In this document: positions 1-61,435 of the stretch, one piece after another | How the letters are laid out: each line of letters opens with the position of its first letter | Position numbering within the stretch: position 1 is the stretch's first letter | NCBI RefSeq assembly: GCF_900009135.1 | Contig: NZ_LT797699.1 | Span: 57,447 to 118,881, forward strand | Reading direction: 5' to 3' | Origin: Planktothrix sp. PCC 11201 | GTDB taxonomy: Bacteria > Cyanobacteriota > Cyanobacteriia > Cyanobacteriales > Microcoleaceae | DNA: 61,435 nucleotides | Translations under genes and position numbers: made by a program | Notes under the pieces: model-generated | Databases searched by the model: none | Told to the model about the DNA's origin: nothing | What the model saw: only the letters and a program-made list of their open reading frames with translations

Positions 1-150
1 TTTTGCTTCGGCTTCGATTTGTAGGAGAGAATTTTGGGGATAACGATCAGGATGCCATATCAATGCTAGATGTCGATAGGCTTGTCTAACTTCCTCTAAG
101 CTTACCCCTGGTTTTAAGTCTAAGATTTTATAATATTTTTCAATCTCCAC
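1..150 (-). CDS. J-domain (DnaJ-like) protein, 5' part only
   Basis: Reading leftwards from a GTG at 150, the frame gives VEIEKYYKILDLKPGVS, then a helix ending in WHPDRYPQNS. This is the start of a J-domain with its HPD tripeptide, which stimulates the ATPase of a DnaK/Hsp70 partner. The gene runs off the left edge, so the rest of the protein is unseen. The frame is closed by a stop at 181-183. No ATG lies between that stop and the J-domain, so GTG at 150 is the best start, with only a weak AGG upstream; ATT or another non-ATG start is possible. The J-domain is clear, the start is not. Confidence 0.8.
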   Translation of the reverse strand, partial: MEIEKYYKILDLKPGVSLEEVRQAYRHLALIWHPDRYPQNSLLQIEAEAK

Positions 151-229
151 GTTTAAAATTTGTTGACCTGCTCTTATTTTTTAGCCCTCAGAATTATTGT
201 AATCAAGAATAAACCCCTTACGGATTAAA

Positions 230-472
230 TTATCTAGGACAGATTTCTCCCCATTCTAAATTATTGACATAACATTCTTTCATTCCTTGTTCAACTTCCA
301 CTAATTTAATATCACTCAACCTTAATTCTGAATTTTCATAGCAAATGATCTGTGTAGGATATTTTGATGAATTTCCAGAGGGGGAAACGGTCGAATTTTC
401 AATGGTTTTTAATGCCGGAATTAGTCCCGACATAACCACTAATGCTAAAGCCCAAGGTAAATCAATTGCCAT
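230..472 (-). CDS. small membrane or exported protein, unknown function
   Basis: An 80-residue frame starting MAIDLPWALALVVMSG, a hydrophobic N-terminal segment that could be a membrane anchor or an uncleaved signal. It is followed by a polar stretch with two cysteines well apart. I do not recognise the family. The start was set at ATG 472 because GGGAG lies 8 nt upstream; an in-frame TTG at 487 lies upstream of that Shine-Dalgarno and is unlikely. It sits alone between the J-domain gene and the 5S rRNA gene. Confidence 0.55.
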   Translation of the reverse strand: MAIDLPWALALVVMSGLIPALKTIENSTVSPSGNSSKYPTQIICYENSELRLSDIKLVEVEQGMKECYVNNLEWGEICPR

Positions 473-690
473 GATCAAATCTCCCAAATAATAATGATAT
501 CAATAATTTCTTAAAGTTGTTTCTATTCCCTACCATTACTATACTAGGCAACAAGCAACAGAATACCCCCTAATCCATTCCTTCGTGTCCTTGTGGTAAC
601 ATCTACAGTAATAGGATTTCGGTGAATCGGTTTCTGGCTTTATGTTCTAGCTCAGTTTGACCCTAGAAAAAAAATCTTTCGCAAAAGGGG

Positions 691-719
691 TTGACATTCC
701 TAGAGAAATAGAGTAGATT
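691..719 (+). promoter_or_regulatory. sigma70-type promoter of the 5S rRNA gene
   Basis: A perfect -35 TTGACA (691-696), a 17-nt spacer and a -10 TAGATT (714-719) lie about 75 nt upstream of the mature 5S end. This is the best consensus promoter in the gene-free stretch 473-795, where I see nothing else definite. It implies that the 5S gene is transcribed independently rather than as the tail of an rRNA operon. Confidence 0.7.
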
Positions 720-795
720 AGTAAATTGTGAGGGAAAAACGAGCGAACCACAGGAACGCAAAGCCCTCAAGAACAGGAAAAGTTTTATCGAGCTT

Positions 796-914
796 TCCTG
801 GTGTCTATGGCTCAGTGGAACCACTCCGATCCATCTCGAACTCGGAAGTGAAACGCTGACACGGCGAAGATACTTGGCGGGTAGCCGCCTGGGAAAATAG
901 CTCGGTGCCAGGTT
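796..914 (+). rRNA. rrf: 5S ribosomal RNA
   Basis: The sequence begins TCCTGGTGTCTATGGC, contains the conserved internal loop CGAACTCGGAAGTGAAAC, and ends GGTGCCAGG. The two ends pair as the terminal helix of 5S rRNA, and length is about 119 nt. No 23S rRNA sequence precedes it: the upstream 320 bases hold a promoter and no rRNA. This is therefore a solitary 5S copy with its own promoter and a strong terminator. Confidence 0.95.
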
Positions 915-922
915 AATATCAA

Positions 923-965
923 ACTAAAGCCTTCTTCCAGTGATAAATAGGAAGAAGGCTTTAGT
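923..965 (+). terminator. terminator of the 5S gene
   Basis: A perfect 16-bp inverted repeat (923-938 and 950-965, arm ACTAAAGCCTTCTTCC) with an 11-nt loop lies 9 nt after the 5S end. It lacks a long U run but is extremely stable and placed as a terminator. nadC begins 30 nt further on. Confidence 0.75.
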
Positions 966-994
966 ATTATAGAATATTTGGAAATCCTTAATGT

Positions 995-1849
995 ATGATG
1001 AATGCGATATTACCTCCTAGGGTTATTTTAGATCCCCTATTACAACAATGGTTATTAGAAGATATTGGACGAGGCGATCGCACGACCGCAGGATTATTAA
1101 TCGGAAATCAGGTCAAATCTGCCGATTGGATTGTTAAAGAAAAGGGTGTAATTGCTGGATTATCGATTGCGGAAAGAGTGTTTCAACTGTTGGATCATGA
1201 AATAGAATTTACTCCTTTAGTTAAAGAGGGAGAATGGTGTGAAAAAGGGACAAAAATTGCATTTTTACAGGGGAGTTTAGAAGCATTATTAACAGGGGAA
1301 AGAGTCGCGTTAAATTTAGCCATGCGACTGAGTGGAATTGCTACAGAGACGCGGAAATATGTAGAAGCGATCGCTGATTTACCCTGTCAATTAGTGGATA
1401 CCCGTAAAACCACACCCGGATTAAGATTATTAGAAAAATATGCGGTGCAAGTCGGTGGGGCAAAAAATCATCGGATGGGATTAGATGATGCGATTATGAT
1501 TAAAGATAATCATATTGCGGCGGCGGGGGGAATTGCAGAGGCGATCGCAAAAATTCGAGAAACCATGCCCTATCCTTTAACCATTGAAGTCGAAGCAGAA
1601 ACCTTAGAACAGGTTAAAATAGCGTTAGAACATCAAGCGGATATTATTATGTTAGATAATATGTCCTTAGAGTTAATGGGAGAAGCTGTTAATATAATTC
1701 GTGAATATAACTCCCGAATTAAAATAGAAGCATCGGGAAATATTACCTTAGAAACTATTCGTTTTGTTGCAGAAACCGGGGTTGATTATATTTCAACCAG
1801 TGCCCCGATTACCCGTTCAAATTGGTTGGATTTAAGCATGAGAATCTAA
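995..1849 (+). CDS. nadC: nicotinate-nucleotide pyrophosphorylase (carboxylating)
   Basis: A 284-residue quinolinate phosphoribosyltransferase, which makes nicotinate mononucleotide from quinolinate and PRPP in de novo NAD synthesis. The N-terminal domain opens with LLEDIGRGDRTT. The barrel shows the family motif DTRKTTPGLR, then KNHRMGLDDAIMIKDNH, and the late EASGNI and STSAPITR segments. Length is normal. Start 995 or the adjacent ATG at 998 are equivalent. It faces the minus-strand peptidase gene, with a shared hairpin between their 3' ends. Confidence 0.95.
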   Translation: MMNAILPPRVILDPLLQQWLLEDIGRGDRTTAGLLIGNQVKSADWIVKEKGVIAGLSIAERVFQLLDHEIEFTPLVKEGEWCEKGTKIAFLQGSLEALLTGERVALNLAMRLSGIATETRKYVEAIADLPCQLVDTRKTTPGLRLLEKYAVQVGGAKNHRMGLDDAIMIKDNHIAAAGGIAEAIAKIRETMPYPLTIEVEAETLEQVKIALEHQADIIMLDNMSLELMGEAVNIIREYNSRIKIEASGNITLETIRFVAETGVDYISTSAPITRSNWLDLSMRI

Positions 1850-1857
1850 ACCAAAAT

Positions 1858-1883
1858 TTAGGGGCGAGGTTGCCTCGCCCTAA
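1858..1883. terminator. bidirectional hairpin between nadC and the peptidase gene
   Basis: TTAGGGGCGAGG (1858-1869) pairs with CCTCGCCCTAA (1873-1883) across a 3-nt loop, flanked by A-rich and T-rich bases. It lies between two convergent genes, so it can end transcription from both sides. Its GGGGCGAGGC sequence also recalls the palindrome at 26387-26414. Confidence 0.65.
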
Positions 1884-1887
1884 TATT

Positions 1888-2916
1888 TCACTTAGAAATA
1901 AAATGCACCCAAAAAGTACCATCAGGGATGCAAACTCGGCGGATCAATAGATAGGAATAATTCAAATAAGACCCACTCAAATCCGTGCGATAACCCGAGG
2001 AAAACCATTCTCCATAGGGGTCATGAACAATAAACCCATATTCGTCATAACCCACCACGGGCATAATATGACCAAAGGAGGTAAAATATCCGTGAATAAC
2101 GGCGGGATTTCCAGCCGCAACCCAATCTTTGATATCATCAATGGTGGCATTTTCAGTAAAATAGTCCTGACAACCATAATCTCGGACAATTCGAGCTAAA
2201 TCGTTAGGGTTATGGCGACTGTAGCCCTTATTGATAGCATATTCATAGAGTTCATCTTCAAACTGGCCGGAACTGGTTTTGCGACGAGCTTTAAAGTATT
2301 CCAAACACATGGCGATGGAAGTCACATTGCATGATCCCGTCGGATTAAACCAATTATCCAATTGAGATTTATAGGGAACATTGAGACGGAAACTCGGAGG
2401 AAGTGGTTTAGGATAAACCCGATTTCCATTTTCATAAATTTCAGCGTGTTCTCCCCAAATATATAAGACCGAATATCCCCCATAGGATTCGGTGCGTAAA
2501 GCGACTCGTAAATGCCCCCGGATGGGATCGTAGGCTAAAACACTAAATTCTTTATCGGCGGGAATTGTAAATTTCTCCGAGTCATTGAGTTGAGAAGAAG
2601 CAATGGGTTTAACTTTAAAAACTGTACTTTTAACGGTTTTTAGAATTGGGGTGGCTACGGGAATCTGTTCCCGTTTTGCTTCTATTAGCTTTTTCGCCGT
2701 CACTGCACCCAGATAACCCGCTTCACCACACTCCATCAACTTCTGAAATTGGTGTAATGCAGCTGTTGATTTGGGGCCAAAAATCCCGTCCACAGGCGGA
2801 TCAAGCAGTCCTAAATCAATTAGTCGAGTCTGAATTTGACGGGAAAGTTCGTCGTCTTCAGAAATGCCTTTAGTATCATATCGAGTATTTTTACCGAGAA
2901 AATCTTGTAGTTTCAT
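1888..2916 (-). CDS. peptidoglycan-binding, C39-like cysteine peptidase
   Basis: A 342-residue protein. Residues about 20-85 form a PG_binding_1 repeat (RLIDLGLLDPPVDGIFGPKS, then ALHQFQ). A linker follows, then a papain-like C39-type domain beginning LNVPYKSQLDNWFNPTGSC. The likely triad is visible: Cys of TGSCNVTS, His of FGHIMPVVGYD and Asp of VHDPYGEW. No signal peptide is evident, although the peptidoglycan-binding repeat suggests a cell-envelope substrate. Family members cleave peptides, and some C39 proteins process double-glycine leaders, but no transporter is attached here. The exact substrate is unknown. Confidence 0.8.
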   Translation of the reverse strand: MKLQDFLGKNTRYDTKGISEDDELSRQIQTRLIDLGLLDPPVDGIFGPKSTAALHQFQKLMECGEAGYLGAVTAKKLIEAKREQIPVATPILKTVKSTVFKVKPIASSQLNDSEKFTIPADKEFSVLAYDPIRGHLRVALRTESYGGYSVLYIWGEHAEIYENGNRVYPKPLPPSFRLNVPYKSQLDNWFNPTGSCNVTSIAMCLEYFKARRKTSSGQFEDELYEYAINKGYSRHNPNDLARIVRDYGCQDYFTENATIDDIKDWVAAGNPAVIHGYFTSFGHIMPVVGYDEYGFIVHDPYGEWFSSGYRTDLSGSYLNYSYLLIRRVCIPDGTFWVHFISK

Positions 2917-3043
2917 AGAGGCTAATTCTCACCAATGACTCAAAAAACATGGAGATCAAAGTTGTCAGGACAATTTTACCATTATTAGTCCCTGTGAAAC
3001 TTCCCAACTCTGGGTTTTCTTTAATTCAAGGAACATAATTTTA

Positions 3044-3143
3044 CCGATAACTCTTTAGCTGATAACTCTTTAACTGATAATTCTTTAACAGTTAACTCTT
3101 TAACTGTTAACTGTTAACTGATGACTGATGACTGATGACTGTT
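3044..3143. repeat. STRR-type tandem repeats at the 3' end of the M16 gene
   Basis: Runs of GATAACTCTTTAACT-like 15-mers are followed by GTTAACT and GATGACT heptamers. These are the short tandemly repeated repetitive sequences typical of filamentous cyanobacteria. The right part (3114-3143) is inside the M16 protease reading frame and supplies its last residues and stop codon. Confidence 0.85.
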
Positions 3144-4436
3144 GGAGGAGGGTTTTAAAATTACAATTCCATAGGCGTTAGGAGACAAATACCGTTGTGC
3201 CGCCTGTTGAATGGTTTCTGAGCTCAAACCTTGAATGTGATCGGGGTAATGGAGACCCGCAGTTAAATCTCCCACCAAAGATTGATAGTATCCATACAAC
3301 CCGGCGCGATCGCTAGGAGTTTCATTTCCAAAGATAAACCGATTTGCCACCTGCATTCTAACTTTGGCAATTTCATCTTCGGTAATTAATTCGCTTTGGA
3401 TTTGACGAATATGATCGGTGACAATTCCTTCAACCAGAGCCAAATTCTCTACGGGTAAACGGGCTGAAATATAAAATACCCCCTGCCAACGCTGGGTCAT
3501 ATTACTCGCAGAAATCGACGAAACTAACCCCCGATTTTCCCGTAGGTCTTGGAATAGTCGTGCGGTTCTTCCTTGACCCAAAATATAGGCTAAAACATCT
3601 AAAGGATAGGTTTGAGACAGTTCTGCTAAACCGGGTACGCGCCACAACATCAGTAATCGGGCTTGTTCCAAGGTATCATCGACGATTTCTTGACGGACAA
3701 TTTCCTGAAAACTCGCTTCAGGAGTCCAGGGTTGCAGTTCAGGGAGGGCAGAAGCCATCGAGGATGCCGGATAAACGGAGCTAACGGCATTTTCCACCGT
3801 TTGGATCAAATTTTCCACGGGTAAATTTCCCACCACTGCAACGGTCATGGAGCGCGGCTGATACCAGGTGCGATGGAAGTCCCGCATTTGTTGGGATTGT
3901 AACTGCTCAATGACTGATGCTGGCCCTAAAACTGGACGACGGTAGGGGAGTCGCTCAAAGGCGATTTCCATGGACTGACGGAAGGAACGCCGACCCGGGT
4001 TATCTTCAGCCCGACGAATTTCTTCTAAGACCACAAATCGTTCCCGTTCAAAGGCTTCATCCGCGACGCTGGCATTGAGTACCACATCAAACTGTAGGGG
4101 AGCTAAATCCGCAAAGTCTTGGGGAGCGGTGGTGATGTAATAATGGGTATAGTCCTGACTGGTTGCTGCATTGGTGACCGCACCGCGCTGTTCGATTTTT
4201 TGCTCAAATTCGCCGATTTGCAGATGGGGTGTGCCTTTAAAAACAATATGTTCTAAAAAGTGGGCCATACCGTTGATATCATCGGATTCAATGGCTGAAC
4301 CAATATTAATCCAAACGTTGAGATTTACCGCATCAACGGCTAACTTTTCTGCCACAATGGTCAGGCCATTGGAGAGTTGATGAACAGTGGGATTGATCGG
4401 TCGAGGCAAAGATGGTTTAACGAGGATAGAAGTCAT
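3114..4436 (-). CDS. M16 family zinc protease
   Basis: A 440-residue pitrilysin/processing-peptidase-like protein. The inverted zinc motif HxxEH is present as HFLEH at about residue 59, with the third ligand glutamate expected some 75 residues later in the ERERFVVLEEIRR stretch. The C-terminal half has the inactive M16 fold, with RTARLFQDLRENRGLV. Such proteins degrade peptides, and cyanobacteria often carry two adjacent copies, but only one is here. The final residues NSHQSSVIS are encoded by an STRR repeat that also provides the stop codon, so the native C-terminus has been replaced or extended. Confidence 0.88.
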   Translation of the reverse strand: MTSILVKPSLPRPINPTVHQLSNGLTIVAEKLAVDAVNLNVWINIGSAIESDDINGMAHFLEHIVFKGTPHLQIGEFEQKIEQRGAVTNAATSQDYTHYYITTAPQDFADLAPLQFDVVLNASVADEAFERERFVVLEEIRRAEDNPGRRSFRQSMEIAFERLPYRRPVLGPASVIEQLQSQQMRDFHRTWYQPRSMTVAVVGNLPVENLIQTVENAVSSVYPASSMASALPELQPWTPEASFQEIVRQEIVDDTLEQARLLMLWRVPGLAELSQTYPLDVLAYILGQGRTARLFQDLRENRGLVSSISASNMTQRWQGVFYISARLPVENLALVEGIVTDHIRQIQSELITEDEIAKVRMQVANRFIFGNETPSDRAGLYGYYQSLVGDLTAGLHYPDHIQGLSSETIQQAAQRYLSPNAYGIVILKPSSNSHQSSVIS

Positions 4437-4439
4437 TGA

Positions 4440-4634
4440 GTTCAGTTATCAGTAAACAGTTATCAGTTATCAGTGGTTAGACGCACCTTAGCAAAGCGCA
4501 ATCTCGTTAGGCTATTGGCGCATCCGTACCAGTTATTAGTTATTCGTTGATAGTTGATAGTTTTTACTGTATTGTAAGTTATTAGCTAAAAACTGACAAC
4601 TCCTACACTGATAACTGTTTACTGATAACTGATT
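4440..4634. repeat. STRR repeats in both orientations
   Basis: TTATCAGT-type units at 4441-4475 and ACTGATAACTG-type units at 4607-4634 bracket a unique stretch. Being inverted relative to each other, they can fold into a long stem. They lie between the divergent M16 gene and the small membrane gene at 4635, so they overlap both promoter regions and the position where the ribosome binding site of the latter should be. Confidence 0.75.
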
Positions 4635-4814
4635 ATGGCATTCTTTCGTCAATATATGGCCCCGTTGATTGTGGTCATCATGTTTTTATTCGCTCTGTTC
4701 GTTGTCAGTGCGCGAATTTTTCTCCCTGGAGATATGAGCGCCCCAGCACCCATTGGCACGGTTTTTGCTCCGACTAAATCGGCGACCTATTTCCTTAATC
4801 ATATCCGTGTCTGA
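4635..4814 (+). CDS. 59-residue single-pass membrane protein
   Basis: An ATG at 4635 opens MAFFRQYMAPLIVVIMFLFA and continues with a hydrophobic helix to about residue 26. A short tail rich in Ala, Pro and Phe follows, ending in TGA at 4812-4814. I do not recognise it. Its stop overlaps the likely GTG start of the GNAT gene (GTGTCTGA), a typical arrangement for translational coupling. No Shine-Dalgarno is visible because an STRR repeat ends directly before the ATG. Confidence 0.55.
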   Translation: MAFFRQYMAPLIVVIMFLFALFVVSARIFLPGDMSAPAPIGTVFAPTKSATYFLNHIRV

Positions 4815-5280
4815 AGTTTTTATCCCCGGTTATCATTTGCGCCAGGGGTCACGTTTAGATCGGGCTTTATTACTCAAGTTTGCATATAGAACCTATAAGG
4901 AACAATTCCCCGATCAAGATTTAAGCCATCTCGCCCTAACTATTGAGCAGTATTTTTCGCCTCAAACTCCTTTGTGGTGGGTGGATAAATTTAACCCAGA
5001 CCCTCGCCCACCCGAACCGATAGCTTGTTTATGGTTAGGTAGTGCGATTGATTTAGCCGACGGAGAACGCACCGCCCATGTTTTTTTATTGTATGTGGCA
5101 CCAGAACACCGAAAACGGGGTATTGGTTCAGCTTTAATGGCTCATGCCCAACGGTGGGCCATAGGACGGGGCGATCGCAAAATTAGTCTACAAGTTTTCA
5201 CGAATAACCAACCCGCTCTCAATCTCTATCAGAAATTGGGTTATCAACCTCAATCTTTGTTGATGCAGAAGATTCTATAG
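4807..5280 (+). CDS. GNAT family N-acetyltransferase
   Basis: A 157-residue Gcn5-related acetyltransferase. The acetyl-CoA pyrophosphate-binding motif is present as RKRGIGSALM, after the beta strand HVFLLYVAPEH, and the C-terminal NNQPALNLYQKLGY signature closes the fold. The substrate cannot be read from sequence. The frame is open further left (to TTG 4753), but that region is coding in another frame for the small membrane protein. GTG at 4807, overlapping that gene's stop by 8 nt, is therefore the preferred start. Confidence 0.8.
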   Translation: MSEVFIPGYHLRQGSRLDRALLLKFAYRTYKEQFPDQDLSHLALTIEQYFSPQTPLWWVDKFNPDPRPPEPIACLWLGSAIDLADGERTAHVFLLYVAPEHRKRGIGSALMAHAQRWAIGRGDRKISLQVFTNNQPALNLYQKLGYQPQSLLMQKIL

Positions 5281-5390
5281 TTAAGGATATCGAGGGATTT
5301 CTAGGTTATAATTAGGGGTTCGTTTCTCTCGTGAATGTTAGAAATTGTTGGCATTATGATTATGCTAACACATACCAATGGAGGTTAACT

Positions 5391-6566
5391 ATGAAATTTA
5401 TTGTTGAACAAGACAAATTAAGTTCTAATTTATCTTGGGTATCTAGGGCGATTCCATCCCGTCCGAATCATCCAATTTTATCTAATATTTTAATTGATGC
5501 TGACGAAGAAAATCAACGGTTAAATTTAACTGCATTTGATTTAAGTTTGGGAATTCGGGCGAGTATGCAGGCGACGGTCACCGAGGGAGGAACCTTAACT
5601 GTCCCGGCTAAATTATTTAATGATATTGTCTCCCGTTTACCCGGGGGAGAAATTACCATTGATGATCAAGTTGGGGAAGCCATTGTTAATTTAACTTCGA
5701 GTTCAGGAGAGTATCAAATTCGAGGGATGGCGGCGGAAGAATATCCCGAATTACCTGCTATTGAAACGGGCGATTCTATTCATTTGGCGGCGGAATCTTT
5801 GATTTCGGGATTGAAGGGGACGTTATTTGCTACAAGTTCCGATGAAACTAAACAGGTTTTAACTGGAGTTCATTTAAAAGTTCAAAATAATACGATCGAA
5901 TTTGCTTCAACGGACGGTCATCGATTAGCAGTTGTGCAAACGGAAAATTTAAGCGAAACCGATCCCGATGAGGAATTAGAGGAATTTGAGGTAACAGTTC
6001 CAGCCCGGGCTTTAAGGGAAGTTGAACGCATGGTGGCGATGCGAACTGTTGATACTCACGGCGGGTCTAAAGATGATTCTCCCGTGGTGATTACCTTGCG
6101 ATTTGATGAGAGTCAAGTAATTTTTGAACTGGGGGAACAACGATTAAATACTCGTAAATTAGAAGGGGCTTATCCGGCTTATCAACAGTTGATTCCCCAT
6201 CAATTTGTCAACCAAATTAATTTAGATCGGCGGGGATTTATCGGTGCGTTAGAACGGATTGCGGTTTTAGCTTCTCAGAAGAATGATATTGTTAAATGTA
6301 GCATTGATCATGTTAATCAACAAATTGCTTTATCCGTAGAAGCTGCCGATGTTGGTAATGCTTTGGAATCTCTCCCTGCTCAAATTTCTGGGGATGAACC
6401 CAAGGAATTGGCGTTTAATGTTAAATACTTATTAGAGGGTTTAAAAGTATTTAATACCTCGGAAGTTTCCCTGCAATTGAATGCTGCCACGACTCCAGTT
6501 ATTGTTAATCCGTTAGGGGGGATTAAAATGACTTATTTAGTCATGCCTGTACAATTAAGGAATTAA
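5391..6566 (+). CDS. dnaN: DNA polymerase III beta subunit (sliding clamp)
   Basis: A 391-residue clamp protein that rings DNA and tethers the replicative polymerase. It starts MKFIVEQDKLSSNLSWVSRA, has FASTDGHRLAVV in the first half, and ends with the conserved clamp C-terminus YLVMPVQLRN. Three repeats of the clamp fold fit the length; a short acidic or polar insertion lies near GGSKDDS. ATG 5391 is chosen because GGAGG (5380-5384) sits 6 nt upstream; the longer frame from 5331 has no such site. A TATAAT (5307-5312) may be its -10 element. No dnaA is nearby, as usual for cyanobacteria. Confidence 0.96.
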   Translation: MKFIVEQDKLSSNLSWVSRAIPSRPNHPILSNILIDADEENQRLNLTAFDLSLGIRASMQATVTEGGTLTVPAKLFNDIVSRLPGGEITIDDQVGEAIVNLTSSSGEYQIRGMAAEEYPELPAIETGDSIHLAAESLISGLKGTLFATSSDETKQVLTGVHLKVQNNTIEFASTDGHRLAVVQTENLSETDPDEELEEFEVTVPARALREVERMVAMRTVDTHGGSKDDSPVVITLRFDESQVIFELGEQRLNTRKLEGAYPAYQQLIPHQFVNQINLDRRGFIGALERIAVLASQKNDIVKCSIDHVNQQIALSVEAADVGNALESLPAQISGDEPKELAFNVKYLLEGLKVFNTSEVSLQLNAATTPVIVNPLGGIKMTYLVMPVQLRN

Positions 6567-6571
6567 TCCCT

Positions 6572-6604
6572 AGAAACCGGGTTTCTTGGACAAACCCGGT
6601 TTCT
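6572..6604 (+). terminator. terminator-like hairpin after dnaN
   Basis: AGAAACCGGGTTT (6572-6584) is followed after 7 nt by AAACCCGGTTTCT (6592-6604), a perfect 13-bp stem. The same AGAAACCGGGTTTCT palindrome recurs after rnj (35313) and in part at 54704-54718, so it is a dispersed repeat used as a terminator. Confidence 0.7.
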
Positions 6605-6689
6605 GTATACTGATATAAAACATATTTAAACTCGCTATAGAGAGTAAAAAAAAACAAATTTTCAGATTAAATATAAAACTTTAATTCCA

Positions 6690-8033
6690 TCATTCTCCTC
6701 TAAAATACTCCTGAAAATATTGACGATATAACTCACAACTGGGAATAACTGAATTTCCATCAATATGAACCAGTCCCATACTTTTTAATTTAAACGCTTT
6801 CACCTGTTCAATTTTAATAGGTTGATTTGTACTAATGACTTGTTGATAAGCTGTGACTAAATCTGGGTCTTGCTCCAGTAACCATAACTGTTCGTGGAGA
6901 TGATCGGCATAAATTCCCGTATCACTGGTGGCTTTTTCTAGTAACTCTTGTAGGGAAAAATTATGGCGAACACTATGATCAAGTGCCACCCTTACTAAAT
7001 AAGGAAATCCCCCCACAAATTCGGTGAATTGTTTTAACTCTTGAGCCGTTAATTGTAATCCATATCGTTGCGCTAAAGTTTCAACTTGATTGATATTAAA
7101 ATGCAGTAAATCAACTCCCAAACCTACATTAAAGGGAGATTTATTGGTGTCTAAAGGAATGTAAATATCCGTTGAATAGACAATTACAAACCTTAATTTT
7201 TTCCAATTGCTAATATCTCGGGTTTCTTCATGCCAAGATCGTAATAGGGCTAGGACATCCCGGGCTAAGGAAGGATACTCAAATAACTGATTCACTTCAT
7301 CAAGGGCTAAAATAATGGGTTCTTGAATTGATTCTAATAAATATCCCTGAAAATATAGGGAACTGCTGACTAATGTTCCTACATCTTCATCCCAAAAATC
7401 ATCAATTTTGGATTCTAATTCTAACTGTTGAGTTACATTGGCACACAACCAACGGAGGAACTTGTCTGTAGACGAAAAAATCAAGCTACTGGCTAAATGG
7501 AGACTCAAGCGCACGGGATGATACCCTTGTTGTTGAGCATAATCTAAAATTCGAGCCATTAAGGAGGTTTTTCCCATCTTGCGAGGGGCTTTAATTCTCA
7601 GCAATGTGCCTTGATTTTGAATTTCTTGATAACAGATTGATTCGATCGGCGATCGCTCAATATAAAATATAGAATCAAGGGGAACTTGGCCATCGGGGGA
7701 TTCTAAACTCTGATGTTCAGGAAAAATAATCTTGGGAATAATTTCAGGGATATTTTTATCGTCTAATTCTTTATCCAATAAACAGCGACAATTTGTTTTA
7801 GTGACCTTTTCACCTAGTATATCGGATAAAAGTTGCCACAGATGCGGGGCGACTCCATTTTTTAAATAACTGGGAGAATAACCATTTTCTTCGGCAATTT
7901 GATCATAGGTTTTTTTTGTTTCTAATAGGGCTTCTGTTAAAATCACTTTCTGAATATAACTCAGAGATTTTTTACCTTTAGCAGTAATTAGCATTTCAGT
8001 TAATCCCAAAATTTCTTCAACACTTTTGACCAT
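6690..8033 (-). CDS. vMAP-type HTH plus AAA-like ATPase
   Basis: A 447-residue protein. Residues 1-95 resemble the N-terminal helix-turn-helix of vWA-MoxR-associated proteins (ILTEALLETKKTYDQIAEE, then NGYSPSYLK). Residues from about 120 form an AAA-like ATPase (AAA_35 type). The P-loop is APRKMGKTSLM, the Walker B is EPIILALDEVNQL, and a winged C-terminal region ends the protein. This family is abundant in cyanobacteria and has been proposed to act in conflict or signalling systems, usually with a partner effector. None is adjacent here: the neighbours are dnaN and a small unknown gene. Function therefore remains open. Confidence 0.75.
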   Translation of the reverse strand: MVKSVEEILGLTEMLITAKGKKSLSYIQKVILTEALLETKKTYDQIAEENGYSPSYLKNGVAPHLWQLLSDILGEKVTKTNCRCLLDKELDDKNIPEIIPKIIFPEHQSLESPDGQVPLDSIFYIERSPIESICYQEIQNQGTLLRIKAPRKMGKTSLMARILDYAQQQGYHPVRLSLHLASSLIFSSTDKFLRWLCANVTQQLELESKIDDFWDEDVGTLVSSSLYFQGYLLESIQEPIILALDEVNQLFEYPSLARDVLALLRSWHEETRDISNWKKLRFVIVYSTDIYIPLDTNKSPFNVGLGVDLLHFNINQVETLAQRYGLQLTAQELKQFTEFVGGFPYLVRVALDHSVRHNFSLQELLEKATSDTGIYADHLHEQLWLLEQDPDLVTAYQQVISTNQPIKIEQVKAFKLKSMGLVHIDGNSVIPSCELYRQYFQEYFRGE

Positions 8034-8497
8034 TTTAACCCCAATATTTTTTATGTTAATAAATTATATAACTGAATCTGAGTATTTTATTTAATAAATT
8101 TAAAATACAGAGTTACTTTAATTAATATAGCAGTCGCCACATCTATTAGGACATTCTTGAAAGATAAAAGCTGCTCACAGTAAGTATTTACCTATAGCGA
8201 GATTGCCTATTCCCTATTGCTATATATAGCAATCCTCTGTGATCTTAATTTTGTCCTGATTCCCGATTCACTCACCGGAAACGACTAAAACCCTAGACAG
8301 TTTTTCCCAACACGAACAAGATGGCTGTGCCATTCTCTAATCTGTCTAATGCACCCTGGAACTTTAGGTTAGTCTTTGGAGTCGGGTTGTGTCAATAAGA
8401 TAACTCGGAACTGGTCTAGTTGAAATAGTGTCACACTCTCCCATATTTGCCGGAGTAAATATCGGTAAAGTAAAAACATCGAGTTAAATTTTTAGCC
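8034..8497. other. gene-free region with repeat ends
   Basis: 464 bases without a convincing gene. It holds TATAGCAGTCGCCA (8127-8140), which matches one end of the element at 23010-23103, and a perfect 16-bp palindrome TTGCTATATATAGCAA at 8217-8232. These look like remnants of small mobile repeat elements. A promoter for the gene at 8498 should lie in the right half, but I cannot assign it. Confidence 0.5.
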
Positions 8498-8827
8498 ATG
8501 AAATCCCATCTGACTTTAACAACTTCTGAATCTACTGCCAGTTTCGCTAACTCTTGTGATAGTTCTTTGAGTATTTCAGATTTACAAAAAATTATTAATA
8601 AGATTGAAACTTTCACTGGGGATGAATGGCTTTCTTTATGTCCTGATATCGATCAAGGGGAACTCTATCGGGAATGGTTTATCTGCTATGATCCTGAAGT
8701 CACTCAAACTTGGGAAGCCTACGATTATTTAACCGATGATTGGTTTGAATCCCAGGATTTATCCCAAGTTAAAGCAATTATTGATCGGATTGAAAATGCT
8801 AGAATCTATATCCCTATTGCCGCTTAA
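8498..8827 (+). CDS. conserved-looking small acidic protein, unknown
   Basis: 109 residues, soluble and acidic, with aromatic-rich segments such as EWFICYDPEVTQTWEAYDYL, and a helix ending in RIENARIYIPIAA. No signal peptide or membrane segment. I do not recognise the family. The start ATG 8498 lacks a clear Shine-Dalgarno. A palindromic terminator follows at 8870, which supports a real transcript. Confidence 0.6.
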   Translation: MKSHLTLTTSESTASFANSCDSSLSISDLQKIINKIETFTGDEWLSLCPDIDQGELYREWFICYDPEVTQTWEAYDYLTDDWFESQDLSQVKAIIDRIENARIYIPIAA

Positions 8828-8869
8828 TTTTTGCTGTTTCTTAACTGTAAAATTCTATGATAATTCCCC

Positions 8870-8887
8870 AGGGGCTAATTAGCCCCT
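8870..8887 (+). terminator. palindromic terminator
   Basis: AGGGGCTAATTAGCCCCT is a perfect 18-bp palindrome followed by ATATTTTT, 43 nt after the stop of the gene at 8498. Just beyond (8974-8993), GCGACTGCCATAT resembles an end of the 23010-23103 repeat family. Confidence 0.7.
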
Positions 8888-8993
8888 ATATTTTTGAGAA
8901 CTAATTTCTATAGCAGGGAACAGGGGGGAAGACTTCTCCATCAGGTTTTCTGGATCAGTATGAGTCATAACCGCGGTGCCCGCGACTGCCATA

Positions 8994-10139
8994 TTATGAA
9001 TTAACGGCAACGGATTGCAATTTTTCTAAAGTAGGATAATCGGTATACCCTTTTTCTGTTCCTCCATAAAATGAAGATCGATCATAAGGATTTAATGGAG
9101 CATTTATCTCAAAACGTTTGGGTAAATCGGGATTAGAAATAAATAACCGCCCATAGGCAATTAAATCGGCATTTCCAGAAGTGATCGCTTGATTTCCGCT
9201 CTCTCGATTATGGGCTCCGGCGGAGATAATTGCCCCCTTAAAATAGTTACGGAAAAATCCAGCGTTTAATTCGGCTAAAGGAATTTCTGTTTGCTCCATT
9301 TGAGCCCAATTATTCAGGGCATCGGCATTTGATCGCGGTTCAACAATATGTAAATAAGCTAGATTCAATTGATTTAAAGCATTAGCTACATAACTAAAGG
9401 TTGCTACGGGATTAGAGTCGGATATACTATTAAATGAACCCGCCGGAGAGAGTCGCACCCCGACGCGATCGCTTCCCCAAATACTCACCACTGCTCTCGT
9501 CACTTCTAATAAAAATCGGCTTCTATTTTCCAGTGTGCCACCATACTGATCGGTGCGTTTGTTGGTACCATCTTGGAGAAACTGATCCAATAAATAGCCA
9601 TTAGCACTATGAATTTCCACCCCATCAAATCCCGCCGCTAAAGCATTTTCTGCCGCTTGGCGATAGTCCTCTACAATTCCAGGAATTTCCTCGGTTTCTA
9701 AAGCTCGGGGGGTGACGAAGGGTTTTTCCCCTTCCAGGGTACTGGCTGTGCCTTCGGGGGCGATGGCTGAAGGGGCTACGGGTAAGGCTCCATCGGGTTG
9801 CAGTAAGGGATGGGAAATTCGGCCAACGTGCCACAGTTGCAGGAAAATCCGGCCTCCCTGTTGGTGAACGGCTTGGGTGACGAGTTTCCAGCCTTGGGTC
9901 TGTTCCGCCGAATGAATTCCTGGTGTGCCTGGGTAGCCTACTCCTTGAGGGGAAATTTGGGTGGCTTCGGAAATAATTAATCCCGCCGAGGCCCGTTGTC
10001 CATAATATTCAGCGTTGAGGGGGACGGGGACATTTCCGACTCCGGCGCGGTTGCGGGTTAGTGGGGCCATGACTAAGCGGTTGGGTAAGGTATAGCGACC
10101 CAATTGGAAGGAGGAAAATAGGTTAAATTGACTGTTCAT
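8994..10139 (-). CDS. old yellow enzyme family alkene reductase
   Basis: A 381-residue FMN-dependent NAD(P)H:flavin oxidoreductase of the NemA/OYE type, a TIM barrel that reduces activated C=C bonds or nitro compounds. Visible motifs: LPNRLVMAPLTRNRA near the N-terminus, LQLWHVGRISH, the substrate-binding stretch GVEIHSANGYLLDQFLQDG, NKRTDQYGG, and the C-terminal AYGRLFISNPDLPKR phosphate-binding segment. It diverges from an ArsR-family regulator gene across a 191-bp region with repeated palindromic operators, so control by that regulator is likely. The physiological substrate is unknown. Confidence 0.92.
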   Translation of the reverse strand: MNSQFNLFSSFQLGRYTLPNRLVMAPLTRNRAGVGNVPVPLNAEYYGQRASAGLIISEATQISPQGVGYPGTPGIHSAEQTQGWKLVTQAVHQQGGRIFLQLWHVGRISHPLLQPDGALPVAPSAIAPEGTASTLEGEKPFVTPRALETEEIPGIVEDYRQAAENALAAGFDGVEIHSANGYLLDQFLQDGTNKRTDQYGGTLENRSRFLLEVTRAVVSIWGSDRVGVRLSPAGSFNSISDSNPVATFSYVANALNQLNLAYLHIVEPRSNADALNNWAQMEQTEIPLAELNAGFFRNYFKGAIISAGAHNRESGNQAITSGNADLIAYGRLFISNPDLPKRFEINAPLNPYDRSSFYGGTEKGYTDYPTLEKLQSVAVNS

Positions 10140-10169
10140 TATGTTTTTTTGCCCCAGACTTGGTTTAGT

Positions 10170-10235
10170 AGTTAAACAACTGTTTAATTATCAAGATAAA
10201 ACATTCCTGGAAAAAAGTCAAGCGGTTGTTTAACT
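10170..10235. promoter_or_regulatory. paired operator for the ArsR regulator
   Basis: A perfect dyad TTAAACAACTGTTTAA (7-bp arms, 10172-10187) is followed about 40 bp later by a second site which, read on the minus strand, is TTAAACAACCGCTTGA and matches the first at 13 of 16 positions. AGTTAAACAAC (10170-10180) and GTTGTTTAACT (10225-10235) are exact inverted copies. Both lie between the divergent reductase and ArsR genes, ideal for joint repression. Confidence 0.7.
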
Positions 10236-10330
10236 ATTTAAGTTTGGGCTCACAGGAGTTAGAATGGGGATAATACAGCATCCGTGTCAAGTGGTTGATA
10301 CCGATGGAAATATAGCCCTACTTTAAACCC

Positions 10331-10669
10331 ATGATGTCCGACTCCTGCGAAAATCTCGATACCTATTCACCTTTAACCGTAACCATCAGTGATACGGAAA
10401 AACGAGCTAAAATCTTTGCCGCTTTGGGTGATCCAACAAGATTGCGAATGATTCAGATGTTAGCACAACAAAAGGAAATGAGTGGATCTGAGGTGGCATC
10501 CCAGGCAGGAATTAGTTTAGCTTTGTTTTGTCACCATTCTAAAATTTTAGCAGAAGCGGGATTAATTCATATTAGAAAAGACGGACAAACCAAGTATAAT
10601 TCGATTAATTGGAATGTCTTAGAGGAGTGTTTTCAAGGGTTAATGCAGTCGGAATCAAACAAGGAGTAA
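10331..10669 (+). CDS. ArsR family transcriptional regulator
   Basis: 112 residues with a winged helix-turn-helix: KIFAALGDPTRLRMIQML, the recognition region SGSEVASQAGISLALFCHHS and the wing HIRKDGQTKYNSIN. There is no ELCVCDL-type metal box, and the single Cys in the recognition helix is not arranged as a typical metal site. Sensing of a small organic or redox signal is as likely as metal. It is divergent from the alkene reductase and is the obvious candidate to bind the twin dyads between them. The gene ends 9 nt before the convergent kinase gene at 10679. Confidence 0.88.
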   Translation: MMSDSCENLDTYSPLTVTISDTEKRAKIFAALGDPTRLRMIQMLAQQKEMSGSEVASQAGISLALFCHHSKILAEAGLIHIRKDGQTKYNSINWNVLEECFQGLMQSESNKE

Positions 10670-10678
10670 TGCTGATCC

Positions 10679-11929
10679 CTATTCCCTATTATGATTTACT
10701 TCCTGGTAAAACGGTAAAGTCATTGTAAAATCGCTTCCCTCTCCCACCTCAGAACTACAGGTTAGGGTTCCCCTGTGTTTATCAACAATGATAGCATAGG
10801 TAATTGCTAATCCTAAACCCGTGCCTTGTCCCACAGGTTTTGTGGTAAAAAATTGGTCAAAACTACGACGGATTACTTCCCGTGACATCCCAATTCCATT
10901 GTCACCAATATTAATCGTTAATTGAGATTTATCGGTGTTAGGTTCAATTTTAATAGTGATTTTGGGGACAAATTTATCCTCTGTGATGGGCTGATTTTTT
11001 AACATTGCGACTTTACTCTCAATGGCATCAATAGCATTATTCAATAAGTGAATAAAAACCTGATTAATTTCACCAGCATAGCATTCAATAGTCGATAATT
11101 TATCGTAGTCTCGAATCACTTGAATTTCAGGACGATGAGAAGTAGGTTTGAAACGATGACTTAATAGCATTAATGTACTTTCAATTCCTTCTTTGAGGTC
11201 TACGGTTTTTAATTGTGCTTCATCCAGTCGAGAAAAAACCCGTAGAGATCGGACTAAATCTCGAATTCGATTTGCTCCTACTTCCATTGAGGATAAAAGG
11301 TGGGGAAGGTCATTTTTCAAAAATGCCAAATCAATTTCTTCAGACCATTGTTCAAGTTCAGGAATATTAGGGGGAAGATACTGTTCATAAAGTTTAATAG
11401 TTTTGAGTAAATCTCCCACATATTGTTGAGCATAAAAGATATTTCCGTAAATAAAATTAATCGGATTATTAATTTCATGGGCTACTCCCCCGACTAGTTG
11501 ACCCAAAGAAGACATTTTTTCCGTTTGAATTAACTGAAGCTGCATTTTTCTTAATTGTAAATGCACATTAATTCGGGCTAATACTTCTTCCGGTTCGATG
11601 GGTTTAGTAATATAATCTACTCCTCCCACTTGTAACCCTTTTACTTTATTCACCAAGTCACTTAAAGCCGTCATAAAAATTACGGGAATATCCTTCGTTT
11701 TAGGATTATCCTTTAACTGACGACAGGTTTCAAACCCATCAATTCCCGGCATCATCACATCTAATAAAATTAAATCCGGTAAAGTTTCTTGCAGTTTTAG
11801 TAAAGCATTTTCCCCACTTTTGGCAATAGAAACTCTAAAGCCAGATTGATTCAAAATATCTAATAACAGCTTAACATTCGTCAAATTATCATCAACAATT
11901 AAAATAGAATGGGAATAGGAATTTTTCAT
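10679..11929 (-). CDS. receiver plus histidine kinase
   Basis: 416 residues. An N-terminal receiver (ILIVDDNLTNVKLLLDIL, phosphoacceptor in LILLDVMMPGIDG, Lys in YITKPIEPEE) is followed by a short linker, an H-box VGGVAHEINNPINFI, an N-box LLNNAIDAIES, and G boxes DNGIGM and GTGLGLAI. There is no membrane segment, so it is cytoplasmic. The receiver probably takes phosphate from a partner and gates the kinase. It begins 3 nt after the hybrid kinase gene upstream on the same strand, so they are cotranscribed and are likely one phosphorelay. Confidence 0.92.
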   Translation of the reverse strand: MKNSYSHSILIVDDNLTNVKLLLDILNQSGFRVSIAKSGENALLKLQETLPDLILLDVMMPGIDGFETCRQLKDNPKTKDIPVIFMTALSDLVNKVKGLQVGGVDYITKPIEPEEVLARINVHLQLRKMQLQLIQTEKMSSLGQLVGGVAHEINNPINFIYGNIFYAQQYVGDLLKTIKLYEQYLPPNIPELEQWSEEIDLAFLKNDLPHLLSSMEVGANRIRDLVRSLRVFSRLDEAQLKTVDLKEGIESTLMLLSHRFKPTSHRPEIQVIRDYDKLSTIECYAGEINQVFIHLLNNAIDAIESKVAMLKNQPITEDKFVPKITIKIEPNTDKSQLTINIGDNGIGMSREVIRRSFDQFFTTKPVGQGTGLGLAITYAIIVDKHRGTLTCSSEVGEGSDFTMTLPFYQEVNHNRE

Positions 11930-11932
11930 AGA

Positions 11933-14710
11933 TTATTGATTATTAATATAAGGTTGAATAAATTGGATAATTTGTTCATCGTCAAAGGCTTCAGCCAATT
12001 GAATCATATAATCAGCAAAAGCAGTATATTGAGTATCTAACTGTTTAATCCGATTTGCTTCATTTTGAATATCTAAAATGTAACCTCCTTTGGCAAAATC
12101 ATACAAGCTGATCAATTCTTGAGAAGGAGGAATCATTAAGGAATTAACGGATACAGGTATTTTTGATTGGTCTATTATTGGTTCTGAATTTTCATAAATC
12201 CAAGTTAATTTTAACCCTTCTTGCAATTGACGGAATAAAATTTCCTCTTGTATGGGTTTGGCCAAAAAACCATTGCAACCTGCCTTTAAACATTCTTCTT
12301 GATCCGCACTAAATACGGAAGCAGAAGAAGCAATAATTACCAGATCGGAAAATTCGGGATCATTTCTTAATTGTCGAGTCATCTCTAACCCTCCCAAAAT
12401 GGGCATATTTAAATCCGTGATAATTATATCAGGATACCATTCACGCACTTTTTCTAACCCTTCTTGTCCTTGAGTTGCTTCAATGACTCCAAAACCAAGG
12501 GGTTCTAACAAATTAACCAGAACAGATCTATTTTCCCAGCGATCATCTACAATCAAAATGGTCTGTTTTTCTCCTTCATAACCGATCATTTTTTGTGAAG
12601 TTTTAGTTTTATGAAGCGGTTGATCTTTGGCTGCGGGTAAATTGATATCAAACCAGAATTTGCTCCCAACTCCTGGAATACTTTCAACGTTAATCTTGCC
12701 TGCCATCATTTCTACAATTTGATGACTAATAGCTAATCCTAATCCCGTACCTTCAGCTTTACGGGCGTGTTCTCCCACCTGTTCAAAGGGTAAAAATATT
12801 TTTTTAATTTGTTCTGTATTCATCCCCACTCCGGTATCCTCAACTTGAAATCTTATTGTATATATTTTGATAGAATCAGATTCGATTAATTCCGATAAAA
12901 CCTGCACTTGAAAACAAACTGACCCGGTATCAGTAAATTTAATGGCATTACCTAATAGATTTAATAAAACTTGACGTAACCGTTTCTCATCGGCATGAAT
13001 AACTTTAGGTAAAGGAGTTAGAACTTGATAATTAAATTCTAATTCTTTTTGTTCAGCTTTTAGACGACAAACTTCACTAATTCCCCATAAACAATGTTCT
13101 AAATTAAAATCTACGGGATAGAGTTCTAGTTTCCTGGCTTCGATTTTAGAAAAATCCAAAATATCATTAATTAGAGTCAATAAATGAGAACCACACTCAT
13201 AAATAATATGCAGTCCTTGCAGATGTTTGGGAGTTAGATTCGGTTGTCGTTGTAGAATTTGAGCATAGCCTAAAATCCCATTTAAGGGAGTGCGAAGTTC
13301 ATGACTCATATTAGCCAAAAATTCACTTTTAGATTGGTTAGCAGATTCGGCATCTTCTTTCGCGGTTTGGAGTTGTGCTGTACGTTCTTCTACCCGTTGT
13401 TCTAAAGTTTCATTGGAAGTGGCTAAAATCGTAAAGGATTGTTGTAATTGTTGAGCCATTTGGTTAAAAGAATCTCCCAGAAGCATAATTTCTTTAATGC
13501 CCTTAATCCGAATTTTTTGTCTGAGATTTCCACTGGCAATTTCCCGAGAAGCAATACTCAAACGCATAATTTTTTGCGTAATCCAATGGGAGGTTAATAG
13601 TCCAAATACTATGGCAACTCCTACAGCAATTAAACAAAGAATAATGGTTTTTTGAGTATTCGCATTAATTTGACCCATGAAATCAGATTCAGGAATCACC
13701 ACCACAATTAACCAATCTAAACCCCATGGATCTTTCCAAGGACTAATTTTAACAAATTGATCTTGATGATTAATTGAAATTTGTAAAGAATGCTGCTCCA
13801 TGATGGAGCTAACCTGACCCAATTTTTGAGTTAAAGCATTAAAAGTTTCTCGAATAATGATATCTTGACTTTCCGCAGCCCTGAGTCGTTTTGCCACACC
13901 TTCTACCATTTTATAAGGTGGTTTTGAGGATGAACTTGCCACCACCAGTCCGTTTCGTTCTAAAATAAAAATTTGCCCAGATTCACCTACTTTTAAATTT
14001 TTTAAAAACTCACTAATTTGTGATAAACGTAAATTAGAAACCAGAACTGCGATTAAATTATTTTGATCATTATAGAGGGGATAACTCGCAGAAATAGAAA
14101 TAATATCAGGAAAATTATCCCAGTGATAAATTTGACTCCAAATCGGTTTTTTTGCCTGAACTGCATCGGTATAGGCAGCTTCACCTCGAGGATTATAATT
14201 ATCATAGGATGCCATCAATTTAGTTCGATTGCCCTGGGCATCTGTGGCGTAAGTATTGGCTCGACCTTGGGTTTGAGGAGAAAGTTCATCAATAGTAGCT
14301 TTATTCAAATCTAAAAAATATCCGGCTCCGGCATATTCTCCCGAGGGTAATACATAATAAATATAACCTACATCAAAGGCTTGAAGTTGTCTCCAAAAAT
14401 ACTGACTAACCTCTGGAAACTTTTGCAGATCCAAGAATCCCAATTTCACCGCATCCGAATTAATTTGATTAATTTGATGAGGTGTAGAAAGATAATTATT
14501 TAAATGTTGTTCTACCCGAGAACTGACTTCATTTTCGATTTCTTGGGCTAGTTCCCTAATGGCTTTTTCTCCATGACGAAAGGCTAACCAACCTGTCAAA
14601 CCGACAGCAATAAAAATTTCTAATAAAAAAGGAATAACCAATACCCAACTTAGGGGTATTCCTTGGGATTTATGAGATCGACGAAACAGGGGAAACAATG
14701 ATGATATCAT
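11933..14710 (-). CDS. membrane hybrid histidine kinase with Cache-like sensor
   Basis: About 925 residues. A first membrane helix (about 15-40) and an extracytoplasmic Cache-like domain (to about 350) are followed by a second helix, a HAMP domain and a coiled coil. HisKA follows with His about 470 ([13 protein letters not shown]), then HATPase ([15 protein letters not shown]), a receiver ([13 protein letters not shown]) and an alpha-helical tail. It is a diverged paralogue of the kinase array at 36-48 kb and its sensor most resembles the one at 38862. The ATG at 14710 is preferred to an in-frame TTG two codons earlier. Operon partners are the dihaem cytochrome upstream and the receiver-kinase downstream. 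Confidence 0.9.
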
Positions 14711-14764
14711 ATTCAATTGGGGTGATAATTTGAGGATGAAACTGGAGTCATAAAAACCGTTAGC

Positions 14765-15337
14765 TTAAGGGGAATTTTGCCACTCTGGTGTTAAGCTGCG
14801 AAAGTCAAATTGCGATGCACCTGGATGACAACTCACACAACTATTCACCGTCAGAGGTTGGGAAAGATCAACCCGGGGATGGAGGGCCTTAAAATAACGG
14901 GAACGATTAAAACGATAGGGGATGGTCTCATCCTTGAGGGCAATGGGACGGGAATAGGTTTGGAGATATTTCCACATTAACAATAATGATGGCCCTTCCA
15001 AGGGTTGCAGCATCGCACCATAATGTTGTGGATCTTGAATCACTTGCTGCCAAGTTTGGGTGGGAAAGACTTGGGGAGGAATCGGAATATGACAGCTTGA
15101 ACAGGTGTTGAGATAAATTTCATATCCCAGTTTATATGCGGGTTGAATACTGTCCACACTCCCGATCTGATTGGGGCTGGGGGCGTTTTCAGCCAGGACT
15201 ATTGGGGAGACTAGGGGGGGTGTTTGTGTTATTCCCAAGGCAATACCGATACTCCAGATACCGACTATTAGAATTAATACCCAGGAAGGAGAGCGTCCCT
15301 TTTGCTTTTGAATTCTGTTTTGACTTAAAAAACCCAT
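14765..15337 (-). CDS. membrane-anchored dihaem cytochrome c
   Basis: 190 residues, with an N-terminal hydrophobic segment (SWVLILIVGIWSIGIALGI) serving as signal or anchor, and two CxxCH haem c motifs: CSSCH in the first third and CVSCH near the C-terminus. Spacing and length resemble the dihaem cytochrome c (DHC) family. It would be periplasmic or lumenal and carry electrons. It is followed 54 nt later on the same strand by two kinases, hinting at a redox input, but no biochemical link can be read from sequence. Confidence 0.82.
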   Translation of the reverse strand: MGFLSQNRIQKQKGRSPSWVLILIVGIWSIGIALGITQTPPLVSPIVLAENAPSPNQIGSVDSIQPAYKLGYEIYLNTCSSCHIPIPPQVFPTQTWQQVIQDPQHYGAMLQPLEGPSLLLMWKYLQTYSRPIALKDETIPYRFNRSRYFKALHPRVDLSQPLTVNSCVSCHPGASQFDFRSLTPEWQNSP

Positions 15338-15409
15338 AACCAAGACAAATGATCTGGCAACATCACTGAAATCCTAGCTCAGATTAGCACTGTCTTTGGA
15401 GAATGTCAG

Positions 15410-16447
15410 TTAATCTAGGTTGAGGATCATTCCTTCGCGGGCAACAATCCCATTGGGAAAAACAGCCTGAACTTGGGCTTCAATTTGATTCAAAATTTCG
15501 TCGGTATGGGACGGATCATGTTGATACATAACCACCTGCTTGACTCCGGCTTTTTTGGCGACTTCTACGCCCATTTCCCAGGTGGAATGTCCCCAACCAA
15601 TTCTAGGCAATTGGTGATTGTGATATTCTTCGTTGGTATAGGTGGCATCATAAATAAAAACATCCGCTTCCCTGGCTAGACGCAAAACATTGGCATCGAA
15701 GCGATCGGGAAAATGTTCGGTATCGGTACAATAAACCGCTGTTTTTCCTTGCCAAGTAACTCGATATCCCACCGCCCCATTGGGATGATTCAGAGGAGCC
15801 GTTTCAATTTTGATATCATCTAAAGTTAATGTATCCCCCGGAAATAGGTCATAGAACCTCATGTCCGACTGCATGACATGGATGGGGACGGGAAAATTGG
15901 GGTGAACCATCTGATCACAGAGACGATCTTTGATGGTACTGCCATCCGGTGCGATCGCCCCATAAATATGAAAGCGATTAATCGGAATAAAAGCAGGAAC
16001 AAAAAATGGAAACCCCTGGATATGATCCCAATGGGTATGGGAAAAAAACAGATAGGCTTCCACGGGCATTTGTTTGAGCAAATCCATTCCCAAGACTCTT
16101 AAGCCTGTACCTGCATCAAAAATCAGGCGTTTTTCACCCAAGCGCATTTCCACACAGGAGGTATTCCCCCCGTATTCAACCGTTTGCGATCCAGGCGTGG
16201 GTATACTGCCCCGCACCCCCCAGAATCTTACGGAAAAATCAGTTGCAGAGTTCTTGTCCATGGGGGTTGCTCGATCAGAAGAATGTGGGTTCTGGGCTGG
16301 AGGATCAGAAACTGGCATCGTTTGTTTTAGCCTTGGACGTAGAACGTTGACAGAACCGACACCGACATCAAGTAAAGTGTCAGCTTGGGCTTTGAATGGC
16401 CCTGTGTTCTTTTGGGGACTCCCCTGCGCCCCAAAGAGCATATTCAA
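15410..16447 (-). CDS. metallo-beta-lactamase-fold hydrolase
   Basis: Up to 345 residues. From about residue 72 the protein is a compact MBL-fold enzyme: FWGVRGSIPTPGS, GGNTSCVEMR, the metal motif SHTHWDHIQGFP, a later His in APLNHPNGAVGYR, and DTEH plus YDATYTNEEY. Proteins with this layout include cyclic-nucleotide phosphodiesterases and RNase Z relatives; the natural substrate is unknown. The first 60 residues are low-complexity, so the real start may be an internal ATG (16321 or 16264). No Shine-Dalgarno decides it. Confidence 0.82.
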   Translation of the reverse strand: MNMLFGAQGSPQKNTGPFKAQADTLLDVGVGSVNVLRPRLKQTMPVSDPPAQNPHSSDRATPMDKNSATDFSVRFWGVRGSIPTPGSQTVEYGGNTSCVEMRLGEKRLIFDAGTGLRVLGMDLLKQMPVEAYLFFSHTHWDHIQGFPFFVPAFIPINRFHIYGAIAPDGSTIKDRLCDQMVHPNFPVPIHVMQSDMRFYDLFPGDTLTLDDIKIETAPLNHPNGAVGYRVTWQGKTAVYCTDTEHFPDRFDANVLRLAREADVFIYDATYTNEEYHNHQLPRIGWGHSTWEMGVEVAKKAGVKQVVMYQHDPSHTDEILNQIEAQVQAVFPNGIVAREGMILNLD

Positions 16448-16603
16448 TTTTTTTGTTTCTATCTGCCCTAGAAGTCAAAGGGTTTCAAGATTCCCTGATT
16501 TTTTCAGCAAGTTAAGGGGAGTGCCATGCTGCCGGTGCGGGTATATTCAGCCGTACAGATGGGTCAACAACCTGTTGCATTTTATCACAGGGCTAAACTC
16601 ATT

Positions 16604-16963
16604 TTAGCCTCGAATTTCCACAATGCAATTATTCTCATTCACGAAAACCACTCTAGGTTCATGATTAGTAGCTTCCTCGGGCTGGAATTGTGCATAAGAC
16701 ATCACAATTAAGCGATCGCCCACAACGCCTAAACGAGCAGCGGCACCATTTAATTCGATTGCCCCGGAGTTAGCCACACCTGGAATGACATAGGTGACAA
16801 ACCTTTCCCCATTAGCAACATTCACGACGTGTACCTGTTCATGAACCAAGATTCCAGCCGCATCGAGTAGGGATTGATCAATGGTGATACTGCCCACATA
16901 GTTAACATTGGCTGCGGTCAGGGTACAGTTATGAATCTTCGCGTAGAGTAGTGTTCGGTGCAT
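16604..16963 (-). CDS. panD: aspartate 1-decarboxylase
   Basis: A 119-residue pyruvoyl enzyme making beta-alanine for pantothenate and CoA. The self-cleavage site Gly24-Ser25 is present in [10 protein letters not shown], Lys9 is in place, and NGAAARLG and [11 protein letters not shown] follow as in the family. Length is normal. No other pantothenate gene is adjacent. STRR repeats start 5 nt upstream of its start codon, where promoter and ribosome binding site should be. Confidence 0.96.
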
Positions 16964-16967
16964 TTGC

Positions 16968-17134
16968 TGTAATCAGTAATCAGTAATCAGTAATCAGTGT
17001 AGAAACTTCACAACCACACTTGGTATACCAGTAATCACTTCAGAAGAAAGTTTACAGTTACTGTTAATCAATAAAATCCCGATTTTATGTCTCCCACTGA
17101 TAACTGATAACCGATAACTGATTACTGATTACTG
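16968..17134. repeat. inverted STRR blocks between panD and ppa
   Basis: AATCAGT units at 16968-16999 and CTGATAACTGATTACT units at 17095-17134 face each other and can pair into a long hairpin around a unique 95-nt loop. The right block reaches into ppa and supplies its last three codons and stop. Confidence 0.85.
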
Positions 17135-17637
17135 GCTGCTTTAATCCCTTTTTCTAACAGGGGCGCAACCTGATCCACATCCTGCCAACCCAGGATTTCA
17201 GTAACTTTCCGTTCTAGGTTTTTGTAGGTTCGGAAAAATTCAGCAATTTCTTCTAGGCGATGATGGGGAATATCTTTCAGAGATTTTACATCGGCGTAGC
17301 GGGGGTCGGCTGCGGGAACACAAAGAATCTTTTCATCTCGATCGCCACCATCGATCATTTCTAACATTCCCACGGGTCGGGCTGCGATCACACATCCGGG
17401 AAAGGTGGGTTGATCCATAATCACCAAACCATCTAGGGGATCTCCGTCATCTCCTAGGGTATTGGGAATGAAGCCATAATCAAAGGGATATTGGACGGAG
17501 GCAAACAATACACGATCAAGGGCAAAGGCTTGTAACTCTTTATCGTATTCGTATTTGTTTTTGCTTCCGGCGGGAATCTCAATCAAAACGTTAATTAAAC
17601 CCGGTTTGGGTTGGGGCACAATCTTCGATAAATCCAC
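17122..17637 (-). CDS. ppa: inorganic pyrophosphatase
   Basis: A 171-residue family I soluble pyrophosphatase that pulls biosynthetic reactions by splitting PPi. Active-site segments: [31 protein letters not shown], and [17 protein letters not shown], with the metal-binding Asp residues intact. GTG at 17637 is preferred because GGAG lies 8 nt upstream and the resulting N-terminus [16 protein letters not shown] matches cyanobacterial homologues I recall; a TTG at 17661 would add 8 residues. The C-terminal SNQ and the stop codon are made of STRR sequence. Confidence 0.95.
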
Positions 17638-17764
17638 GAATCGTTCTCCAAGCTTGGACAATCATCAACATCGGGGAAAGCTCCCCTCTAACATTCTAAA
17701 GGGGATGGGGATTTCCTCCAAGGGGGTTGGGCTGTTTGCCACCGAGATAATTCAGTATCCCCAT

Positions 17765-18406
17765 TTAACCAGCGCCGATTCCCCGACCATTTTGATTAAA
17801 CTCTATAACGGTTTGTTCTGATAATTCATGGGTTGTCATTGCCCTTAAGATTTCTAAGGGCAAGGTTAAATGATAAGCTCCTGCTTGTAGGGTGGCAGCG
17901 GCTTCCTGGGGGGATTTAATGCTCGCGGCTAATATTTTAGTCGGACTTCCTGTTAATATATCGTTCATCTGTTTTACTAATCCAATACCATCTCCTAATA
18001 ATCGAGTTGCCCGGTTCACATAGGCGATCGCATATTTTGCTCCCGCCTCCATCGCTACAGCAGCTTGGGCGGCACTATAAATCGCCGTGACAGAACAGGG
18101 AATTTCGGGAGATAAATACGCGACGGTTTGAAATCCTACGGAGGTCGCTGGAATTTTTAAAACTGTTTGTTCTCCTAGCAATTCAAAGGCTTTTTTTCCT
18201 TCTCTTACCATTCCCTGAAAATCCGATGCCATTAATTGATAATAGATTTCCCCCGAAATTAATTGTTTTAACTGTTTTAAGGTTTCTTCCGGCGATAATT
18301 CACTTTTGGCTAATAAAGTAGGATTAGTTGTAATTCCCTTCACCCATCCCCAATCTTTAACTATTTGTGCTTCCGAAATAATTGCCGAATCCAAATATAA
18401 AGCCAT
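17765..18406 (-). CDS. transaldolase-like aldolase (FSA/TalC type)
   Basis: 213 residues, the short transaldolase form related to fructose-6-phosphate aldolase. It shows LYLDSAIISEA, GITTNPTLLAKS, the Schiff-base lysine in TVLKIPATSVG, SVTAIYSAAQA, and the late AASIKSPQEA. It could cleave fructose 6-phosphate or act as a small transaldolase in pentose metabolism; sequence alone does not tell these apart. The C-terminus is degenerate (NGRGIGAG). The leader of ppa, with a GGGGAAAGCTCCCC hairpin at 17674-17687, lies downstream. Confidence 0.88.
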   Translation of the reverse strand: MALYLDSAIISEAQIVKDWGWVKGITTNPTLLAKSELSPEETLKQLKQLISGEIYYQLMASDFQGMVREGKKAFELLGEQTVLKIPATSVGFQTVAYLSPEIPCSVTAIYSAAQAAVAMEAGAKYAIAYVNRATRLLGDGIGLVKQMNDILTGSPTKILAASIKSPQEAAATLQAGAYHLTLPLEILRAMTTHELSEQTVIEFNQNGRGIGAG

Positions 18407-18430
18407 AGATTTAATTCTTTTTAGGTGTTG

Positions 18431-18463
18431 GCTAACTCTTAACTGTCAACTCTTAACTGATTC
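18431..18463. repeat. short STRR-like block
   Basis: CTAACTCTTAACTGTCAACTCTTAACTGATTCA, a few degenerate heptamers lying between the aldolase start and the stop of the YdcF/SanA gene on the same strand. Confidence 0.55.
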
Positions 18464-19118
18464 ATGACATTCCTTCAAATGGCCCTAAAAAGGTGGGTTT
18501 AGGGCGAATAATGTGCAGTTCTAGGATCGCTTTCATCACCGCTAAAATTTCTCTTTGGGTATAGAATCTCATGGAGTCATTTCTGAATTTTCCCCAGTCC
18601 GGCGTGCCTAAACCCACCGAGTCTATGCCCAATTTATTACAGGTATAAACCGCCCGAGGAAGATGATATTTTTGAGTAATTAAAACCGCCTTTTCTACGC
18701 CAAAGATTGCTTTAGCCCGATAACAACTTTCATAGGTACTAAATCCAGCATAATCTAATTTAATATCTTTATTCGGAACTCCTAAACGTTCTGCATATTG
18801 CTGCATTGCCACCACTTCATTATATTCGGGAGTCCCATTATCCCCCGTCATTAATATTTTATGAACTCGCCCCAAACGATATAATTCTACTGCCCCTTCC
18901 ACTCGATCTGCTAACATTGGTGTCGGGGTTCCATCCGCCCAAACTCCCGCCCCAAACACAATCGCTACGGGTTCATTCGGGACGGTTTCCGGTTGCGTAA
19001 ATCGACGATTATTCGTAACGGTTTTAATATAAATCGTTAACAAAAAAGGGACTAATATTGTTCCCAAAACCATTAATAAACCCAGAAAACGCCAGTGCAA
19101 GATAAACCATTTAGGCAT
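18462..19118 (-). CDS. YdcF/SanA family membrane-anchored protein
   Basis: 218 residues. One N-terminal membrane helix (residues 8-30) is followed by the DUF218 fold: AIVFGAGVWADGTPTPMLAD, KILMTGDNG, EYNEVVAMQQYA, and the late ITQKYHLPRAVYTC. SanA-like proteins are linked to envelope barrier function in enterobacteria (vancomycin exclusion); the enzymatic activity is not established. It lies 63 nt downstream of cobU on the same strand and may share its transcript. Confidence 0.88.
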   Translation of the reverse strand: MPKWFILHWRFLGLLMVLGTILVPFLLTIYIKTVTNNRRFTQPETVPNEPVAIVFGAGVWADGTPTPMLADRVEGAVELYRLGRVHKILMTGDNGTPEYNEVVAMQQYAERLGVPNKDIKLDYAGFSTYESCYRAKAIFGVEKAVLITQKYHLPRAVYTCNKLGIDSVGLGTPDWGKFRNDSMRFYTQREILAVMKAILELHIIRPKPTFLGPFEGMS

Positions 19119-19181
19119 AAGATTGAAGTTAACCGTGGTAGAGACAAAGTTTAGCTTAGGAATAGGGTATCAGCAAAACGG

Positions 19182-19745
19182 TTATTTTGACTCCAAGGGT
19201 GAACCCAGTTGGGTCAAATTCAAAACATAACCGCCTGTCACCAGATAAACGGAGTTCGCTATTGCCCCTAAATGACGCACTAACGCCCCTAAACGATCGC
19301 GGAAGGTTCTACCCATGACATAGGCGGGAACCACTCCCCATCCTGTTTCTTCGGCGACTAAGATGATCATTCCTGGCAGTTTATCTAATATTTTTAATAA
19401 TTGATCCTGCGTATTTTCCCAGGTTATTTCATCTTGTTCGAGCAAATTAGCTAACCAAGTTCCCAAGGAATCGACTAAAATACAAGTATTTTGACCTGAT
19501 ATTTTTTCTAAGGTTGCGGTTAGGTTTATCGGAACTTCTAAAATTTCCCAGGACATCGGGCGACGTTCTTGATGTTTTTGAATCCTGATTTGCCATTCTT
19601 GATCCGAGGGATCTCGTTGAGAAGTTGCAATATAAATCACTTGTTTTTCAGACTGTATGGCTAAGGTTTCCGCCCATTCACTTTTCCCTGAGCGGGCTGG
19701 GCCAGTTACTACTATTAATTCAGAAGGAATAATTAAAGAGTTCAT
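19182..19745 (-). CDS. cobU: adenosylcobinamide kinase / guanylyltransferase
   Basis: 187 residues of a bifunctional cobalamin nucleotide-loop enzyme: it phosphorylates adenosylcobinamide and activates it with GMP. The P-loop is GPARSGKSEWAE, then VIYIATSQRDPSD, the catalytic region with His in RIQKHQERRP, and LVDSLGTWLANLL. No B12 riboswitch or other cobalamin gene is visible nearby. The gene starts 1 nt after the stop of the upstream acyltransferase-like gene, so the two are translated from one mRNA. Confidence 0.92.
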   Translation of the reverse strand: MNSLIIPSELIVVTGPARSGKSEWAETLAIQSEKQVIYIATSQRDPSDQEWQIRIQKHQERRPMSWEILEVPINLTATLEKISGQNTCILVDSLGTWLANLLEQDEITWENTQDQLLKILDKLPGMIILVAEETGWGVVPAYVMGRTFRDRLGALVRHLGAIANSVYLVTGGYVLNLTQLGSPLESK

Positions 19746-19746
19746 A

Positions 19747-21186
19747 TTAAGTTTTCCAAAATAATTTTAATCTTGTACATAAACTCACAAATAGTGCTAT
19801 AATTATAGTATAAAATAATCCTCGCAAAAAGCCCAGGGTGGGAGTATTAGTTAGGGCTTCAATTTTAGGAGTCCAACCGTTTAGTTCTAAAATCGGCCAT
19901 AATAAATTAGCAAAAGCAATATAACCAATCATCGGATTTTTACCCGTATCAATGAATAACTGAAACCAGGGTTTTTGCTGGAAACCATCAATCAAAATTG
20001 TTAAGATCATCAACAGAAAAATAGCGATCGCCGTGGTAATAAAAAAATAACTCATGGTGGCCGGATCTTTTTTTATCCCTCCTTGATAGGGTTCAAAAGC
20101 TAATCCTAAAATTAACCCATACATTCCCCATTGATACATTTGATATAATAAAAGTTCCAGGGGATGATGGGGTTCCCTCAGTAAACGATAACCGAAAATC
20201 AATAAAATTAAACTAATTCCTGTGGTTTGGGGGAGTAAGCGAGATTGTAAACCAATGAGTAAATTTAAAATAATCAGTCCCATGACAATCACAATTCCAA
20301 TTAAGCGAAATGGGTTCCAATTTTTCGGGATATCTTGATCATCAACCTGTTGATAATTAATGATTTCTTCCCCCACAAAAGTTCCTGGGATCGCAATAAA
20401 CAAATATTTTAAATACTCAAATTTATATAACCAAGAAATCGGGGATATTGATAGAATATCTGTTATCCATCCCCCGGCGTATTTAGATAAAATCAAACCC
20501 AATAAAACCCCCAGTAACCCGATCCTAAATTGGGGATAATTTCGAGTGAATAACCAAATAAAAGAAGTAAAAACAATAATATTAGTTAAGACCAATAAAA
20601 TAATATCACTCCGATAGAGAGAAAATTCAGGAAATTTAGGATCATGGGGATATTGAATTTGAGTTAAAATTGCGATCGCCGCCCCCCAACCGACTAAATT
20701 TAAACCCAAATTCAACCATTTAGGAATAAACTTAGGTAATTGTACAAACATTAAAAATAATACTCCAAATCCGATTAAGGCGAGTTGCCATTTTTCGGAA
20801 TTAGGGTCAGGACTAATAACTGTTGGTCTAAAATGTTGTAAAACAATCGCAAAAGTAGCTAATAAAAATCCCCGTTTTAAAATTCCTATAATAATATCAA
20901 CGGTTTTCCATCCTTGAGATAACCGTCGAGATAATGCTAAAGGAATCGCTATTCCTAAAGAAAATAGAAAGATAGGAAAGACTAAATCTACCCAAGTTAG
21001 TCCAGATACTTTAGGATTAAATTGATGGTTAGGAGGTGGAAATTGGGCGTGATACATCCAAGCGGGTAAAGTTCCATCAAAAGGAATTACACCGGATAAA
21101 ACCATTGCTAAAACCGCCATCCCTCGCAGGGTATCTAACGCATCTATTCGTTTAATATTTGATCGATATTGATAGGCTAATTTCAT
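19747..21186 (-). CDS. multi-pass acyltransferase-like membrane protein (HGSNAT/DUF5009 type)
   Basis: 479 residues with about 11 predicted membrane helices. The N-terminal signature RIDALDTLRGMAVLAMVLSG and the following long loop with DLVFPIFLFSLGIAIPLA fit the heparan-alpha-glucosaminide N-acetyltransferase-like family. Members move an acetyl group across the membrane onto a sugar; the acceptor here is unknown. ATG 21186 (MKLAYQYRSN) is chosen over an in-frame upstream start at 21210. Operon with cobU. Confidence 0.8.
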   Translation of the reverse strand: MKLAYQYRSNIKRIDALDTLRGMAVLAMVLSGVIPFDGTLPAWMYHAQFPPPNHQFNPKVSGLTWVDLVFPIFLFSLGIAIPLALSRRLSQGWKTVDIIIGILKRGFLLATFAIVLQHFRPTVISPDPNSEKWQLALIGFGVLFLMFVQLPKFIPKWLNLGLNLVGWGAAIAILTQIQYPHDPKFPEFSLYRSDIILLVLTNIIVFTSFIWLFTRNYPQFRIGLLGVLLGLILSKYAGGWITDILSISPISWLYKFEYLKYLFIAIPGTFVGEEIINYQQVDDQDIPKNWNPFRLIGIVIVMGLIILNLLIGLQSRLLPQTTGISLILLIFGYRLLREPHHPLELLLYQMYQWGMYGLILGLAFEPYQGGIKKDPATMSYFFITTAIAIFLLMILTILIDGFQQKPWFQLFIDTGKNPMIGYIAFANLLWPILELNGWTPKIEALTNTPTLGFLRGLFYTIIIALFVSLCTRLKLFWKT

Positions 21187-21200
21187 TGGAGTCAACCTTA

Positions 21201-21550
21201 TATATAGCAAGTCTAAATCAGTTGTACAAATAGCTAATCCAAATAATCTTAGGGGGACGGCGCGCCCATTGGTGTCAACTTCAGCCGAAAACCCCCGATT
21301 ATAGCCGAGATTAGATCCCCCTAAATCCCCCTTAAAAAGGGGGACTTGGATCTCCTGTTCCCCCGATTGTTAAGGGGGGTTAGGGGGGATCATTGACTTG
21401 GGATCAGATAAGCGTGAATTCTGGTTTGATCGCCTACTTTTAGCGTTAAGTTGACACAGATGGACGCGCCGTCCCCCTACAGGACGAATGTAGGTATTTT
21501 TTAATAACCCCGATCATTATGAGTGTACAATTCATTTAGGATTGCTATAG
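21201..21550. mobile_element. MITE-like element with nested inverted repeats
   Basis: Outer ends TATAGCAAGTCTAAATCAGTTGTACA (from 21203) and, inverted, TATAGCAATCCTAAATGAATTGTACA (ending 21549) match at about 22 of 26 positions. Inside is a second inverted repeat, AGGGGGACGGCGCGCCCA at 21251-21268 against 21461-21478. Inside that is a third, GATCCCCCTAAATCCCCC at 21314 against 21371-21391. No open reading frame is present. The outer ends match the element at 26337-26490. Confidence 0.8.
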
Positions 21551-21551
21551 A

Positions 21552-21941
21552 TTAACTTCCAACTGCTGCAATACCAAATATCAGAGTCAGAATTAAAGCA
21601 ATTGCCATAAAAATTATAGCAATCAAAAATAGCCAATATTGCAGAGTATAAAGTTTCCGTAATTGTCCCAAAGCACCCATCAAATTTTCGATATCATTTC
21701 CCTGAGTATCTACAATTAATTTAAACGCTTTTGCCGCATTAATTGTCCAAATTCCAGTAATTAACAGAATCACTCCCTGTACCAGTTCACCGAATCCTCC
21801 TTTCAGAAGCACAATAACTCCACCAATAGCTCCTAATATTCCACCAGCAATTAGAAAGTAACTCACAAATAACATTTTTTTAGACAAATCCAAAATCAGT
21901 TGATTCTGAGATTCGTTAAATTCATAGATTCCGTTTTCCAT
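21552..21941 (-). CDS. small multi-pass membrane protein
   Basis: 129 residues with three or four hydrophobic segments: LFVSYFLIAGGILGAIGGVI, LVQGVILLITGIWTINAA and WLFLIAIIFMAIALILTLIF. A cytoplasmic-looking N-terminus precedes them. It may be DUF5362-like, but I hold that loosely. AGGGGA 6-7 nt upstream supports ATG 21941. Its stop codon abuts the right end of the MITE-like element. Confidence 0.75.
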   Translation of the reverse strand: MENGIYEFNESQNQLILDLSKKMLFVSYFLIAGGILGAIGGVIVLLKGGFGELVQGVILLITGIWTINAAKAFKLIVDTQGNDIENLMGALGQLRKLYTLQYWLFLIAIIFMAIALILTLIFGIAAVGS

Positions 21942-22134
21942 AATTTCCCCTGAAAAAAAGTTAAGTTAACTACAACTTAATTTTACTCCTATTTTCTAAA
22001 ATGGCAATCATTCAGTTAAAAAAATCTTGTCACTTCTGCTGTTTGTGATAGAATTTGGGCAAATGCTCAACCCATTGATAACCCCAGGGTTAGAAACGAT
22101 TGAGCAGAAATACTAAAGAAACGGAGTGAGGATA

Positions 22135-22911
22135 ATGAATTTTAAAACCTTGGCATTGTCTGTTATTCTATCTACATTGGGATTGGCGACCGTCGCTCAA
22201 GCGGAAAATGAATCGGATTTGCAACAATTAAGAACTACAAATCGTTGTCCCGAATGTGATTTAAGAGGGGCAAATCTGCAACAGTTTGATCTGCGGGGGG
22301 CTAATTTATTTAAAGCTCAACTGCAAGGAGCCGATTTAAGAGGGGTTGATCTTCGCAGTGCTAATCTGAATCAAGCCAATTTATATCATGCCGATTTAAC
22401 TCAAGCTAATTTAGCATCGGCTAACCTATTTGATGCTAATTTAAGGAATACTATATTAGAACGGGCAGATTTAAGAGAAGCGGATCTTTCCCAAGCCGAT
22501 TTAGCTCAGGCAAATTTAATCAAGGCGAATTTAAAAGATGCGAGTTTAGTCGGTACAAACTTTAGCCAATCCTATCTCAATCAAGCCAATTTAGAAAATG
22601 CTGATTTGCGTCAGGCATTTTTATTTCAGACGGATTTAGAAGCAGCAAATCTCACCAGGGCTAATTTATTGGGTGCAGATTTACGCAAATCTAATCTGGA
22701 TCGTACAGTTTTAGAAAATGCCAATTTAACCGCTACGATTTTGGCTGATACTAACATTGATCGGGCTAAATTATCTCAAACAACCCTCCGAGGAAGCCTG
22801 CTACAAGGCACGGATTTATCCCCCCTTGTTTGTGTAATTACAAATGTTGTTAATTGTGTGGTTGCACCGACTTCAGAACAGGTTGAAAGTCCAGAATTAC
22901 CCTTCAATTAA
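22135..22911 (+). CDS. secreted pentapeptide-repeat protein
   Basis: 258 residues. A signal peptide (MNFKTLALSVILSTLG, ending AQA before ENESDL) is followed from about residue 35 by some 35 pentapeptides of the A(D/N)LXX type, which build a right-handed quadrilateral beta-helix. A CPEC pair starts the helix and two cysteines lie near the C-terminus. Periplasmic or thylakoid-lumen location is likely; the function of most such cyanobacterial proteins is unknown. GGAG 8 nt upstream supports ATG 22135. Confidence 0.9.
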   Translation: MNFKTLALSVILSTLGLATVAQAENESDLQQLRTTNRCPECDLRGANLQQFDLRGANLFKAQLQGADLRGVDLRSANLNQANLYHADLTQANLASANLFDANLRNTILERADLREADLSQADLAQANLIKANLKDASLVGTNFSQSYLNQANLENADLRQAFLFQTDLEAANLTRANLLGADLRKSNLDRTVLENANLTATILADTNIDRAKLSQTTLRGSLLQGTDLSPLVCVITNVVNCVVAPTSEQVESPELPFN

Positions 22912-22923
22912 TATTGTCCAGGT

Positions 22924-22965
22924 GAAGTCCCCTTCTTCAGCCCCTCGGTCAGACGTGGGGACTTC
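22924..22965. terminator. hairpin after the pentapeptide gene
   Basis: GAAGTCCCC (22924-22932) pairs with GGGGACTTC (22957-22965) around a 24-nt loop. It can serve as a terminator. The sequence also resembles the hairpin ends of IS200/IS605-type elements, but no transposase or second end is present. Confidence 0.5.
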
Positions 22966-23009
22966 CTACAGATGATGCTGAAAACATAAAAAGTTTTTTA
23001 TCTTATTTA

Positions 23010-23103
23010 TATAGCAACGGACATGGCGATTAGGACAAAATATAGGTCATGTCCCTTGCGAAAGCAAAGAATCCATGTCCTAAGCCTGATGGCGACTGCC
23101 ATA
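23010..23103. repeat. MITE-like palindromic repeat
   Basis: TATAGCAACGGACATGGCGATTAGGAC at the left and, inverted, TATGGCAGTCGCCATCAGGCTTAGGAC at the right form imperfect ends, with GGACATGG/CCATGTCC inside. Single-end relatives occur at 8127 (TATAGCAGTCGCCA) and about 8983 (GCGACTGCCATAT). AT-rich promoter-like DNA follows to the RTX gene. Confidence 0.65.
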
Positions 23104-23202
23104 ACACTAACTTTATTATAAATATATATTAAAAAATACATTAACATTACTCTAATAAGCTTATTCTTAAAAGGGATAGTTTATTTTTAAAGGAAGGTTA
23201 AT

Positions 23203-26121
23203 GTGGCCAGACTAATAGATGACACTAATCAGGATTTTTTGGTTGGAACCAGCGATAACGATGAAATCATCGGGCTAGAAGGCAATGATAACCTCTTTGG
23301 CCTGCAAGGAGACGATCTCTTGTTCGGCAATACAGAGGATGATGTTCTGTCTGGTGGACGAGGAAATGACGTTTTATTTGGTGGTCAGGGCGATGATAGT
23401 TTGTTTGGAGGTAAAGGCAATGATACCTTGTATGCCGATGCAGGTTCAGATAACCTAACGGGTGGACTAGGTACAGACGTATTTGTTTTTACACGAAAGT
23501 CGGGTTCACTAGCCCTGGTGAGTTCTGATGTGATCACTGATTTCACAGTCGGCCAAGATCTGATTCAACTTCGGGGGATTTCGGTTCAAAGTATTGAGTT
23601 TGAAGATAATGGTTCAGGAGGTACGATTGTCCGCCATAAAGACACCCTGGAAATTATTACAATTCTTCAGGGGGTTAACAGCAGTAGTGTTGACACAAGT
23701 ATTTTAGTGTCGGATGTTCCAGAACCGGAAGTTACCCCAGAACCCGCTCCCGAACCCACCCCGGCACCAACTCCGGCACCAACTCCGGCACCAACTCCGG
23801 CACCAACATCCGCACCAACTCCGGCACTAACTCCGGCACCAACTCCGGCACCAACATCCGCACCCACTTCAGAATCAACCCCAGAAACAACATCTGCACC
23901 AACTCCGGCACTAACTCCGGCACCAACATCCGCACCAACCCCAGAAACAACCCCAGAACCAACATCCGCACCAACACCAGCACCGACTCCCGAACCAACA
24001 TCCGCACCAACCCCAGCACCCACTCCAGAACCAGGTGTCTCTAATTCACCAACAGTAGAGGCTAACAAAGGGTTACAGGTAGCTGAAGGCGAAACCAAAA
24101 CTATCAGCCAAACGGAACTCAAGTTTACTGATGACAAAGAAACTGATCCAAGTAAGATTGTTTACACTCTGACTAATGCACCCCAATTAGGGGAACTCAA
24201 GTTAGATCTAACTGTATTAGGGAGTAATGCAACCTTTACTCAAGCCGATATTGATCAAGGCAAACTTAGCTATAGCCAAACTCAGCCTGCATCTACTACT
24301 AAAGCTGAACCTGTTTTGATTAGTGGCGATGCTACCCATCCCTCTAATAATTCTTTTAGTTTTGTCGGTTCCAAGATTTTCTGGTTAGAAGGGCCTACAT
24401 ACGATCAAAAAGCAATCTATGGTTATGATGGCAGTCAAACCACTCGCTTCACGGACTTCCTCTATACCCATGCCGATCCTCTTGTTGACAGAAGTAATCC
24501 GAATTCCTCCAATCCTTTGTTGTTTCATGCCTTTAATTTTGGTGTAGGTGATAATGATGATATTGTGAAAATTGAGGGATCAACAGCAACTTCTATCAGT
24601 CCGAATAATCGGTTGAACAGATATTCCTACAGTCAGGACAGTAAGGGAAACTATCTGTTCACAGGTGAAGATAGCAATGGTTATCAACAACTATGGACTT
24701 ATGATGGTCAAACCTTAACTCAATACACGAATGAGGATTTTACTAGCATCGGTTTTTCTCGTAGCTTTGGAACCCCAGTTAATGGTAAAGATGTCTTGTT
24801 ATTTGATGCTAAGAAAGGAGAGAGTTCCGCAGTTTATAAATCTGATGGAACAACAACCACAAAGTTAACCCCCGACGATCTTAACTTTGAATATCTCAAC
24901 ATTAGTACGGTTCCAAATGACCAGTTTTTCATTGCAGCTTACAATCCATCTACAAGTCCTGAAAATCCTACGGATTTTGAAGGAGATATTTTCTTCTACG
25001 ACGGCACAAACACAACTAAACTCAGTAACGAGAGTACCAGGAATCGACAACTGTTAACGACTGATAGTTCCAATACTCCTACTTTATTCTGGACAGGGGA
25101 CGATGGGAGTGGGTTTGAACTATTCCGCTCCGATGGAAAAACCACAACTAAAATTACCAACAACAACTATACTGACATCTTTCAATTTCAAAAAATTGGA
25201 GATGAGCAATCAAATCTCTATGCTTGGAAAGCGTCGGATGGAACAACAGACCAGATTTTGAGTTACAACATCGAGACGGACGAGATTAAAACACTTTCCT
25301 CTGGAAGTACCCAAAATTCCTTAATCTTTACTAATACTCCAAACAACCCACAAAACTCAAGTGATGTTTACTGGAAAGGTGATGATGGTTCAGGTGTGGA
25401 ACTTTACCATTTTAATGGTACAACCACAGAAAAATTGACAAATCAGAACTTTGCTACGATTGGGCTAGTACAAAAAATTGATGATCAGAAGTTTATTATT
25501 AGTACCTCTGACCCATCGAATCAAACGAATAAAATCTTTTTGACTGATGGAAACACGACCACAGAAATCAGCAAATCCGATGTTCAAAACAATCAACTTC
25601 TCAATCAATTTCTACTGGATTTTGATCCGTCGTCATTAGGTGCGATCTGGACAGGGGAAACAACCGATGATGGTGATTACTTCACCACAGACAATTTATT
25701 CCGCTATGATCCTGTTACGGGTGAAACAACTCAGTTGACGACCCTGGGTAAATTGCAAGGCGTTTTATCCGCTTCTGATCCAGAATTAGGTCTATTGTGG
25801 TCAGCTAAAGATGGCGAAGCAGATGGTAATGTCGATGATATAGAAATCTTCCGTTATGATCTGTTAACTAAGACAACAACCCAGTTAACAGAACAGAACT
25901 TTAATATTTCGACCCGCATAGAATTCGACCCGGAAACAAAAATCGCTATCACTTCCCTTCAAGGAGGTTTTGATGTTCCATCTGGTTCTATGGGTGGCTC
26001 GCCAATTTTCCGTTATGATCTTGCCGCCGTTACTGGTGCATCTTCAGATAGCTTCCAGTTTACTGTTTCTAATTCATCCTCGGATACCAGTTCACAGGTA
26101 TTTCCGTTGACGGTTGTCTAA
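23203..26121 (+). CDS. RTX-repeat, Pro/Thr-rich, propeller-containing surface-type protein
   Basis: 972 residues. Residues about 15-90 hold seven or eight calcium-binding RTX nonapeptides ([27 protein letters not shown]). Residues 176-276 are a Pro/Thr/Ala linker (APTPAPTP). Residues about 280-375 start a cadherin-like/CSPG domain ([29 protein letters not shown]). Residues about 375-943 hold about 11 repeats of the form [21 protein letters not shown], propeller-like. The last 30 residues ([14 protein letters not shown]) look like the missing end of the cadherin-like domain. GTG 23203 has AAGGAAGG 5 nt upstream. No Sec signal is seen; type I export is plausible. It probably acts in adhesion or as an extracellular matrix protein. 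Confidence 0.85.
23740..24030 (+). repeat. in-frame minisatellite in the RTX gene
   Basis: Repeated CCGGCACCAACT and CCAGAACCAACATCC units code for the (A/E)PTPAPT linker. The unit lengths are multiples of 3, so copy-number changes would keep the frame. The opposite strand is also open (Val/Gly-rich) purely because of the repeat. Confidence 0.85.
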
Positions 26122-26180
26122 GTGAATTATTCACAGAAAATTGAGTGATTAATCACTAGGAATTAGTGACTTTAATCGTT

Positions 26181-26212
26181 ATCCCTCTGTTAAATCGGGG
26201 GGATTTTTTTTG
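26181..26212 (+). terminator. terminator of the RTX gene
   Basis: ATCCCTC (26181-26187) pairs with GGGGGAT (26198-26204, one wobble) and is followed by eight T. A smaller hairpin TCACTA/TAGTGA (26153-26169) precedes it. Confidence 0.75.
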
Positions 26213-26233
26213 GTAGTAGTTGTGGTTTTCTCC

Positions 26234-26336
26234 TAAGCTGTTGTGCACCTATAATTGTGATTAGGAAATTGCCCCATCCCTGTAGTGGGAGCGTCCTCGC
26301 TCCCTAGAATATACAGTTTAAATGCACAACAGCTTA
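26234..26336. mobile_element. 103-bp MITE-like element
   Basis: Perfect 14-bp terminal inverted repeats TAAGCTGTTGTGCA (26234-26247) and TGCACAACAGCTTA (26323-26336) enclose 75 bp with an internal hairpin GGGAGCG-TCCT-CGCTCCC (26288-26305). It encodes nothing. It abuts the next element directly. Confidence 0.8.
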
Positions 26337-26490
26337 ATATAGCAAGTCTAAATCAATTGTATAAATAGTTTGACATCCAATTCATCGTAGGGGCGAGGCG
26401 CGCCTCGCCCCTACAGGGGAATATAGATATTTTTGGGGATTAACAATTACCGTGAGTCATTTTGTACAATCCATTTAGACTTGCTATATA
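26337..26490. mobile_element. 154-bp MITE-like element with perfect central palindrome
   Basis: Ends TATAGCAAGTCTAAATCAATTGTA and, inverted, TATAGCAAGTCTAAATGGATTGTA share the first 16 bases exactly and match the element at 21201-21550. The centre holds a perfect 28-bp palindrome with half-site GTAGGGGCGAGGCG (26387-26414). It has no open reading frame. Confidence 0.82.
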
Positions 26491-26510
26491 ATAGGAAATA
26501 AGTAGTAATC

Positions 26511-26565
26511 GGGCGGGTTTATAAAGGTGATCTGTAGGAATTATAAATTGTGACGGAACCCGCCC
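26511..26565. repeat. GGGCGGGTT hairpin repeat, copy 1
   Basis: GGGCGGGTT (26511-26519) and AACCCGCCC (26557-26565) enclose 37 bp. A second 55-bp copy with similar interior lies at 54620-54674 and a 53-bp copy with different interior at 29465-29517. It is positioned as a possible terminator of the TPR gene, read on the minus strand. Confidence 0.75.
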
Positions 26566-26577
26566 CTACAATTAATA

Positions 26578-27207
26578 TTATTGTGCGGTTTTATTTAACA
26601 TTTCTTGAAGTTGTAGGACGGCTTTATTATTCCCCTGTTGTGTATATAATTCCAGGGCTTTTTTCCAAGCATTCGTCGCTTCGGCGGTATTGCCTTTTTT
26701 CCAGAAGGAGTCCCCTAAATTTTTTAAGGCTTCCGCATAGTCAGGATTAATTTCTAAGGCTTTTTGATATTGGGCGATCGCTTCATCCCATTGTCCTTGA
26801 CTGGCGTGTAAAAATCCCAAACCATTATAAGCTAGGGCATATTGAGGATTCAAACTAATAGCTTCTTGATAGGCTTGAGTGGCTTCTTCAGTTTTTCGTT
26901 GATAAAATAAAGAGTTTCCTAAATAAAAATGATATTTAGCTTCTTTGGGTTGATTTTCTACCAATTTACGAAAAATTGTTTCAGAAGCGGCATAATTTCT
27001 AGCTTGATAGAGTTGAATTCCTTGACGAACTATTGCTTGTCGAGATTCTTTCTTATCTAACTTTTGCTGTTCCGCTTCACTGGGTTTACCCCGCAACTCG
27101 CTGGGAGTGGGTAAATCATTTTGAGCTTGTACTTTCGACGATAATACAATAATTATTCCTAAAATTATTGTTGTTACCTGGGTGAAATTTAACTGTTTAG
27201 TTTTCAT
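26578..27207 (-). CDS. exported TPR-repeat protein
   Basis: 209 residues. A signal peptide (TQVTTIILGIIIVLSSKVQA, then QND) is followed by a charged helix and at least four tetratricopeptide repeats, such as AKYHFYLGNSLFYQRKTEEA, ALAYNGLGFLHASQGQWDEA and AEALKNLGDSFWKKGNTAEA. TPRs form a superhelical protein-binding scaffold; the partner is unknown. It lies downstream of purH on the same strand but is separated from it by a strong hairpin. Confidence 0.88.
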   Translation of the reverse strand: MKTKQLNFTQVTTIILGIIIVLSSKVQAQNDLPTPSELRGKPSEAEQQKLDKKESRQAIVRQGIQLYQARNYAASETIFRKLVENQPKEAKYHFYLGNSLFYQRKTEEATQAYQEAISLNPQYALAYNGLGFLHASQGQWDEAIAQYQKALEINPDYAEALKNLGDSFWKKGNTAEATNAWKKALELYTQQGNNKAVLQLQEMLNKTAQ

Positions 27208-27244
27208 CTTTGTAATTGTAATCTGATCTTAAAATTTTTCCTCA

Positions 27245-27280
27245 CAATATTCCGACAGGTTGTTATCTATCGGAATATTG
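27245..27280 (-). terminator. terminator of purH
   Basis: CAATATTCCGACAG (27245-27258) pairs with CTATCGGAATATTG (27267-27280), a 14-bp stem with one mismatch and an 8-nt loop. On the minus strand it lies just after the purH stop. Confidence 0.7.
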
Positions 27281-27292
27281 ATCATATTTTAA

Positions 27293-28840
27293 TTAATGCA
27301 GAAAATGACGAATACCCGTGAATACCATGACTAATCCTAACTCATTGGCTGCGTTAATTGAATCTTGATCTCGCATACTCCCTCCCGGTTGCACAATAGC
27401 AGAAATGCCCGCCGCCGCCGCCGTGCGAACTGAATCATCAAAGGGGAAAAAGGCATCACTCCCCAAAACACCGCCTTGAGCGTTGTCTCCGGCTTGTTTC
27501 AGGGCAATTTCTACTGACCCCACCCGATTCATTTGTCCGGCCCCCACCCCTAATGTTGTCTGATTTTTAGTCACAACAATGGCATTAGATTTAACGTGCT
27601 TAACCACTTTCCACGCAAACATTAATTCCTCTAATTCTTCTGGCGTGGGTTGCTTTTCTGTGACTACTTTCCAGTCTGTAGATTGTTCAACTAAATCATC
27701 GGCGGTTTGAACTAAAAAACCACCCGCAATTAGTTTAATTGTTTCCTTTGAACCTTGAGTTAAATCGGGTAAGATTAACACCCGTAGGTTAGATTTTTTC
27801 TTGAGAATTTGAGCAGCTTCTGGATCACAATCAGGGGCAACAATACACTCTAAAAAGGTTTTACTTAAAGCCGTTGCCGTCTCTTGATCAATAGTCCGAT
27901 TTAATGCTACAATTCCCCCAAAAGCCGAGGTTGAATCCGCATCAAAGGCTTTTTTATAGGCAGCAGATAGGCTATTAGCAACGGCTACACCGCAGGGATT
28001 CGTATGTTTTAAAATGGCTGCTGCGGGTTGCTCGGGAAACTCACAAATAATCCGTCTAGCGGCTTCTAAATCCACTAAATTATTATAACTTAAGGGTTTG
28101 CCTTGTAAAATCTGACCCGACGCCCACCCGGTGGGCTGGGTTCCGGTTTGATACCAAGCCGCCGGTTGATGGGGATTTTCGCCATATCTTAAGGATTGAA
28201 TTTGAGTTCCTGCTAAGACAAAACTTTGGGGTAAGGGAGATTCAGAATTGAGTTCTTGTTGTTCTAAATAGGCTGCGATCGCCCGATCATAAGCTCCCGT
28301 ATGTTGAAAGGCTTTTAAGGCAGAATGTTGCCGAAATTCTAAAGAAATTTCCCCATTTTTTTGCTTAAATTCTTCTAAATAAGATCCATATTGTTCGGGA
28401 TTACATAATACAGTTAAATGAGCATAATTTTTAGCCGATGCCCGTAATAAAGTAGGGCCACCAATATCAATATTTTCAATCGCGTCTGCTAAAGAAACAT
28501 CCGGTTTAGCAATAGTTTGTTCAAAGGGATAAAGATTAACCACGACTAAATCAATCGGGCGAATATCATGGGTTTCTAACTCGCTTAAATCTTGAGGAAC
28601 ATCTCGACGGGCTAAAATTCCCCCATGAATGCGAGGATGGAGGGTTTTAACTCGTCCGCCTAAAATCTCAGGAAATCCCGTATAATCAGAGACTTTGGTA
28701 ACAGTAAGTCCGGCTGCTTTTAAAGCTGTTGCTGTCCCTCCACTACTAATTAAATCGAAACCTAATTCTTCAACTAGGCTTTTAGCAAACTCAATCAGTC
28801 CTCGTTTATCAGATACACTCAATAAAGCTAAACGCGCCAT
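27293..28840 (-). CDS. purH: bifunctional AICAR formyltransferase / IMP cyclohydrolase
   Basis: 515 residues catalysing the last two steps of de novo purine synthesis. The N-terminal IMP cyclohydrolase (MGS-like) domain has ALLSVSDKRGLIEFAKSL, SSGGTATAL and GGRVKTLHPRIHGG. The AICAR transformylase domain has LRYGENPHQPAA, AAILKHTNPCGVA and FGGIVALN, and it ends with FTGIRHFLH. Start ATG 28840 (MARLALLSVSD) matches family N-termini; the in-frame start at 28867 adds a non-conserved extension. Confidence 0.96.
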   Translation of the reverse strand: MARLALLSVSDKRGLIEFAKSLVEELGFDLISSGGTATALKAAGLTVTKVSDYTGFPEILGGRVKTLHPRIHGGILARRDVPQDLSELETHDIRPIDLVVVNLYPFEQTIAKPDVSLADAIENIDIGGPTLLRASAKNYAHLTVLCNPEQYGSYLEEFKQKNGEISLEFRQHSALKAFQHTGAYDRAIAAYLEQQELNSESPLPQSFVLAGTQIQSLRYGENPHQPAAWYQTGTQPTGWASGQILQGKPLSYNNLVDLEAARRIICEFPEQPAAAILKHTNPCGVAVANSLSAAYKKAFDADSTSAFGGIVALNRTIDQETATALSKTFLECIVAPDCDPEAAQILKKKSNLRVLILPDLTQGSKETIKLIAGGFLVQTADDLVEQSTDWKVVTEKQPTPEELEELMFAWKVVKHVKSNAIVVTKNQTTLGVGAGQMNRVGSVEIALKQAGDNAQGGVLGSDAFFPFDDSVRTAAAAGISAIVQPGGSMRDQDSINAANELGLVMVFTGIRHFLH

Positions 28841-29061
28841 GGGGCAAAACTCCGAATTCAAAAACAACAGTCTACCATTGTTGCACCTACTGGCTCAATT
28901 TCTGTTCCTACCCATTACCACCGATGACAAAACCGACCTCAAGAACTCAATTTGTAGATTGTAGATATTTTGGTCAGTGAAATCCGCTAGAATATGATCA
29001 ACAAACGTAAAAACAAGCCCAAAAATCCATATATTCTAGCTTTTAATAGGCAAAATTAAAA

Positions 29062-29430
29062 ATGACTACAGTCATGATTGTCGATGATAGCAACGCTCTC
29101 CGAGAGATAATTGCTAAGATGTTGCGAGACAGTGGGATCGAGGTGATCTCAGCCGAAGATGGAGTTCAAGCCTTAGAAAAAATTGAACAGGTTACACAAC
29201 TGGATTTAGTCGTATTAGATATTGTCATGCCCAATATGAATGGCTATGATCTGTGTCGCCATATTAGAAAAAATCCCAAAACCCAGAATCTTCCTGTAGT
29301 TATGTGTTCTAGTAAAAGTGAAGAATTTGATCGCTACTGGGGAATGAAACAGGGGGCGGATGCCTATATTTCCAAACCCTTCCGTCCTGAAGAACTGTTG
29401 AGTACCATCAAACAACTGCTACGGAGGTAA
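29062..29430 (+). CDS. stand-alone receiver, PilH/CheY-like
   Basis: 122 residues forming a single receiver domain: VMIVDDSNALREIIAKML, phosphoacceptor Asp in VVLDIVMPNMNG, Thr/Ser replaced by CSS in VVMCSSKSEE, and Lys in DAYISKPFRPEE. The YWGMKQGADAY stretch is typical of PilH-type regulators of twitching motility, but no chemotaxis-like genes are adjacent, so the pathway is inferred. It lies alone between divergent purH and convergent tig. Confidence 0.9.
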   Translation: MTTVMIVDDSNALREIIAKMLRDSGIEVISAEDGVQALEKIEQVTQLDLVVLDIVMPNMNGYDLCRHIRKNPKTQNLPVVMCSSKSEEFDRYWGMKQGADAYISKPFRPEELLSTIKQLLRR

Positions 29431-29433
29431 GGA

Positions 29434-29613
29434 TCAGTCATCAGTTATCAGTCATCAGTTTTAGGGGCGGGTTCATCCAGATTGAGGTAATTAACTCCTA
29501 TCTAAAATAACCCGCCCGTACCCGTTAAACAGTTATCAGTTGAGGAGTTAATAAATTAACTGTAAACTTCTTAACTGATAACTGTTAACTGTTAACTGTT
29601 AACTGATGACTGA
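29434..29613. repeat. inverted STRR blocks around a GGGCGGGTT repeat
   Basis: CAGTCATCAGTTATCAG units (29434-29460) and ACTGATAACTGTTAACT units (29529-29613) flank GGGCGGGTT...AACCCGCCC (29465-29517). Two repeat families are nested into one long potential stem between the 3' ends of the receiver gene and tig. Confidence 0.8.
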
Positions 29614-29629
29614 ATAGTCGTTCCGCAGA

Positions 29630-31012
29630 TTATTCTTCTTCGGTACTATCAATTTCATCATCCTCATCTTCTTCATCTTCTTCAGGGGTTAAAGTCCCTT
29701 CGGGAACTAAATCAATAGTTGAGTTTTCTTCCAACCAGGTGAAGGTTTTTTGTTGAACTAAATCTTCCGTCACAAAAGCCCGCAACCGTTGAGGATCAAC
29801 ATCTTGACCCTTAAGTTCTGAAAGAACTTTGATTTCTTCGGCTTTAATTTCTTCATCGGTGACGGTCAAAGATTCTAGTTTGGCGACTTCCTTCAAAGCT
29901 AAAGACCGCTTCAAAGCGTCAATTGCCTCTGGACGGGCTTGTTCTCGCAGACGAGGCACCATTTCCCCCGTGAATAACCGTTTAACATCTAACCCCATCT
30001 TGCTCAACTGCATCACCTGTTCAGTAATCAGTCGGTCAACTTCCTGACGAATTAAAGTTTCAGGTAAATCGACTTCAATGGTTTCTGCTAAAGCATCCAC
30101 TAAGGCTTTGCGTTGATTGGCTTTGGTTTGGTCGTCCTTTTCCCCTTGAAACCGCTTTTCCAAAGATTCCCGCAGTTCCGCTAAAGTAGAAAACTCGCTT
30201 ACTTCTTCGGCAAACTCATCATCTAACTCTGGGAGTTCTTTTTCCTTAATCTCATTCAGAGTAATAGTAAAGGTGGCATCCTTCCCAGCAACATCTTTAT
30301 CCCCATATTCATCGGGAAACTTCAGATTTAAGGTTTTGGTTTCTCCAGAATTCATGCCCACAATGCCATCAACAAAACCAGGGATAAACCGACCTTCCTC
30401 CAAATCCACCTGGAAATTATCACCCTTAGCACCCGGAATTTCTTCCGGTTCGCCCGTTTCCGACTCTTGGGTAAAATACCCTTTAAAATCAACAAACGCC
30501 ACATCCCCTAATTGGGCGGGTCTAGCTTCAACCGGAATTAAGGTAGCTCTTTTTTCCTGTTCCTGTTTTAATACCTGTTCTACCTGTTCGGGGTCAAACT
30601 TAACTTCTTCGGCTTGGACAGTCAAGCCCTTGTATTGACCGAGTGTCACCTCGGGTTCCACATCTACAACCACTTTAATCGTCAGGGTTTGTCCGGGTTC
30701 AAATTGCTGAATCAGTTGATCAATATCGCCTTGAGGCTCAAAGTTGCCAATCGCCGGAATATTCTCCTGTTCGACAGCTTTGGGTAAATACTGGTTCATC
30801 AAATCATCCAACGCAGCCGCCTTAATTCGTTCCTGACCCAAGCGCTGAACCAAAATGTGGCGAGGCACTTTGCCTTTGCGGAACCCAGGAATATTCACCG
30901 AACGGCTCATCTTCCGAACAACTTGCTCATAAGCATTTTTAGACATCTCAGGGGTAATCTCAATGTCCAATCCAATTTGACTTGCGGGAAGTTTTTCCTG
31001 GGTTACTTTCAT
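29630..31012 (-). CDS. tig: trigger factor
   Basis: A 460-residue ribosome-bound chaperone and peptidyl-prolyl isomerase. The ribosome-binding loop is NIPGFRKGKVPRHIL, the FKBP-like domain spans about 160-245 (GDVAFVDFKGYF, VDGIVGMNSGETK), and the C-terminal chaperone arms end in an acidic tail (EEDEEDEDDEIDSTEEE). ATG 31012 (MKVTQEKLP) fits the family; the longer frame to 31078 does not. It is divergent from asd, an arrangement also seen around tig in other cyanobacteria. Confidence 0.96.
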   Translation of the reverse strand: MKVTQEKLPASQIGLDIEITPEMSKNAYEQVVRKMSRSVNIPGFRKGKVPRHILVQRLGQERIKAAALDDLMNQYLPKAVEQENIPAIGNFEPQGDIDQLIQQFEPGQTLTIKVVVDVEPEVTLGQYKGLTVQAEEVKFDPEQVEQVLKQEQEKRATLIPVEARPAQLGDVAFVDFKGYFTQESETGEPEEIPGAKGDNFQVDLEEGRFIPGFVDGIVGMNSGETKTLNLKFPDEYGDKDVAGKDATFTITLNEIKEKELPELDDEFAEEVSEFSTLAELRESLEKRFQGEKDDQTKANQRKALVDALAETIEVDLPETLIRQEVDRLITEQVMQLSKMGLDVKRLFTGEMVPRLREQARPEAIDALKRSLALKEVAKLESLTVTDEEIKAEEIKVLSELKGQDVDPQRLRAFVTEDLVQQKTFTWLEENSTIDLVPEGTLTPEEDEEDEDDEIDSTEEE

Positions 31013-31171
31013 AAAAAATCGTGATATTCTGAATTCAACACCCCCAACATATTTAACTCGCGGGGGAACCATAATCACCGGATTAGCAAGGTAAGATTGC
31101 TAATGTCGGGTTGTGTACTCAAATAGTGATCGTAACTGATTATGCGCCCTTGTGTGACCGTTTATTAGATT

Positions 31172-31212
31172 CCGTTCTATTTTGGTCAAAATCGGAACGG
31201 CTAAACTATAAT
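31172..31212 (+). promoter_or_regulatory. dyad and -10 element upstream of asd
   Basis: CCGTTCTATTTTG (31172-31184) and CAAAATCGGAACGG (31187-31200) form a near-perfect dyad, followed by TATAAT (31207-31212). A weak -35 TTGGTC (31182-31187) lies inside the dyad. A regulator binding here would occlude the promoter. The rest of 31013-31330 shows nothing else definite. Confidence 0.45.
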
Positions 31213-31330
31213 AGATGGGGGAGATTAAGCCTCCACCCGACAATTAATAATAATTAACCCAAAGGTTTTACGGACTATAAAAATTTAGATTTATTAAAAT
31301 TGCTGTTTTTTGATTACGGAGGTTACAATT

Positions 31331-32359
31331 TTGTCAAATTCTTATCGAGTTGCCATTCTGGGGGCGACGGGAGCGGTCGGGGCGGAGTTAATCGAACTCC
31401 TGGAAAGTCGCAATTTTCCAGTGGGGGAATTAAAGTTATTGGCTTCTCCCCGTTCGGCAGGAACCTCCTTAACCTTTAGGGGGGAAAGCTTACCCGTTGA
31501 AGCGGTGTCGGAAACCAGCTTCGATCACGTTGATATTGTGTTGGCATCGGCCGGAGGATCAACCTCTAAGGTCTGGGCTTCAAAGATCGTGGAAGCCGGG
31601 GCTGTGGTGGTCGATAACTCCAGTGCCTTCCGTATGAACCCCGATGTGCCGTTAGTCGTCCCGGAAGTTAACCCGCAGGCTCTTAACAACCATAAAGGGA
31701 TTATTGCTAACCCCAACTGCACCACGATTTTAATGGCGGTGGCGGTTTGGCCGTTATATCAGGTACAACCGATCCGGCGAATTGTGGTTGCGACTTATCA
31801 ATCAGCCAGTGGGGCTGGGGCCAGGGCAATGGAAGAAGTCAAGCAACAGACCTTAGCCATTTTGCAAGGAGAAACACCTAAAACAGAAATTTTCCCCTAT
31901 CCCCTGGCTTTTAATCTTTTCCCGCACAACACACCGATTAATGAATTGGGTTATTGTGAAGAAGAAATGAAAATGATTAATGAAACCCGCAAAATTTTTG
32001 GGGTCAATGATCTGATGATGACCGCATCTTGTGTCAGGGTTCCCGTGTTGCGCGCCCATTCAGAAGCGATTAACCTAGAATTCGAGCAACCTTTCCCTGT
32101 GGAAAAAGCACGGCATATCCTCAGCACCGCCCCGGGAGTGGAACTGGTGGATGATCCCAAAGCTAACTATTTCCCGATGCCAATTGATGCCAGTGGACGT
32201 GATCCGGTGTTAGTGGGTCGAATTCGTCAGGATTTATCCCATCCCTGCGGATTAGAATTATGGCTCTGTGGAGATCAAATTCGCAAGGGTGCCGCCTTAA
32301 ACGCGGTGCAAATTGCTGAATTGTTAGTGGAAAAACAACTTTTAGGTTTACGGCGTTGA
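31331..32359 (+). CDS. asd: aspartate-semialdehyde dehydrogenase
   Basis: 342 residues reducing aspartyl phosphate to the semialdehyde for lysine, threonine and methionine. NADP-binding ILGATGAVGAELIELL is at the N-terminus, the catalytic Cys in IANPNCTTILM, and the late His and Arg region in GRIRQD. The start is TTG 31331 with GGAGG (31318-31322) 8 nt upstream; no ATG is available at the proper place. The first gene of asd-dapA, with 52 nt between them. Confidence 0.95.
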   Translation: MSNSYRVAILGATGAVGAELIELLESRNFPVGELKLLASPRSAGTSLTFRGESLPVEAVSETSFDHVDIVLASAGGSTSKVWASKIVEAGAVVVDNSSAFRMNPDVPLVVPEVNPQALNNHKGIIANPNCTTILMAVAVWPLYQVQPIRRIVVATYQSASGAGARAMEEVKQQTLAILQGETPKTEIFPYPLAFNLFPHNTPINELGYCEEEMKMINETRKIFGVNDLMMTASCVRVPVLRAHSEAINLEFEQPFPVEKARHILSTAPGVELVDDPKANYFPMPIDASGRDPVLVGRIRQDLSHPCGLELWLCGDQIRKGAALNAVQIAELLVEKQLLGLRR

Positions 32360-32411
32360 GGTTTTAACCATGACAAACGCAGGAAACACCGATAATTGAT
32401 ATTAAAGACAA

Positions 32412-33299
32412 ATGGTAAGTTTTGGACGAGTTATAACAGCCATGGTAACGCCGTTTTACGAAGACGGTAGTGTGAATTATGCAGAGGCGGAAAAGTTAGC
32501 GGCTCATTTGGCGAGTGCCGGAAGTGATGCCCTGGTGGTGTGCGGAACGACGGGGGAATCTCCGACCTTGACTTGGGATGAGGAATACGAGTTATTTCAA
32601 GTCGTGCAGAAAGCGGTATCAGGAACAGCTAAGGTAATCGCCGGAACGGGATCGAATTGCACCCAAGAGGCGATCGATGCCACCCAGAAAGCAGCTAAAC
32701 TGGGATTAGATGGCACATTACAGGTTGTCCCGTATTATAATAAACCGCCCCAGGAGGGTTTATATCGGCATTTCCAAGCCATCGCCCAGGCCTGTCCCGA
32801 TTTGCCAATTATGCTTTACAATATCCCTGGACGCACAGGACAAAATCTCCTCCCAGAAACGGTAGCGCGTTTGGCGGAGATTGGGAATATTGTGGCGATT
32901 AAGGAAGCCAGTGGCAATTTAGATCAAGTCAGCCAAGTTCGACGGTTGACACCCTCCGAATTTTCGATCTACTCTGGGGATGATTCTCTGACCTTACCCA
33001 TGTTAGCCGTTGGTAGTTACGGGGTGGTCAGCGTCGCCAGTCATCTGGTGGGAACGCAACTCCAACAGATGATTCAAGCCTTTGCAGCGGGTCAAATACA
33101 AGTAGCAACCGACATCCATATCCGATTATTGGAGTTGTTTAAAGTCTTGTTTGTGACCACAAACCCAATTCCGGTGAAAGCAGCATTGAACTTGCAAGGC
33201 TGGAATGTGGGATCAACTCGTTTGCCGTTGTGTGACCCAACGGTTGAAGTGACAAACGCATTGAAGAACGTGCTGAGTCAATTAAATCTAGTTAAGTAG
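32412..33299 (+). CDS. dapA: 4-hydroxy-tetrahydrodipicolinate synthase
   Basis: 295 residues, a TIM barrel that condenses aspartate semialdehyde with pyruvate, the first committed step to diaminopimelate and lysine. Seen: [14 protein letters not shown], the tyrosine in [11 protein letters not shown], the Schiff-base lysine in [12 protein letters not shown], and [15 protein letters not shown]. It directly follows asd, whose product is its substrate. Confidence 0.96.
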
Positions 33300-33350
33300 G
33301 ATTTCGGCACACTTTTCTAGGCTTTGTGAAAACTAAATATCCACTCCTGA

Positions 33351-33398
33351 TTGACAGAATTTTCAAAATGATTAGGATGATTCTGGAAATTCTGTCAA
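33351..33398 (+). promoter_or_regulatory. hairpin in the dapA-rnj gap
   Basis: TTGACAGAATTTTC (33351-33364) pairs with GAAATTCTGTCAA (33386-33398) with one mismatch around a 21-nt loop. There is no T run, so it may be an mRNA leader structure of rnj rather than a terminator of dapA. Confidence 0.45.
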
Positions 33399-33455
33399 CT
33401 CTTAAGTTTTGCCTTGATTATTTCAATTGTCAACCCCTAACAAAAAAGGATCAGC

Positions 33456-35288
33456 ATGATTAAAAACAGCAACACTCCCGTGATTAGAAAAAGAAGCTCG
33501 ACTATGGCTTCCCCCACTTCGACTCCGGTATTTAGTTCCGGTTCCCTGAAAATTATTCCTTTAGGGGGATTACATGAAATTGGAAAAAATACTTGCATCT
33601 TTGAATATGAAGATGAAATTGTGATTTTAGATGCGGGTTTAGCATTTCCCACCGATGGAATGCACGGTGTTAATATTGTTTTACCCGACGTCACCTATCT
33701 GCGGGAAAACCGAGAAAAAATCAAGGGAATGATTGTTACCCATGGTCATGAAGATCATATTGGGGGCATTGCTTTTCACCTGAAACAATTTGATATTCCG
33801 GTAATTTATGGCCCTCGGTTAGCAATGGCATTATTACAAGGAAAATTAGAAGAAGCTGCCGTTGCTGATCGTACTGAATTACGCTCAGTTCGTCCCCGGG
33901 AAATGGTCAGAATTGGGAAATATTTCCTAGTAGAATATATTCGCAATACCCACTCCATTGCTGATAGTTTTACCGTCGCCATTACAACTCCGGTGGGTGT
34001 GGTGATTCATACGGGAGATTTTAAAATTGATCATACTCCGGTGGACGGAGAATTTTTTGATTTCCAACGGTTAGCCGAATACGGAGAAAAAGGGGTTCAC
34101 TGTTTATTAAGTGACTCTACAAACGCTGAAATTCCAGGATTTACCCCGTCTGAAAGTTCCGTTTATCCCAACTTAGAGCGGGTTTTTGCCCAAGCTCAGG
34201 GTCGGATTTTAGTCACAACTTTTGCTTCCTCTGTTCACCGTCTGAATATTATTTTAGATATTGCTCAAAAACAGGGACGGTTAGTATCGGTGGTGGGTCG
34301 CTCCATGTTAAATGTGATTGCCCACGCTCGGACATTAGGATATATCAAATGTGAGGATCGGTTATTTGTGCCCCTGAATGCAATTAGTGGTATTCCTAAT
34401 GATAAATTACTGATTTTAACCACCGGATCTCAAGGGGAACCGTTATCGGCATTAACCCGAATTGCTGAGGGAGCCCATCGTCAAATTAATATTAAGCAAG
34501 GGGATACCGTTGTCTTTTCAGCTAACCCGATCCCTGGGAATACAATTGCAGTGGTGAACACCATTGATAAATTGATGATGCAGGGAGCAAATGTGATTTA
34601 TGGACGGGAAAAAGGGATTCACGTTTCCGGTCACGGATGTCAAGAAGATCAGAAATTAATGTTGGCTTTAACCCGCCCGAAATTCTTTGTTCCTGTGCAT
34701 GGAGAACACCGGATGTTAGTTCAACACCAAAAAACGGCCCAAAGTATGGGGATTCCTGCCGAAAATATGGTGTTAATTGATAATGGTTTTGTGGTGGAAT
34801 TAACCAAAGAATCTATCCGAATTGCGGGTAAAGTTCAAGCCGGAATTGAACCTGTGGATGCCTCTCGCTCTGGGGTGGTTAAAGATGAAACCATGAAGGA
34901 ACGCCGTCAGTTAGCCGAAGAAGGGATAGTTACAATGGCGGTAGCTGTGGGAACCGATGGTAAGTTATTGGCACGGCCTGAGATTCATTTGAAAGGTGTG
35001 GTAAATAGCGTTAATCAGGCTGCTTTACAAGAACAATTAACCCAAACTATCGAAACAGTTTTAAGTGAACGTTGGACAGAATTTGCCCGCACTTTTGACT
35101 CAGAAACTAAGGAAGTGGACTGGGAGGGGTTAAAAGTTCAAGTCGAACGCTCGATTCAGCGCGTCCTGCGCCGCGAAATTGCTAGTAATCCTTTGTTGGT
35201 TTTATTAGTTCAAATTCCCGACGAAGAACCTGCTACAAAACTCACGGGCCGCCGTCGTCCTCGCAGCACGGCAAGAGTTGCTTCTTAG
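33456..35288 (+). CDS. rnj: ribonuclease J
   Basis: 610 residues of a beta-CASP metallo-beta-lactamase ribonuclease, an endo- and 5'-3' exonuclease in RNA turnover. Motifs: IIPLGGLHEIGKNTCIFEY, metal motif VTHGHEDHIGG, GDFKIDHTPVDG, SDSTNAE, and the C-terminal VPVHGEHRML. The N-terminal 25 residues are a Ser/Thr-rich extension. It follows asd-dapA, a gene order I recall from Synechocystis (slr0549-slr0551), and is closed by a terminator. Confidence 0.95.
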   Translation: MIKNSNTPVIRKRSSTMASPTSTPVFSSGSLKIIPLGGLHEIGKNTCIFEYEDEIVILDAGLAFPTDGMHGVNIVLPDVTYLRENREKIKGMIVTHGHEDHIGGIAFHLKQFDIPVIYGPRLAMALLQGKLEEAAVADRTELRSVRPREMVRIGKYFLVEYIRNTHSIADSFTVAITTPVGVVIHTGDFKIDHTPVDGEFFDFQRLAEYGEKGVHCLLSDSTNAEIPGFTPSESSVYPNLERVFAQAQGRILVTTFASSVHRLNIILDIAQKQGRLVSVVGRSMLNVIAHARTLGYIKCEDRLFVPLNAISGIPNDKLLILTTGSQGEPLSALTRIAEGAHRQINIKQGDTVVFSANPIPGNTIAVVNTIDKLMMQGANVIYGREKGIHVSGHGCQEDQKLMLALTRPKFFVPVHGEHRMLVQHQKTAQSMGIPAENMVLIDNGFVVELTKESIRIAGKVQAGIEPVDASRSGVVKDETMKERRQLAEEGIVTMAVAVGTDGKLLARPEIHLKGVVNSVNQAALQEQLTQTIETVLSERWTEFARTFDSETKEVDWEGLKVQVERSIQRVLRREIASNPLLVLLVQIPDEEPATKLTGRRRPRSTARVAS

Positions 35289-35312
35289 GTTTTAAAAAAA
35301 ACAAAATTCCCC

Positions 35313-35349
35313 AGAAACCGGGTCGAAAGAAACTCGGTTTCTTTTTTTT
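35313..35349 (+). terminator. terminator of rnj
   Basis: AGAAACCG (35313-35320) pairs with CGGTTTCT (35335-35342), followed by a run of T. It is a variant of the AGAAACCGGGTTTCT repeat seen after dnaN. Confidence 0.8.
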
Positions 35350-35379
35350 GGAAATTTAGGAATTCAGGAAGTTAAAGAG

Positions 35380-36090
35380 ATGAAATCGGGAGTTATCCTA
35401 GGATTAGTAGGTTTTCTCTCCTATCGCAGTGGACAAGAAGCCATAGAAGGCCTGGTCATATCTTTGATGACAGAAATAGGCGATCGCATTGAACAAAACT
35501 TAAACAGCTATCTCAATGAACCCGAACAATTTACTCATATTAATGCTTCCCTCATCCGTCAAAGAATTTTAGATTACCAAAATTTAGCAACCTTACAAAC
35601 ATACTTTGCCCAGCAATTGCAAATTTTTCCTAAAGTCAGTGATATGTTACTTGCTAACGAACGTAAAGACTATGTAGAGGTTTCACGACATAAATCAGAT
35701 CAACTGACTAAGCTGTTGAGCATTTAAACTGTATATTTTAGAGGCTGAAACCCCTTACTGGCTTGGATCGTCTCGAAAATTTAGATAATTAACAGCTTAT
35801 TAGAATTTTGAATGCTACCAAAAGCAAAAACTTCTATCATTACACAGCCTATTTTGACCCCTTCCCCAGATCACGAAATAACTTTAGATGCTTTAAAAGT
35901 CATGTCTAAGGACTGGATTGATCAACTTTATAAAGCGGCGCTTGAAGCTGATATTCAAGTTGTGATGGGATTAATTACAGAAATTCCAGACACAGAGATG
36001 AATCTAATACAATTTCTCACAAAAGCAGTGCGGAAATTTCAATTTGAACAGATCATTGATTTAGCCAATCCTTTAATAAAACATGATTAA
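35380..36090 (+). pseudogene. remnant of a hybrid histidine kinase (N- and C-terminal pieces)
   Basis: The first piece (35380-35727, 115 residues) starts inside the first membrane helix (LGLVGFLSYRSGQEAIEGL) and matches the beginning of the sensor of the kinase at 38862. The second piece (35812-36090, 92 residues) matches the receiver-distal tail of the kinase at 45420 closely in DNA as well (for example CCCCAGATCACGAAATAACT is shared). The middle, some 2.1-2.3 kb with sensor, HAMP, kinase and receiver, is deleted. Its last codons still overlap the start of the next kinase in ATGATTAA, exactly like the intact copies. The C-terminal piece may still be translated and so keep that start coupled. 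Confidence 0.85.
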
Positions 36091-38869
36091 CCAGCATCCC
36101 AGTACACCAAAAAAAAATAGACAGATTCCCCTGAAATTAGTGTTAATTATCCCCTTTGTGTTGCAAATTGTGGGGGCGGTGGGATTGGTGGGTTATTTTT
36201 CCTATCGCAGTGGACAAAAAGCGGTAGAAAATATGGCGGATCAGTTAATGAATCAGGCAACCAATCGAGTACAGGATCACCTGAACATATCCCTGGAAAC
36301 TTCACAGCAAACCATAGCGGTTAATTATCGTGCCACTCAAGGGGGTCGCCTGAATATCAAGGACTTTGAGTTAATCCGTCAGCACTTATGGGAACAGATT
36401 AATTTAGCTCCAAGATTGGCGATCACTTCGTATATTAATGAGCAAGGAAAACAAATCGGTTATGGACGGATCATCAACCAAGAATTTGTTGAATTAGCCC
36501 AAAAACTAACGGCGGAAAAAGATATCCAGATTGGCACACTTTTCTTATATGAAGTGAGTTCTACACAGAAAAAAATACAGAATCAATATTTAGTAGATCA
36601 AGACGGTAAGCCTGGCAAACATACTTATTCAGTGCCTGTTGATCATACGGTAGCACCCTGGTATCTACAGGCCAAAGTCGTTAAAAAACAAACTTGGTCA
36701 AAAATTAATGTTTCCAAAATTGCCCCATCATTGACTATCAATGCCGTATTTCCTATTTTCGATGGGGGTGGAAAATTTCAAGGTGTTTTTAACTCTAGTT
36801 TAATGTTGTCGGATATTAGCACTTTTTTAAATCAATTACGATTCTCACCATTGGGGCAAAGCTTTATCATAGAGCGTTCTGGTGATCTCGTCGCCACATC
36901 TACATTGGAGCGTCCTTTTGTAAATCTGAGCAATAAACCGCTTGCTCGTTTACCTGCGACTGAAAGTCAGAATGGATGGACAAAGGCGATCGCGATTCAC
37001 CTGAAACAGCAATACCAAGATTTAAGCCAAATTCAAAAGAATTCACACTTTCAAGTCCCTGTTAAAGGAAACACACTCTTTACCCAAGTTGTACCTTATC
37101 AAGATAAATATGGTTTAGATTGGCTGCTGGTGACGGCGATCCCCCAGTCTGACTTTATGGGAAAAATTAATGCTAACACCAAAATCACAATTTTACTTTG
37201 TTTATTGACTTTAGGAATTGCTACAGGATTAGGAATTATTGCCTCAAATTTAATTACTACACCGATTCAAAAATTAAGTCAAGCGAGTTGGGCGATCGCT
37301 GAGGGTGAACTAAGTCAAGTTATAGAAATTCACGGGGTTTCTGAATTAGAAACTTTGGCTGATTCTTTTAATCAGATGGCGAGTCAATTACAAACCTCTT
37401 TTGAAACCTTAGAACATCGGGTCAAAGAACGCACAGCAGAATTAGCAATTGCCAAGGAAAAAGCGGAGGTAGCGAATCAAGCCAAAAGTACCTTTATTGC
37501 TAATATGAGTCATGAGTTGCGATCTCCTTTGAATGCGGTTATCGGTTTTTCTCAATTAATGTTACGTTCTAATAATCTCCCATCAGAACAATATGAAAAT
37601 ATAGGTATTATTTATCGCAGTGGAGAATACTTACTAACATTAATTAATAATATTTTGGATTTATCCAAAATCGAAGCTGGGAAAGAAACACTTAATCCCA
37701 AAGATTTTGACCTGTATAGATTGCTAAATGATTTAGAAGATATGCTGCATCTGCGGGCTACAAATGCCGGATTAAACTTGCTTTTTCAGCGCCATAAAAA
37801 TGTCCCTTGCTATATCTGCACCGATGAAGTTAAACTCCGTCAGGTGATCATCAATTTACTTAGTAATGCCATCAAATTTACCTCGGAAGGTCAAATTATT
37901 CTCTCAATTTTTCGAGGCGATCAAGAAACAATAGATATTTTTAATCTCCATTTTCGGATTCAGGATACTGGAGTAGGAATTGCCGCCGCAGAATTACCCC
38001 AACTCTTTGATGCTTTTACCCAAGCTCAAGCCGGAAAAGAGATACAGGAAGGAACTGGTTTAGGATTAGCAATTAGTCGGAAATTTATTCAACTGATGGG
38101 TGGGGATATTTCCGTTGAAAGCGAATTAGGAAAAGGTACAACTTTCCAATTTTATATTCAAGTAAGAATGAGTCAAGAAACAGTCAACAAGAGTACAGAA
38201 AATCCTCACCAAGTTCTGGCTTTAGCTCCGGGTCAACCCACCTATAAAATTCTCACCGTCGATGATAAACCGATTAATCGTCAATTACTAATTAAATTAC
38301 TCATTCCGTTAGGATTTGAGGTAAAAGAAGCTAGTAATGGACGAGAAGCGATCGCCATTTGGGAGGAATGGGAACCCCATTTAATTTGGATGGATATGCG
38401 AATGCCTGTGATGGATGGTTATGAAGCCACAAAATATATTAAATCGACTACAAAAGGCAATGCTACGGCGGTAATTGCCTTAACAGCTAGTGTATTAGAA
38501 GAAGAAAAAGCCATTATCTTATCAGCCGGATGTGATGATTTTCTCCGTAAACCATTTGTAGAACACACTATTTTTGAGGCTCTAGCTAAACATTTGGGAG
38601 TGGATTATATTTATGCAGAAACACAACCAGTTTTGCATATTATTCCCAAACAGAAGTTAATTTCAGAGAATTTAAAAATCATGTCCTCTGAATGGATTGT
38701 TCAACTCTACAAAGCAGCATTAGAGGCAAACCCTACTCGAGTTTTGGAATTAATTGAAGAAATTCCATCCGCCGAGATTGATCTCATACAATTTCTAACA
38801 AAGGTCGTGCGTAAATTTCAATTTGAGCAGATAATTGAATTAACCGAGTCTTTAATAAACCATGATTAA
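36083..38869 (+). CDS. hybrid histidine kinase, array copy 1 (subtype A)
   Basis: 928 residues. Membrane helix about 18-38 ([20 protein letters not shown]), Cache-like outer sensor to about 355, second helix, HAMP and coiled coil. HisKA His477 ([13 protein letters not shown]), HATPase (N-box [26 protein letters not shown]), receiver Asp771 ([11 protein letters not shown]), and an 85-residue helical tail. There is no output domain. Its start overlaps the tail of the remnant. It shares subtype-specific kinase segments ([15 protein letters not shown]) and sensor sequence with the copy at 41638. The ligand is unknown. Confidence 0.93.
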
Positions 38870-41645
38870 CCCTAGTCCCAAGACCGTCAAAAAAAACAGA
38901 CAAATTCCCCTGAGATTCGTGTTAATTGTTCCCTTTGTGTTGCAAATTGTGGGAGCCGTAGGATTAGTCGGTTATTTATCATATCGTAGTGGACAGGTGG
39001 CTGTTGAGAAACTGGCTGATAAATTGATGACACAGACCAGTAAGCGTATTGAACAACATCTTAATAGTTATTTAGGTAAAGCTCGAGAAATCAATCGTAC
39101 CAATGTTGATGCTTTCGAGTCAGGAATATTGAATTTGAATGATTTTAATGCTATTGGAAAATACTTTTACCACCAGGTAAAAACCTTCAATTTTACGACA
39201 GTTGGTTTTAGTAAGGATAACGGAGCTTATATCGGTGTGAGTCGTCGTCAGATGAAGAATAAAAATGAGTTTGGACTTGATGAACGGTTATCTAATAACA
39301 GTGTACATCGTGTCTATTCAGTTGATAGCCAAGGTAATCGTCTTAAGGTTATAAAGTTAATTCCTCACAGTCCAACATCGATACCTCCGAAAAAATTTGC
39401 TTGGTATGTAGATGCCGTTAAAGCTGGTAAACCCATCTGGAGTTCTATTTATGGCTGGAATACTGGACATGACATTATCGCAATTGCAACCAGTACCCCC
39501 ATCTATAACCCACAAAAAAAGCTGCTCGGTGTGTTTGGTATTAATTTAGATCTATTGCTGATTAGTGACTTTCTAAAAACCTTAAGTAACAAACAATTAG
39601 AACATATCTTCATTGTAGAACCGTCAGGATTAATGGTTGCTAGTTCCGACAATGAATCCCCTATTAATGAATCTCCGAGTTCTAAACCTGTTTATCGGGT
39701 CAAGGGTAACGTCACCATCACTCGACTGAATGCAGTTGATAGTCGTAACCCAATTATCCGTGAGGTAACACAGTATTTAATCCGAGAATTTGGCAGTTTA
39801 CAGGCGATTAGTAAGCCCCAATTACTCCGTCCTAAGATCGATCAAAATCCATTTGTGAGAGTGATTCCTTACCGGGATTCCTTGGGTTTAGATTGGCGTG
39901 TGGTCATTGTTGTTCCTGAATCGGAATTTCTAGCAGAAATTCAGGCGAATACCCAGATAACAATTTTCCTTTGTTTATTCACTTTAATCCTGGCGACTGG
40001 CTTAGGAATTATCACCTCAAATTTAATTGCTAAACCGATTCATGACTTAATTAAAGCTAGTCGTGCCATCACTAGTGGTGAACTCAATCAGGTTGTAGAA
40101 ATCAAAGGTGTTTCTGAATTAAAGACTTTGGCAGATTCATTTAATCAGATGGCGATTCAGCTACAAACCGCATTTGAAACCTTAGAAAATCGGGTACAGG
40201 AACGTACAGTCGAGTTAGTCATTGCCAAGGAAAAAGCCGAAGTTGCTAATCAAGCCAAAAGTACCTTTATTGCCAATATGAGTCATGAATTGCGATCGCC
40301 GCTGAATGCTATTTTAGGCTTTTCTCAATTGATGGTAAGAAACTCCAATCTTTCCTCTGATCAATATGAAAATGCCGGAATTATCTATCGCAGTGGTGAT
40401 TATCTATTAACCCTAATTAATAATATTCTGGATTTATCTAAAATAGAAGCGGGAAAAACTAGCCTAAATCCGAGTGATTTTGACCTGTATCAGTTGTTAG
40501 ATGATTTAGAAGATATGCTCAATTTACGAACTAGTAATGCTGGATTACAATTGATCTTTCAACGAAGTGAAAATGTTTCTCGCTATATCTGCACCGATGA
40601 AGTTAAATTGCGTCAAGTCTTAATTAATTTACTCAGTAACGCCATTAAATTTACCCGAGAAGGGGGGATTACTTTAACAATTAATCAACAGGAAGAAGAC
40701 TTAACAGATATTATCATACTTAACTTTACAGTCCGGGATACTGGAGTGGGAATTGCCGAAGCTGAATTACCCAAACTTTTTGAAGCCTTCACCCAAACCC
40801 AAGCCGGAAAAGAAGCCCAAGAAGGCACGGGTTTAGGATTAGCCATTAGTCAGAAATTTGTGCAGTTGATGGGGGGAGATATAACCGTAGAAAGTCAACT
40901 GGGTCAGGGCACAACCTTTTCATTTCAAATTCAAGCCAAACCGGGTCAAAATATCAACGATGAACCGACTAAAACCCGACAAAAAGTATTAGGATTAGCT
41001 CCCAATCAACCGACTTATAAAATTCTAACCGTTGATGATAAAGAAATTAATTGTCAATTATTAGTTAAACTGTTAGAACCCTTGGGATTTGAGATCAAAA
41101 TAGCCCGAAATGGAAAAGAAGCGATCGCAATATGGGAGGAATGGGAACCCCATTTAATCTTTATGGATATGCGAATGCCAGTGATGGATGGATATGCAGC
41201 GACTAAATATATTAAATCAACCACAAAAGGCAATGCCACGGCTATAATTGCCTTAACAGCTAGTGTTTTAGAAGAAGAAAAAGCCGTTGTATTATCAGCC
41301 GGATGTGATGATTTTATTAGAAAACCTTTTACAGAAAATAATATTTTTGATACCCTGGCTAAACATTTGGGTGTAAAATATATTTTAGTGGCAACGAGTT
41401 TACCTCCATTAGATAATTCAGCAGAAAGCAACTTGAGATCGCAACACCTCGTATTTATGCCTAGAGAATGGATTATTCAATTACACAAAGCTGCTCTTGA
41501 GGCTAATACCAACCTCGTTTGGCAACTGGTAGGAGAAATTCCAAAAACAGAAACTTGTTTGATACAATCCCTCACAAAAATTGTGCGTAAATTCCAATTT
41601 GAACAAATTATTGAATTAACGGAACCTTTAATCAGCCATGATTAG
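38862..41645 (+). CDS. hybrid histidine kinase, array copy 2 (subtype B)
   Basis: 927 residues with the same domain order as copy 1: helix, Cache-like sensor, helix, HAMP, HisKA His475, HATPase, receiver Asp769 and helical tail. Its sensor ([20 protein letters not shown]) differs from copies 1 and 3 and is closer to the separate kinase at 11933. Its transmitter ([27 protein letters not shown]) is closest to the copy at 45420. The start codon lies inside the last codons of copy 1 (CATGATTAA), implying coupled translation. Confidence 0.93.
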
Positions 41646-44412
41646 CGAATATTCAAAATCTCCACAAATTCCCTTGAGATTAGTGTTAATTGTCCCCTTT
41701 GTGTTGCAAATTGTCGGCGCAGTGGGATTAGTTGGTTATTTGTCCTATCACAGTGGACAACAGGCTGTAGAAAACTTAGCCAATCAGGTGATGGATCAAG
41801 CAGGAAATCGGATTAACGATCACCTCGATCATACCTTAGAAATTCAAAGGCAAACCGTAGCAGTTAATTATCAAGCTTTCCAACAGGGTGTGATTAACCT
41901 GAATGACTTTGAATCCCTGCGGAAGTATTTTTGGCAACAGATCAATTTATCTCCCTCTCTCACATTAAATATGTTTGCCAATACCCAAGGAGAAATGATT
42001 TCCTATCAACGCATTCTCAGTCCAGAATTTTTAGCTGTAACCCGTCAGTTAAGCGGGGAAAATCTGCAAAAAGGGACAGTATTTTTTCAAGAAAATCGGC
42101 TACCAGACATTAAAAACCGTAAATACTATCTATTGGATTCTCAAGGTAAAAGTAAAAAATTAGTCAAGTTTCAGGCATTAGTAGATACACGAGAAACGGC
42201 TTGGTATAGGGATGGCAAAGTAGCGATTGGACAAACTTGGTCGCAGATTTATGCTTATAAAGTACCCCTTCTCTTGGGAATAAGTGCTATCGTTCCAGTT
42301 TATGATGCTCAGGGAAAATTTCAAGGTGTTTTTAATAGTGGCATAACTTTAGATGGAATTAGTACATTTCTAAATAATCTAAAATTTTCGCCTTTAGGAC
42401 AAACATTTATCCTTGATCATGGAGGTGATTTAGTTGCAACTTCAACCCTAGAAACTCCCTGTCTTAAGGATAATCAAGGAAACCCAATTCGCTTACCTGC
42501 GATTCAAAGTCAAGATGCTTGGACAAGGGCGATCACTACTTACCTCAAGCAACAATATGGGAATTTTAATCAGATTCCCAAAAACCTACAATTCAGAGTG
42601 GCAGTTAAGGGAAATACCCTATTTGCTAAAGTTTTATCTTATCAAGATCAATATGGACTGGATTGGTTACTGGTGACAGTAATTCCCGAATCTGATTTTA
42701 TGGAAACCATTAATGTCAATACCAAAATCACGCTTTTTCTTTGTATATTAACTTTAATGATTGCCACAGTTTTAGGAATCATTACCTCCAATTTAATTGC
42801 TGCACCAATTCAGCGATTGAGTCAAGCAAGTCGGGCGATCGCTGATGGTGAACTGAGTCAAGTTGTAGAAATCAAAGGTGTTTCTGAACTAGAAACCTTA
42901 GCAGATTCTTTTAATGAAATGGCGAGTCAGTTACAAACCTCTTTTGAAACCTTAGAAAATCGGGTACAGGAACGTACGGCAGAATTAGAAATTGCCAAAG
43001 AAAAATCTGAAGTTGCGAATCAAGCCAAAAGTTCATTTATTGCTAATATGAGTCATGAATTGCGATCGCCCCTGAATGCCGTTTTAGGGTTTTCCCAATT
43101 AATGCTACGCGCTACCAACTTACCCCAGGAACATCACGAAAATGCAGGCATTATTTATCGCAGTGGTGATTATCTATTAACGCTGATTAATAATATTCTG
43201 GATTTATCCAAAATCGAAGCCGGAAAAACCACCTTTAATCCTCGATATTTTGATCTGTATTATCTACTGGATGATTTAGAAAATATGCTACATCTACGAG
43301 CAACATCTGCGGGATTGACACTGATTTTTCAGCGTCATGAAAATGTTCCTCATTATATCTATACCGATGAAGTTAAACTGCGTCAGGTAATCATTAATTT
43401 ACTCAGTAATGCCATTAAATTTACCTTAGATGGTCAAATTATTCTCCATGTTTTTCGGGGAGATCAAGAAACAATCGATATTTTTAATCTGCATTTTTGT
43501 ATTCGTGATACTGGAGTAGGAATAGCCCCGGAAGAATTACCCAAGCTGTATGATGCTTTTTCTCAAGCTAAAGCTGGGAAAGAATCGCAAGAAGGAACGG
43601 GTTTAGGATTAGCAATTAGTCGGAAATTTATCCAATTAATGGGGGGAGATATTTCTGTTGAAAGTGAATTAGGAAAAGGCACAACCTTTCAATTCTATAT
43701 TCAGACGAAATTGGGTCAAGAAATCGTTAGCAAGAGTACAGAAGACCATCCCCAAGTTCTGGCTTTATCTCCGGGTCAACCCACCTATAAAATTCTCACT
43801 GTTGATGATAAAGAAATTAATCGTAAATTATTAATTAAGCTGTTAGAACCGTTAGGATTTGAGGTAAAAGAAGCAGGTAATGGACAAGAAGCGATCGCCA
43901 TTTGGGAGGAATGGGAACCCCATTTAATTTGGATGGATATGCGAATGCCTGTGATGGATGGTTATGAAGCCACCAAATATATTAAATCTACAACTAAAGG
44001 CAATGCTACGGCGGTAATTGCCTTAACAGCTAGTGTTTTAGAAGAAGAAAAAGCCATTATCTTATCAGCCGGATGTGATGATTTTCTCCGTAAACCGTTT
44101 ACAGAACACACTATTTTTGAGGCTCTATCTAAACATTTGGGAGTGGAGTATATTTATGCAGAAATACAACCAATTTTGAATAGTAGTCCCAAACAGAAGT
44201 TAATTTCAGAGAATTTGAAAATTATGTCCTCTGCATGGATTACTCAACTCTATGAAGCAGCATTAGAGGCAAACTCTACCCAAGTTTTAAAATTAATTGA
44301 AGAAATTCCATCCGCCGAGATTGATCTCATACAATTTCTAACTAAGGCAGTGCGGAAATTCCAATTTGAACAGATAATTGATTTAGCCGAACCTTTGATC
44401 AGCAATGATTAA
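41638..44412 (+). CDS. hybrid histidine kinase, array copy 3 (subtype A)
   Basis: 924 residues. The sensor and transmitter follow copy 1 ([29 protein letters not shown]); HisKA His473 and receiver Asp767 are intact. It overlaps copy 2 by 8 nt in ATGATTAG. Its own end retains ATGATTAA at 44405, which opens an 11-codon frame ([10 protein letters not shown], stop) running into the next gene's start. This looks like the vestigial first codons of a fourth unit now replaced by the binding-protein gene. Confidence 0.93.
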
Positions 44413-44429
44413 AAAATATCGCTTATACT

Positions 44430-45410
44430 ATGCTTAAACTCCTTAGATACATTAGTGTTTTTCTGATTACCGTCTGTTTGCTATTTGCTTGTAATACTTC
44501 AGCACCGACCCAATTAAAACTCCCTCCTTTGAAAGTACAATTTACATCTTTTGTTGGGGAGCATTCAGGCATCATTGCTCAAGAAAAAGGATTCTTCAAA
44601 GCCCAAGGGGTAGATGTGGAATTAATTTATAAACGATACATCCAATTAGAAATAGCAAATTTCAGTGCGGGTAAGTATGATGGCATGGTATTGACCTTGG
44701 GAAGTTTTATCAACTTGAGTGCCACAAATCCAGATATACAAGCTGTGGTGGTTATAGATGAATCAACAGGAGCAGATGTGGTAGTCGCCCAATCACAAAT
44801 TAAAACCGTCGCTGACTTGAAAGGGAAAAAGTTGGGTGCAAATCTAGGCGGTTTTAGCGAAATTTTCGTGACTGAAATGTTGAAAACTGCCAACTTAACC
44901 AGCGATGATGTGAACTTAGTTAAAGTAGAGGCTTCAGAAATTCCTCAACGCCTAAAAGATAATGCTATTCAGGCCGGACACACTTGGGAACCCCATCTTT
45001 CTGAAGCCATTAAATCAGGGGGACATATCCTATTTACCAGCAAACAAACCCCTGGCTTGATTTTAGATCTGATTGTCTTTCGGAGTGAGATCATCCGCGA
45101 GCGCCCCGAAGAAGTTCGGGCATTTGTACAAGGATGGCTACAAGCCTCTGCCTACTGGAAAGCAAATGTTCAGGAAGGAAATGCTATCATCAGTAACGCA
45201 TTAAAAATTCCTCGCAATACAATCTCTCTGGAGGGAGTAAACCTAACTAATTTAGGTGAAAATCAAAAATTATTTCAATCTAGCAACCCTAACTCCATTT
45301 ACAAAACTGCCAAGATATATGCAGACTTTTTTATTCGCTCTGGAAACGTGACGCGCATTCCTGAGCTAAAGGGTTTGTTCAATTCTTCTTTCTTAAACCC
45401 TCCCTCGTAG
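44430..45410 (+). CDS. orphan NMT1/SsuA-like substrate-binding lipoprotein
   Basis: 326 residues. A lipoprotein signal (VFLITVCLLFAC, Cys21) is followed by a periplasmic binding fold of the NitT/TauT type: VQFTSFVGEHSGIIAQEKGF, FKAQGVDVEL, and TVADLKGKKLGANLGG. Such proteins bind nitrate, sulfonates, pyrimidine precursors or similar small anions. No permease or ATPase gene is adjacent. The gene lies between kinase copies 3 and 4, 9 nt before copy 4, so it more likely delivers a ligand signal to that kinase than feeds a transporter. The ligand cannot be read from sequence. Confidence 0.88.
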   Translation: MLKLLRYISVFLITVCLLFACNTSAPTQLKLPPLKVQFTSFVGEHSGIIAQEKGFFKAQGVDVELIYKRYIQLEIANFSAGKYDGMVLTLGSFINLSATNPDIQAVVVIDESTGADVVVAQSQIKTVADLKGKKLGANLGGFSEIFVTEMLKTANLTSDDVNLVKVEASEIPQRLKDNAIQAGHTWEPHLSEAIKSGGHILFTSKQTPGLILDLIVFRSEIIRERPEEVRAFVQGWLQASAYWKANVQEGNAIISNALKIPRNTISLEGVNLTNLGENQKLFQSSNPNSIYKTAKIYADFFIRSGNVTRIPELKGLFNSSFLNPPS

Positions 45411-45419
45411 TTTAAAGCC

Positions 45420-48077
45420 ATGCAGCACCACCTTTTGGGCGGTATCCGTACAAAGTTGATCGCTTCCTTTCTGATTGTTGCTTTGAGTCCGTTGCTGTTA
45501 TTGGCATTTCTCAACAAACAGACAACTGAAAAAGCCCTTACTGACAACGCCAAACAAGCCCTATCTGGAGCGGCTAACGAAACCGCTAACAGAATAGATG
45601 CCTTTATCGATGGAAATCTCAATGCCGTGCGCGTAGAGGCGCTTTTACCAGGTTTGGCACGCTACCTCAGCCTAACTCCAAAGCAGCGAAATGACAGCCT
45701 CGAAATGCAATTGGCGGCAGAAACATTAATCCGTCTCAGTCGCAAAGATATGGTCAATATTCTCTCATACTCTTTGCTTGATTTAACCGGGAAAAATGTA
45801 TTAGATACACATACATCAAACATTGGCAAAGATGAATCGGGTCAAGATTACTTTGAAAAACCATTGCAAACAGGATTATCCTTGGTTTCTAGCATGAAGC
45901 GATCGCCGACAATTCCTGACCTTGTAACGCTCTTTTTTAGCAGTCCAGTTCGCAATGCTAAGGGAGATATATTGGGTGTCTTGCGTGTTTCATATAATGC
46001 TACTGTTGTTCAACAGTTAGTAACTCGACAAACTGAACGGGCTGGGGCAAAATCCTTTGCTATTCTGTTAGATGAAGATGATATTTATTTGGCACATAGC
46101 ACTGCACCAGAACTGCTTTTTAAATCAATTGTGCCTTTGCCTGCCGATATTGTAACTCAACTGCAACGGGAAGGGCGTTTGTCTAATTCCCCTGTCAAGG
46201 AATTGGCAACTAATGAGCCAAAAATTAAGCAAGCATTGGATCAGAAACAGTCCTATTTAATTGCATCTTTGGCAGCAACAGATAATCAGGTTAATCTGAT
46301 TGCGATCGCTCGTTTGCAATATAAACCTTGGTCTGTGTTGTTCGCCCGGCCCCTTGCTGTTGCCCTAGCACCCGTAGAAAAGCAAATTCGTGATGCAATA
46401 TTTCTATTTGTATTGATCGCGGGAGTAGTGACAATCATCGCTTTTGCCACTGGGCAACTGCTAACAAAGCCAATAATTTACCTTACCAATATAGTTTTTC
46501 AGTTTACCGAAGGTAACTTAAATATCCGCGCCGAAATTAATTCAAAAGACGAAATAGGTCAACTGGCAAAATCGTTTAACAACATGGCACTTAAGTTACA
46601 AACATCTTTTGAAACCTTAGAAAATCGTGTAGAAGAACGCACAGCCGAGTTAGTCATTGCTAAGGAAAAAGCCGAAGTTGCTAATCAAGCCAAAAGTACC
46701 TTTATTGCCAATATGAGCCATGAATTGCGATCGCCTTTGAATGCAATTTTAGGCTTTTCTCAAGTCATATTAAGAAGCTCCGATCTCCCCCTAAAACAAT
46801 TAGAAAATGTCGGCATTATCTATCGGAGTGGTGACTATCTATTAACCCTAATTAATAATATTCTGGATTTATCTAAAATTGAAGCGGGAAAAACCACATT
46901 AAATCCGAGTGATTTTGACCTGTATCGGTTATTAGATGATTTAGAAGATATGCTCAATTTACAAGCTAGTAATGCCGGATTAAAATTAATCTTTCAACGG
47001 AGTAAAACCGTCCCTCGCTATATCTGCACCGATGAAGTTAAATTACGTCAGGTGTTAATTAATTTACTCAGTAATGCGATTAAATTTACTAAAAAAGGTG
47101 GTATTAGTTTAACGGTGGATAAACAGGAAGACGAATCAACGGATATTATCATTCTTAACTTGAAAATCCGCGATACGGGAGTGGGAATTTCTGAGGCAGA
47201 ATTACCCAAACTATTTGAAGCCTTCACCCAAACCCAAGCCGGAAAAGAAGCCCAAGAAGGCACGGGTTTAGGATTAGCTATTAGTCGGAGATTTGTGCAG
47301 TTGATGGGGGGAGATATTACCGTAGAAAGTCAACTGGGTCAGGGTACAACCTTTTCATTTCAAATTCAAGTCAAACCGGGTCAAAATATTCAGGATACAC
47401 CGACTAAAACCCGAAAAAAAGTATTGGGTTTGGCTCCGGGTCAAGTGACTTATAAAGTCCTGACTGTTGATGATAAAGAAATTAATTGTCAATTATTAGT
47501 TAAACTTTTAGAACCCTTGGGATTTGAGATCAAAATAGCACAGAATGGAAAAGAAGCGATCGCAATATGGGAGGAATGGGAACCCCATTTAATCTTTATG
47601 GATATGCGAATGCCGGTGGTGGATGGATATGCAGCGACTAAATATATTAAATCAACCACAAAAGGCAATGCCACGGCTATAATTGCCATAACAGCCAGTG
47701 TATCAGAAGAAGAAAAAGCCATTGTATTATCGACGGGATGTGATGATTTTATTAGAAAACCCTTTACAGAAGATCTGATTTTTGGGGTTCTAGCTAAACA
47801 TTTAGGGGTAAAATATATCTTGCACCAAACACAGCCTATTTCGACTCCTTCCCCAGATCACGAAATAACTTCAGATGCTTTAAAAATAATGTCTAAGGAC
47901 TGGATTGAGCAACTTTATAAAGCGGCACTAGAAGCTGATGTCCAAGTTGTAATAGAATTAATTACAGAAATTCCAGACACAGAGATGAATCTAATACAAT
48001 TTCTAACTAAGGCAGTGCGGAAATTTCAATTTGAGCAGATAATTGATTTAGCCGAGCCTTTAATCATCAATGATTAG
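45420..48077 (+). CDS. hybrid histidine kinase, copy 4 with a different sensor
   Basis: 885 residues. The N-terminal part ([20 protein letters not shown], then a dCache-type domain to about 315) is unrelated to the other copies. After a second helix ([18 protein letters not shown]) and HAMP, from about residue 395 ([12 protein letters not shown]) the protein and DNA become nearly those of copy 2: HisKA His434, HATPase, receiver Asp728 ([11 protein letters not shown]) and tail. The tail also matches the remnant at 35812. It probably pairs with the lipoprotein encoded just upstream. It ends in ATGATTAG like the other copies. Confidence 0.93.
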
Positions 48078-48182
48078 CAATCACACTTAAATTATATTCC
48101 TGATCTTCCAAAGAGAGCCGCTGAAATGCTCGGGTGATAGGGATTAAAATTTTGATGAATTCACCCCATCACCCCCTCCGTA

Positions 48183-50849
48183 TTAACCGCCAATCATCGT
48201 TGGTTGGGGTTCAAACACGGGGAAAATGCGATCGCCCTTGTAATCATCAGAAACCAAAGGATGACCATAATAGGCATCAATTAACAGTTGTTTCAAGTCC
48301 TTAATCAAAGGATAGCGGGGATTAGCTCCCGTACATTGATCATCAAAAGCTTGGTCAGCAACTTCATCTAATTTAGCCAGAAATTCCGCTTCGCTAGTAT
48401 CTTTTAAAACCTCTTTAATAGAAGCCGGAATTCCCACTTGACGCTTTAATTCTTCAATGGCTAAAATCAAATAATCGATTTTTTGATCTTCAGTTTCTCC
48501 CCCTAAGCGCAGATAATCTGCAATCCGAGAATAGCGCCATTTTGCATTCGGATATTTATACTGGGAGAAAGTGGCTTGTTTGAACGGAACATCGGTGGCA
48601 TTATAACGAATCACATAACTAATCATTAAGGCATTTGCTAACCCGTGGGGAATGTGAAATGTGCCGCCTAATTGATGGGCTAAGGAGTGACAAATTCCTA
48701 GAAATCCATTCGCAAATGCCATCCCCGCCATGGTAGAAGCATAGTGCATTTTTTCCCGGGCTTTGGGATCATTGGCTCCATTTTCATAGGAACTCGGCAG
48801 GTATTTAAAGATTAACCGAATTGCCTCTAAGGATAACCCATTGGTATATTCCGAAGCTAACACCGAAACATAGGATTCTAGGGCATGGGTTAGGGCATCA
48901 ACTCCCCCAAAAGCGGTTAAACTTTTGGGCATATTTAACACCAATTCCGGGTCAACAATTGCCATATTTGGGGTTAAGGCATAGTCAGCCAGAGGATATT
49001 TAATATTAGTACGGCGGTCGGTCACCACGGCAAAAGGTGTCACTTCTGACCCAGTTCCCGAGGTGGTCGGAATGGCAACTAACATGGCTTTTTTACCCAA
49101 AGGTGGCAATTCATAAACCCGTTTACGGATATCCATAAACCGCATGGCTAACCCTTCAAATTCGATATCCGGGTGTTCATACATCAGCCACATAATTTTA
49201 GCTGCATCCATGGGAGAACCGCCACCAATGGCAATAATTACATCGGGTTTAAACGTATTCATTAATGTTAATCCCCGTTGTACCGTATCTAACGAAGGGT
49301 CGGGTTCAACATCGTAAAACACATCATATTTAATCCCAATTTCCTCTAAAACTCCTTCCAGGGAACGGGTAATTCCTAAATCAAATAGGGGTTTATCGGT
49401 AACAATAAAAGCCCGTTCTTTTCCGGCTAATTCTCGAATGGCAACGGGTAAAGATCCATATTTGAAATAGATCTTCGGAGGAATCCGAAACCAGAGCATA
49501 TTTTCCCGACGTTCGGCGACGGTTTTAATGTTTAATAAATGCCGAGGTTCGACGTTTTCACTAATTGAATTTCCTCCCCAACTACCACATCCCAAGGTTA
49601 AAGAAGGGTCAAGACGGAAGTTATAAATATCACCAATTGCCCCTTGGGAAGACGGAGTATTAATTAAAACCCGGGCAGTTTGAACGGTATCTTCAAACCG
49701 TTTAATATGGTCGATATTGCTAGGAGAAGTGTATAAAGAAGCGGTGTGTCCCCGTCCCCCTAACTGCACTAAAGTATCGGCTTTTACCACCGCATCCTCG
49801 AAATCCTTAGCCCGATACATGGCTAAAATGGGGGAAAGTTTTTCATGGGAAAAGGGATCATTTTCGTCAACGTCTACCCCTTCTCCAATAATTACCCGGG
49901 TTTCTTCGGAAAGGCTAATTCCGGCTAATTCGGCTAATTTTTGTACGGGTTGACCGACAATTTCTCCATTCAAATGTCCGTTAACAAAAATAACCTTGGC
50001 CATGCGTTCCCGTTCTTCGGGATTGAGGAAATAGGCACCCCGGAGAATAAATTCCTGCTTGACTTCTTCGTAAACAGAATCGACCACAATTACCGATTGT
50101 TCACTGGCACAAATCATGCCATTATCGAAGGTTTTACTAATAATAATTGAGGAAACGGCCATTTTAATATGGGCGGTATCGTCAATTAAGGCTGGGGTAT
50201 TGCCCGCCCCGACTCCCAGGGACGGATTACCGGAGGAATAGGCGGCCCGTACCATTCCTGGCCCTCCGGTGGCTAAAATTAGCTTAATGTCCGGGTGCTG
50301 CATCAGGGCTTGGGACAGGGGGACAGTAGGTTGGTCAATCCAGCCAATAATATCTTCTGGGGCTCCGGCGGCGACGGCAGCATCTAGGACGATTTTAGCG
50401 GCGGCGGTGGTACAATTTTTAGCACGGGGATGGGGGGAGAAAATAATCCCGTTGCGGGTTTTTAAGGCAATTAATGCTTTAAAAATAGCCGTGGATGTGG
50501 GGTTTGTGGTGGGAACAATTCCGGCTAAAATTCCCACGGGTTCGGCGATTTTTTGAAACCCAAAGGATTTGTCTTCTTCGATCACCCCACAGGTTTTTTC
50601 ATGTTTATATTTGTTGTAAATAATTTCTGAAGCAAAGTGGTTTTTAATCACTTTATCCTCTACAACCCCCATGCCGGTTTCTTCTACGGCCATTTTTGCT
50701 AAAGGAATCCGGGCAGCATTTGCCGCGAGTGCCGCTTTTTTAAAAATGTAGTCTACCTGTTCCTGGGTATAGGTTGCATACTTTTGTTCGGCGACTTTCA
50801 CCCGTTGGATTAGGGCTTCAAGTTGATCAATGTTTGTGACTTTATCCAT
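48183..50849 (-). CDS. adhE: bifunctional aldehyde-alcohol dehydrogenase
   Basis: 888 residues. The N-terminal half is a CoA-acylating aldehyde dehydrogenase (VGILAGIVPTTNPTSTAIFK, catalytic Cys in DNGMICASEQS). The C-terminal half is an iron-dependent alcohol dehydrogenase (AIGGGSPMDAAKIMW, PTTSGTGSEVTPFAV, metal region GICHSLAHQLGGTFHIPHG). It reduces acetyl-CoA to ethanol and regenerates NAD+ under dark anoxic conditions; the E. coli enzyme forms filaments called spirosomes. It is divergent from the acyl-CoA synthetase gene at 51081, the other arm of acetyl-CoA fermentation. Confidence 0.96.
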   Translation of the reverse strand: MDKVTNIDQLEALIQRVKVAEQKYATYTQEQVDYIFKKAALAANAARIPLAKMAVEETGMGVVEDKVIKNHFASEIIYNKYKHEKTCGVIEEDKSFGFQKIAEPVGILAGIVPTTNPTSTAIFKALIALKTRNGIIFSPHPRAKNCTTAAAKIVLDAAVAAGAPEDIIGWIDQPTVPLSQALMQHPDIKLILATGGPGMVRAAYSSGNPSLGVGAGNTPALIDDTAHIKMAVSSIIISKTFDNGMICASEQSVIVVDSVYEEVKQEFILRGAYFLNPEERERMAKVIFVNGHLNGEIVGQPVQKLAELAGISLSEETRVIIGEGVDVDENDPFSHEKLSPILAMYRAKDFEDAVVKADTLVQLGGRGHTASLYTSPSNIDHIKRFEDTVQTARVLINTPSSQGAIGDIYNFRLDPSLTLGCGSWGGNSISENVEPRHLLNIKTVAERRENMLWFRIPPKIYFKYGSLPVAIRELAGKERAFIVTDKPLFDLGITRSLEGVLEEIGIKYDVFYDVEPDPSLDTVQRGLTLMNTFKPDVIIAIGGGSPMDAAKIMWLMYEHPDIEFEGLAMRFMDIRKRVYELPPLGKKAMLVAIPTTSGTGSEVTPFAVVTDRRTNIKYPLADYALTPNMAIVDPELVLNMPKSLTAFGGVDALTHALESYVSVLASEYTNGLSLEAIRLIFKYLPSSYENGANDPKAREKMHYASTMAGMAFANGFLGICHSLAHQLGGTFHIPHGLANALMISYVIRYNATDVPFKQATFSQYKYPNAKWRYSRIADYLRLGGETEDQKIDYLILAIEELKRQVGIPASIKEVLKDTSEAEFLAKLDEVADQAFDDQCTGANPRYPLIKDLKQLLIDAYYGHPLVSDDYKGDRIFPVFEPQPTMIGG

Positions 50850-51050
50850 GATGATATATCCCCCTGTTTCGGTTTAGATTCAGGTTGTTGTATTGTTCGT
50901 TCATATCATAATAGTTTTTATCGATTTTGGAATCGGGCAGGGACAAAATTACTCAGTTTTAATATAAACTTAATATAAATTTAAGATTAAAACCCTATTT
51001 TGAGCTTCAGAAACCTTTTATCATGGATTCATAATCGATCAACTCTTACA

Positions 51051-51077
51051 CTGATAACTGATAACTGATAACTGATT
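51051..51077. repeat. STRR block directly before a start codon
   Basis: CTGATAACTGATAACTGATAACTGATTT ends 3 nt before the ATG at 51081 and so occupies the normal ribosome-binding position of the acyl-CoA synthetase gene; no Shine-Dalgarno is visible. Confidence 0.75.
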
Positions 51078-51080
51078 TCT

Positions 51081-53828
51081 ATGGTAGCCACAACAACTCG
51101 AATTTCTGACCCCGCCCATGATGTCTTACGCTACGAACATCAGTCTCTGAATGCGATTTTTAACCCTAAAACCGTGGCGGTGATTGGGGCGACGGAAAAG
51201 CCCAATAGTGTGGGTAGAACTCTACTATGGAATTTAATTAGTAGTCCTTTTGGCGGGATGGTTTTTCCCGTGAATCCCCATCGCAATAGTATTTTAGGAA
51301 TTAAGGCCTATCCTAGTATTAAGGATACTCCAGAACCCGTCGATTTAGCCATCATTGCTACCCCGGCTCCTAGTGTTCCAGGGGTGATGGAGGAGTGCGC
51401 CGCCGTCGGGGTGAAAGGGGTAATTATTCTATCGGCTGGATTTAAAGAAATCGGCCCTAAAGGCATAGAATTAGAACAGAAAGTTTTACAAATTGCGCGA
51501 GCCAATAAAATTAGAATTATCGGCCCCAACTGTTTAGGATTAATGAATCCCTTAACCGGACTTAATGCCACCTTTGCGAATGCCATGGCAAAACCGGGAA
51601 GTGTGGGTTTTATTAGTCAAAGTGGGGCTTTATGTACTTCGATTTTAGACTGGAGTTTCCGAGAAAATGTCGGGTTTAGTGCCTTTGTTTCCATCGGTTC
51701 GATGTTAGATATTGGTTGGGGAGATTTAATCTATTATTTAGGCAATGATCCCCAGACTGAAAGTATAGTTATCTATATGGAATCCATCGGGGATGCCCGA
51801 TCTTTTTTATCCGCAGCCAGGGAAGTCGCCCTAACTAAACCAATTATTGTGATTAAGGCTGGACGCACCGAAGCCGCCGCCAAAGCCGCCGCCTCCCACA
51901 CCGGAGCCATGGCCGGAAGTGATGATGTTTTAGATGCGGCTTTTAGACGTTGTGGCATCCTGCGGGTGTATCATATCGCCCATTTGTTCTCCATTGCCGA
52001 ACTTCTGAGTAAACAACCCCGACCCAAAGGGCCACGACTCACGATTTTAACCAATGCCGGAGGGCCAGGGGTATTAACCACCGATACCCTAATTGGAGAG
52101 GGAGGCACCCTCGCCCAACTCTCGGGCGAAACCCTGGAGGCTCTAAATCAAGTCCTACCGCCCCAATGGAGCCATGATAACCCCATTGATATTTTAGGGG
52201 ATGCTGACCCCGAACGCTATGCTAAAGCCTTTGATATCGTTGTAGAAGATCCGAATAGTGATGGTATTTTAGTAATTTTAACTCCTCAAGCCATGACCGA
52301 TCCGGGTAAAACGGCGGCACAGTTGAAAGATCGTTGTCTGACCATGCCCCATAAACCGATTTTAGCCAGTTGGATGGGGGGCGCGGATGTGGAATCGGGG
52401 ATTAAAATTCTCAATCAGGCCAATATCGCCACCTTTGCCTATCCCGACTCGGCGGTACGGATGTTTAATTATATGTGGCGCTACACCTACAATTTAAAAG
52501 GGTTGTATGAAACTCCGAGTTTACCCAAGGCTAGTGAGGATGATAGTCTCGTTTGTGATTGTGTACAACATCTGATTGACTCGGTTTTAGCCGAAGGTCG
52601 CACCCTGTTAACGGAGTTTGAATCCAAACGTCTACTTTCAGCCTATGGCATACCCACCGTACAAACCTATATCGCCTCAACTCCCGATGCTGCGGTGAAC
52701 TCAGCCGAACAGTTAGGCTATCCAGTGGTCTTGAAACTCCTGTCAAAAACCATCACCCATAAAACCGATGTGGGCGGGGTTAAACTCAACCTCGATACCC
52801 CCGAAGCTGTCCGTCAAGCCTATACCGATATTGAAAACGCTGTGACCCAACAGGTAGGGGCCGAACACTTCCAAGGAGTGACGGTACAAAAGATGGTCAA
52901 ATTAGAAGGCTATGAATTGATTATTGGTAGTAGCCTTGATCCTCAATTTGGCCCGGTGTTGTTGTTTGGCATGGGTGGGCAATTAGTCGAAGTCTTCAAA
53001 GATCGCTCCTTGGCGTTACCTCCGTTAAATACGACCCTTGCCCGGCGGATGATGGAACAAACCAAAATTTATAAAGCCCTGTTAGGGGTAAGAGGTCGGC
53101 ATTCAGTCGATATGGAAGCCTTAAAAGAGTTATTAGTCCGGTTCTCGAATTTGGTAGTCGAACAGCCTTGGATTAAAGAGATTGACATTAACCCATTATT
53201 GGCTTCGGAAAATGAGTTAATCGCCTTAGATGCCCGAGTGGTCTTACATTCCCCCGACACCAAACCCGAAGATTTACCAAAACCGGCCATTCGCCCCTAT
53301 CCTCGGCAATATATTACCCATTGGACATCGCAAAAAGGCATGGCGATTACCATTCGCCCCATCCGCCCGGAAGATGAACCTTTGATGGTCAAGTTCGATG
53401 AAAGTTTGTCGGAGGAAAGTGTTTATTTACGCTATGCTCATCTGGTGAAACTCAGTTCCCGTGTTACCCATGAACGCTTATCGCGGTTGTGTTTTATTGA
53501 TTATGACCGGGAAATGGCTTTGGTCGCCGAATATCAACACCCCGAAACTGGGGAAAATAAAATTATTGGGGTGGGACGACTGAGCAAAGGCTATGGCAAT
53601 GATGAGGTAGAATTTTCCCTACTGGTGAGTGATAGTTACCAACGTCAGGGAATTGGTACGGAGTTATTGCGCCAATTACTGAATATTGCCCGTCAAGAGA
53701 AAATGCCTCTAATTTTTGCTGAAATTCTCAGTGATAATCGGATTATGCAGAATATTTGTCAACAATTAGGGTTTACCTTAAATCGGGTTATTGGTGAACC
53801 GATGGTGAGGGCGGAAATTCAATTGTAA
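51081..53828 (+). CDS. ADP-forming acyl-CoA synthetase fused to GNAT
   Basis: 915 residues. A CoA-binding domain ([20 protein letters not shown]) and a succinyl-CoA-synthetase-like alpha region contain the probable phosphohistidine His273 in [12 protein letters not shown]. An ATP-grasp beta region ([33 protein letters not shown]) and a C-terminal GNAT (about 755-915; [13 protein letters not shown]) follow. Pat/YfiQ-type lysine acetyltransferases share this layout but have lost the histidine. Its presence here suggests real acetate-CoA ligase (ATP-forming) activity, with the GNAT domain perhaps acetylating proteins in response to acetyl-CoA. It is divergent from adhE. Confidence 0.92.
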
Positions 53829-53887
53829 GGGTTAATAGAAACTGTTTTTTTTCATCAAGAATATTGTTAGCGATCGCTGCTTTCAAT

Positions 53888-54448
53888 TTAACTCAAATTC
53901 AACCAACTAAAAACCATCTCTGTTGTTAACTCTAACTCAATTCCTGCTAAAACAGGTAATTTTGCTAGACCTTGATATAATTCAACTCTTTGACCTGGAA
54001 ATACTGCTAAAATACTTTCGGCTTCTGGGTCAATTAACCATCCCAACTCAGTCCCATGGCTTAAACAATGCAATAATTTACCTAAAGTTTTAGTTTGGCT
54101 TTGTTCAGGAGAAAGTATTTCAATTGACCAGTCAGGATTAATTTCAAATATATTAACAATTCTTCCCGATGGTAATAAAGGAATTCTTTCCCAGCGAAAT
54201 ACCGTAACATCTGGAACAATAGATACTCCTCCAAAAGTACAGCGTAACTCTGGAAAAGCATAAGCTACTTTCTGACTTTTAGCAATTTGATTAATAGATT
54301 TGCAGAGTTCACCTTGAAGTACACTATGTTCACCTTGAGGCATCGGTTTTTGAATAATTTTTCCTTGAATAAATTCTGAAGCAGGTTTAGTTTTTGGAAG
54401 TTTAAGGAACTCCTCTAAAGTCAGTTGAGCTTGAATAGCTGTAGTCAT
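53888..54448 (-). CDS. Uma2 family (DUF820) restriction-endonuclease-fold protein
   Basis: 186 residues: LTLEEFLKLPKTKPASEFIQ, GKIIQKPMPQGEHS, the catalytic-looking IVPDVTVFRW and WSIEILSPEQSQTK, and LGWLIDPEAESILAVF. The PD-(D/E)xK core is intact (Glu, Asp, Glu in order). Cyanobacteria carry dozens of Uma2 paralogues; a role in mobile-element or repeat biology has been suggested, but no function is established. No transposase is adjacent. Confidence 0.9.
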   Translation of the reverse strand: MTTAIQAQLTLEEFLKLPKTKPASEFIQGKIIQKPMPQGEHSVLQGELCKSINQIAKSQKVAYAFPELRCTFGGVSIVPDVTVFRWERIPLLPSGRIVNIFEINPDWSIEILSPEQSQTKTLGKLLHCLSHGTELGWLIDPEAESILAVFPGQRVELYQGLAKLPVLAGIELELTTEMVFSWLNLS

Positions 54449-54619
54449 CGTATTTGTAATATAATTAGAGAATTAAATATTTCTATTATAGGCGATCGCT
54501 TTAAAAATATGAAAATTACTATTTTCTACCCGTAGAGGCAGGTTCTCCCAGATATTTGATATTCACAAACCCTCTCACAAAACCCGCCCCACCCCATCTG
54601 CAAATTAACAGTTAAGATA

Positions 54620-54674
54620 GGGCGGGTTGATCAAAATTATCTGTAAGTATCATAAATTATTCCAGAACCCGCCC
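54620..54674. repeat. GGGCGGGTT hairpin repeat, copy 2
   Basis: GGGCGGGTT (54620-54628) and AACCCGCCC (54666-54674) enclose 37 bp that resemble copy 1 (26511-26565): both have ATCTGTA and ATAAATT at equal positions. It is followed by CCCCTACAATTA as in copy 1. A partial AGAAACCGG palindrome (54704-54718) lies next to it. The rest of 54449-54721 shows nothing else. Confidence 0.75.
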
Positions 54675-54721
54675 CTACAATTACAAACCGAAAGATTGGA
54701 AAAACCCCCGGTTTCTGGACA

Positions 54722-55954
54722 TTAAACCTGTCCCACGGCTTCAATTGCGGCTTCTAATGCTAAGGAAATATGTGTCCAATGGGTTCCCCCTTGACAGAAA
54801 ACAATATAAGGTTCTCTTAACGGCCCATCGGCGGAAAATTCCGAGGTACTGCCATCAATAAAAGTCCCCCCCGCCATGACTAAATGACTTTCATATCCGT
54901 GCATTTCTGCGGGTACGGGTTCCAGATAGGAACCAATCGGAGAATATTGTTGAATAGCTCGACAAAAAGCAATTAATTTCTCGGGAGAACCTAACTCAAT
55001 AGCTTGAATAACATCCCTTCTTTTTTCAAACGGTAAAGGATTAACAGGGTATCCTAATTGATTAAAAACATAAGACGTTAAATGGCTTCCTTTAATTGCT
55101 TCTCCCACCATTTGAGGTGCTAAAAATAACCCTTGAAACAGAATCCGATTTTGATCAAAAGTTGCCCCCCCACTGCTCCCAATACCCGGCGCTGTTAATC
55201 GACAGGTCGCCGCTTCTACTAAATCCTCTCGCCCAGCTACATAACCCCCCGCTTGTACAATAGTTCCCCCGGGATTTTTAATCAAAGAACCCGCCATTAA
55301 ATCCACACCCACGGCAGTTGGTTCCCGGGTTTCAATAAATTCGCCATAACAATTATCGACAAAACAAATAGTATGGGGATTCTGTTTTTTAACAATATTA
55401 ACAATGTTCTCAATCTCATCAATCGATAAACTCAAACGCCAGGAATAACCACAGGAACGTTGAATTAAAACCATCCGGGTTTTAGCCGTTATTGCCGACT
55501 GTAGACCCTGCCAATCAATTTTTCCTGGGGCAGTGAGATCCAATTGGCGGTAAGATATGCCAAACTCTAATAATGAACCTTGACCTTGACCGCGCACACC
55601 GATCACCTCCTCCAAGGTATCGTAGGGAGCGCCAGCTACCGCCAGCAGTTCGTCCCCAGGACGTAAACAGCCAAATAAGGCACAGGTAATGGCGTGGGTT
55701 CCAGAAACAAACTGCACTCGTACCGCAGCAGATTCGGCCCCCATAATCTCAGCAAAGACTTGATCTAAGGTTTGACGTCCCAAATCATCGTGGCCATAAC
55801 CTGTAACGCCTGCAAAGTGGTGAGTTCCAACTCGGTAGTGACGGAAGGAATCTAAAACTCGTTTAAGATTATGCTTGACCTGCGTGTCAATACCAGAAAA
55901 AATCGGAAATAGTTCCTGTTCTGCTTCTTTTAGCTGTTCGATGCTAGATATCAT
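54722..55954 (-). CDS. methionine gamma-lyase-like PLP enzyme (aluminium resistance family)
   Basis: 410 residues of a fold-type I PLP protein (PF06838-like). Seen: GVTGYGHDDLGRQTLDQVFA, SGTHAITCALFG, CFVDNCYGEFIE, and the PLP-lysine region DLMAGSLIKNPGG. Bacterial relatives were named for aluminium resistance, but the reaction is uncertain. ATG 55954 (MISSIEQLKEAE) is used; GTG and TTG codons just upstream are possible. It is divergent from desC with 90 bp between them. Confidence 0.9.
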   Translation of the reverse strand: MISSIEQLKEAEQELFPIFSGIDTQVKHNLKRVLDSFRHYRVGTHHFAGVTGYGHDDLGRQTLDQVFAEIMGAESAAVRVQFVSGTHAITCALFGCLRPGDELLAVAGAPYDTLEEVIGVRGQGQGSLLEFGISYRQLDLTAPGKIDWQGLQSAITAKTRMVLIQRSCGYSWRLSLSIDEIENIVNIVKKQNPHTICFVDNCYGEFIETREPTAVGVDLMAGSLIKNPGGTIVQAGGYVAGREDLVEAATCRLTAPGIGSSGGATFDQNRILFQGLFLAPQMVGEAIKGSHLTSYVFNQLGYPVNPLPFEKRRDVIQAIELGSPEKLIAFCRAIQQYSPIGSYLEPVPAEMHGYESHLVMAGGTFIDGSTSEFSADGPLREPYIVFCQGGTHWTHISLALEAAIEAVGQV

Positions 55955-56044
55955 CACTGAACTCAATCAATTTGTGGGCGGTGCATAATTATGACGCAAA
56001 TAGGACTCTTTCGTTAAAAAAAAAGCTCGAATTTTCGTTTCTTC

Positions 56045-56878
56045 ATGACGATCGCAACTTCACCTCAATATAAGCCCGACTGGATCACCATTGCTTTTAT
56101 GGTGTCGCTCCATGCTGCCGCGCTGTTGGTATTTTTGCCCAGTAACTTTAGCTGGGCCGCCGTGGGTCTAGCTCTATTTTTGCATTGGGTGACTGGAGGC
56201 TTAGGAATTACCCTAGGATTCCACCGCCTGGTTAGCCATCGCAGTTTTGAGGCTCCCAAATGGTTAGAATATTTTTTAATCTTTTGTGGAACCTTGGCCT
56301 GTCAGGGGGGGCCAATTGATTGGATCGGGTTACACCGTCTCCATCATCAATATTCTGATCAAGATCAAGATCCCCATGATTCCACAAAAGGCTTTTGGTG
56401 GAGTCATATGGGCTGGATGTTGTTCCACACTCCGGCGGATGAGCAAATTCCCCGTTTCACAAAAGACATTTCCGATGACCCAGTATATCAGTTCTTCCAA
56501 ACCTACTTCTTGGTGATTCAAGTGGTATTTGGATTCTTGCTGTATCTAATGGGGGGTTGGCCTTTTGTGGTTTGGGGTATTTTCTTTCGGGTGGTGGTGA
56601 TGTTCCACTGCACCTGGTTTGTCAATAGTGCCACGCACAAATTTGGGTATCAAACCTATGAGTCGGGAGATTCCTCGCGTAACTGTTGGTGGGTCGCCGT
56701 TGTCACCTATGGTGAGGGTTGGCATAATAATCACCATGCTTTTCAATATTCCGCCCGTCACGGTCTGCAATGGTGGGAAATTGACTTAACCTGGATGACC
56801 ATTTCGCTGTTACAAGCGTTAGGGCTCGCCCAAAAAGTAAAATTACCCCCCGCCAATGCTGAAGCTCAACGGATCTAA
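56045..56878 (+). CDS. desC: acyl-lipid delta-9 fatty acid desaturase
   Basis: 277 residues with four membrane helices and the three histidine boxes of the stearoyl-type desaturases: HRLVSH, HRLHHQYSD and HNNHHAFQ. It inserts the first double bond into membrane-lipid acyl chains, using ferredoxin in cyanobacteria. Length and motif spacing are normal. Its TAA overlaps the stop of the convergent ProA-like gene by a few bases, so the two mRNAs are complementary at their ends. Confidence 0.94.
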   Translation: MTIATSPQYKPDWITIAFMVSLHAAALLVFLPSNFSWAAVGLALFLHWVTGGLGITLGFHRLVSHRSFEAPKWLEYFLIFCGTLACQGGPIDWIGLHRLHHQYSDQDQDPHDSTKGFWWSHMGWMLFHTPADEQIPRFTKDISDDPVYQFFQTYFLVIQVVFGFLLYLMGGWPFVVWGIFFRVVVMFHCTWFVNSATHKFGYQTYESGDSSRNCWWVAVVTYGEGWHNNHHAFQYSARHGLQWWEIDLTWMTISLLQALGLAQKVKLPPANAEAQRI

Positions 56879-58137
56879 AATTGCCGATTACCCTGAACAA
56901 CGTGCTTCAGGGTCATTAAGGCTTCTAAACCAATTAATCCCCGACGATACCCTTTCTGGTTAGAAATTCCCAGAAAGATTGCGTCTCCTCGGTTCAAGTG
57001 ACGGGAAAATCGGGGAGACGCATTAATAAAAGTCAAAGCACTATTAACATCCTGGGCAAATTTTCGACTCTCGGAATAGGATTCGGTGGCTAAACAGTTC
57101 GCGTGACCGCTACTATGGGTATTCATCCAAATAATCGCTTGTTCTAAATGATCTACCCTTTTAAAAGCAACGGTGCGAGTTAAATAGGGTCTTGACCATT
57201 CCGTTGTTTCCGCTAAGATCAATTCCGAAAATTCTTGAGCGAACCCTTCATCTCCTCGCAGTTCAAAGCCAGCTTCTCTTAAGTTATTCCATAATCGCAC
57301 TAGGGATGAGCTTTTTTGATTGGGATCAATCAGAACTTTTTCAATGGCATTCACGGCATCCGGTTTACCATCATGACTATCTAAGATCATCCATCGGGCT
57401 GTATCCACACTTGCCGTAGATGACCAATATAAATAACAATTTCCTATGGCGGAGCGCAACACCGGAACTGTGGATTGATTCACCACTTGTTGCACAAAAT
57501 GGGGGCGTCCGTAGGGAATGACTAAATTGATATATTTGTCTTGAGTGATTAACTGTTGAATCGGGGTATGGGGTTCTGACGGTAAGATTTCTAAACAGCC
57601 TGGGGGGAGTCCCGATTCCTCTAAGGCGATTTGCAAGGTTTGAATAATCATCTGATTAGAATGGGTGGCTTCTGTTCCACCTAGTAGCACTAAACTATTG
57701 GCGGTTTTTAAACAGAGTCCCGTGGCAATAGCCGCCAATTCGGGAAAGGCTTCATAAATTAACGCCACTACCCCCAGGGGAATTGGTTGAAAATAGGTTT
57801 GTCCCTGTTCGAGTTGATAGGAAGCACTCATCACCCGACCAATGGGATCGGGCAGTTGTCCCAGACGCTCTAAAATTTGAACGGTGGTTTCTAAGCGTTC
57901 TGGAGTGAGTTTCAGCCAGTCGGTGATTAATTCCGATAGTCCTAGGTTGCGACTGGCTTCTAGGTCAAGAGTATTGGCTTCTAGGATGTCATTCTGTCGC
58001 GATCGCAAGGCCTTCGCCATCAGTTGCAAGGCGAGACTTCGATCTGCTCCTTTGGTTTTGGCTAATTCAAAACTAGCAAGGTAAGCACGACGCAAAGGAT
58101 TGTCGGTCGGAAGGAGAGAGAAATCATCAATTATCAT
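56875..58137 (-). CDS. proA: ProA-like protein lacking the usual catalytic cysteine
   Basis: 420 residues of the glutamate-5-semialdehyde dehydrogenase fold (proline synthesis): PLGVVALIYEAFPELAAIAT, LLGGTEATHSN, VIPYGRPHFVQQVV, and the C-terminal NRGDAIFLGISNQKGYRRG. The expected SxCNAxE active-site stretch reads PDAVNAIEKVL, with Val262 where the cysteine should be. Other residues of the site also drift (RSAIGNCYLY). Cyanobacteria can have two ProA paralogues, so this may be the divergent or inactive one; the gene symbol indicates family only. Confidence 0.8.
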   Translation of the reverse strand: MIIDDFSLLPTDNPLRRAYLASFELAKTKGADRSLALQLMAKALRSRQNDILEANTLDLEASRNLGLSELITDWLKLTPERLETTVQILERLGQLPDPIGRVMSASYQLEQGQTYFQPIPLGVVALIYEAFPELAAIATGLCLKTANSLVLLGGTEATHSNQMIIQTLQIALEESGLPPGCLEILPSEPHTPIQQLITQDKYINLVIPYGRPHFVQQVVNQSTVPVLRSAIGNCYLYWSSTASVDTARWMILDSHDGKPDAVNAIEKVLIDPNQKSSSLVRLWNNLREAGFELRGDEGFAQEFSELILAETTEWSRPYLTRTVAFKRVDHLEQAIIWMNTHSSGHANCLATESYSESRKFAQDVNSALTFINASPRFSRHLNRGDAIFLGISNQKGYRRGLIGLEALMTLKHVVQGNRQF

Positions 58138-58290
58138 GCCGCTAACGCCCGTAAGCGAGCCAAACCATCAGTGCGGGTAACATCGCTAACACGATAGCAA
58201 CCATTGCCCATAACACAAGATTTGGCTCAGGTAAATACAAAGCTAATGGTAACCAGATCACTAACGGAATTAAGAGCATCCCCAAAGTCA
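58029..58290. repeat. 262-bp direct repeat, copy A
   Basis: It runs from within the first codons of the ProA-like gene (58029) through its start into the 3' part of a small membrane gene. Copy B (58733-58994) has the same length with about 90 % identity, for example GCGAGACTTCGATCTGCTCC and AGCGAGCCAAACCATCAGTG in both. Confidence 0.9.
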
Positions 58291-58366
58291 TCAAATCTTC
58301 ATGTCTTTGACACATGGGTGTCATAAAAACCCGTGATACTGTCAGGCAAAGGTAAACCAATACCAC
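58142..58366 (-). pseudogene. truncated copy of the zinc-ribbon membrane protein
   Basis: From Met at 58291 the protein reads MTLGMLLIPLVIWLPLAL and then PNLVLWAMVAIVLAMLPALM, nearly the last 49 residues of the 134-residue protein at 58846. The N-terminal zinc-ribbon part is missing; the 25 residues read upstream of 58291 are unrelated. The homology stops at the edge of the direct repeat, so this is a duplication stump. It may still encode a two-helix membrane peptide. Confidence 0.8.
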
Positions 58367-58397
58367 ATTACCCCAATCCCTATAGGACTTACTGATT

Positions 58398-58676
58398 ATG
58401 GTATTTCAATTTGGTAAGACTGTTTTGGCTACCACCCTTGGTATTACAGCCTTAATTTCTGGTATTGCTTACGCTTCGGGAACTTCTCCGGCGTTGGCAG
58501 AGACTTCCGCGCCTACCAAAAAGCCTACGGTCACACATTCTGCACCTGCAACCACAAAGCCTGCGGCCACACATCCTGCACCTGCACCTAAAAAGCCTGC
58601 GGCCACACATCCTACGCCTACAACCACAAAGCCTGCGGCCACACATCCTACGCCTACAACCACAAAGCCTAAATAA
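58398..58676 (+). CDS. small exported Pro/Thr/Ala-rich repeat protein
   Basis: 92 residues. A signal peptide (VLATTLGITALISGIAYAS, with a likely cut after SPALA) is followed by four copies of an 11-residue unit TKPAATHPTPT and variants, coded by 33-bp DNA repeats. The mature part is basic, proline-rich and unstructured. It has no known family. It lies exactly in the interval between the two direct-repeat copies, so it was either brought in with the duplication or arose there. Confidence 0.65.
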   Translation: MVFQFGKTVLATTLGITALISGIAYASGTSPALAETSAPTKKPTVTHSAPATTKPAATHPAPAPKKPAATHPTPTTTKPAATHPTPTTTKPK

Positions 58677-58732
58677 AAATCATCAACTAAAACCCCCACT
58701 CCTCCAGGCGCGCTCACAATGCCTTCACCATC

Positions 58733-58994
58733 AGGCGAGACTTCGATCTGCTCCTTTGGTTTTGGCTAATTCAAAACTAGCAGGGTAAGCACGACGCCAA
58801 GGATTGTCTGGAGGAGGGAGAGAGAAATCATCAATTATCACGCCACTAACGCCTGTAAGCGAGCCAAACCATCAGTGCGGGTAACATTGCTAACACGATA
58901 GCAACCATTGCCCATAACACAAGGTTTGGCCCAGGTGAATACAGGGCTAATGGTAACCAGATCACTAATGGAACTAGGAGCATCCCCAAAGCCA
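58733..58994. repeat. 262-bp direct repeat, copy B
   Basis: It contains a relic of the first ~35 codons of the ProA-like gene (start codon changed to GTG, CAC on this strand) followed by the 3' part of the intact zinc-ribbon gene. It has small indels and substitutions relative to copy A. Confidence 0.9.
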
Positions 58995-59250
58995 TGGGTA
59001 AATAGTGGGCTTTTAACCCTGGACTGGCTCTGTTCCATTGATGACCTGTCCAACGCCAAGCCTGTTTATAAGGATAATGGGTGGCGAGTTGTTCCAAGCA
59101 ATAACCACTCTCATCAACAACGAAAATTTGCTGACAGCGATCGCAGCCAAAGGCTTCCGTCAGCGCAATGGGAACTAGCCGCCCCTTTCGCCGACAGGGG
59201 CAAGGATAATCCCCATTCAAATCAATCTTTTGAGCTTTTTGGGATGGCAC
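58846..59250 (-). CDS. zinc-ribbon plus two-helix membrane protein
   Basis: 134 residues. An N-terminal zinc-ribbon-like part has two Cys pairs (CPCRRKGRLVPIALTEAFGC, then DRCQQIF), a middle section rich in Trp (QAWRWTGHQWNRA), and a C-terminal pair of hydrophobic helices (LGMLLVPLVIWLPLAL; WAMVAIVLAMLPALMVWLA). Cyanobacterial conserved protein of unknown role. It was the original upstream neighbour of the ProA-like gene before the duplication. Confidence 0.8.
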   Translation of the reverse strand: MPSQKAQKIDLNGDYPCPCRRKGRLVPIALTEAFGCDRCQQIFVVDESGYCLEQLATHYPYKQAWRWTGHQWNRASPGLKAHYLPMALGMLLVPLVIWLPLALYSPGPNLVLWAMVAIVLAMLPALMVWLAYRR

Positions 59251-59478
59251 AAGTGATTAATTAACTTAATGTTTTTGTAATAATTGAGAAGAAAAAAGTA
59301 AATTAAATCAATTATAGTCAAGTTGAACTTTGAATTTAAAGGGTTAGCTTTTTTTAATTCCTATTCTTCAGGGATTATATCACGGCAATTTTGATTTGCA
59401 TCCTCAAAAGTCTAAATCCTCAGCTTTTGTGAATCTTCTAAAACTAGAGCGATAAACCTTCTGTTAAAAGGGTTTGAC

Positions 59479-59613
59479 CTAAGATTTATTCAGGAAAGAT
59501 CGGATCAGAGCAGCCATTTCAAAGGCTTGATCTCGGGTGAAACTATAATTTTCAGAAACCTTGATTGTTTCGGCTTTTATCAGAAAAATGGGTTTTAAAC
59601 CCCTAAGTTCCAC
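59479..59613 (-). CDS. possible 44-residue protein or gene remnant
   Basis: From GTG 59613 (directly after a TAA) the frame reads MELRGLKPIFLIKAETIK, then SENYSFTRDQAFEMAALIRS and FLNKS before TAG. The composition is protein-like with an amphipathic helix, but there is no Shine-Dalgarno and it is very short. It may be the C-terminal stump of a lost gene. The rest of 59251-59712 shows nothing else I can support. Confidence 0.3.
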   Translation of the reverse strand: MELRGLKPIFLIKAETIKVSENYSFTRDQAFEMAALIRSFLNKS

Positions 59614-59712
59614 TTAGGCTTTGTGTTAGGATATTAGTGGTCTAAACAACCCGCCCAACTTTGCAGTCGATGGAGAAAAAAACTCCGAGTACACCAAAGA
59701 CCAAACAAAAAA

Positions 59713-59751
59713 ATGACAAAAAATTATCGGGAGAACTAATTCTCCCGATAA
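59713..59751 (-). terminator. terminator of tRNA-Gly
   Basis: TTATCGGGAGAA (59724-59735) and TTCTCCCGATAA (59740-59751) form a perfect 12-bp stem with a 4-nt loop; on the minus strand it is followed by TTTTTTG. It lies 23 nt after the tRNA 3' end. Confidence 0.85.
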
Positions 59752-59774
59752 AATGCTACCATATATTCTTTCCA

Positions 59775-59846
59775 AGCGGGTGACGCGATTCGAACGCGCG
59801 ACATTCACCTTGGCAAGGTGACGCTCTACCACTGAGCTACACCCGC
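59775..59846 (-). tRNA. tRNA-Gly (GCC)
   Basis: Read on the minus strand: acceptor GCGGGTG pairing with CACCCGC, D-loop TAGCTCAGTGGTAGAGC, anticodon stem-loop CACCTTGCCAAGGTG with anticodon GCC, and T-arm GTTCGAATC. 72 nt, CCA not encoded. A rho-independent terminator follows. Confidence 0.97.
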
Positions 59847-59926
59847 AACTCGTTCACCTTTTCTATGATTCCAAAAATCTTGAAATTTGTCAACCCCTTT
59901 CCCAAAATTTTTTATAGCCTGAGAGT

Positions 59927-60502
59927 TTAACGGTTTTCTGACTGCTGTTTCAGGGTTTCCCCTGACAAAGCCGGACTAGCACTAGCAGATAAAACCGCCG
60001 TAGAATCCACAGTTGTTGCTGCACTTTGCTTAATTTGACGCATTAAATTCGCCATCTCAATCGCATCCATCGCATAGTTCCAACCGTGATTGGCTTTAAT
60101 TCCGGCTCGTTCTAGGGCTTGCTGCATGGTGTCGGTGGTCAGAACCCCAAAAATCACGGGAACACCCGTTTGAAACGCCGTAGCTGCGATCCCTTTGGAA
60201 ACTTCCGATGAGACATAATCAAAATGGGGAGTTTGTCCCTTAATTACGGCCCCCAAACAAATAATCGCATCATAGCGACGGGTTAAAGCCAACTGATGAG
60301 CTACTAAGGGAATCTCAAAACTCCCCGGAACCCAAACATAATCAACTTGTGTTCCCTGGGGATCGGGATCAATCCCATGTCGTTTTAAACAATCTTGACA
60401 TCCTTCTAACAGTTTGGTTGTGATCAAGTCATTAAACCGACCAATCACTATGGCAAACCTTAAGGAGTTTGTCTGGGTAAAATTTCCCTCAAAAACCGCC
60501 AT
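59927..60502 (-). CDS. ribH: 6,7-dimethyl-8-ribityllumazine synthase
   Basis: 191 residues catalysing the penultimate step of riboflavin synthesis. Core motifs: [52 protein letters not shown], and [18 protein letters not shown] Ser/Ala-rich C-terminal tail of about 35 residues goes beyond the usual 155-residue length. ATG 60502 ([10 protein letters not shown]) is used, not the in-frame start at 60532. It follows psbZ on the same strand, a pairing I recall from Synechocystis. Confidence 0.95.
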
Positions 60503-60637
60503 TTTTGTTATCCGATCCTTTTTTGTTAACAAAAGTTAACAAATATATAATTTAAGACATAAATCGATAGGGAATCTTAGGTTGAACCGCTCAGGGCAAC
60601 TGTCCCAAACCTTCCCACCCTCAATTCCCCAGGTGTA

Positions 60638-60829
60638 TTAAACCACTAGGTAGTTTAATACACCAACTAAAATCACTAACACGAACCAAAGACCGGAACC
60701 CACATAAAGCAAAGGCTTAGATTGGCTCCAGTATTGGGGGGAGGCATAGGCAAAGGGAACGCCTACCACCAGGAGAAAAGATAAAATCACCAGTGCCGCA
60801 AGGACAACTTGAAACAGAATTGTTAACAT
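60638..60829 (-). CDS. psbZ: photosystem II protein Z
   Basis: 63 residues with two membrane helices joined by a short lumenal or stromal loop: [20 protein letters not shown], then [16 protein letters not shown] and the second helix. PsbZ sits at the periphery of the photosystem II core near CP43. Start ATG 60829 (MLTILFQ) gives the family length; an upstream in-frame start at 60883 would add an unconserved 18 residues. Confidence 0.95.
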
Positions 60830-60960
60830 TGTTTTTTCCCAACTTGACTTGGCAGTAAGTAAAAATACTGCTGACAGGCTCACCGAATCCTGTTTAGCGG
60901 TTTAATTATTAAAACTACCAGAAATTGCCACCGGTGAGAAGAAGTTAAGCTGGTGGTTTC

Positions 60961-61435
60961 TAGGGGAGTAGGGGAGTAGGGGAGTAGGGGAGTAGGGGAG
61001 TAGGGGAGTAGGGGAGTAGGGGAGTAGGGGAGTAGGGGAGTAGGGGAGTAGGGGAGTAGGGGAGTAGGGGAGTAGGGGAGTAGGGGAGTAGGGGAGTAGG
61101 GGAGTAGGGGAGTAGGGGAGTAGGGGAGTAGGGGAGTAGGGGAGTAGGGGAGTAGGGGAGTAGGGGAGTAGGGGAGTAGGGGAGTAGGGGAGTAGGGGAG
61201 TAGGGGAGTAGGGGAGTAGGGGAGTAGGGGAGTAGGGGAGTAGGGGAGTAGGGGAGTAGGGGAGTAGGGGAGTAGGGGAGTAGGGGAGTAGGGGAGTAGG
61301 GGAGTAGGGGAGTAGGGGAGTAGGGGAGTAGGGGAGTAGGGGAGTAGGGGAGTAGGGGAGTAGGGGAGTAGGGGAGTAGGGGAGTAGGGGAGTAGGGGAG
61401 TAGGGGAGTAGGGGAGTAGGGGAGTAGGGGAGTAG
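60961..61435. repeat. 8-bp tandem array TAGGGGAG x59, continues past the window
   Basis: 59 perfect, uninterrupted copies of TAGGGGAG plus three bases run to the window end, starting 131 bp upstream of psbZ's start. The + strand has GGGG every 8 nt, so G-quadruplexes are possible. The minus strand (CTCCCCTA) is open in all three frames only because the unit contains no stop on that strand. Confidence 0.97.

Follow-up and report, generated by a model that had tools for sequence, protein, structure and literature searches.

How could a bacterium come to hold a row of kinases that join very different sensors to closely similar signalling halves, and what output would such a row serve? The question is raised by positions 35380–48077 of the window (the whole 61,435-nucleotide stretch of the Planktothrix sp. 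PCC 11201 genome analysed here; all features below lie on its forward strand), which hold a decayed kinase remnant, four complete hybrid histidine kinases and a substrate-binding protein (SBP) gene before copy 4. Copies 1 (36083..38869), 2 (38862..41645) and 3 (41638..44412) share the Pfam layout dCache-HAMP-HisKA-HATPase-REC-tail, the dCache of copies 1 and 3 scoring below cutoff, with an A-type transmitter in copies 1 and 3 and a B-type one in copy 2. Copy 4 (45420..48077) has a different dCache sensor followed by the same domains and a B-type transmitter. The SBP (44430..45410) is an orphan SsuA/NMT1-type lipoprotein (PF09084, E 1.6e-22; lipobox read by eye). The remnant, a pseudogene, consists of a 5′ piece (35380..35727), the truncated TM/dCache-like sensor start of an acs-locus lineage kinase with stop codons downstream, and a 3′ piece (35812..36090), a kinase C-terminal tail that runs 8 nt into copy 1 (ATGATTAA); 8-nt overlaps also join copies 1 and 2 and copies 2 and 3. 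The source genome (G000, or G0 in pairwise comparisons) is a draft of 103 contigs, with the array in the interior of a contig of 200 kb. The first-pass annotation took the row to be a duplicated two-gene A-B unit. We consider it probable that it is a tandem array with separately evolving halves, in which imported sensors sit on locally homogenised cores with one predicted c-di-GMP output.

All four copies match HisKA, HATPase_c and Response_reg above the Pfam cutoffs and are thus hybrid histidine kinases. Each has the phosphoacceptor His, the HATPase_c motifs, and the phosphoacceptor Asp, switch Thr and Lys of the receiver; copies 1–4 are predicted to be active kinases. Pfam matched no Hpt domain in them, so that they lack the mark of an Hpt-type phosphorelay. 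The tail was considered as an Hpt and rejected for want of a conserved His, none being invariant or nearly invariant across 46 aligned REC-tail sequences; it is predicted to form a small helical domain (block pLDDT 89–95 over residues 141 to 200 of the REC-tail model, pTM 0.57).

The alternation of A and B subtypes, on which the duplication reading was built, is borne out by the ATPase domain and its following linker, where amino acid identities are 88% and 68% between copies 1 and 3 and 86% and 82% between copies 2 and 4, compared to 69–72% and 43–50% for the four cross pairs. It does not extend to the sensors, which are 14% identical between copies 2 and 4, or to the tail of copy 2, which is not B (59% to copy 4, 57–61% to the A copies). 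Receivers described as almost identical turn out to be 79–95% identical over the six pairs, and still sort into copies 1/3 (95%) and 2/4 (90%). Among the motifs proposed as subtype marks, PTKTR.KVLGLAP is present in copies 2 and 4 as reported, and IIILNF needs correcting, copy 4 reading IIILNL. A 15-residue motif noticed in copies 1 and 3 is found in both, but in the ATPase domain and not in the sensor; copy 1 has NKST at a place where copy 3 has SKST. The remnant had likewise been typed as B. Only its tail can be typed, because it has no transmitter, and this is indeed 88% identical in amino acids (88.4% in DNA) to the tail of copy 4 and groups with it in the tail tree (support 99/96). The label is wrong for the sensor half, since the 5′ piece is 66–73% identical in amino acids to acs-locus kinases and only 37% to copy 2; in DNA it is 81–84% identical to the four acs-locus kinases tested.

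When sensors are considered separately, the nearest relative of each lies outside the array. The sensor tree places copy 1 with G006 and UBA9251 (support 100/99), copy 3 with G005 (97/98), and copy 2 with an unlinked paralogue on contig C29 of the same genome (100/100; sensors 88% identical in amino acids). The sensor of copy 4 is too divergent to be placed in this tree; it occurs together with the SBP in other species and is 90–92% identical in amino acids to those of G007 and G008. Between copies 1 and 3 the sensors are 52% identical at 4-fold sites, compared to 47–52% for the yardstick gene rnj in the G0-G5, G0-G8 and G7-G8 pairs, and their split is thus about as old as the deepest genus splits sampled. 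Copy 1 and the G006 kinase at the same site are 90% identical in amino acids over sensor and HAMP, 73–83% over the core and 63% over the tail. In the HATPase tree copy 1 groups with copy 3 and the G005, G002A and G003A kinases (support 99/96), with G006 elsewhere. AU tests on this domain reject clades of copy 1 with G006 (p 0.0019), of copy 1 with G006 and UBA9251 (p 0.0002) and of the copy 4 orthologues (p 5e-6). The HisKA tree puts copy 1 weakly with UBA9251, apart from copy 3, and the REC tree does not settle the placement of copies 1 and 3. Since many branchings in the trees for HisKA, REC and tail lack resolution, we gave most weight to the HATPase tree and to nucleotide windows. A and B types therefore fail as supported pairs across all domains (sensor and tail trees; pairwise identities), and the same gene types occupy different sites in different species.

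The array is a mosaic at the nucleotide level. Along the core of copies 1 and 3, identity at 4-fold sites rises from 37% in HisKA-mid to 62% in HATPase, 79% in linker-REC and 87% in the tail (23–48 sites each, 23 in the tail); this core has several ages, a conversion-like pattern and not that of one duplication. The best single breakpoint of copy 1 lies at codon 448 (37424..37426), in the HAMP/HisKA linker, with the left half tracking G006 and the right half copy 3; its max-chi2 of 287.3 was never reached in 2000 permutations (maximum 18.1). Between copy 1 and its G006 counterpart, the sensor is 92% identical in DNA with a dS of 0.215, near the 0.235 of rnj, and the core 56–82% identical with a dS of 1.09. 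Against UBA9251, the best break in copy 1 is at codon 395. Copy 3 is a patchwork in itself: codons 1–290 resemble G005 (92% DNA identity, dS 0.19), codons 291–436 (42508..42945; distal sensor and HAMP) are not G005-like (65%, dS 1.1) and lie nearer to copy 1 (78–86% in windows 331–450), and a 3′ tract (43888..44409; end of REC and tail) is common to copies 1 and 3, with 91–97% DNA identity in windows from codon 751.

The best single breakpoint of copy 4 is at codon 409 (46644..46646), about codon 450 of copy 2 and again in the HAMP/HisKA linker, with max-chi2 of 285.5 against G007 and 379.1 against G008. The drop in dS described below is the better evidence here, because the copy 2 sensor is unalignable and the left side of the test is trivially one-sided. 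All nine max-chi2 runs exceeded every one of 2000 permutations, with six best breaks between the end of HAMP and the start of HisKA and three elsewhere (codons 395, 297 and 514); in five of the nine, one sensor was unalignable and the left side trivially one-sided, and in the four with sensors alignable on both sides the breaks fell at codons 448, 395, 297 and 451. The recombination edge is not uniform: copy 4 and G007 are alike through HisKA-mid at the level of rnj (74% at 4-fold sites for both) and drop later (HATPase 64%, REC 58%), and the likeness of copy 2 to C29a falls gradually (77, 67, 54, 52%). In windows along copy 4, G007 or G008 is the closest sequence up to about codon 571; copy 2 takes over from there, but only as far as about codon 780. 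The cores of copies 2 and 4 are also compatible with one common B ancestor and a later change of sensor.

The clearest case of separate histories is the SBP with the sensor of copy 4, which postdate the species in which they occur. Between G0 and G8, dS is 0.12 for the SBP, 0.165 for the sensor and 0.56 for the core, compared to 0.71 for rnj, 0.64 for a TPR gene and 1.2 for the GGDEF gene, and 4-fold identity is 89% for the SBP and 87% for the sensor against 48% for rnj. Even to LEGE 12452, a member of the Nostocales for which rnj is saturated, dS is 0.30 for both SBP and sensor and 1.25 for the core. At the HAMP/HisKA border of copy 4, 4-fold identity falls from 87 to 58% (G008) and from 76 to 30% (LEGE 12452), with different cores behind. 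From these values we infer a mobile unit at 44417..46607, from about 13 nt before the SBP (an edge taken from the G008 junction) to the end of the copy 4 HAMP (codon 396), with dS of 0.12–0.19 among G0, G7 and G8 and about 0.30 to LEGE 12452, on HisKA-HATPase cores at 0.44–1.26. Slow evolution of the sensors was rejected as the cause of this likeness: constraint does not explain it, as it holds at 4-fold sites and dN/dS is raised in the SBP and sensors (0.23–0.35) relative to rnj (0.05) and the remaining yardstick genes (0.08–0.17). Horizontal transfer would account for the low dS.

The SBP adjoins a gene with the copy 4-type sensor in G000, G007, G008 and LEGE 12452 alike, and the two are thus co-inherited; a close SBP (90–100%) occurs in three of ten genus genomes and the sensor in two of nine relatives, in the same genomes. 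The case for transfer between orders depends on a single LEGE 12452 contig (7,963 b, coverage 5.3). Contamination of that contig by Planktothrix is unsupported, its composition being nearer to LEGE and its flanking gene having a 58% homologue in Nodularia and none found in the nine Planktothrix genomes searched (our own included, G004 excluded). The SBP is related in the PDB to SsuA, THI5 and a taurine SBP, and scores below cutoff against TIGR01728 (E 7.7e-38, 130.4 bits, cutoff 163.5). It does not qualify as part of an ABC importer, since its neighbours are copies 3 and 4 (at 17 and 9 nt) and not a permease or ATPase. The sensor of copy 4 matched no PDB sequence at E 0.01. The SBP may present a ligand (sulfonate-, taurine- or pyrimidine-like, or other) to the copy 4 dCache.

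Several explanations compete with separately evolving halves. Tandem duplication of a two-gene A-B unit, with the binding protein inserted later before the last B, would account for the alternating HATPase domains and linkers and for the 8-nt overlaps, and such a unit is not imaginary: G002 has an A-B-GGDEF operon, and G003 has one too, at the rpiA site, with A interrupted by an IS605-type insertion. The sensors do not support it as the builder of the array, given the 14% identity between those of copies 2 and 4, the third lineage in the remnant and a copy 1/3 sensor split of about genus age; the differing ages within the copy 1–3 similarity and the non-B tail of copy 2 also speak against it, and we consider it unlikely. 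Sensors usually diverge faster than cores, and a serial tandem duplication of one kinase, with fast sensors under selection, slow cores and no exchange between lineages, would fit the tandem order, the uniform junctions and the elevated dN/dS of sensors and SBP. Yet the gradient is reversed, matched sensors being more alike than cores between species, also at synonymous sites, and MASE1 and two very different dCache types are improbable products of substitution in one sensor, which makes this reading very unlikely. The reversed gradient, together with the domain trees, rejects both duplication schemes as full accounts. An artefact of assembling near-identical repeats is hardly credible: the repeats are tandem, windows reach 97% identity and the draft is fragmented, but the copies differ by at least 7% in DNA in every domain, where chimeric assembly would leave identical stretches, and the array lies inside its contig, with like mosaics in other assemblies.

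A more serious contender is that whole genes, including the SBP, arrived by horizontal transfer and had their 3′ halves overwritten by gene conversion, with no sensor cassette moving alone. The same chimeras would be expected, local copying is seen in the 3′ ends of copies 1–3 and the cores of copies 2–4, between G0 and G5 the copy 3 gene is young on either side, with dS of 0.19 and 0.31–0.35 in its two halves where rnj has 0.64, and copy 4 resembles G007 through HisKA-mid. The drop at HAMP/HisKA against both G008 and LEGE 12452 would, however, need repeated overwriting that stopped at about one place, and we regard this course as possible but less likely than not. Two orders of events fit the data alike: insertion of a sensor cassette into a gene already in place, or arrival of a complete gene that then lost its 3′ half to overwriting.

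With separately evolving halves, the sensor halves (TM, dCache and HAMP, plus the SBP for copy 4) would arrive by horizontal transfer and chromosomal relocation onto kinase-receiver-tail halves that are mostly resident and copied between neighbours, and local homogenisation of the cores would produce the A/B alternation. Homologous sequence flanks every sensor of the array, in the core and tail of the preceding gene and in its own core, so that ordinary homologous recombination, the probable cause of the mosaic, could exchange the sensor while leaving the output interface intact. Tentatively, and with confidence that falls a little short of even, we suggest that the tandem hybrid-kinase arrays of Planktothrix are sensor-exchange loci. 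An SBP-plus-sensor cassette of about 2.2 kb would pass from species to species, in at least one case across orders, and join in frame to resident cores, and conversion would keep these cores compatible with one output that makes c-di-GMP. The array would then act as a combinatorial panel of inputs, with changing probes on a fixed wire.

The usual operon partner of this kinase family is a REC-PAS-GGDEF diguanylate cyclase, with one orthologue (81–100% amino acid identity) in eight of ten genus genomes, each time within a kinase cluster or next to one; kinase and GGDEF genes overlap by 11 or 29 nt (mechanical ORF starts). In the source genome it lies on another contig than copies 1–4, and two further, weaker regulators are present (51–54% over part of their length). 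Four insulated kinases with different regulators, their similar cores reflecting common descent only, would agree with this location and with receivers that still sort into subtypes. Against this, neighbouring receivers are kept alike, and the phosphoacceptor helix is nearly alike in copies 1–4 and the GGDEF-linked HK816, though common to most of the family; insulation strikes us as conceivable but rather doubtful. That several sensors on a near-common chassis may feed one partner, as first suggested, we retain as a possibility: copies 1–4 may all act on the single REC-PAS-GGDEF protein, and their most likely role would be that of interchangeable sensors for one c-di-GMP output.

Two-component proteins that sense through a periplasmic binding protein are known from LuxP-LuxQ and TorT-TorS, in which the binding protein is encoded next to a hybrid kinase; the array differs in its SsuA/NMT1-type SBP and dCache sensor, with a putative coupling between them, and matches of its kinase core to the TorS and LuxQ models stay under the cutoffs of these models. 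As outlined in PMC6433261, Campylobacter Group A Tlp chemoreceptors (Tlp2-4, 11) similarly combine differing sensor halves with very similar C-terminal signalling halves and recombine extensively. Unlike these chemoreceptors, some of which border large invertible segments, the array consists of tandem hybrid kinases with an SBP gene that moves with a sensor. In Anabaena PCC 7120, CdgK-CdgS (All2875-All2874) is described as a cotranscribed pair of a hybrid kinase and a GGDEF response regulator, the latter more active as a cyclase when phosphorylated (PMC9927289), a combination like that of the present family. By the domain layout given there, CdgK has CHASE, PAS and GAF sensors, two receivers and a required Hpt, in contrast to one receiver, a tail lacking a conserved His and four copies away from the GGDEF gene. 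A survey of myxobacteria presents domain shuffling in two-component systems, with new input domains on old transmitters, as rare and suspects domain loss followed by gain (PMC4603909); unlike the cases outlined there, the array shows exchange between paralogues in the DNA itself. Among the matches listed in the open-access literature searched (titles and abstract openings), we found no description of this array or of SBP-sensor transfer.

As a rule, sensor shuffling in two-component systems is deduced by comparing distant relatives. In this array it is seen in the nucleotides themselves: each half has close relatives, breakpoints can be placed, synonymous rates serve as a clock, and the gene of a binding protein travels along with its sensor. 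From the array one can propose how bacteria connect new senses to a signalling pathway that they already have; if a common output is confirmed, the locus would show senses being added without building new pathways, and would offer naturally tested fusion points for sensor engineering. Four tandem kinases at the acs locus of G007 have sensors that are 13–82% alike and receivers with 99.7–100% DNA identity.

The PCC 11201 genome (5.99 Mb in 103 contigs; window G000:C17:57447-118881) carries the array between rnj, itself preceded by dapA and asd, and a convergent adhE-like gene on the other side; these names, like rpiA, acs and the "TPR gene" below, are putative assignments by sequence recognition. 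The four kinases, c1 (36083-38869), c2 (38862-41645), c3 (41638-44412) and c4 (45420-48077), are intact, share the architecture dCache-HAMP-HisKA-HATPase-REC-tail and keep all catalytic motifs, with dCache_1 scores over the curated cutoff in c2 and c4 and under it in c1 and c3. An SsuA/NMT1-type binding protein gene (SBP; 44430-45410) precedes c4, and a decayed kinase, the remnant, precedes c1 in two parts, one from the sensor (35380-35727) and one from the tail (35812-36090). At the remnant/c1, c1/c2 and c2/c3 junctions genes overlap by 8 nt, the stop lying within the next start, so translation of the array genes appears to be coupled, with the remnant as the former first gene. The window holds a further dCache hybrid kinase (10679-14716, minus strand), preceded by a dihaem cytochrome c gene (14765-15343) and with a REC-HATPase gene behind.

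The first-pass annotation had derived the array from duplication of a two-gene A-B unit, with A for c1 and c3 and B for c2, c4 and the remnant. The alternation is real in the kinase core, where amino acid identity in HATPase/linker is 88/68% for c1-c3 and 86/82% for c2-c4 compared to 69-72/43-50% for cross pairs, and in REC 95% and 90% compared to 79-85%. It fails in other parts: sensors are 56% identical for c1-c3, 39% for c1-c2, 42% for c2-c3 and 14-18% for c4 against the others; tails pair c1 with c3 (80%) and c4 with the remnant (88%), but c2-c4 reach 59%; and the remnant sensor is 66-73% identical to acs-locus kinases versus 37% to c2. Rather than pair duplication, the alternation is best read as a trace of conversion and sensor exchange.

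Trees were built from 44 sequences picked from the matches, farther ones (e.g. L014-L020, L036, L042-L051) being excluded. The sensor tree (26 rows, excluding short pieces and any sensor of the MASE1 or c4 type) groups c1 with the relatives G006 and UBA9251 (100/99), c3 with G005 (97/98) and c2 with its own genome's copy on contig C29 (100/100), and unites the c1 and c3 clades (100/100). UBA9251 looks to be outside the genus, because one shared gene is only 64% identical in amino acids compared to 96-97% for G001, G007 and G009. Core trees, with 5 distant kinases and rows less than 60% filled removed, kept 35 rows for HisKA, 34 for HATPase, 34 for REC and 35 for the tail. In the HATPase tree, whose bootstrap had not fully settled, c1 groups with c3, G005 and the A copies of G002 and G003 (99/96), and the G006 gene bearing the c1 sensor falls among B copies. 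For groups defined from the sensor results, prior to the HATPase tree, AU tests on that tree reject c1+G006 (p 0.0019), c1+G006+UBA9251 (p 0.0002) and a clade of all four c4 orthologues (p 5e-6). The G008 c4 core joins the B copies of G002 and G003 (90/96), and c2 joins c4 (92/76, and 98/86 in the REC tree). The tail tree joins the c4 tail to the remnant (99/96), the HisKA tree places c1 weakly with UBA9251 and LEGE 12452 and not with c3, and the REC tree leaves the placement of c1 and c3 open.

The changes of affinity can be located along the genes. When DNA identity is scanned in 60-codon windows, c1 matches G006 at 90-96% across sensor and HAMP (first window 83%) and then drops to 64-81% over most of the core and tail, with 86-90% at the REC end; in most of these windows other copies are closer. 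The c3 gene is a mosaic, G005-like in codons 1-290 (92%) but not in 291-436 (65%), its core mostly G005-like again and its REC end and tail c1-like (91-97%). Fourfold-site identity between c1 and c3 rises from HisKA-mid to tail (37, 62, 79 and 87% at 41, 39, 48 and 23 sites), a gradient that we read as local copying. All nine max-chi2 runs lie beyond all 2000 permutations, and six breaks fall from the HAMP end to the HisKA start (c1 448; G006 451 and 434; c4 409, twice; G008 398 in its own numbering), the others being c1 codon 395 (against UBA9251), c3 297 and c2 514. In five runs one compared sensor was unalignable, which makes the left side one-sided for a trivial reason; in the remaining four, where the sensors could be aligned, the breaks are at 448, 451, 395 and 297.

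Synonymous divergence (dS, NG86) dates the parts separately. Against G007, the yardsticks give 0.27 (rnj), 0.25 (dapA), 0.31 (asd) and 0.31 (GGDEF), with SBP at 0.16, the c4 sensor and HAMP at 0.18 and the c4 core at 0.44. Against G008 they give 0.71 (rnj), 0.64 (TPR gene) and 1.2 (GGDEF), with SBP at 0.12, sensor 0.165 and core 0.56, and against LEGE 12452, of the Nostocales, SBP and sensor are both at 0.30 and the core at 1.25, rnj being saturated (69.5% DNA identity). By these values SBP and the c4 sensor have a recent history in common that is foreign to both the species and the attached cores. Constraint does not account for such likeness, since dN/dS in SBP and the matching sensors (0.23-0.35) is above rnj (0.05) and the other yardsticks (0.08-0.17); protein change is fast in this mobile part (44430-46607 and orthologues). 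The LEGE case is a single one, on a short contig (L094; 7,963 b, coverage 5.3). Planktothrix contamination is unlikely there, because a flanking gene was not found in the nine Planktothrix genomes searched (G004 not among them) yet is present in G020 itself, with a 58% homologue in a Nodularia genome (G021), and because the trinucleotide make-up of 4.6 kb of flanking DNA is closer to the LEGE rnj locus (0.11) than to the window (0.25). At fourfold sites c4 identity drops at HAMP/HisKA from 87 to 58% against G008 and from 76 to 30% against LEGE; against G007 HisKA-mid is still at 74%, equal to rnj, and the drop comes later (HATPase 64%, REC 58%). The c1 sensor is vertical, at the same site in G006 (0.215 versus 0.235 for rnj), but its core is at 1.09. 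For c3 against G005, codons 1-290 are at 0.19 and the core at 0.31-0.35, versus 0.64 for rnj. The MASE1 kinases HK816 of PCC 11201 and HK817 of G006 carry a changed sensor (0.70) on a core of about species age (0.27; GGDEF 0.39, rnj 0.235). As an instance of a known process the array is clean and dated; its unusual feature is an SBP gene that moves together with its sensor.

The stretches examined after rnj, located in 9 of 10 genus genomes (not found in G004, 73% complete), hold kinase clusters in PCC 11201, G006 and G007, a REC-tail fragment in G009 and no kinase of the array family in G001, G002, G003, G005 and G008. The rpiA site, located in all ten, holds HK816-GGDEF in PCC 11201, A-B-GGDEF in G002 and G003 (A interrupted in G003), a c3-like gene, a REC-kinase, a tail fragment and GGDEF in G005, SBP-c4-GGDEF in G008 and a short fragment in G009; the family is absent there in G001, G006 and G007, and the G004 stretch ends there. 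Thus c3-like, SBP-c4 and MASE1-kinase-GGDEF genes occupy the rnj site in some species and the rpiA site in others. The c3-SBP gap is identical to the one that separates SBP from a MASE1-type kinase in G007, with nearly identical last coding bases, and by eye a kinase-tail vestige likewise precedes SBP in LEGE. Concerted evolution occurs at another, independent locus, the G007 acs locus (L058:5972-16969), where four tandem kinases, the first MASE1 by Pfam and three dCache-like by alignment, have sensors 13-82% alike and receivers 99.7-100% identical in DNA. G009 has kinase fragments at both sites (L209:7315-7716, rnj; L235:6468-6752, rpiA), so its arrays seem to have decayed, and the GGDEF partner is missing too. 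Insertions are also seen: GATCCCCCTAAATTCCCCTT units in a repeat-rich stretch between SBP and the c4-type kinase of G008 (L059:6005-6290), and an IS605/TnpB-type gene beside a 132-aa ORF interrupting the A-type kinase of G003 (L054:5430-9995). A second small array in the PCC 11201 genome (contig C29, L021:8626-14832) has a kinase 83% identical to c2, a neighbouring kinase into which a transposase gene of IS630-like (DDE_3) type is inserted, and an adjoining P450 gene.

In relatives the last kinase is usually followed by a REC-PAS-GGDEF gene, with an overlap of 11 or 29 nt when ORF starts are set mechanically; in G005 the overlap is with a kinase-tail fragment. These calls come from Pfam on two proteins (PAS match weak), BLAST likeness for the rest, and inspection by eye for L096 and L100. 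One orthologue (81-100% in amino acids) is found in 8 of 10 genus genomes and none in G001 and G009 at E 1e-80; a kinase search at E 1e-200 gave one acs-locus kinase piece in G001 and no kinase in G009. G005 has an additional REC-kinase variant (73% over part), and PCC 11201 has the gene on contig C29 beside HK816; its genome also encodes two less similar relatives that match over part of the length (51 and 54%). In c1-c4 and HK816 the phosphoacceptor helix is almost the same, which is compatible with a common partner but no proof of one, as most of the family has it. Since the tail is a small helical domain in a structure model and lacks a conserved His, a relay through Hpt like that of CdgK from Anabaena would not be expected in c1-c4. 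Our best guess is that HisKA would transfer phosphate directly to the regulator, with the receiver of the kinase itself competing for it or acting as a brake. The modelled tail, seen in the REC-tail of c3 (43792-44409), has no Pfam match, and such helical tails occur in many cyanobacterial hybrid kinases.
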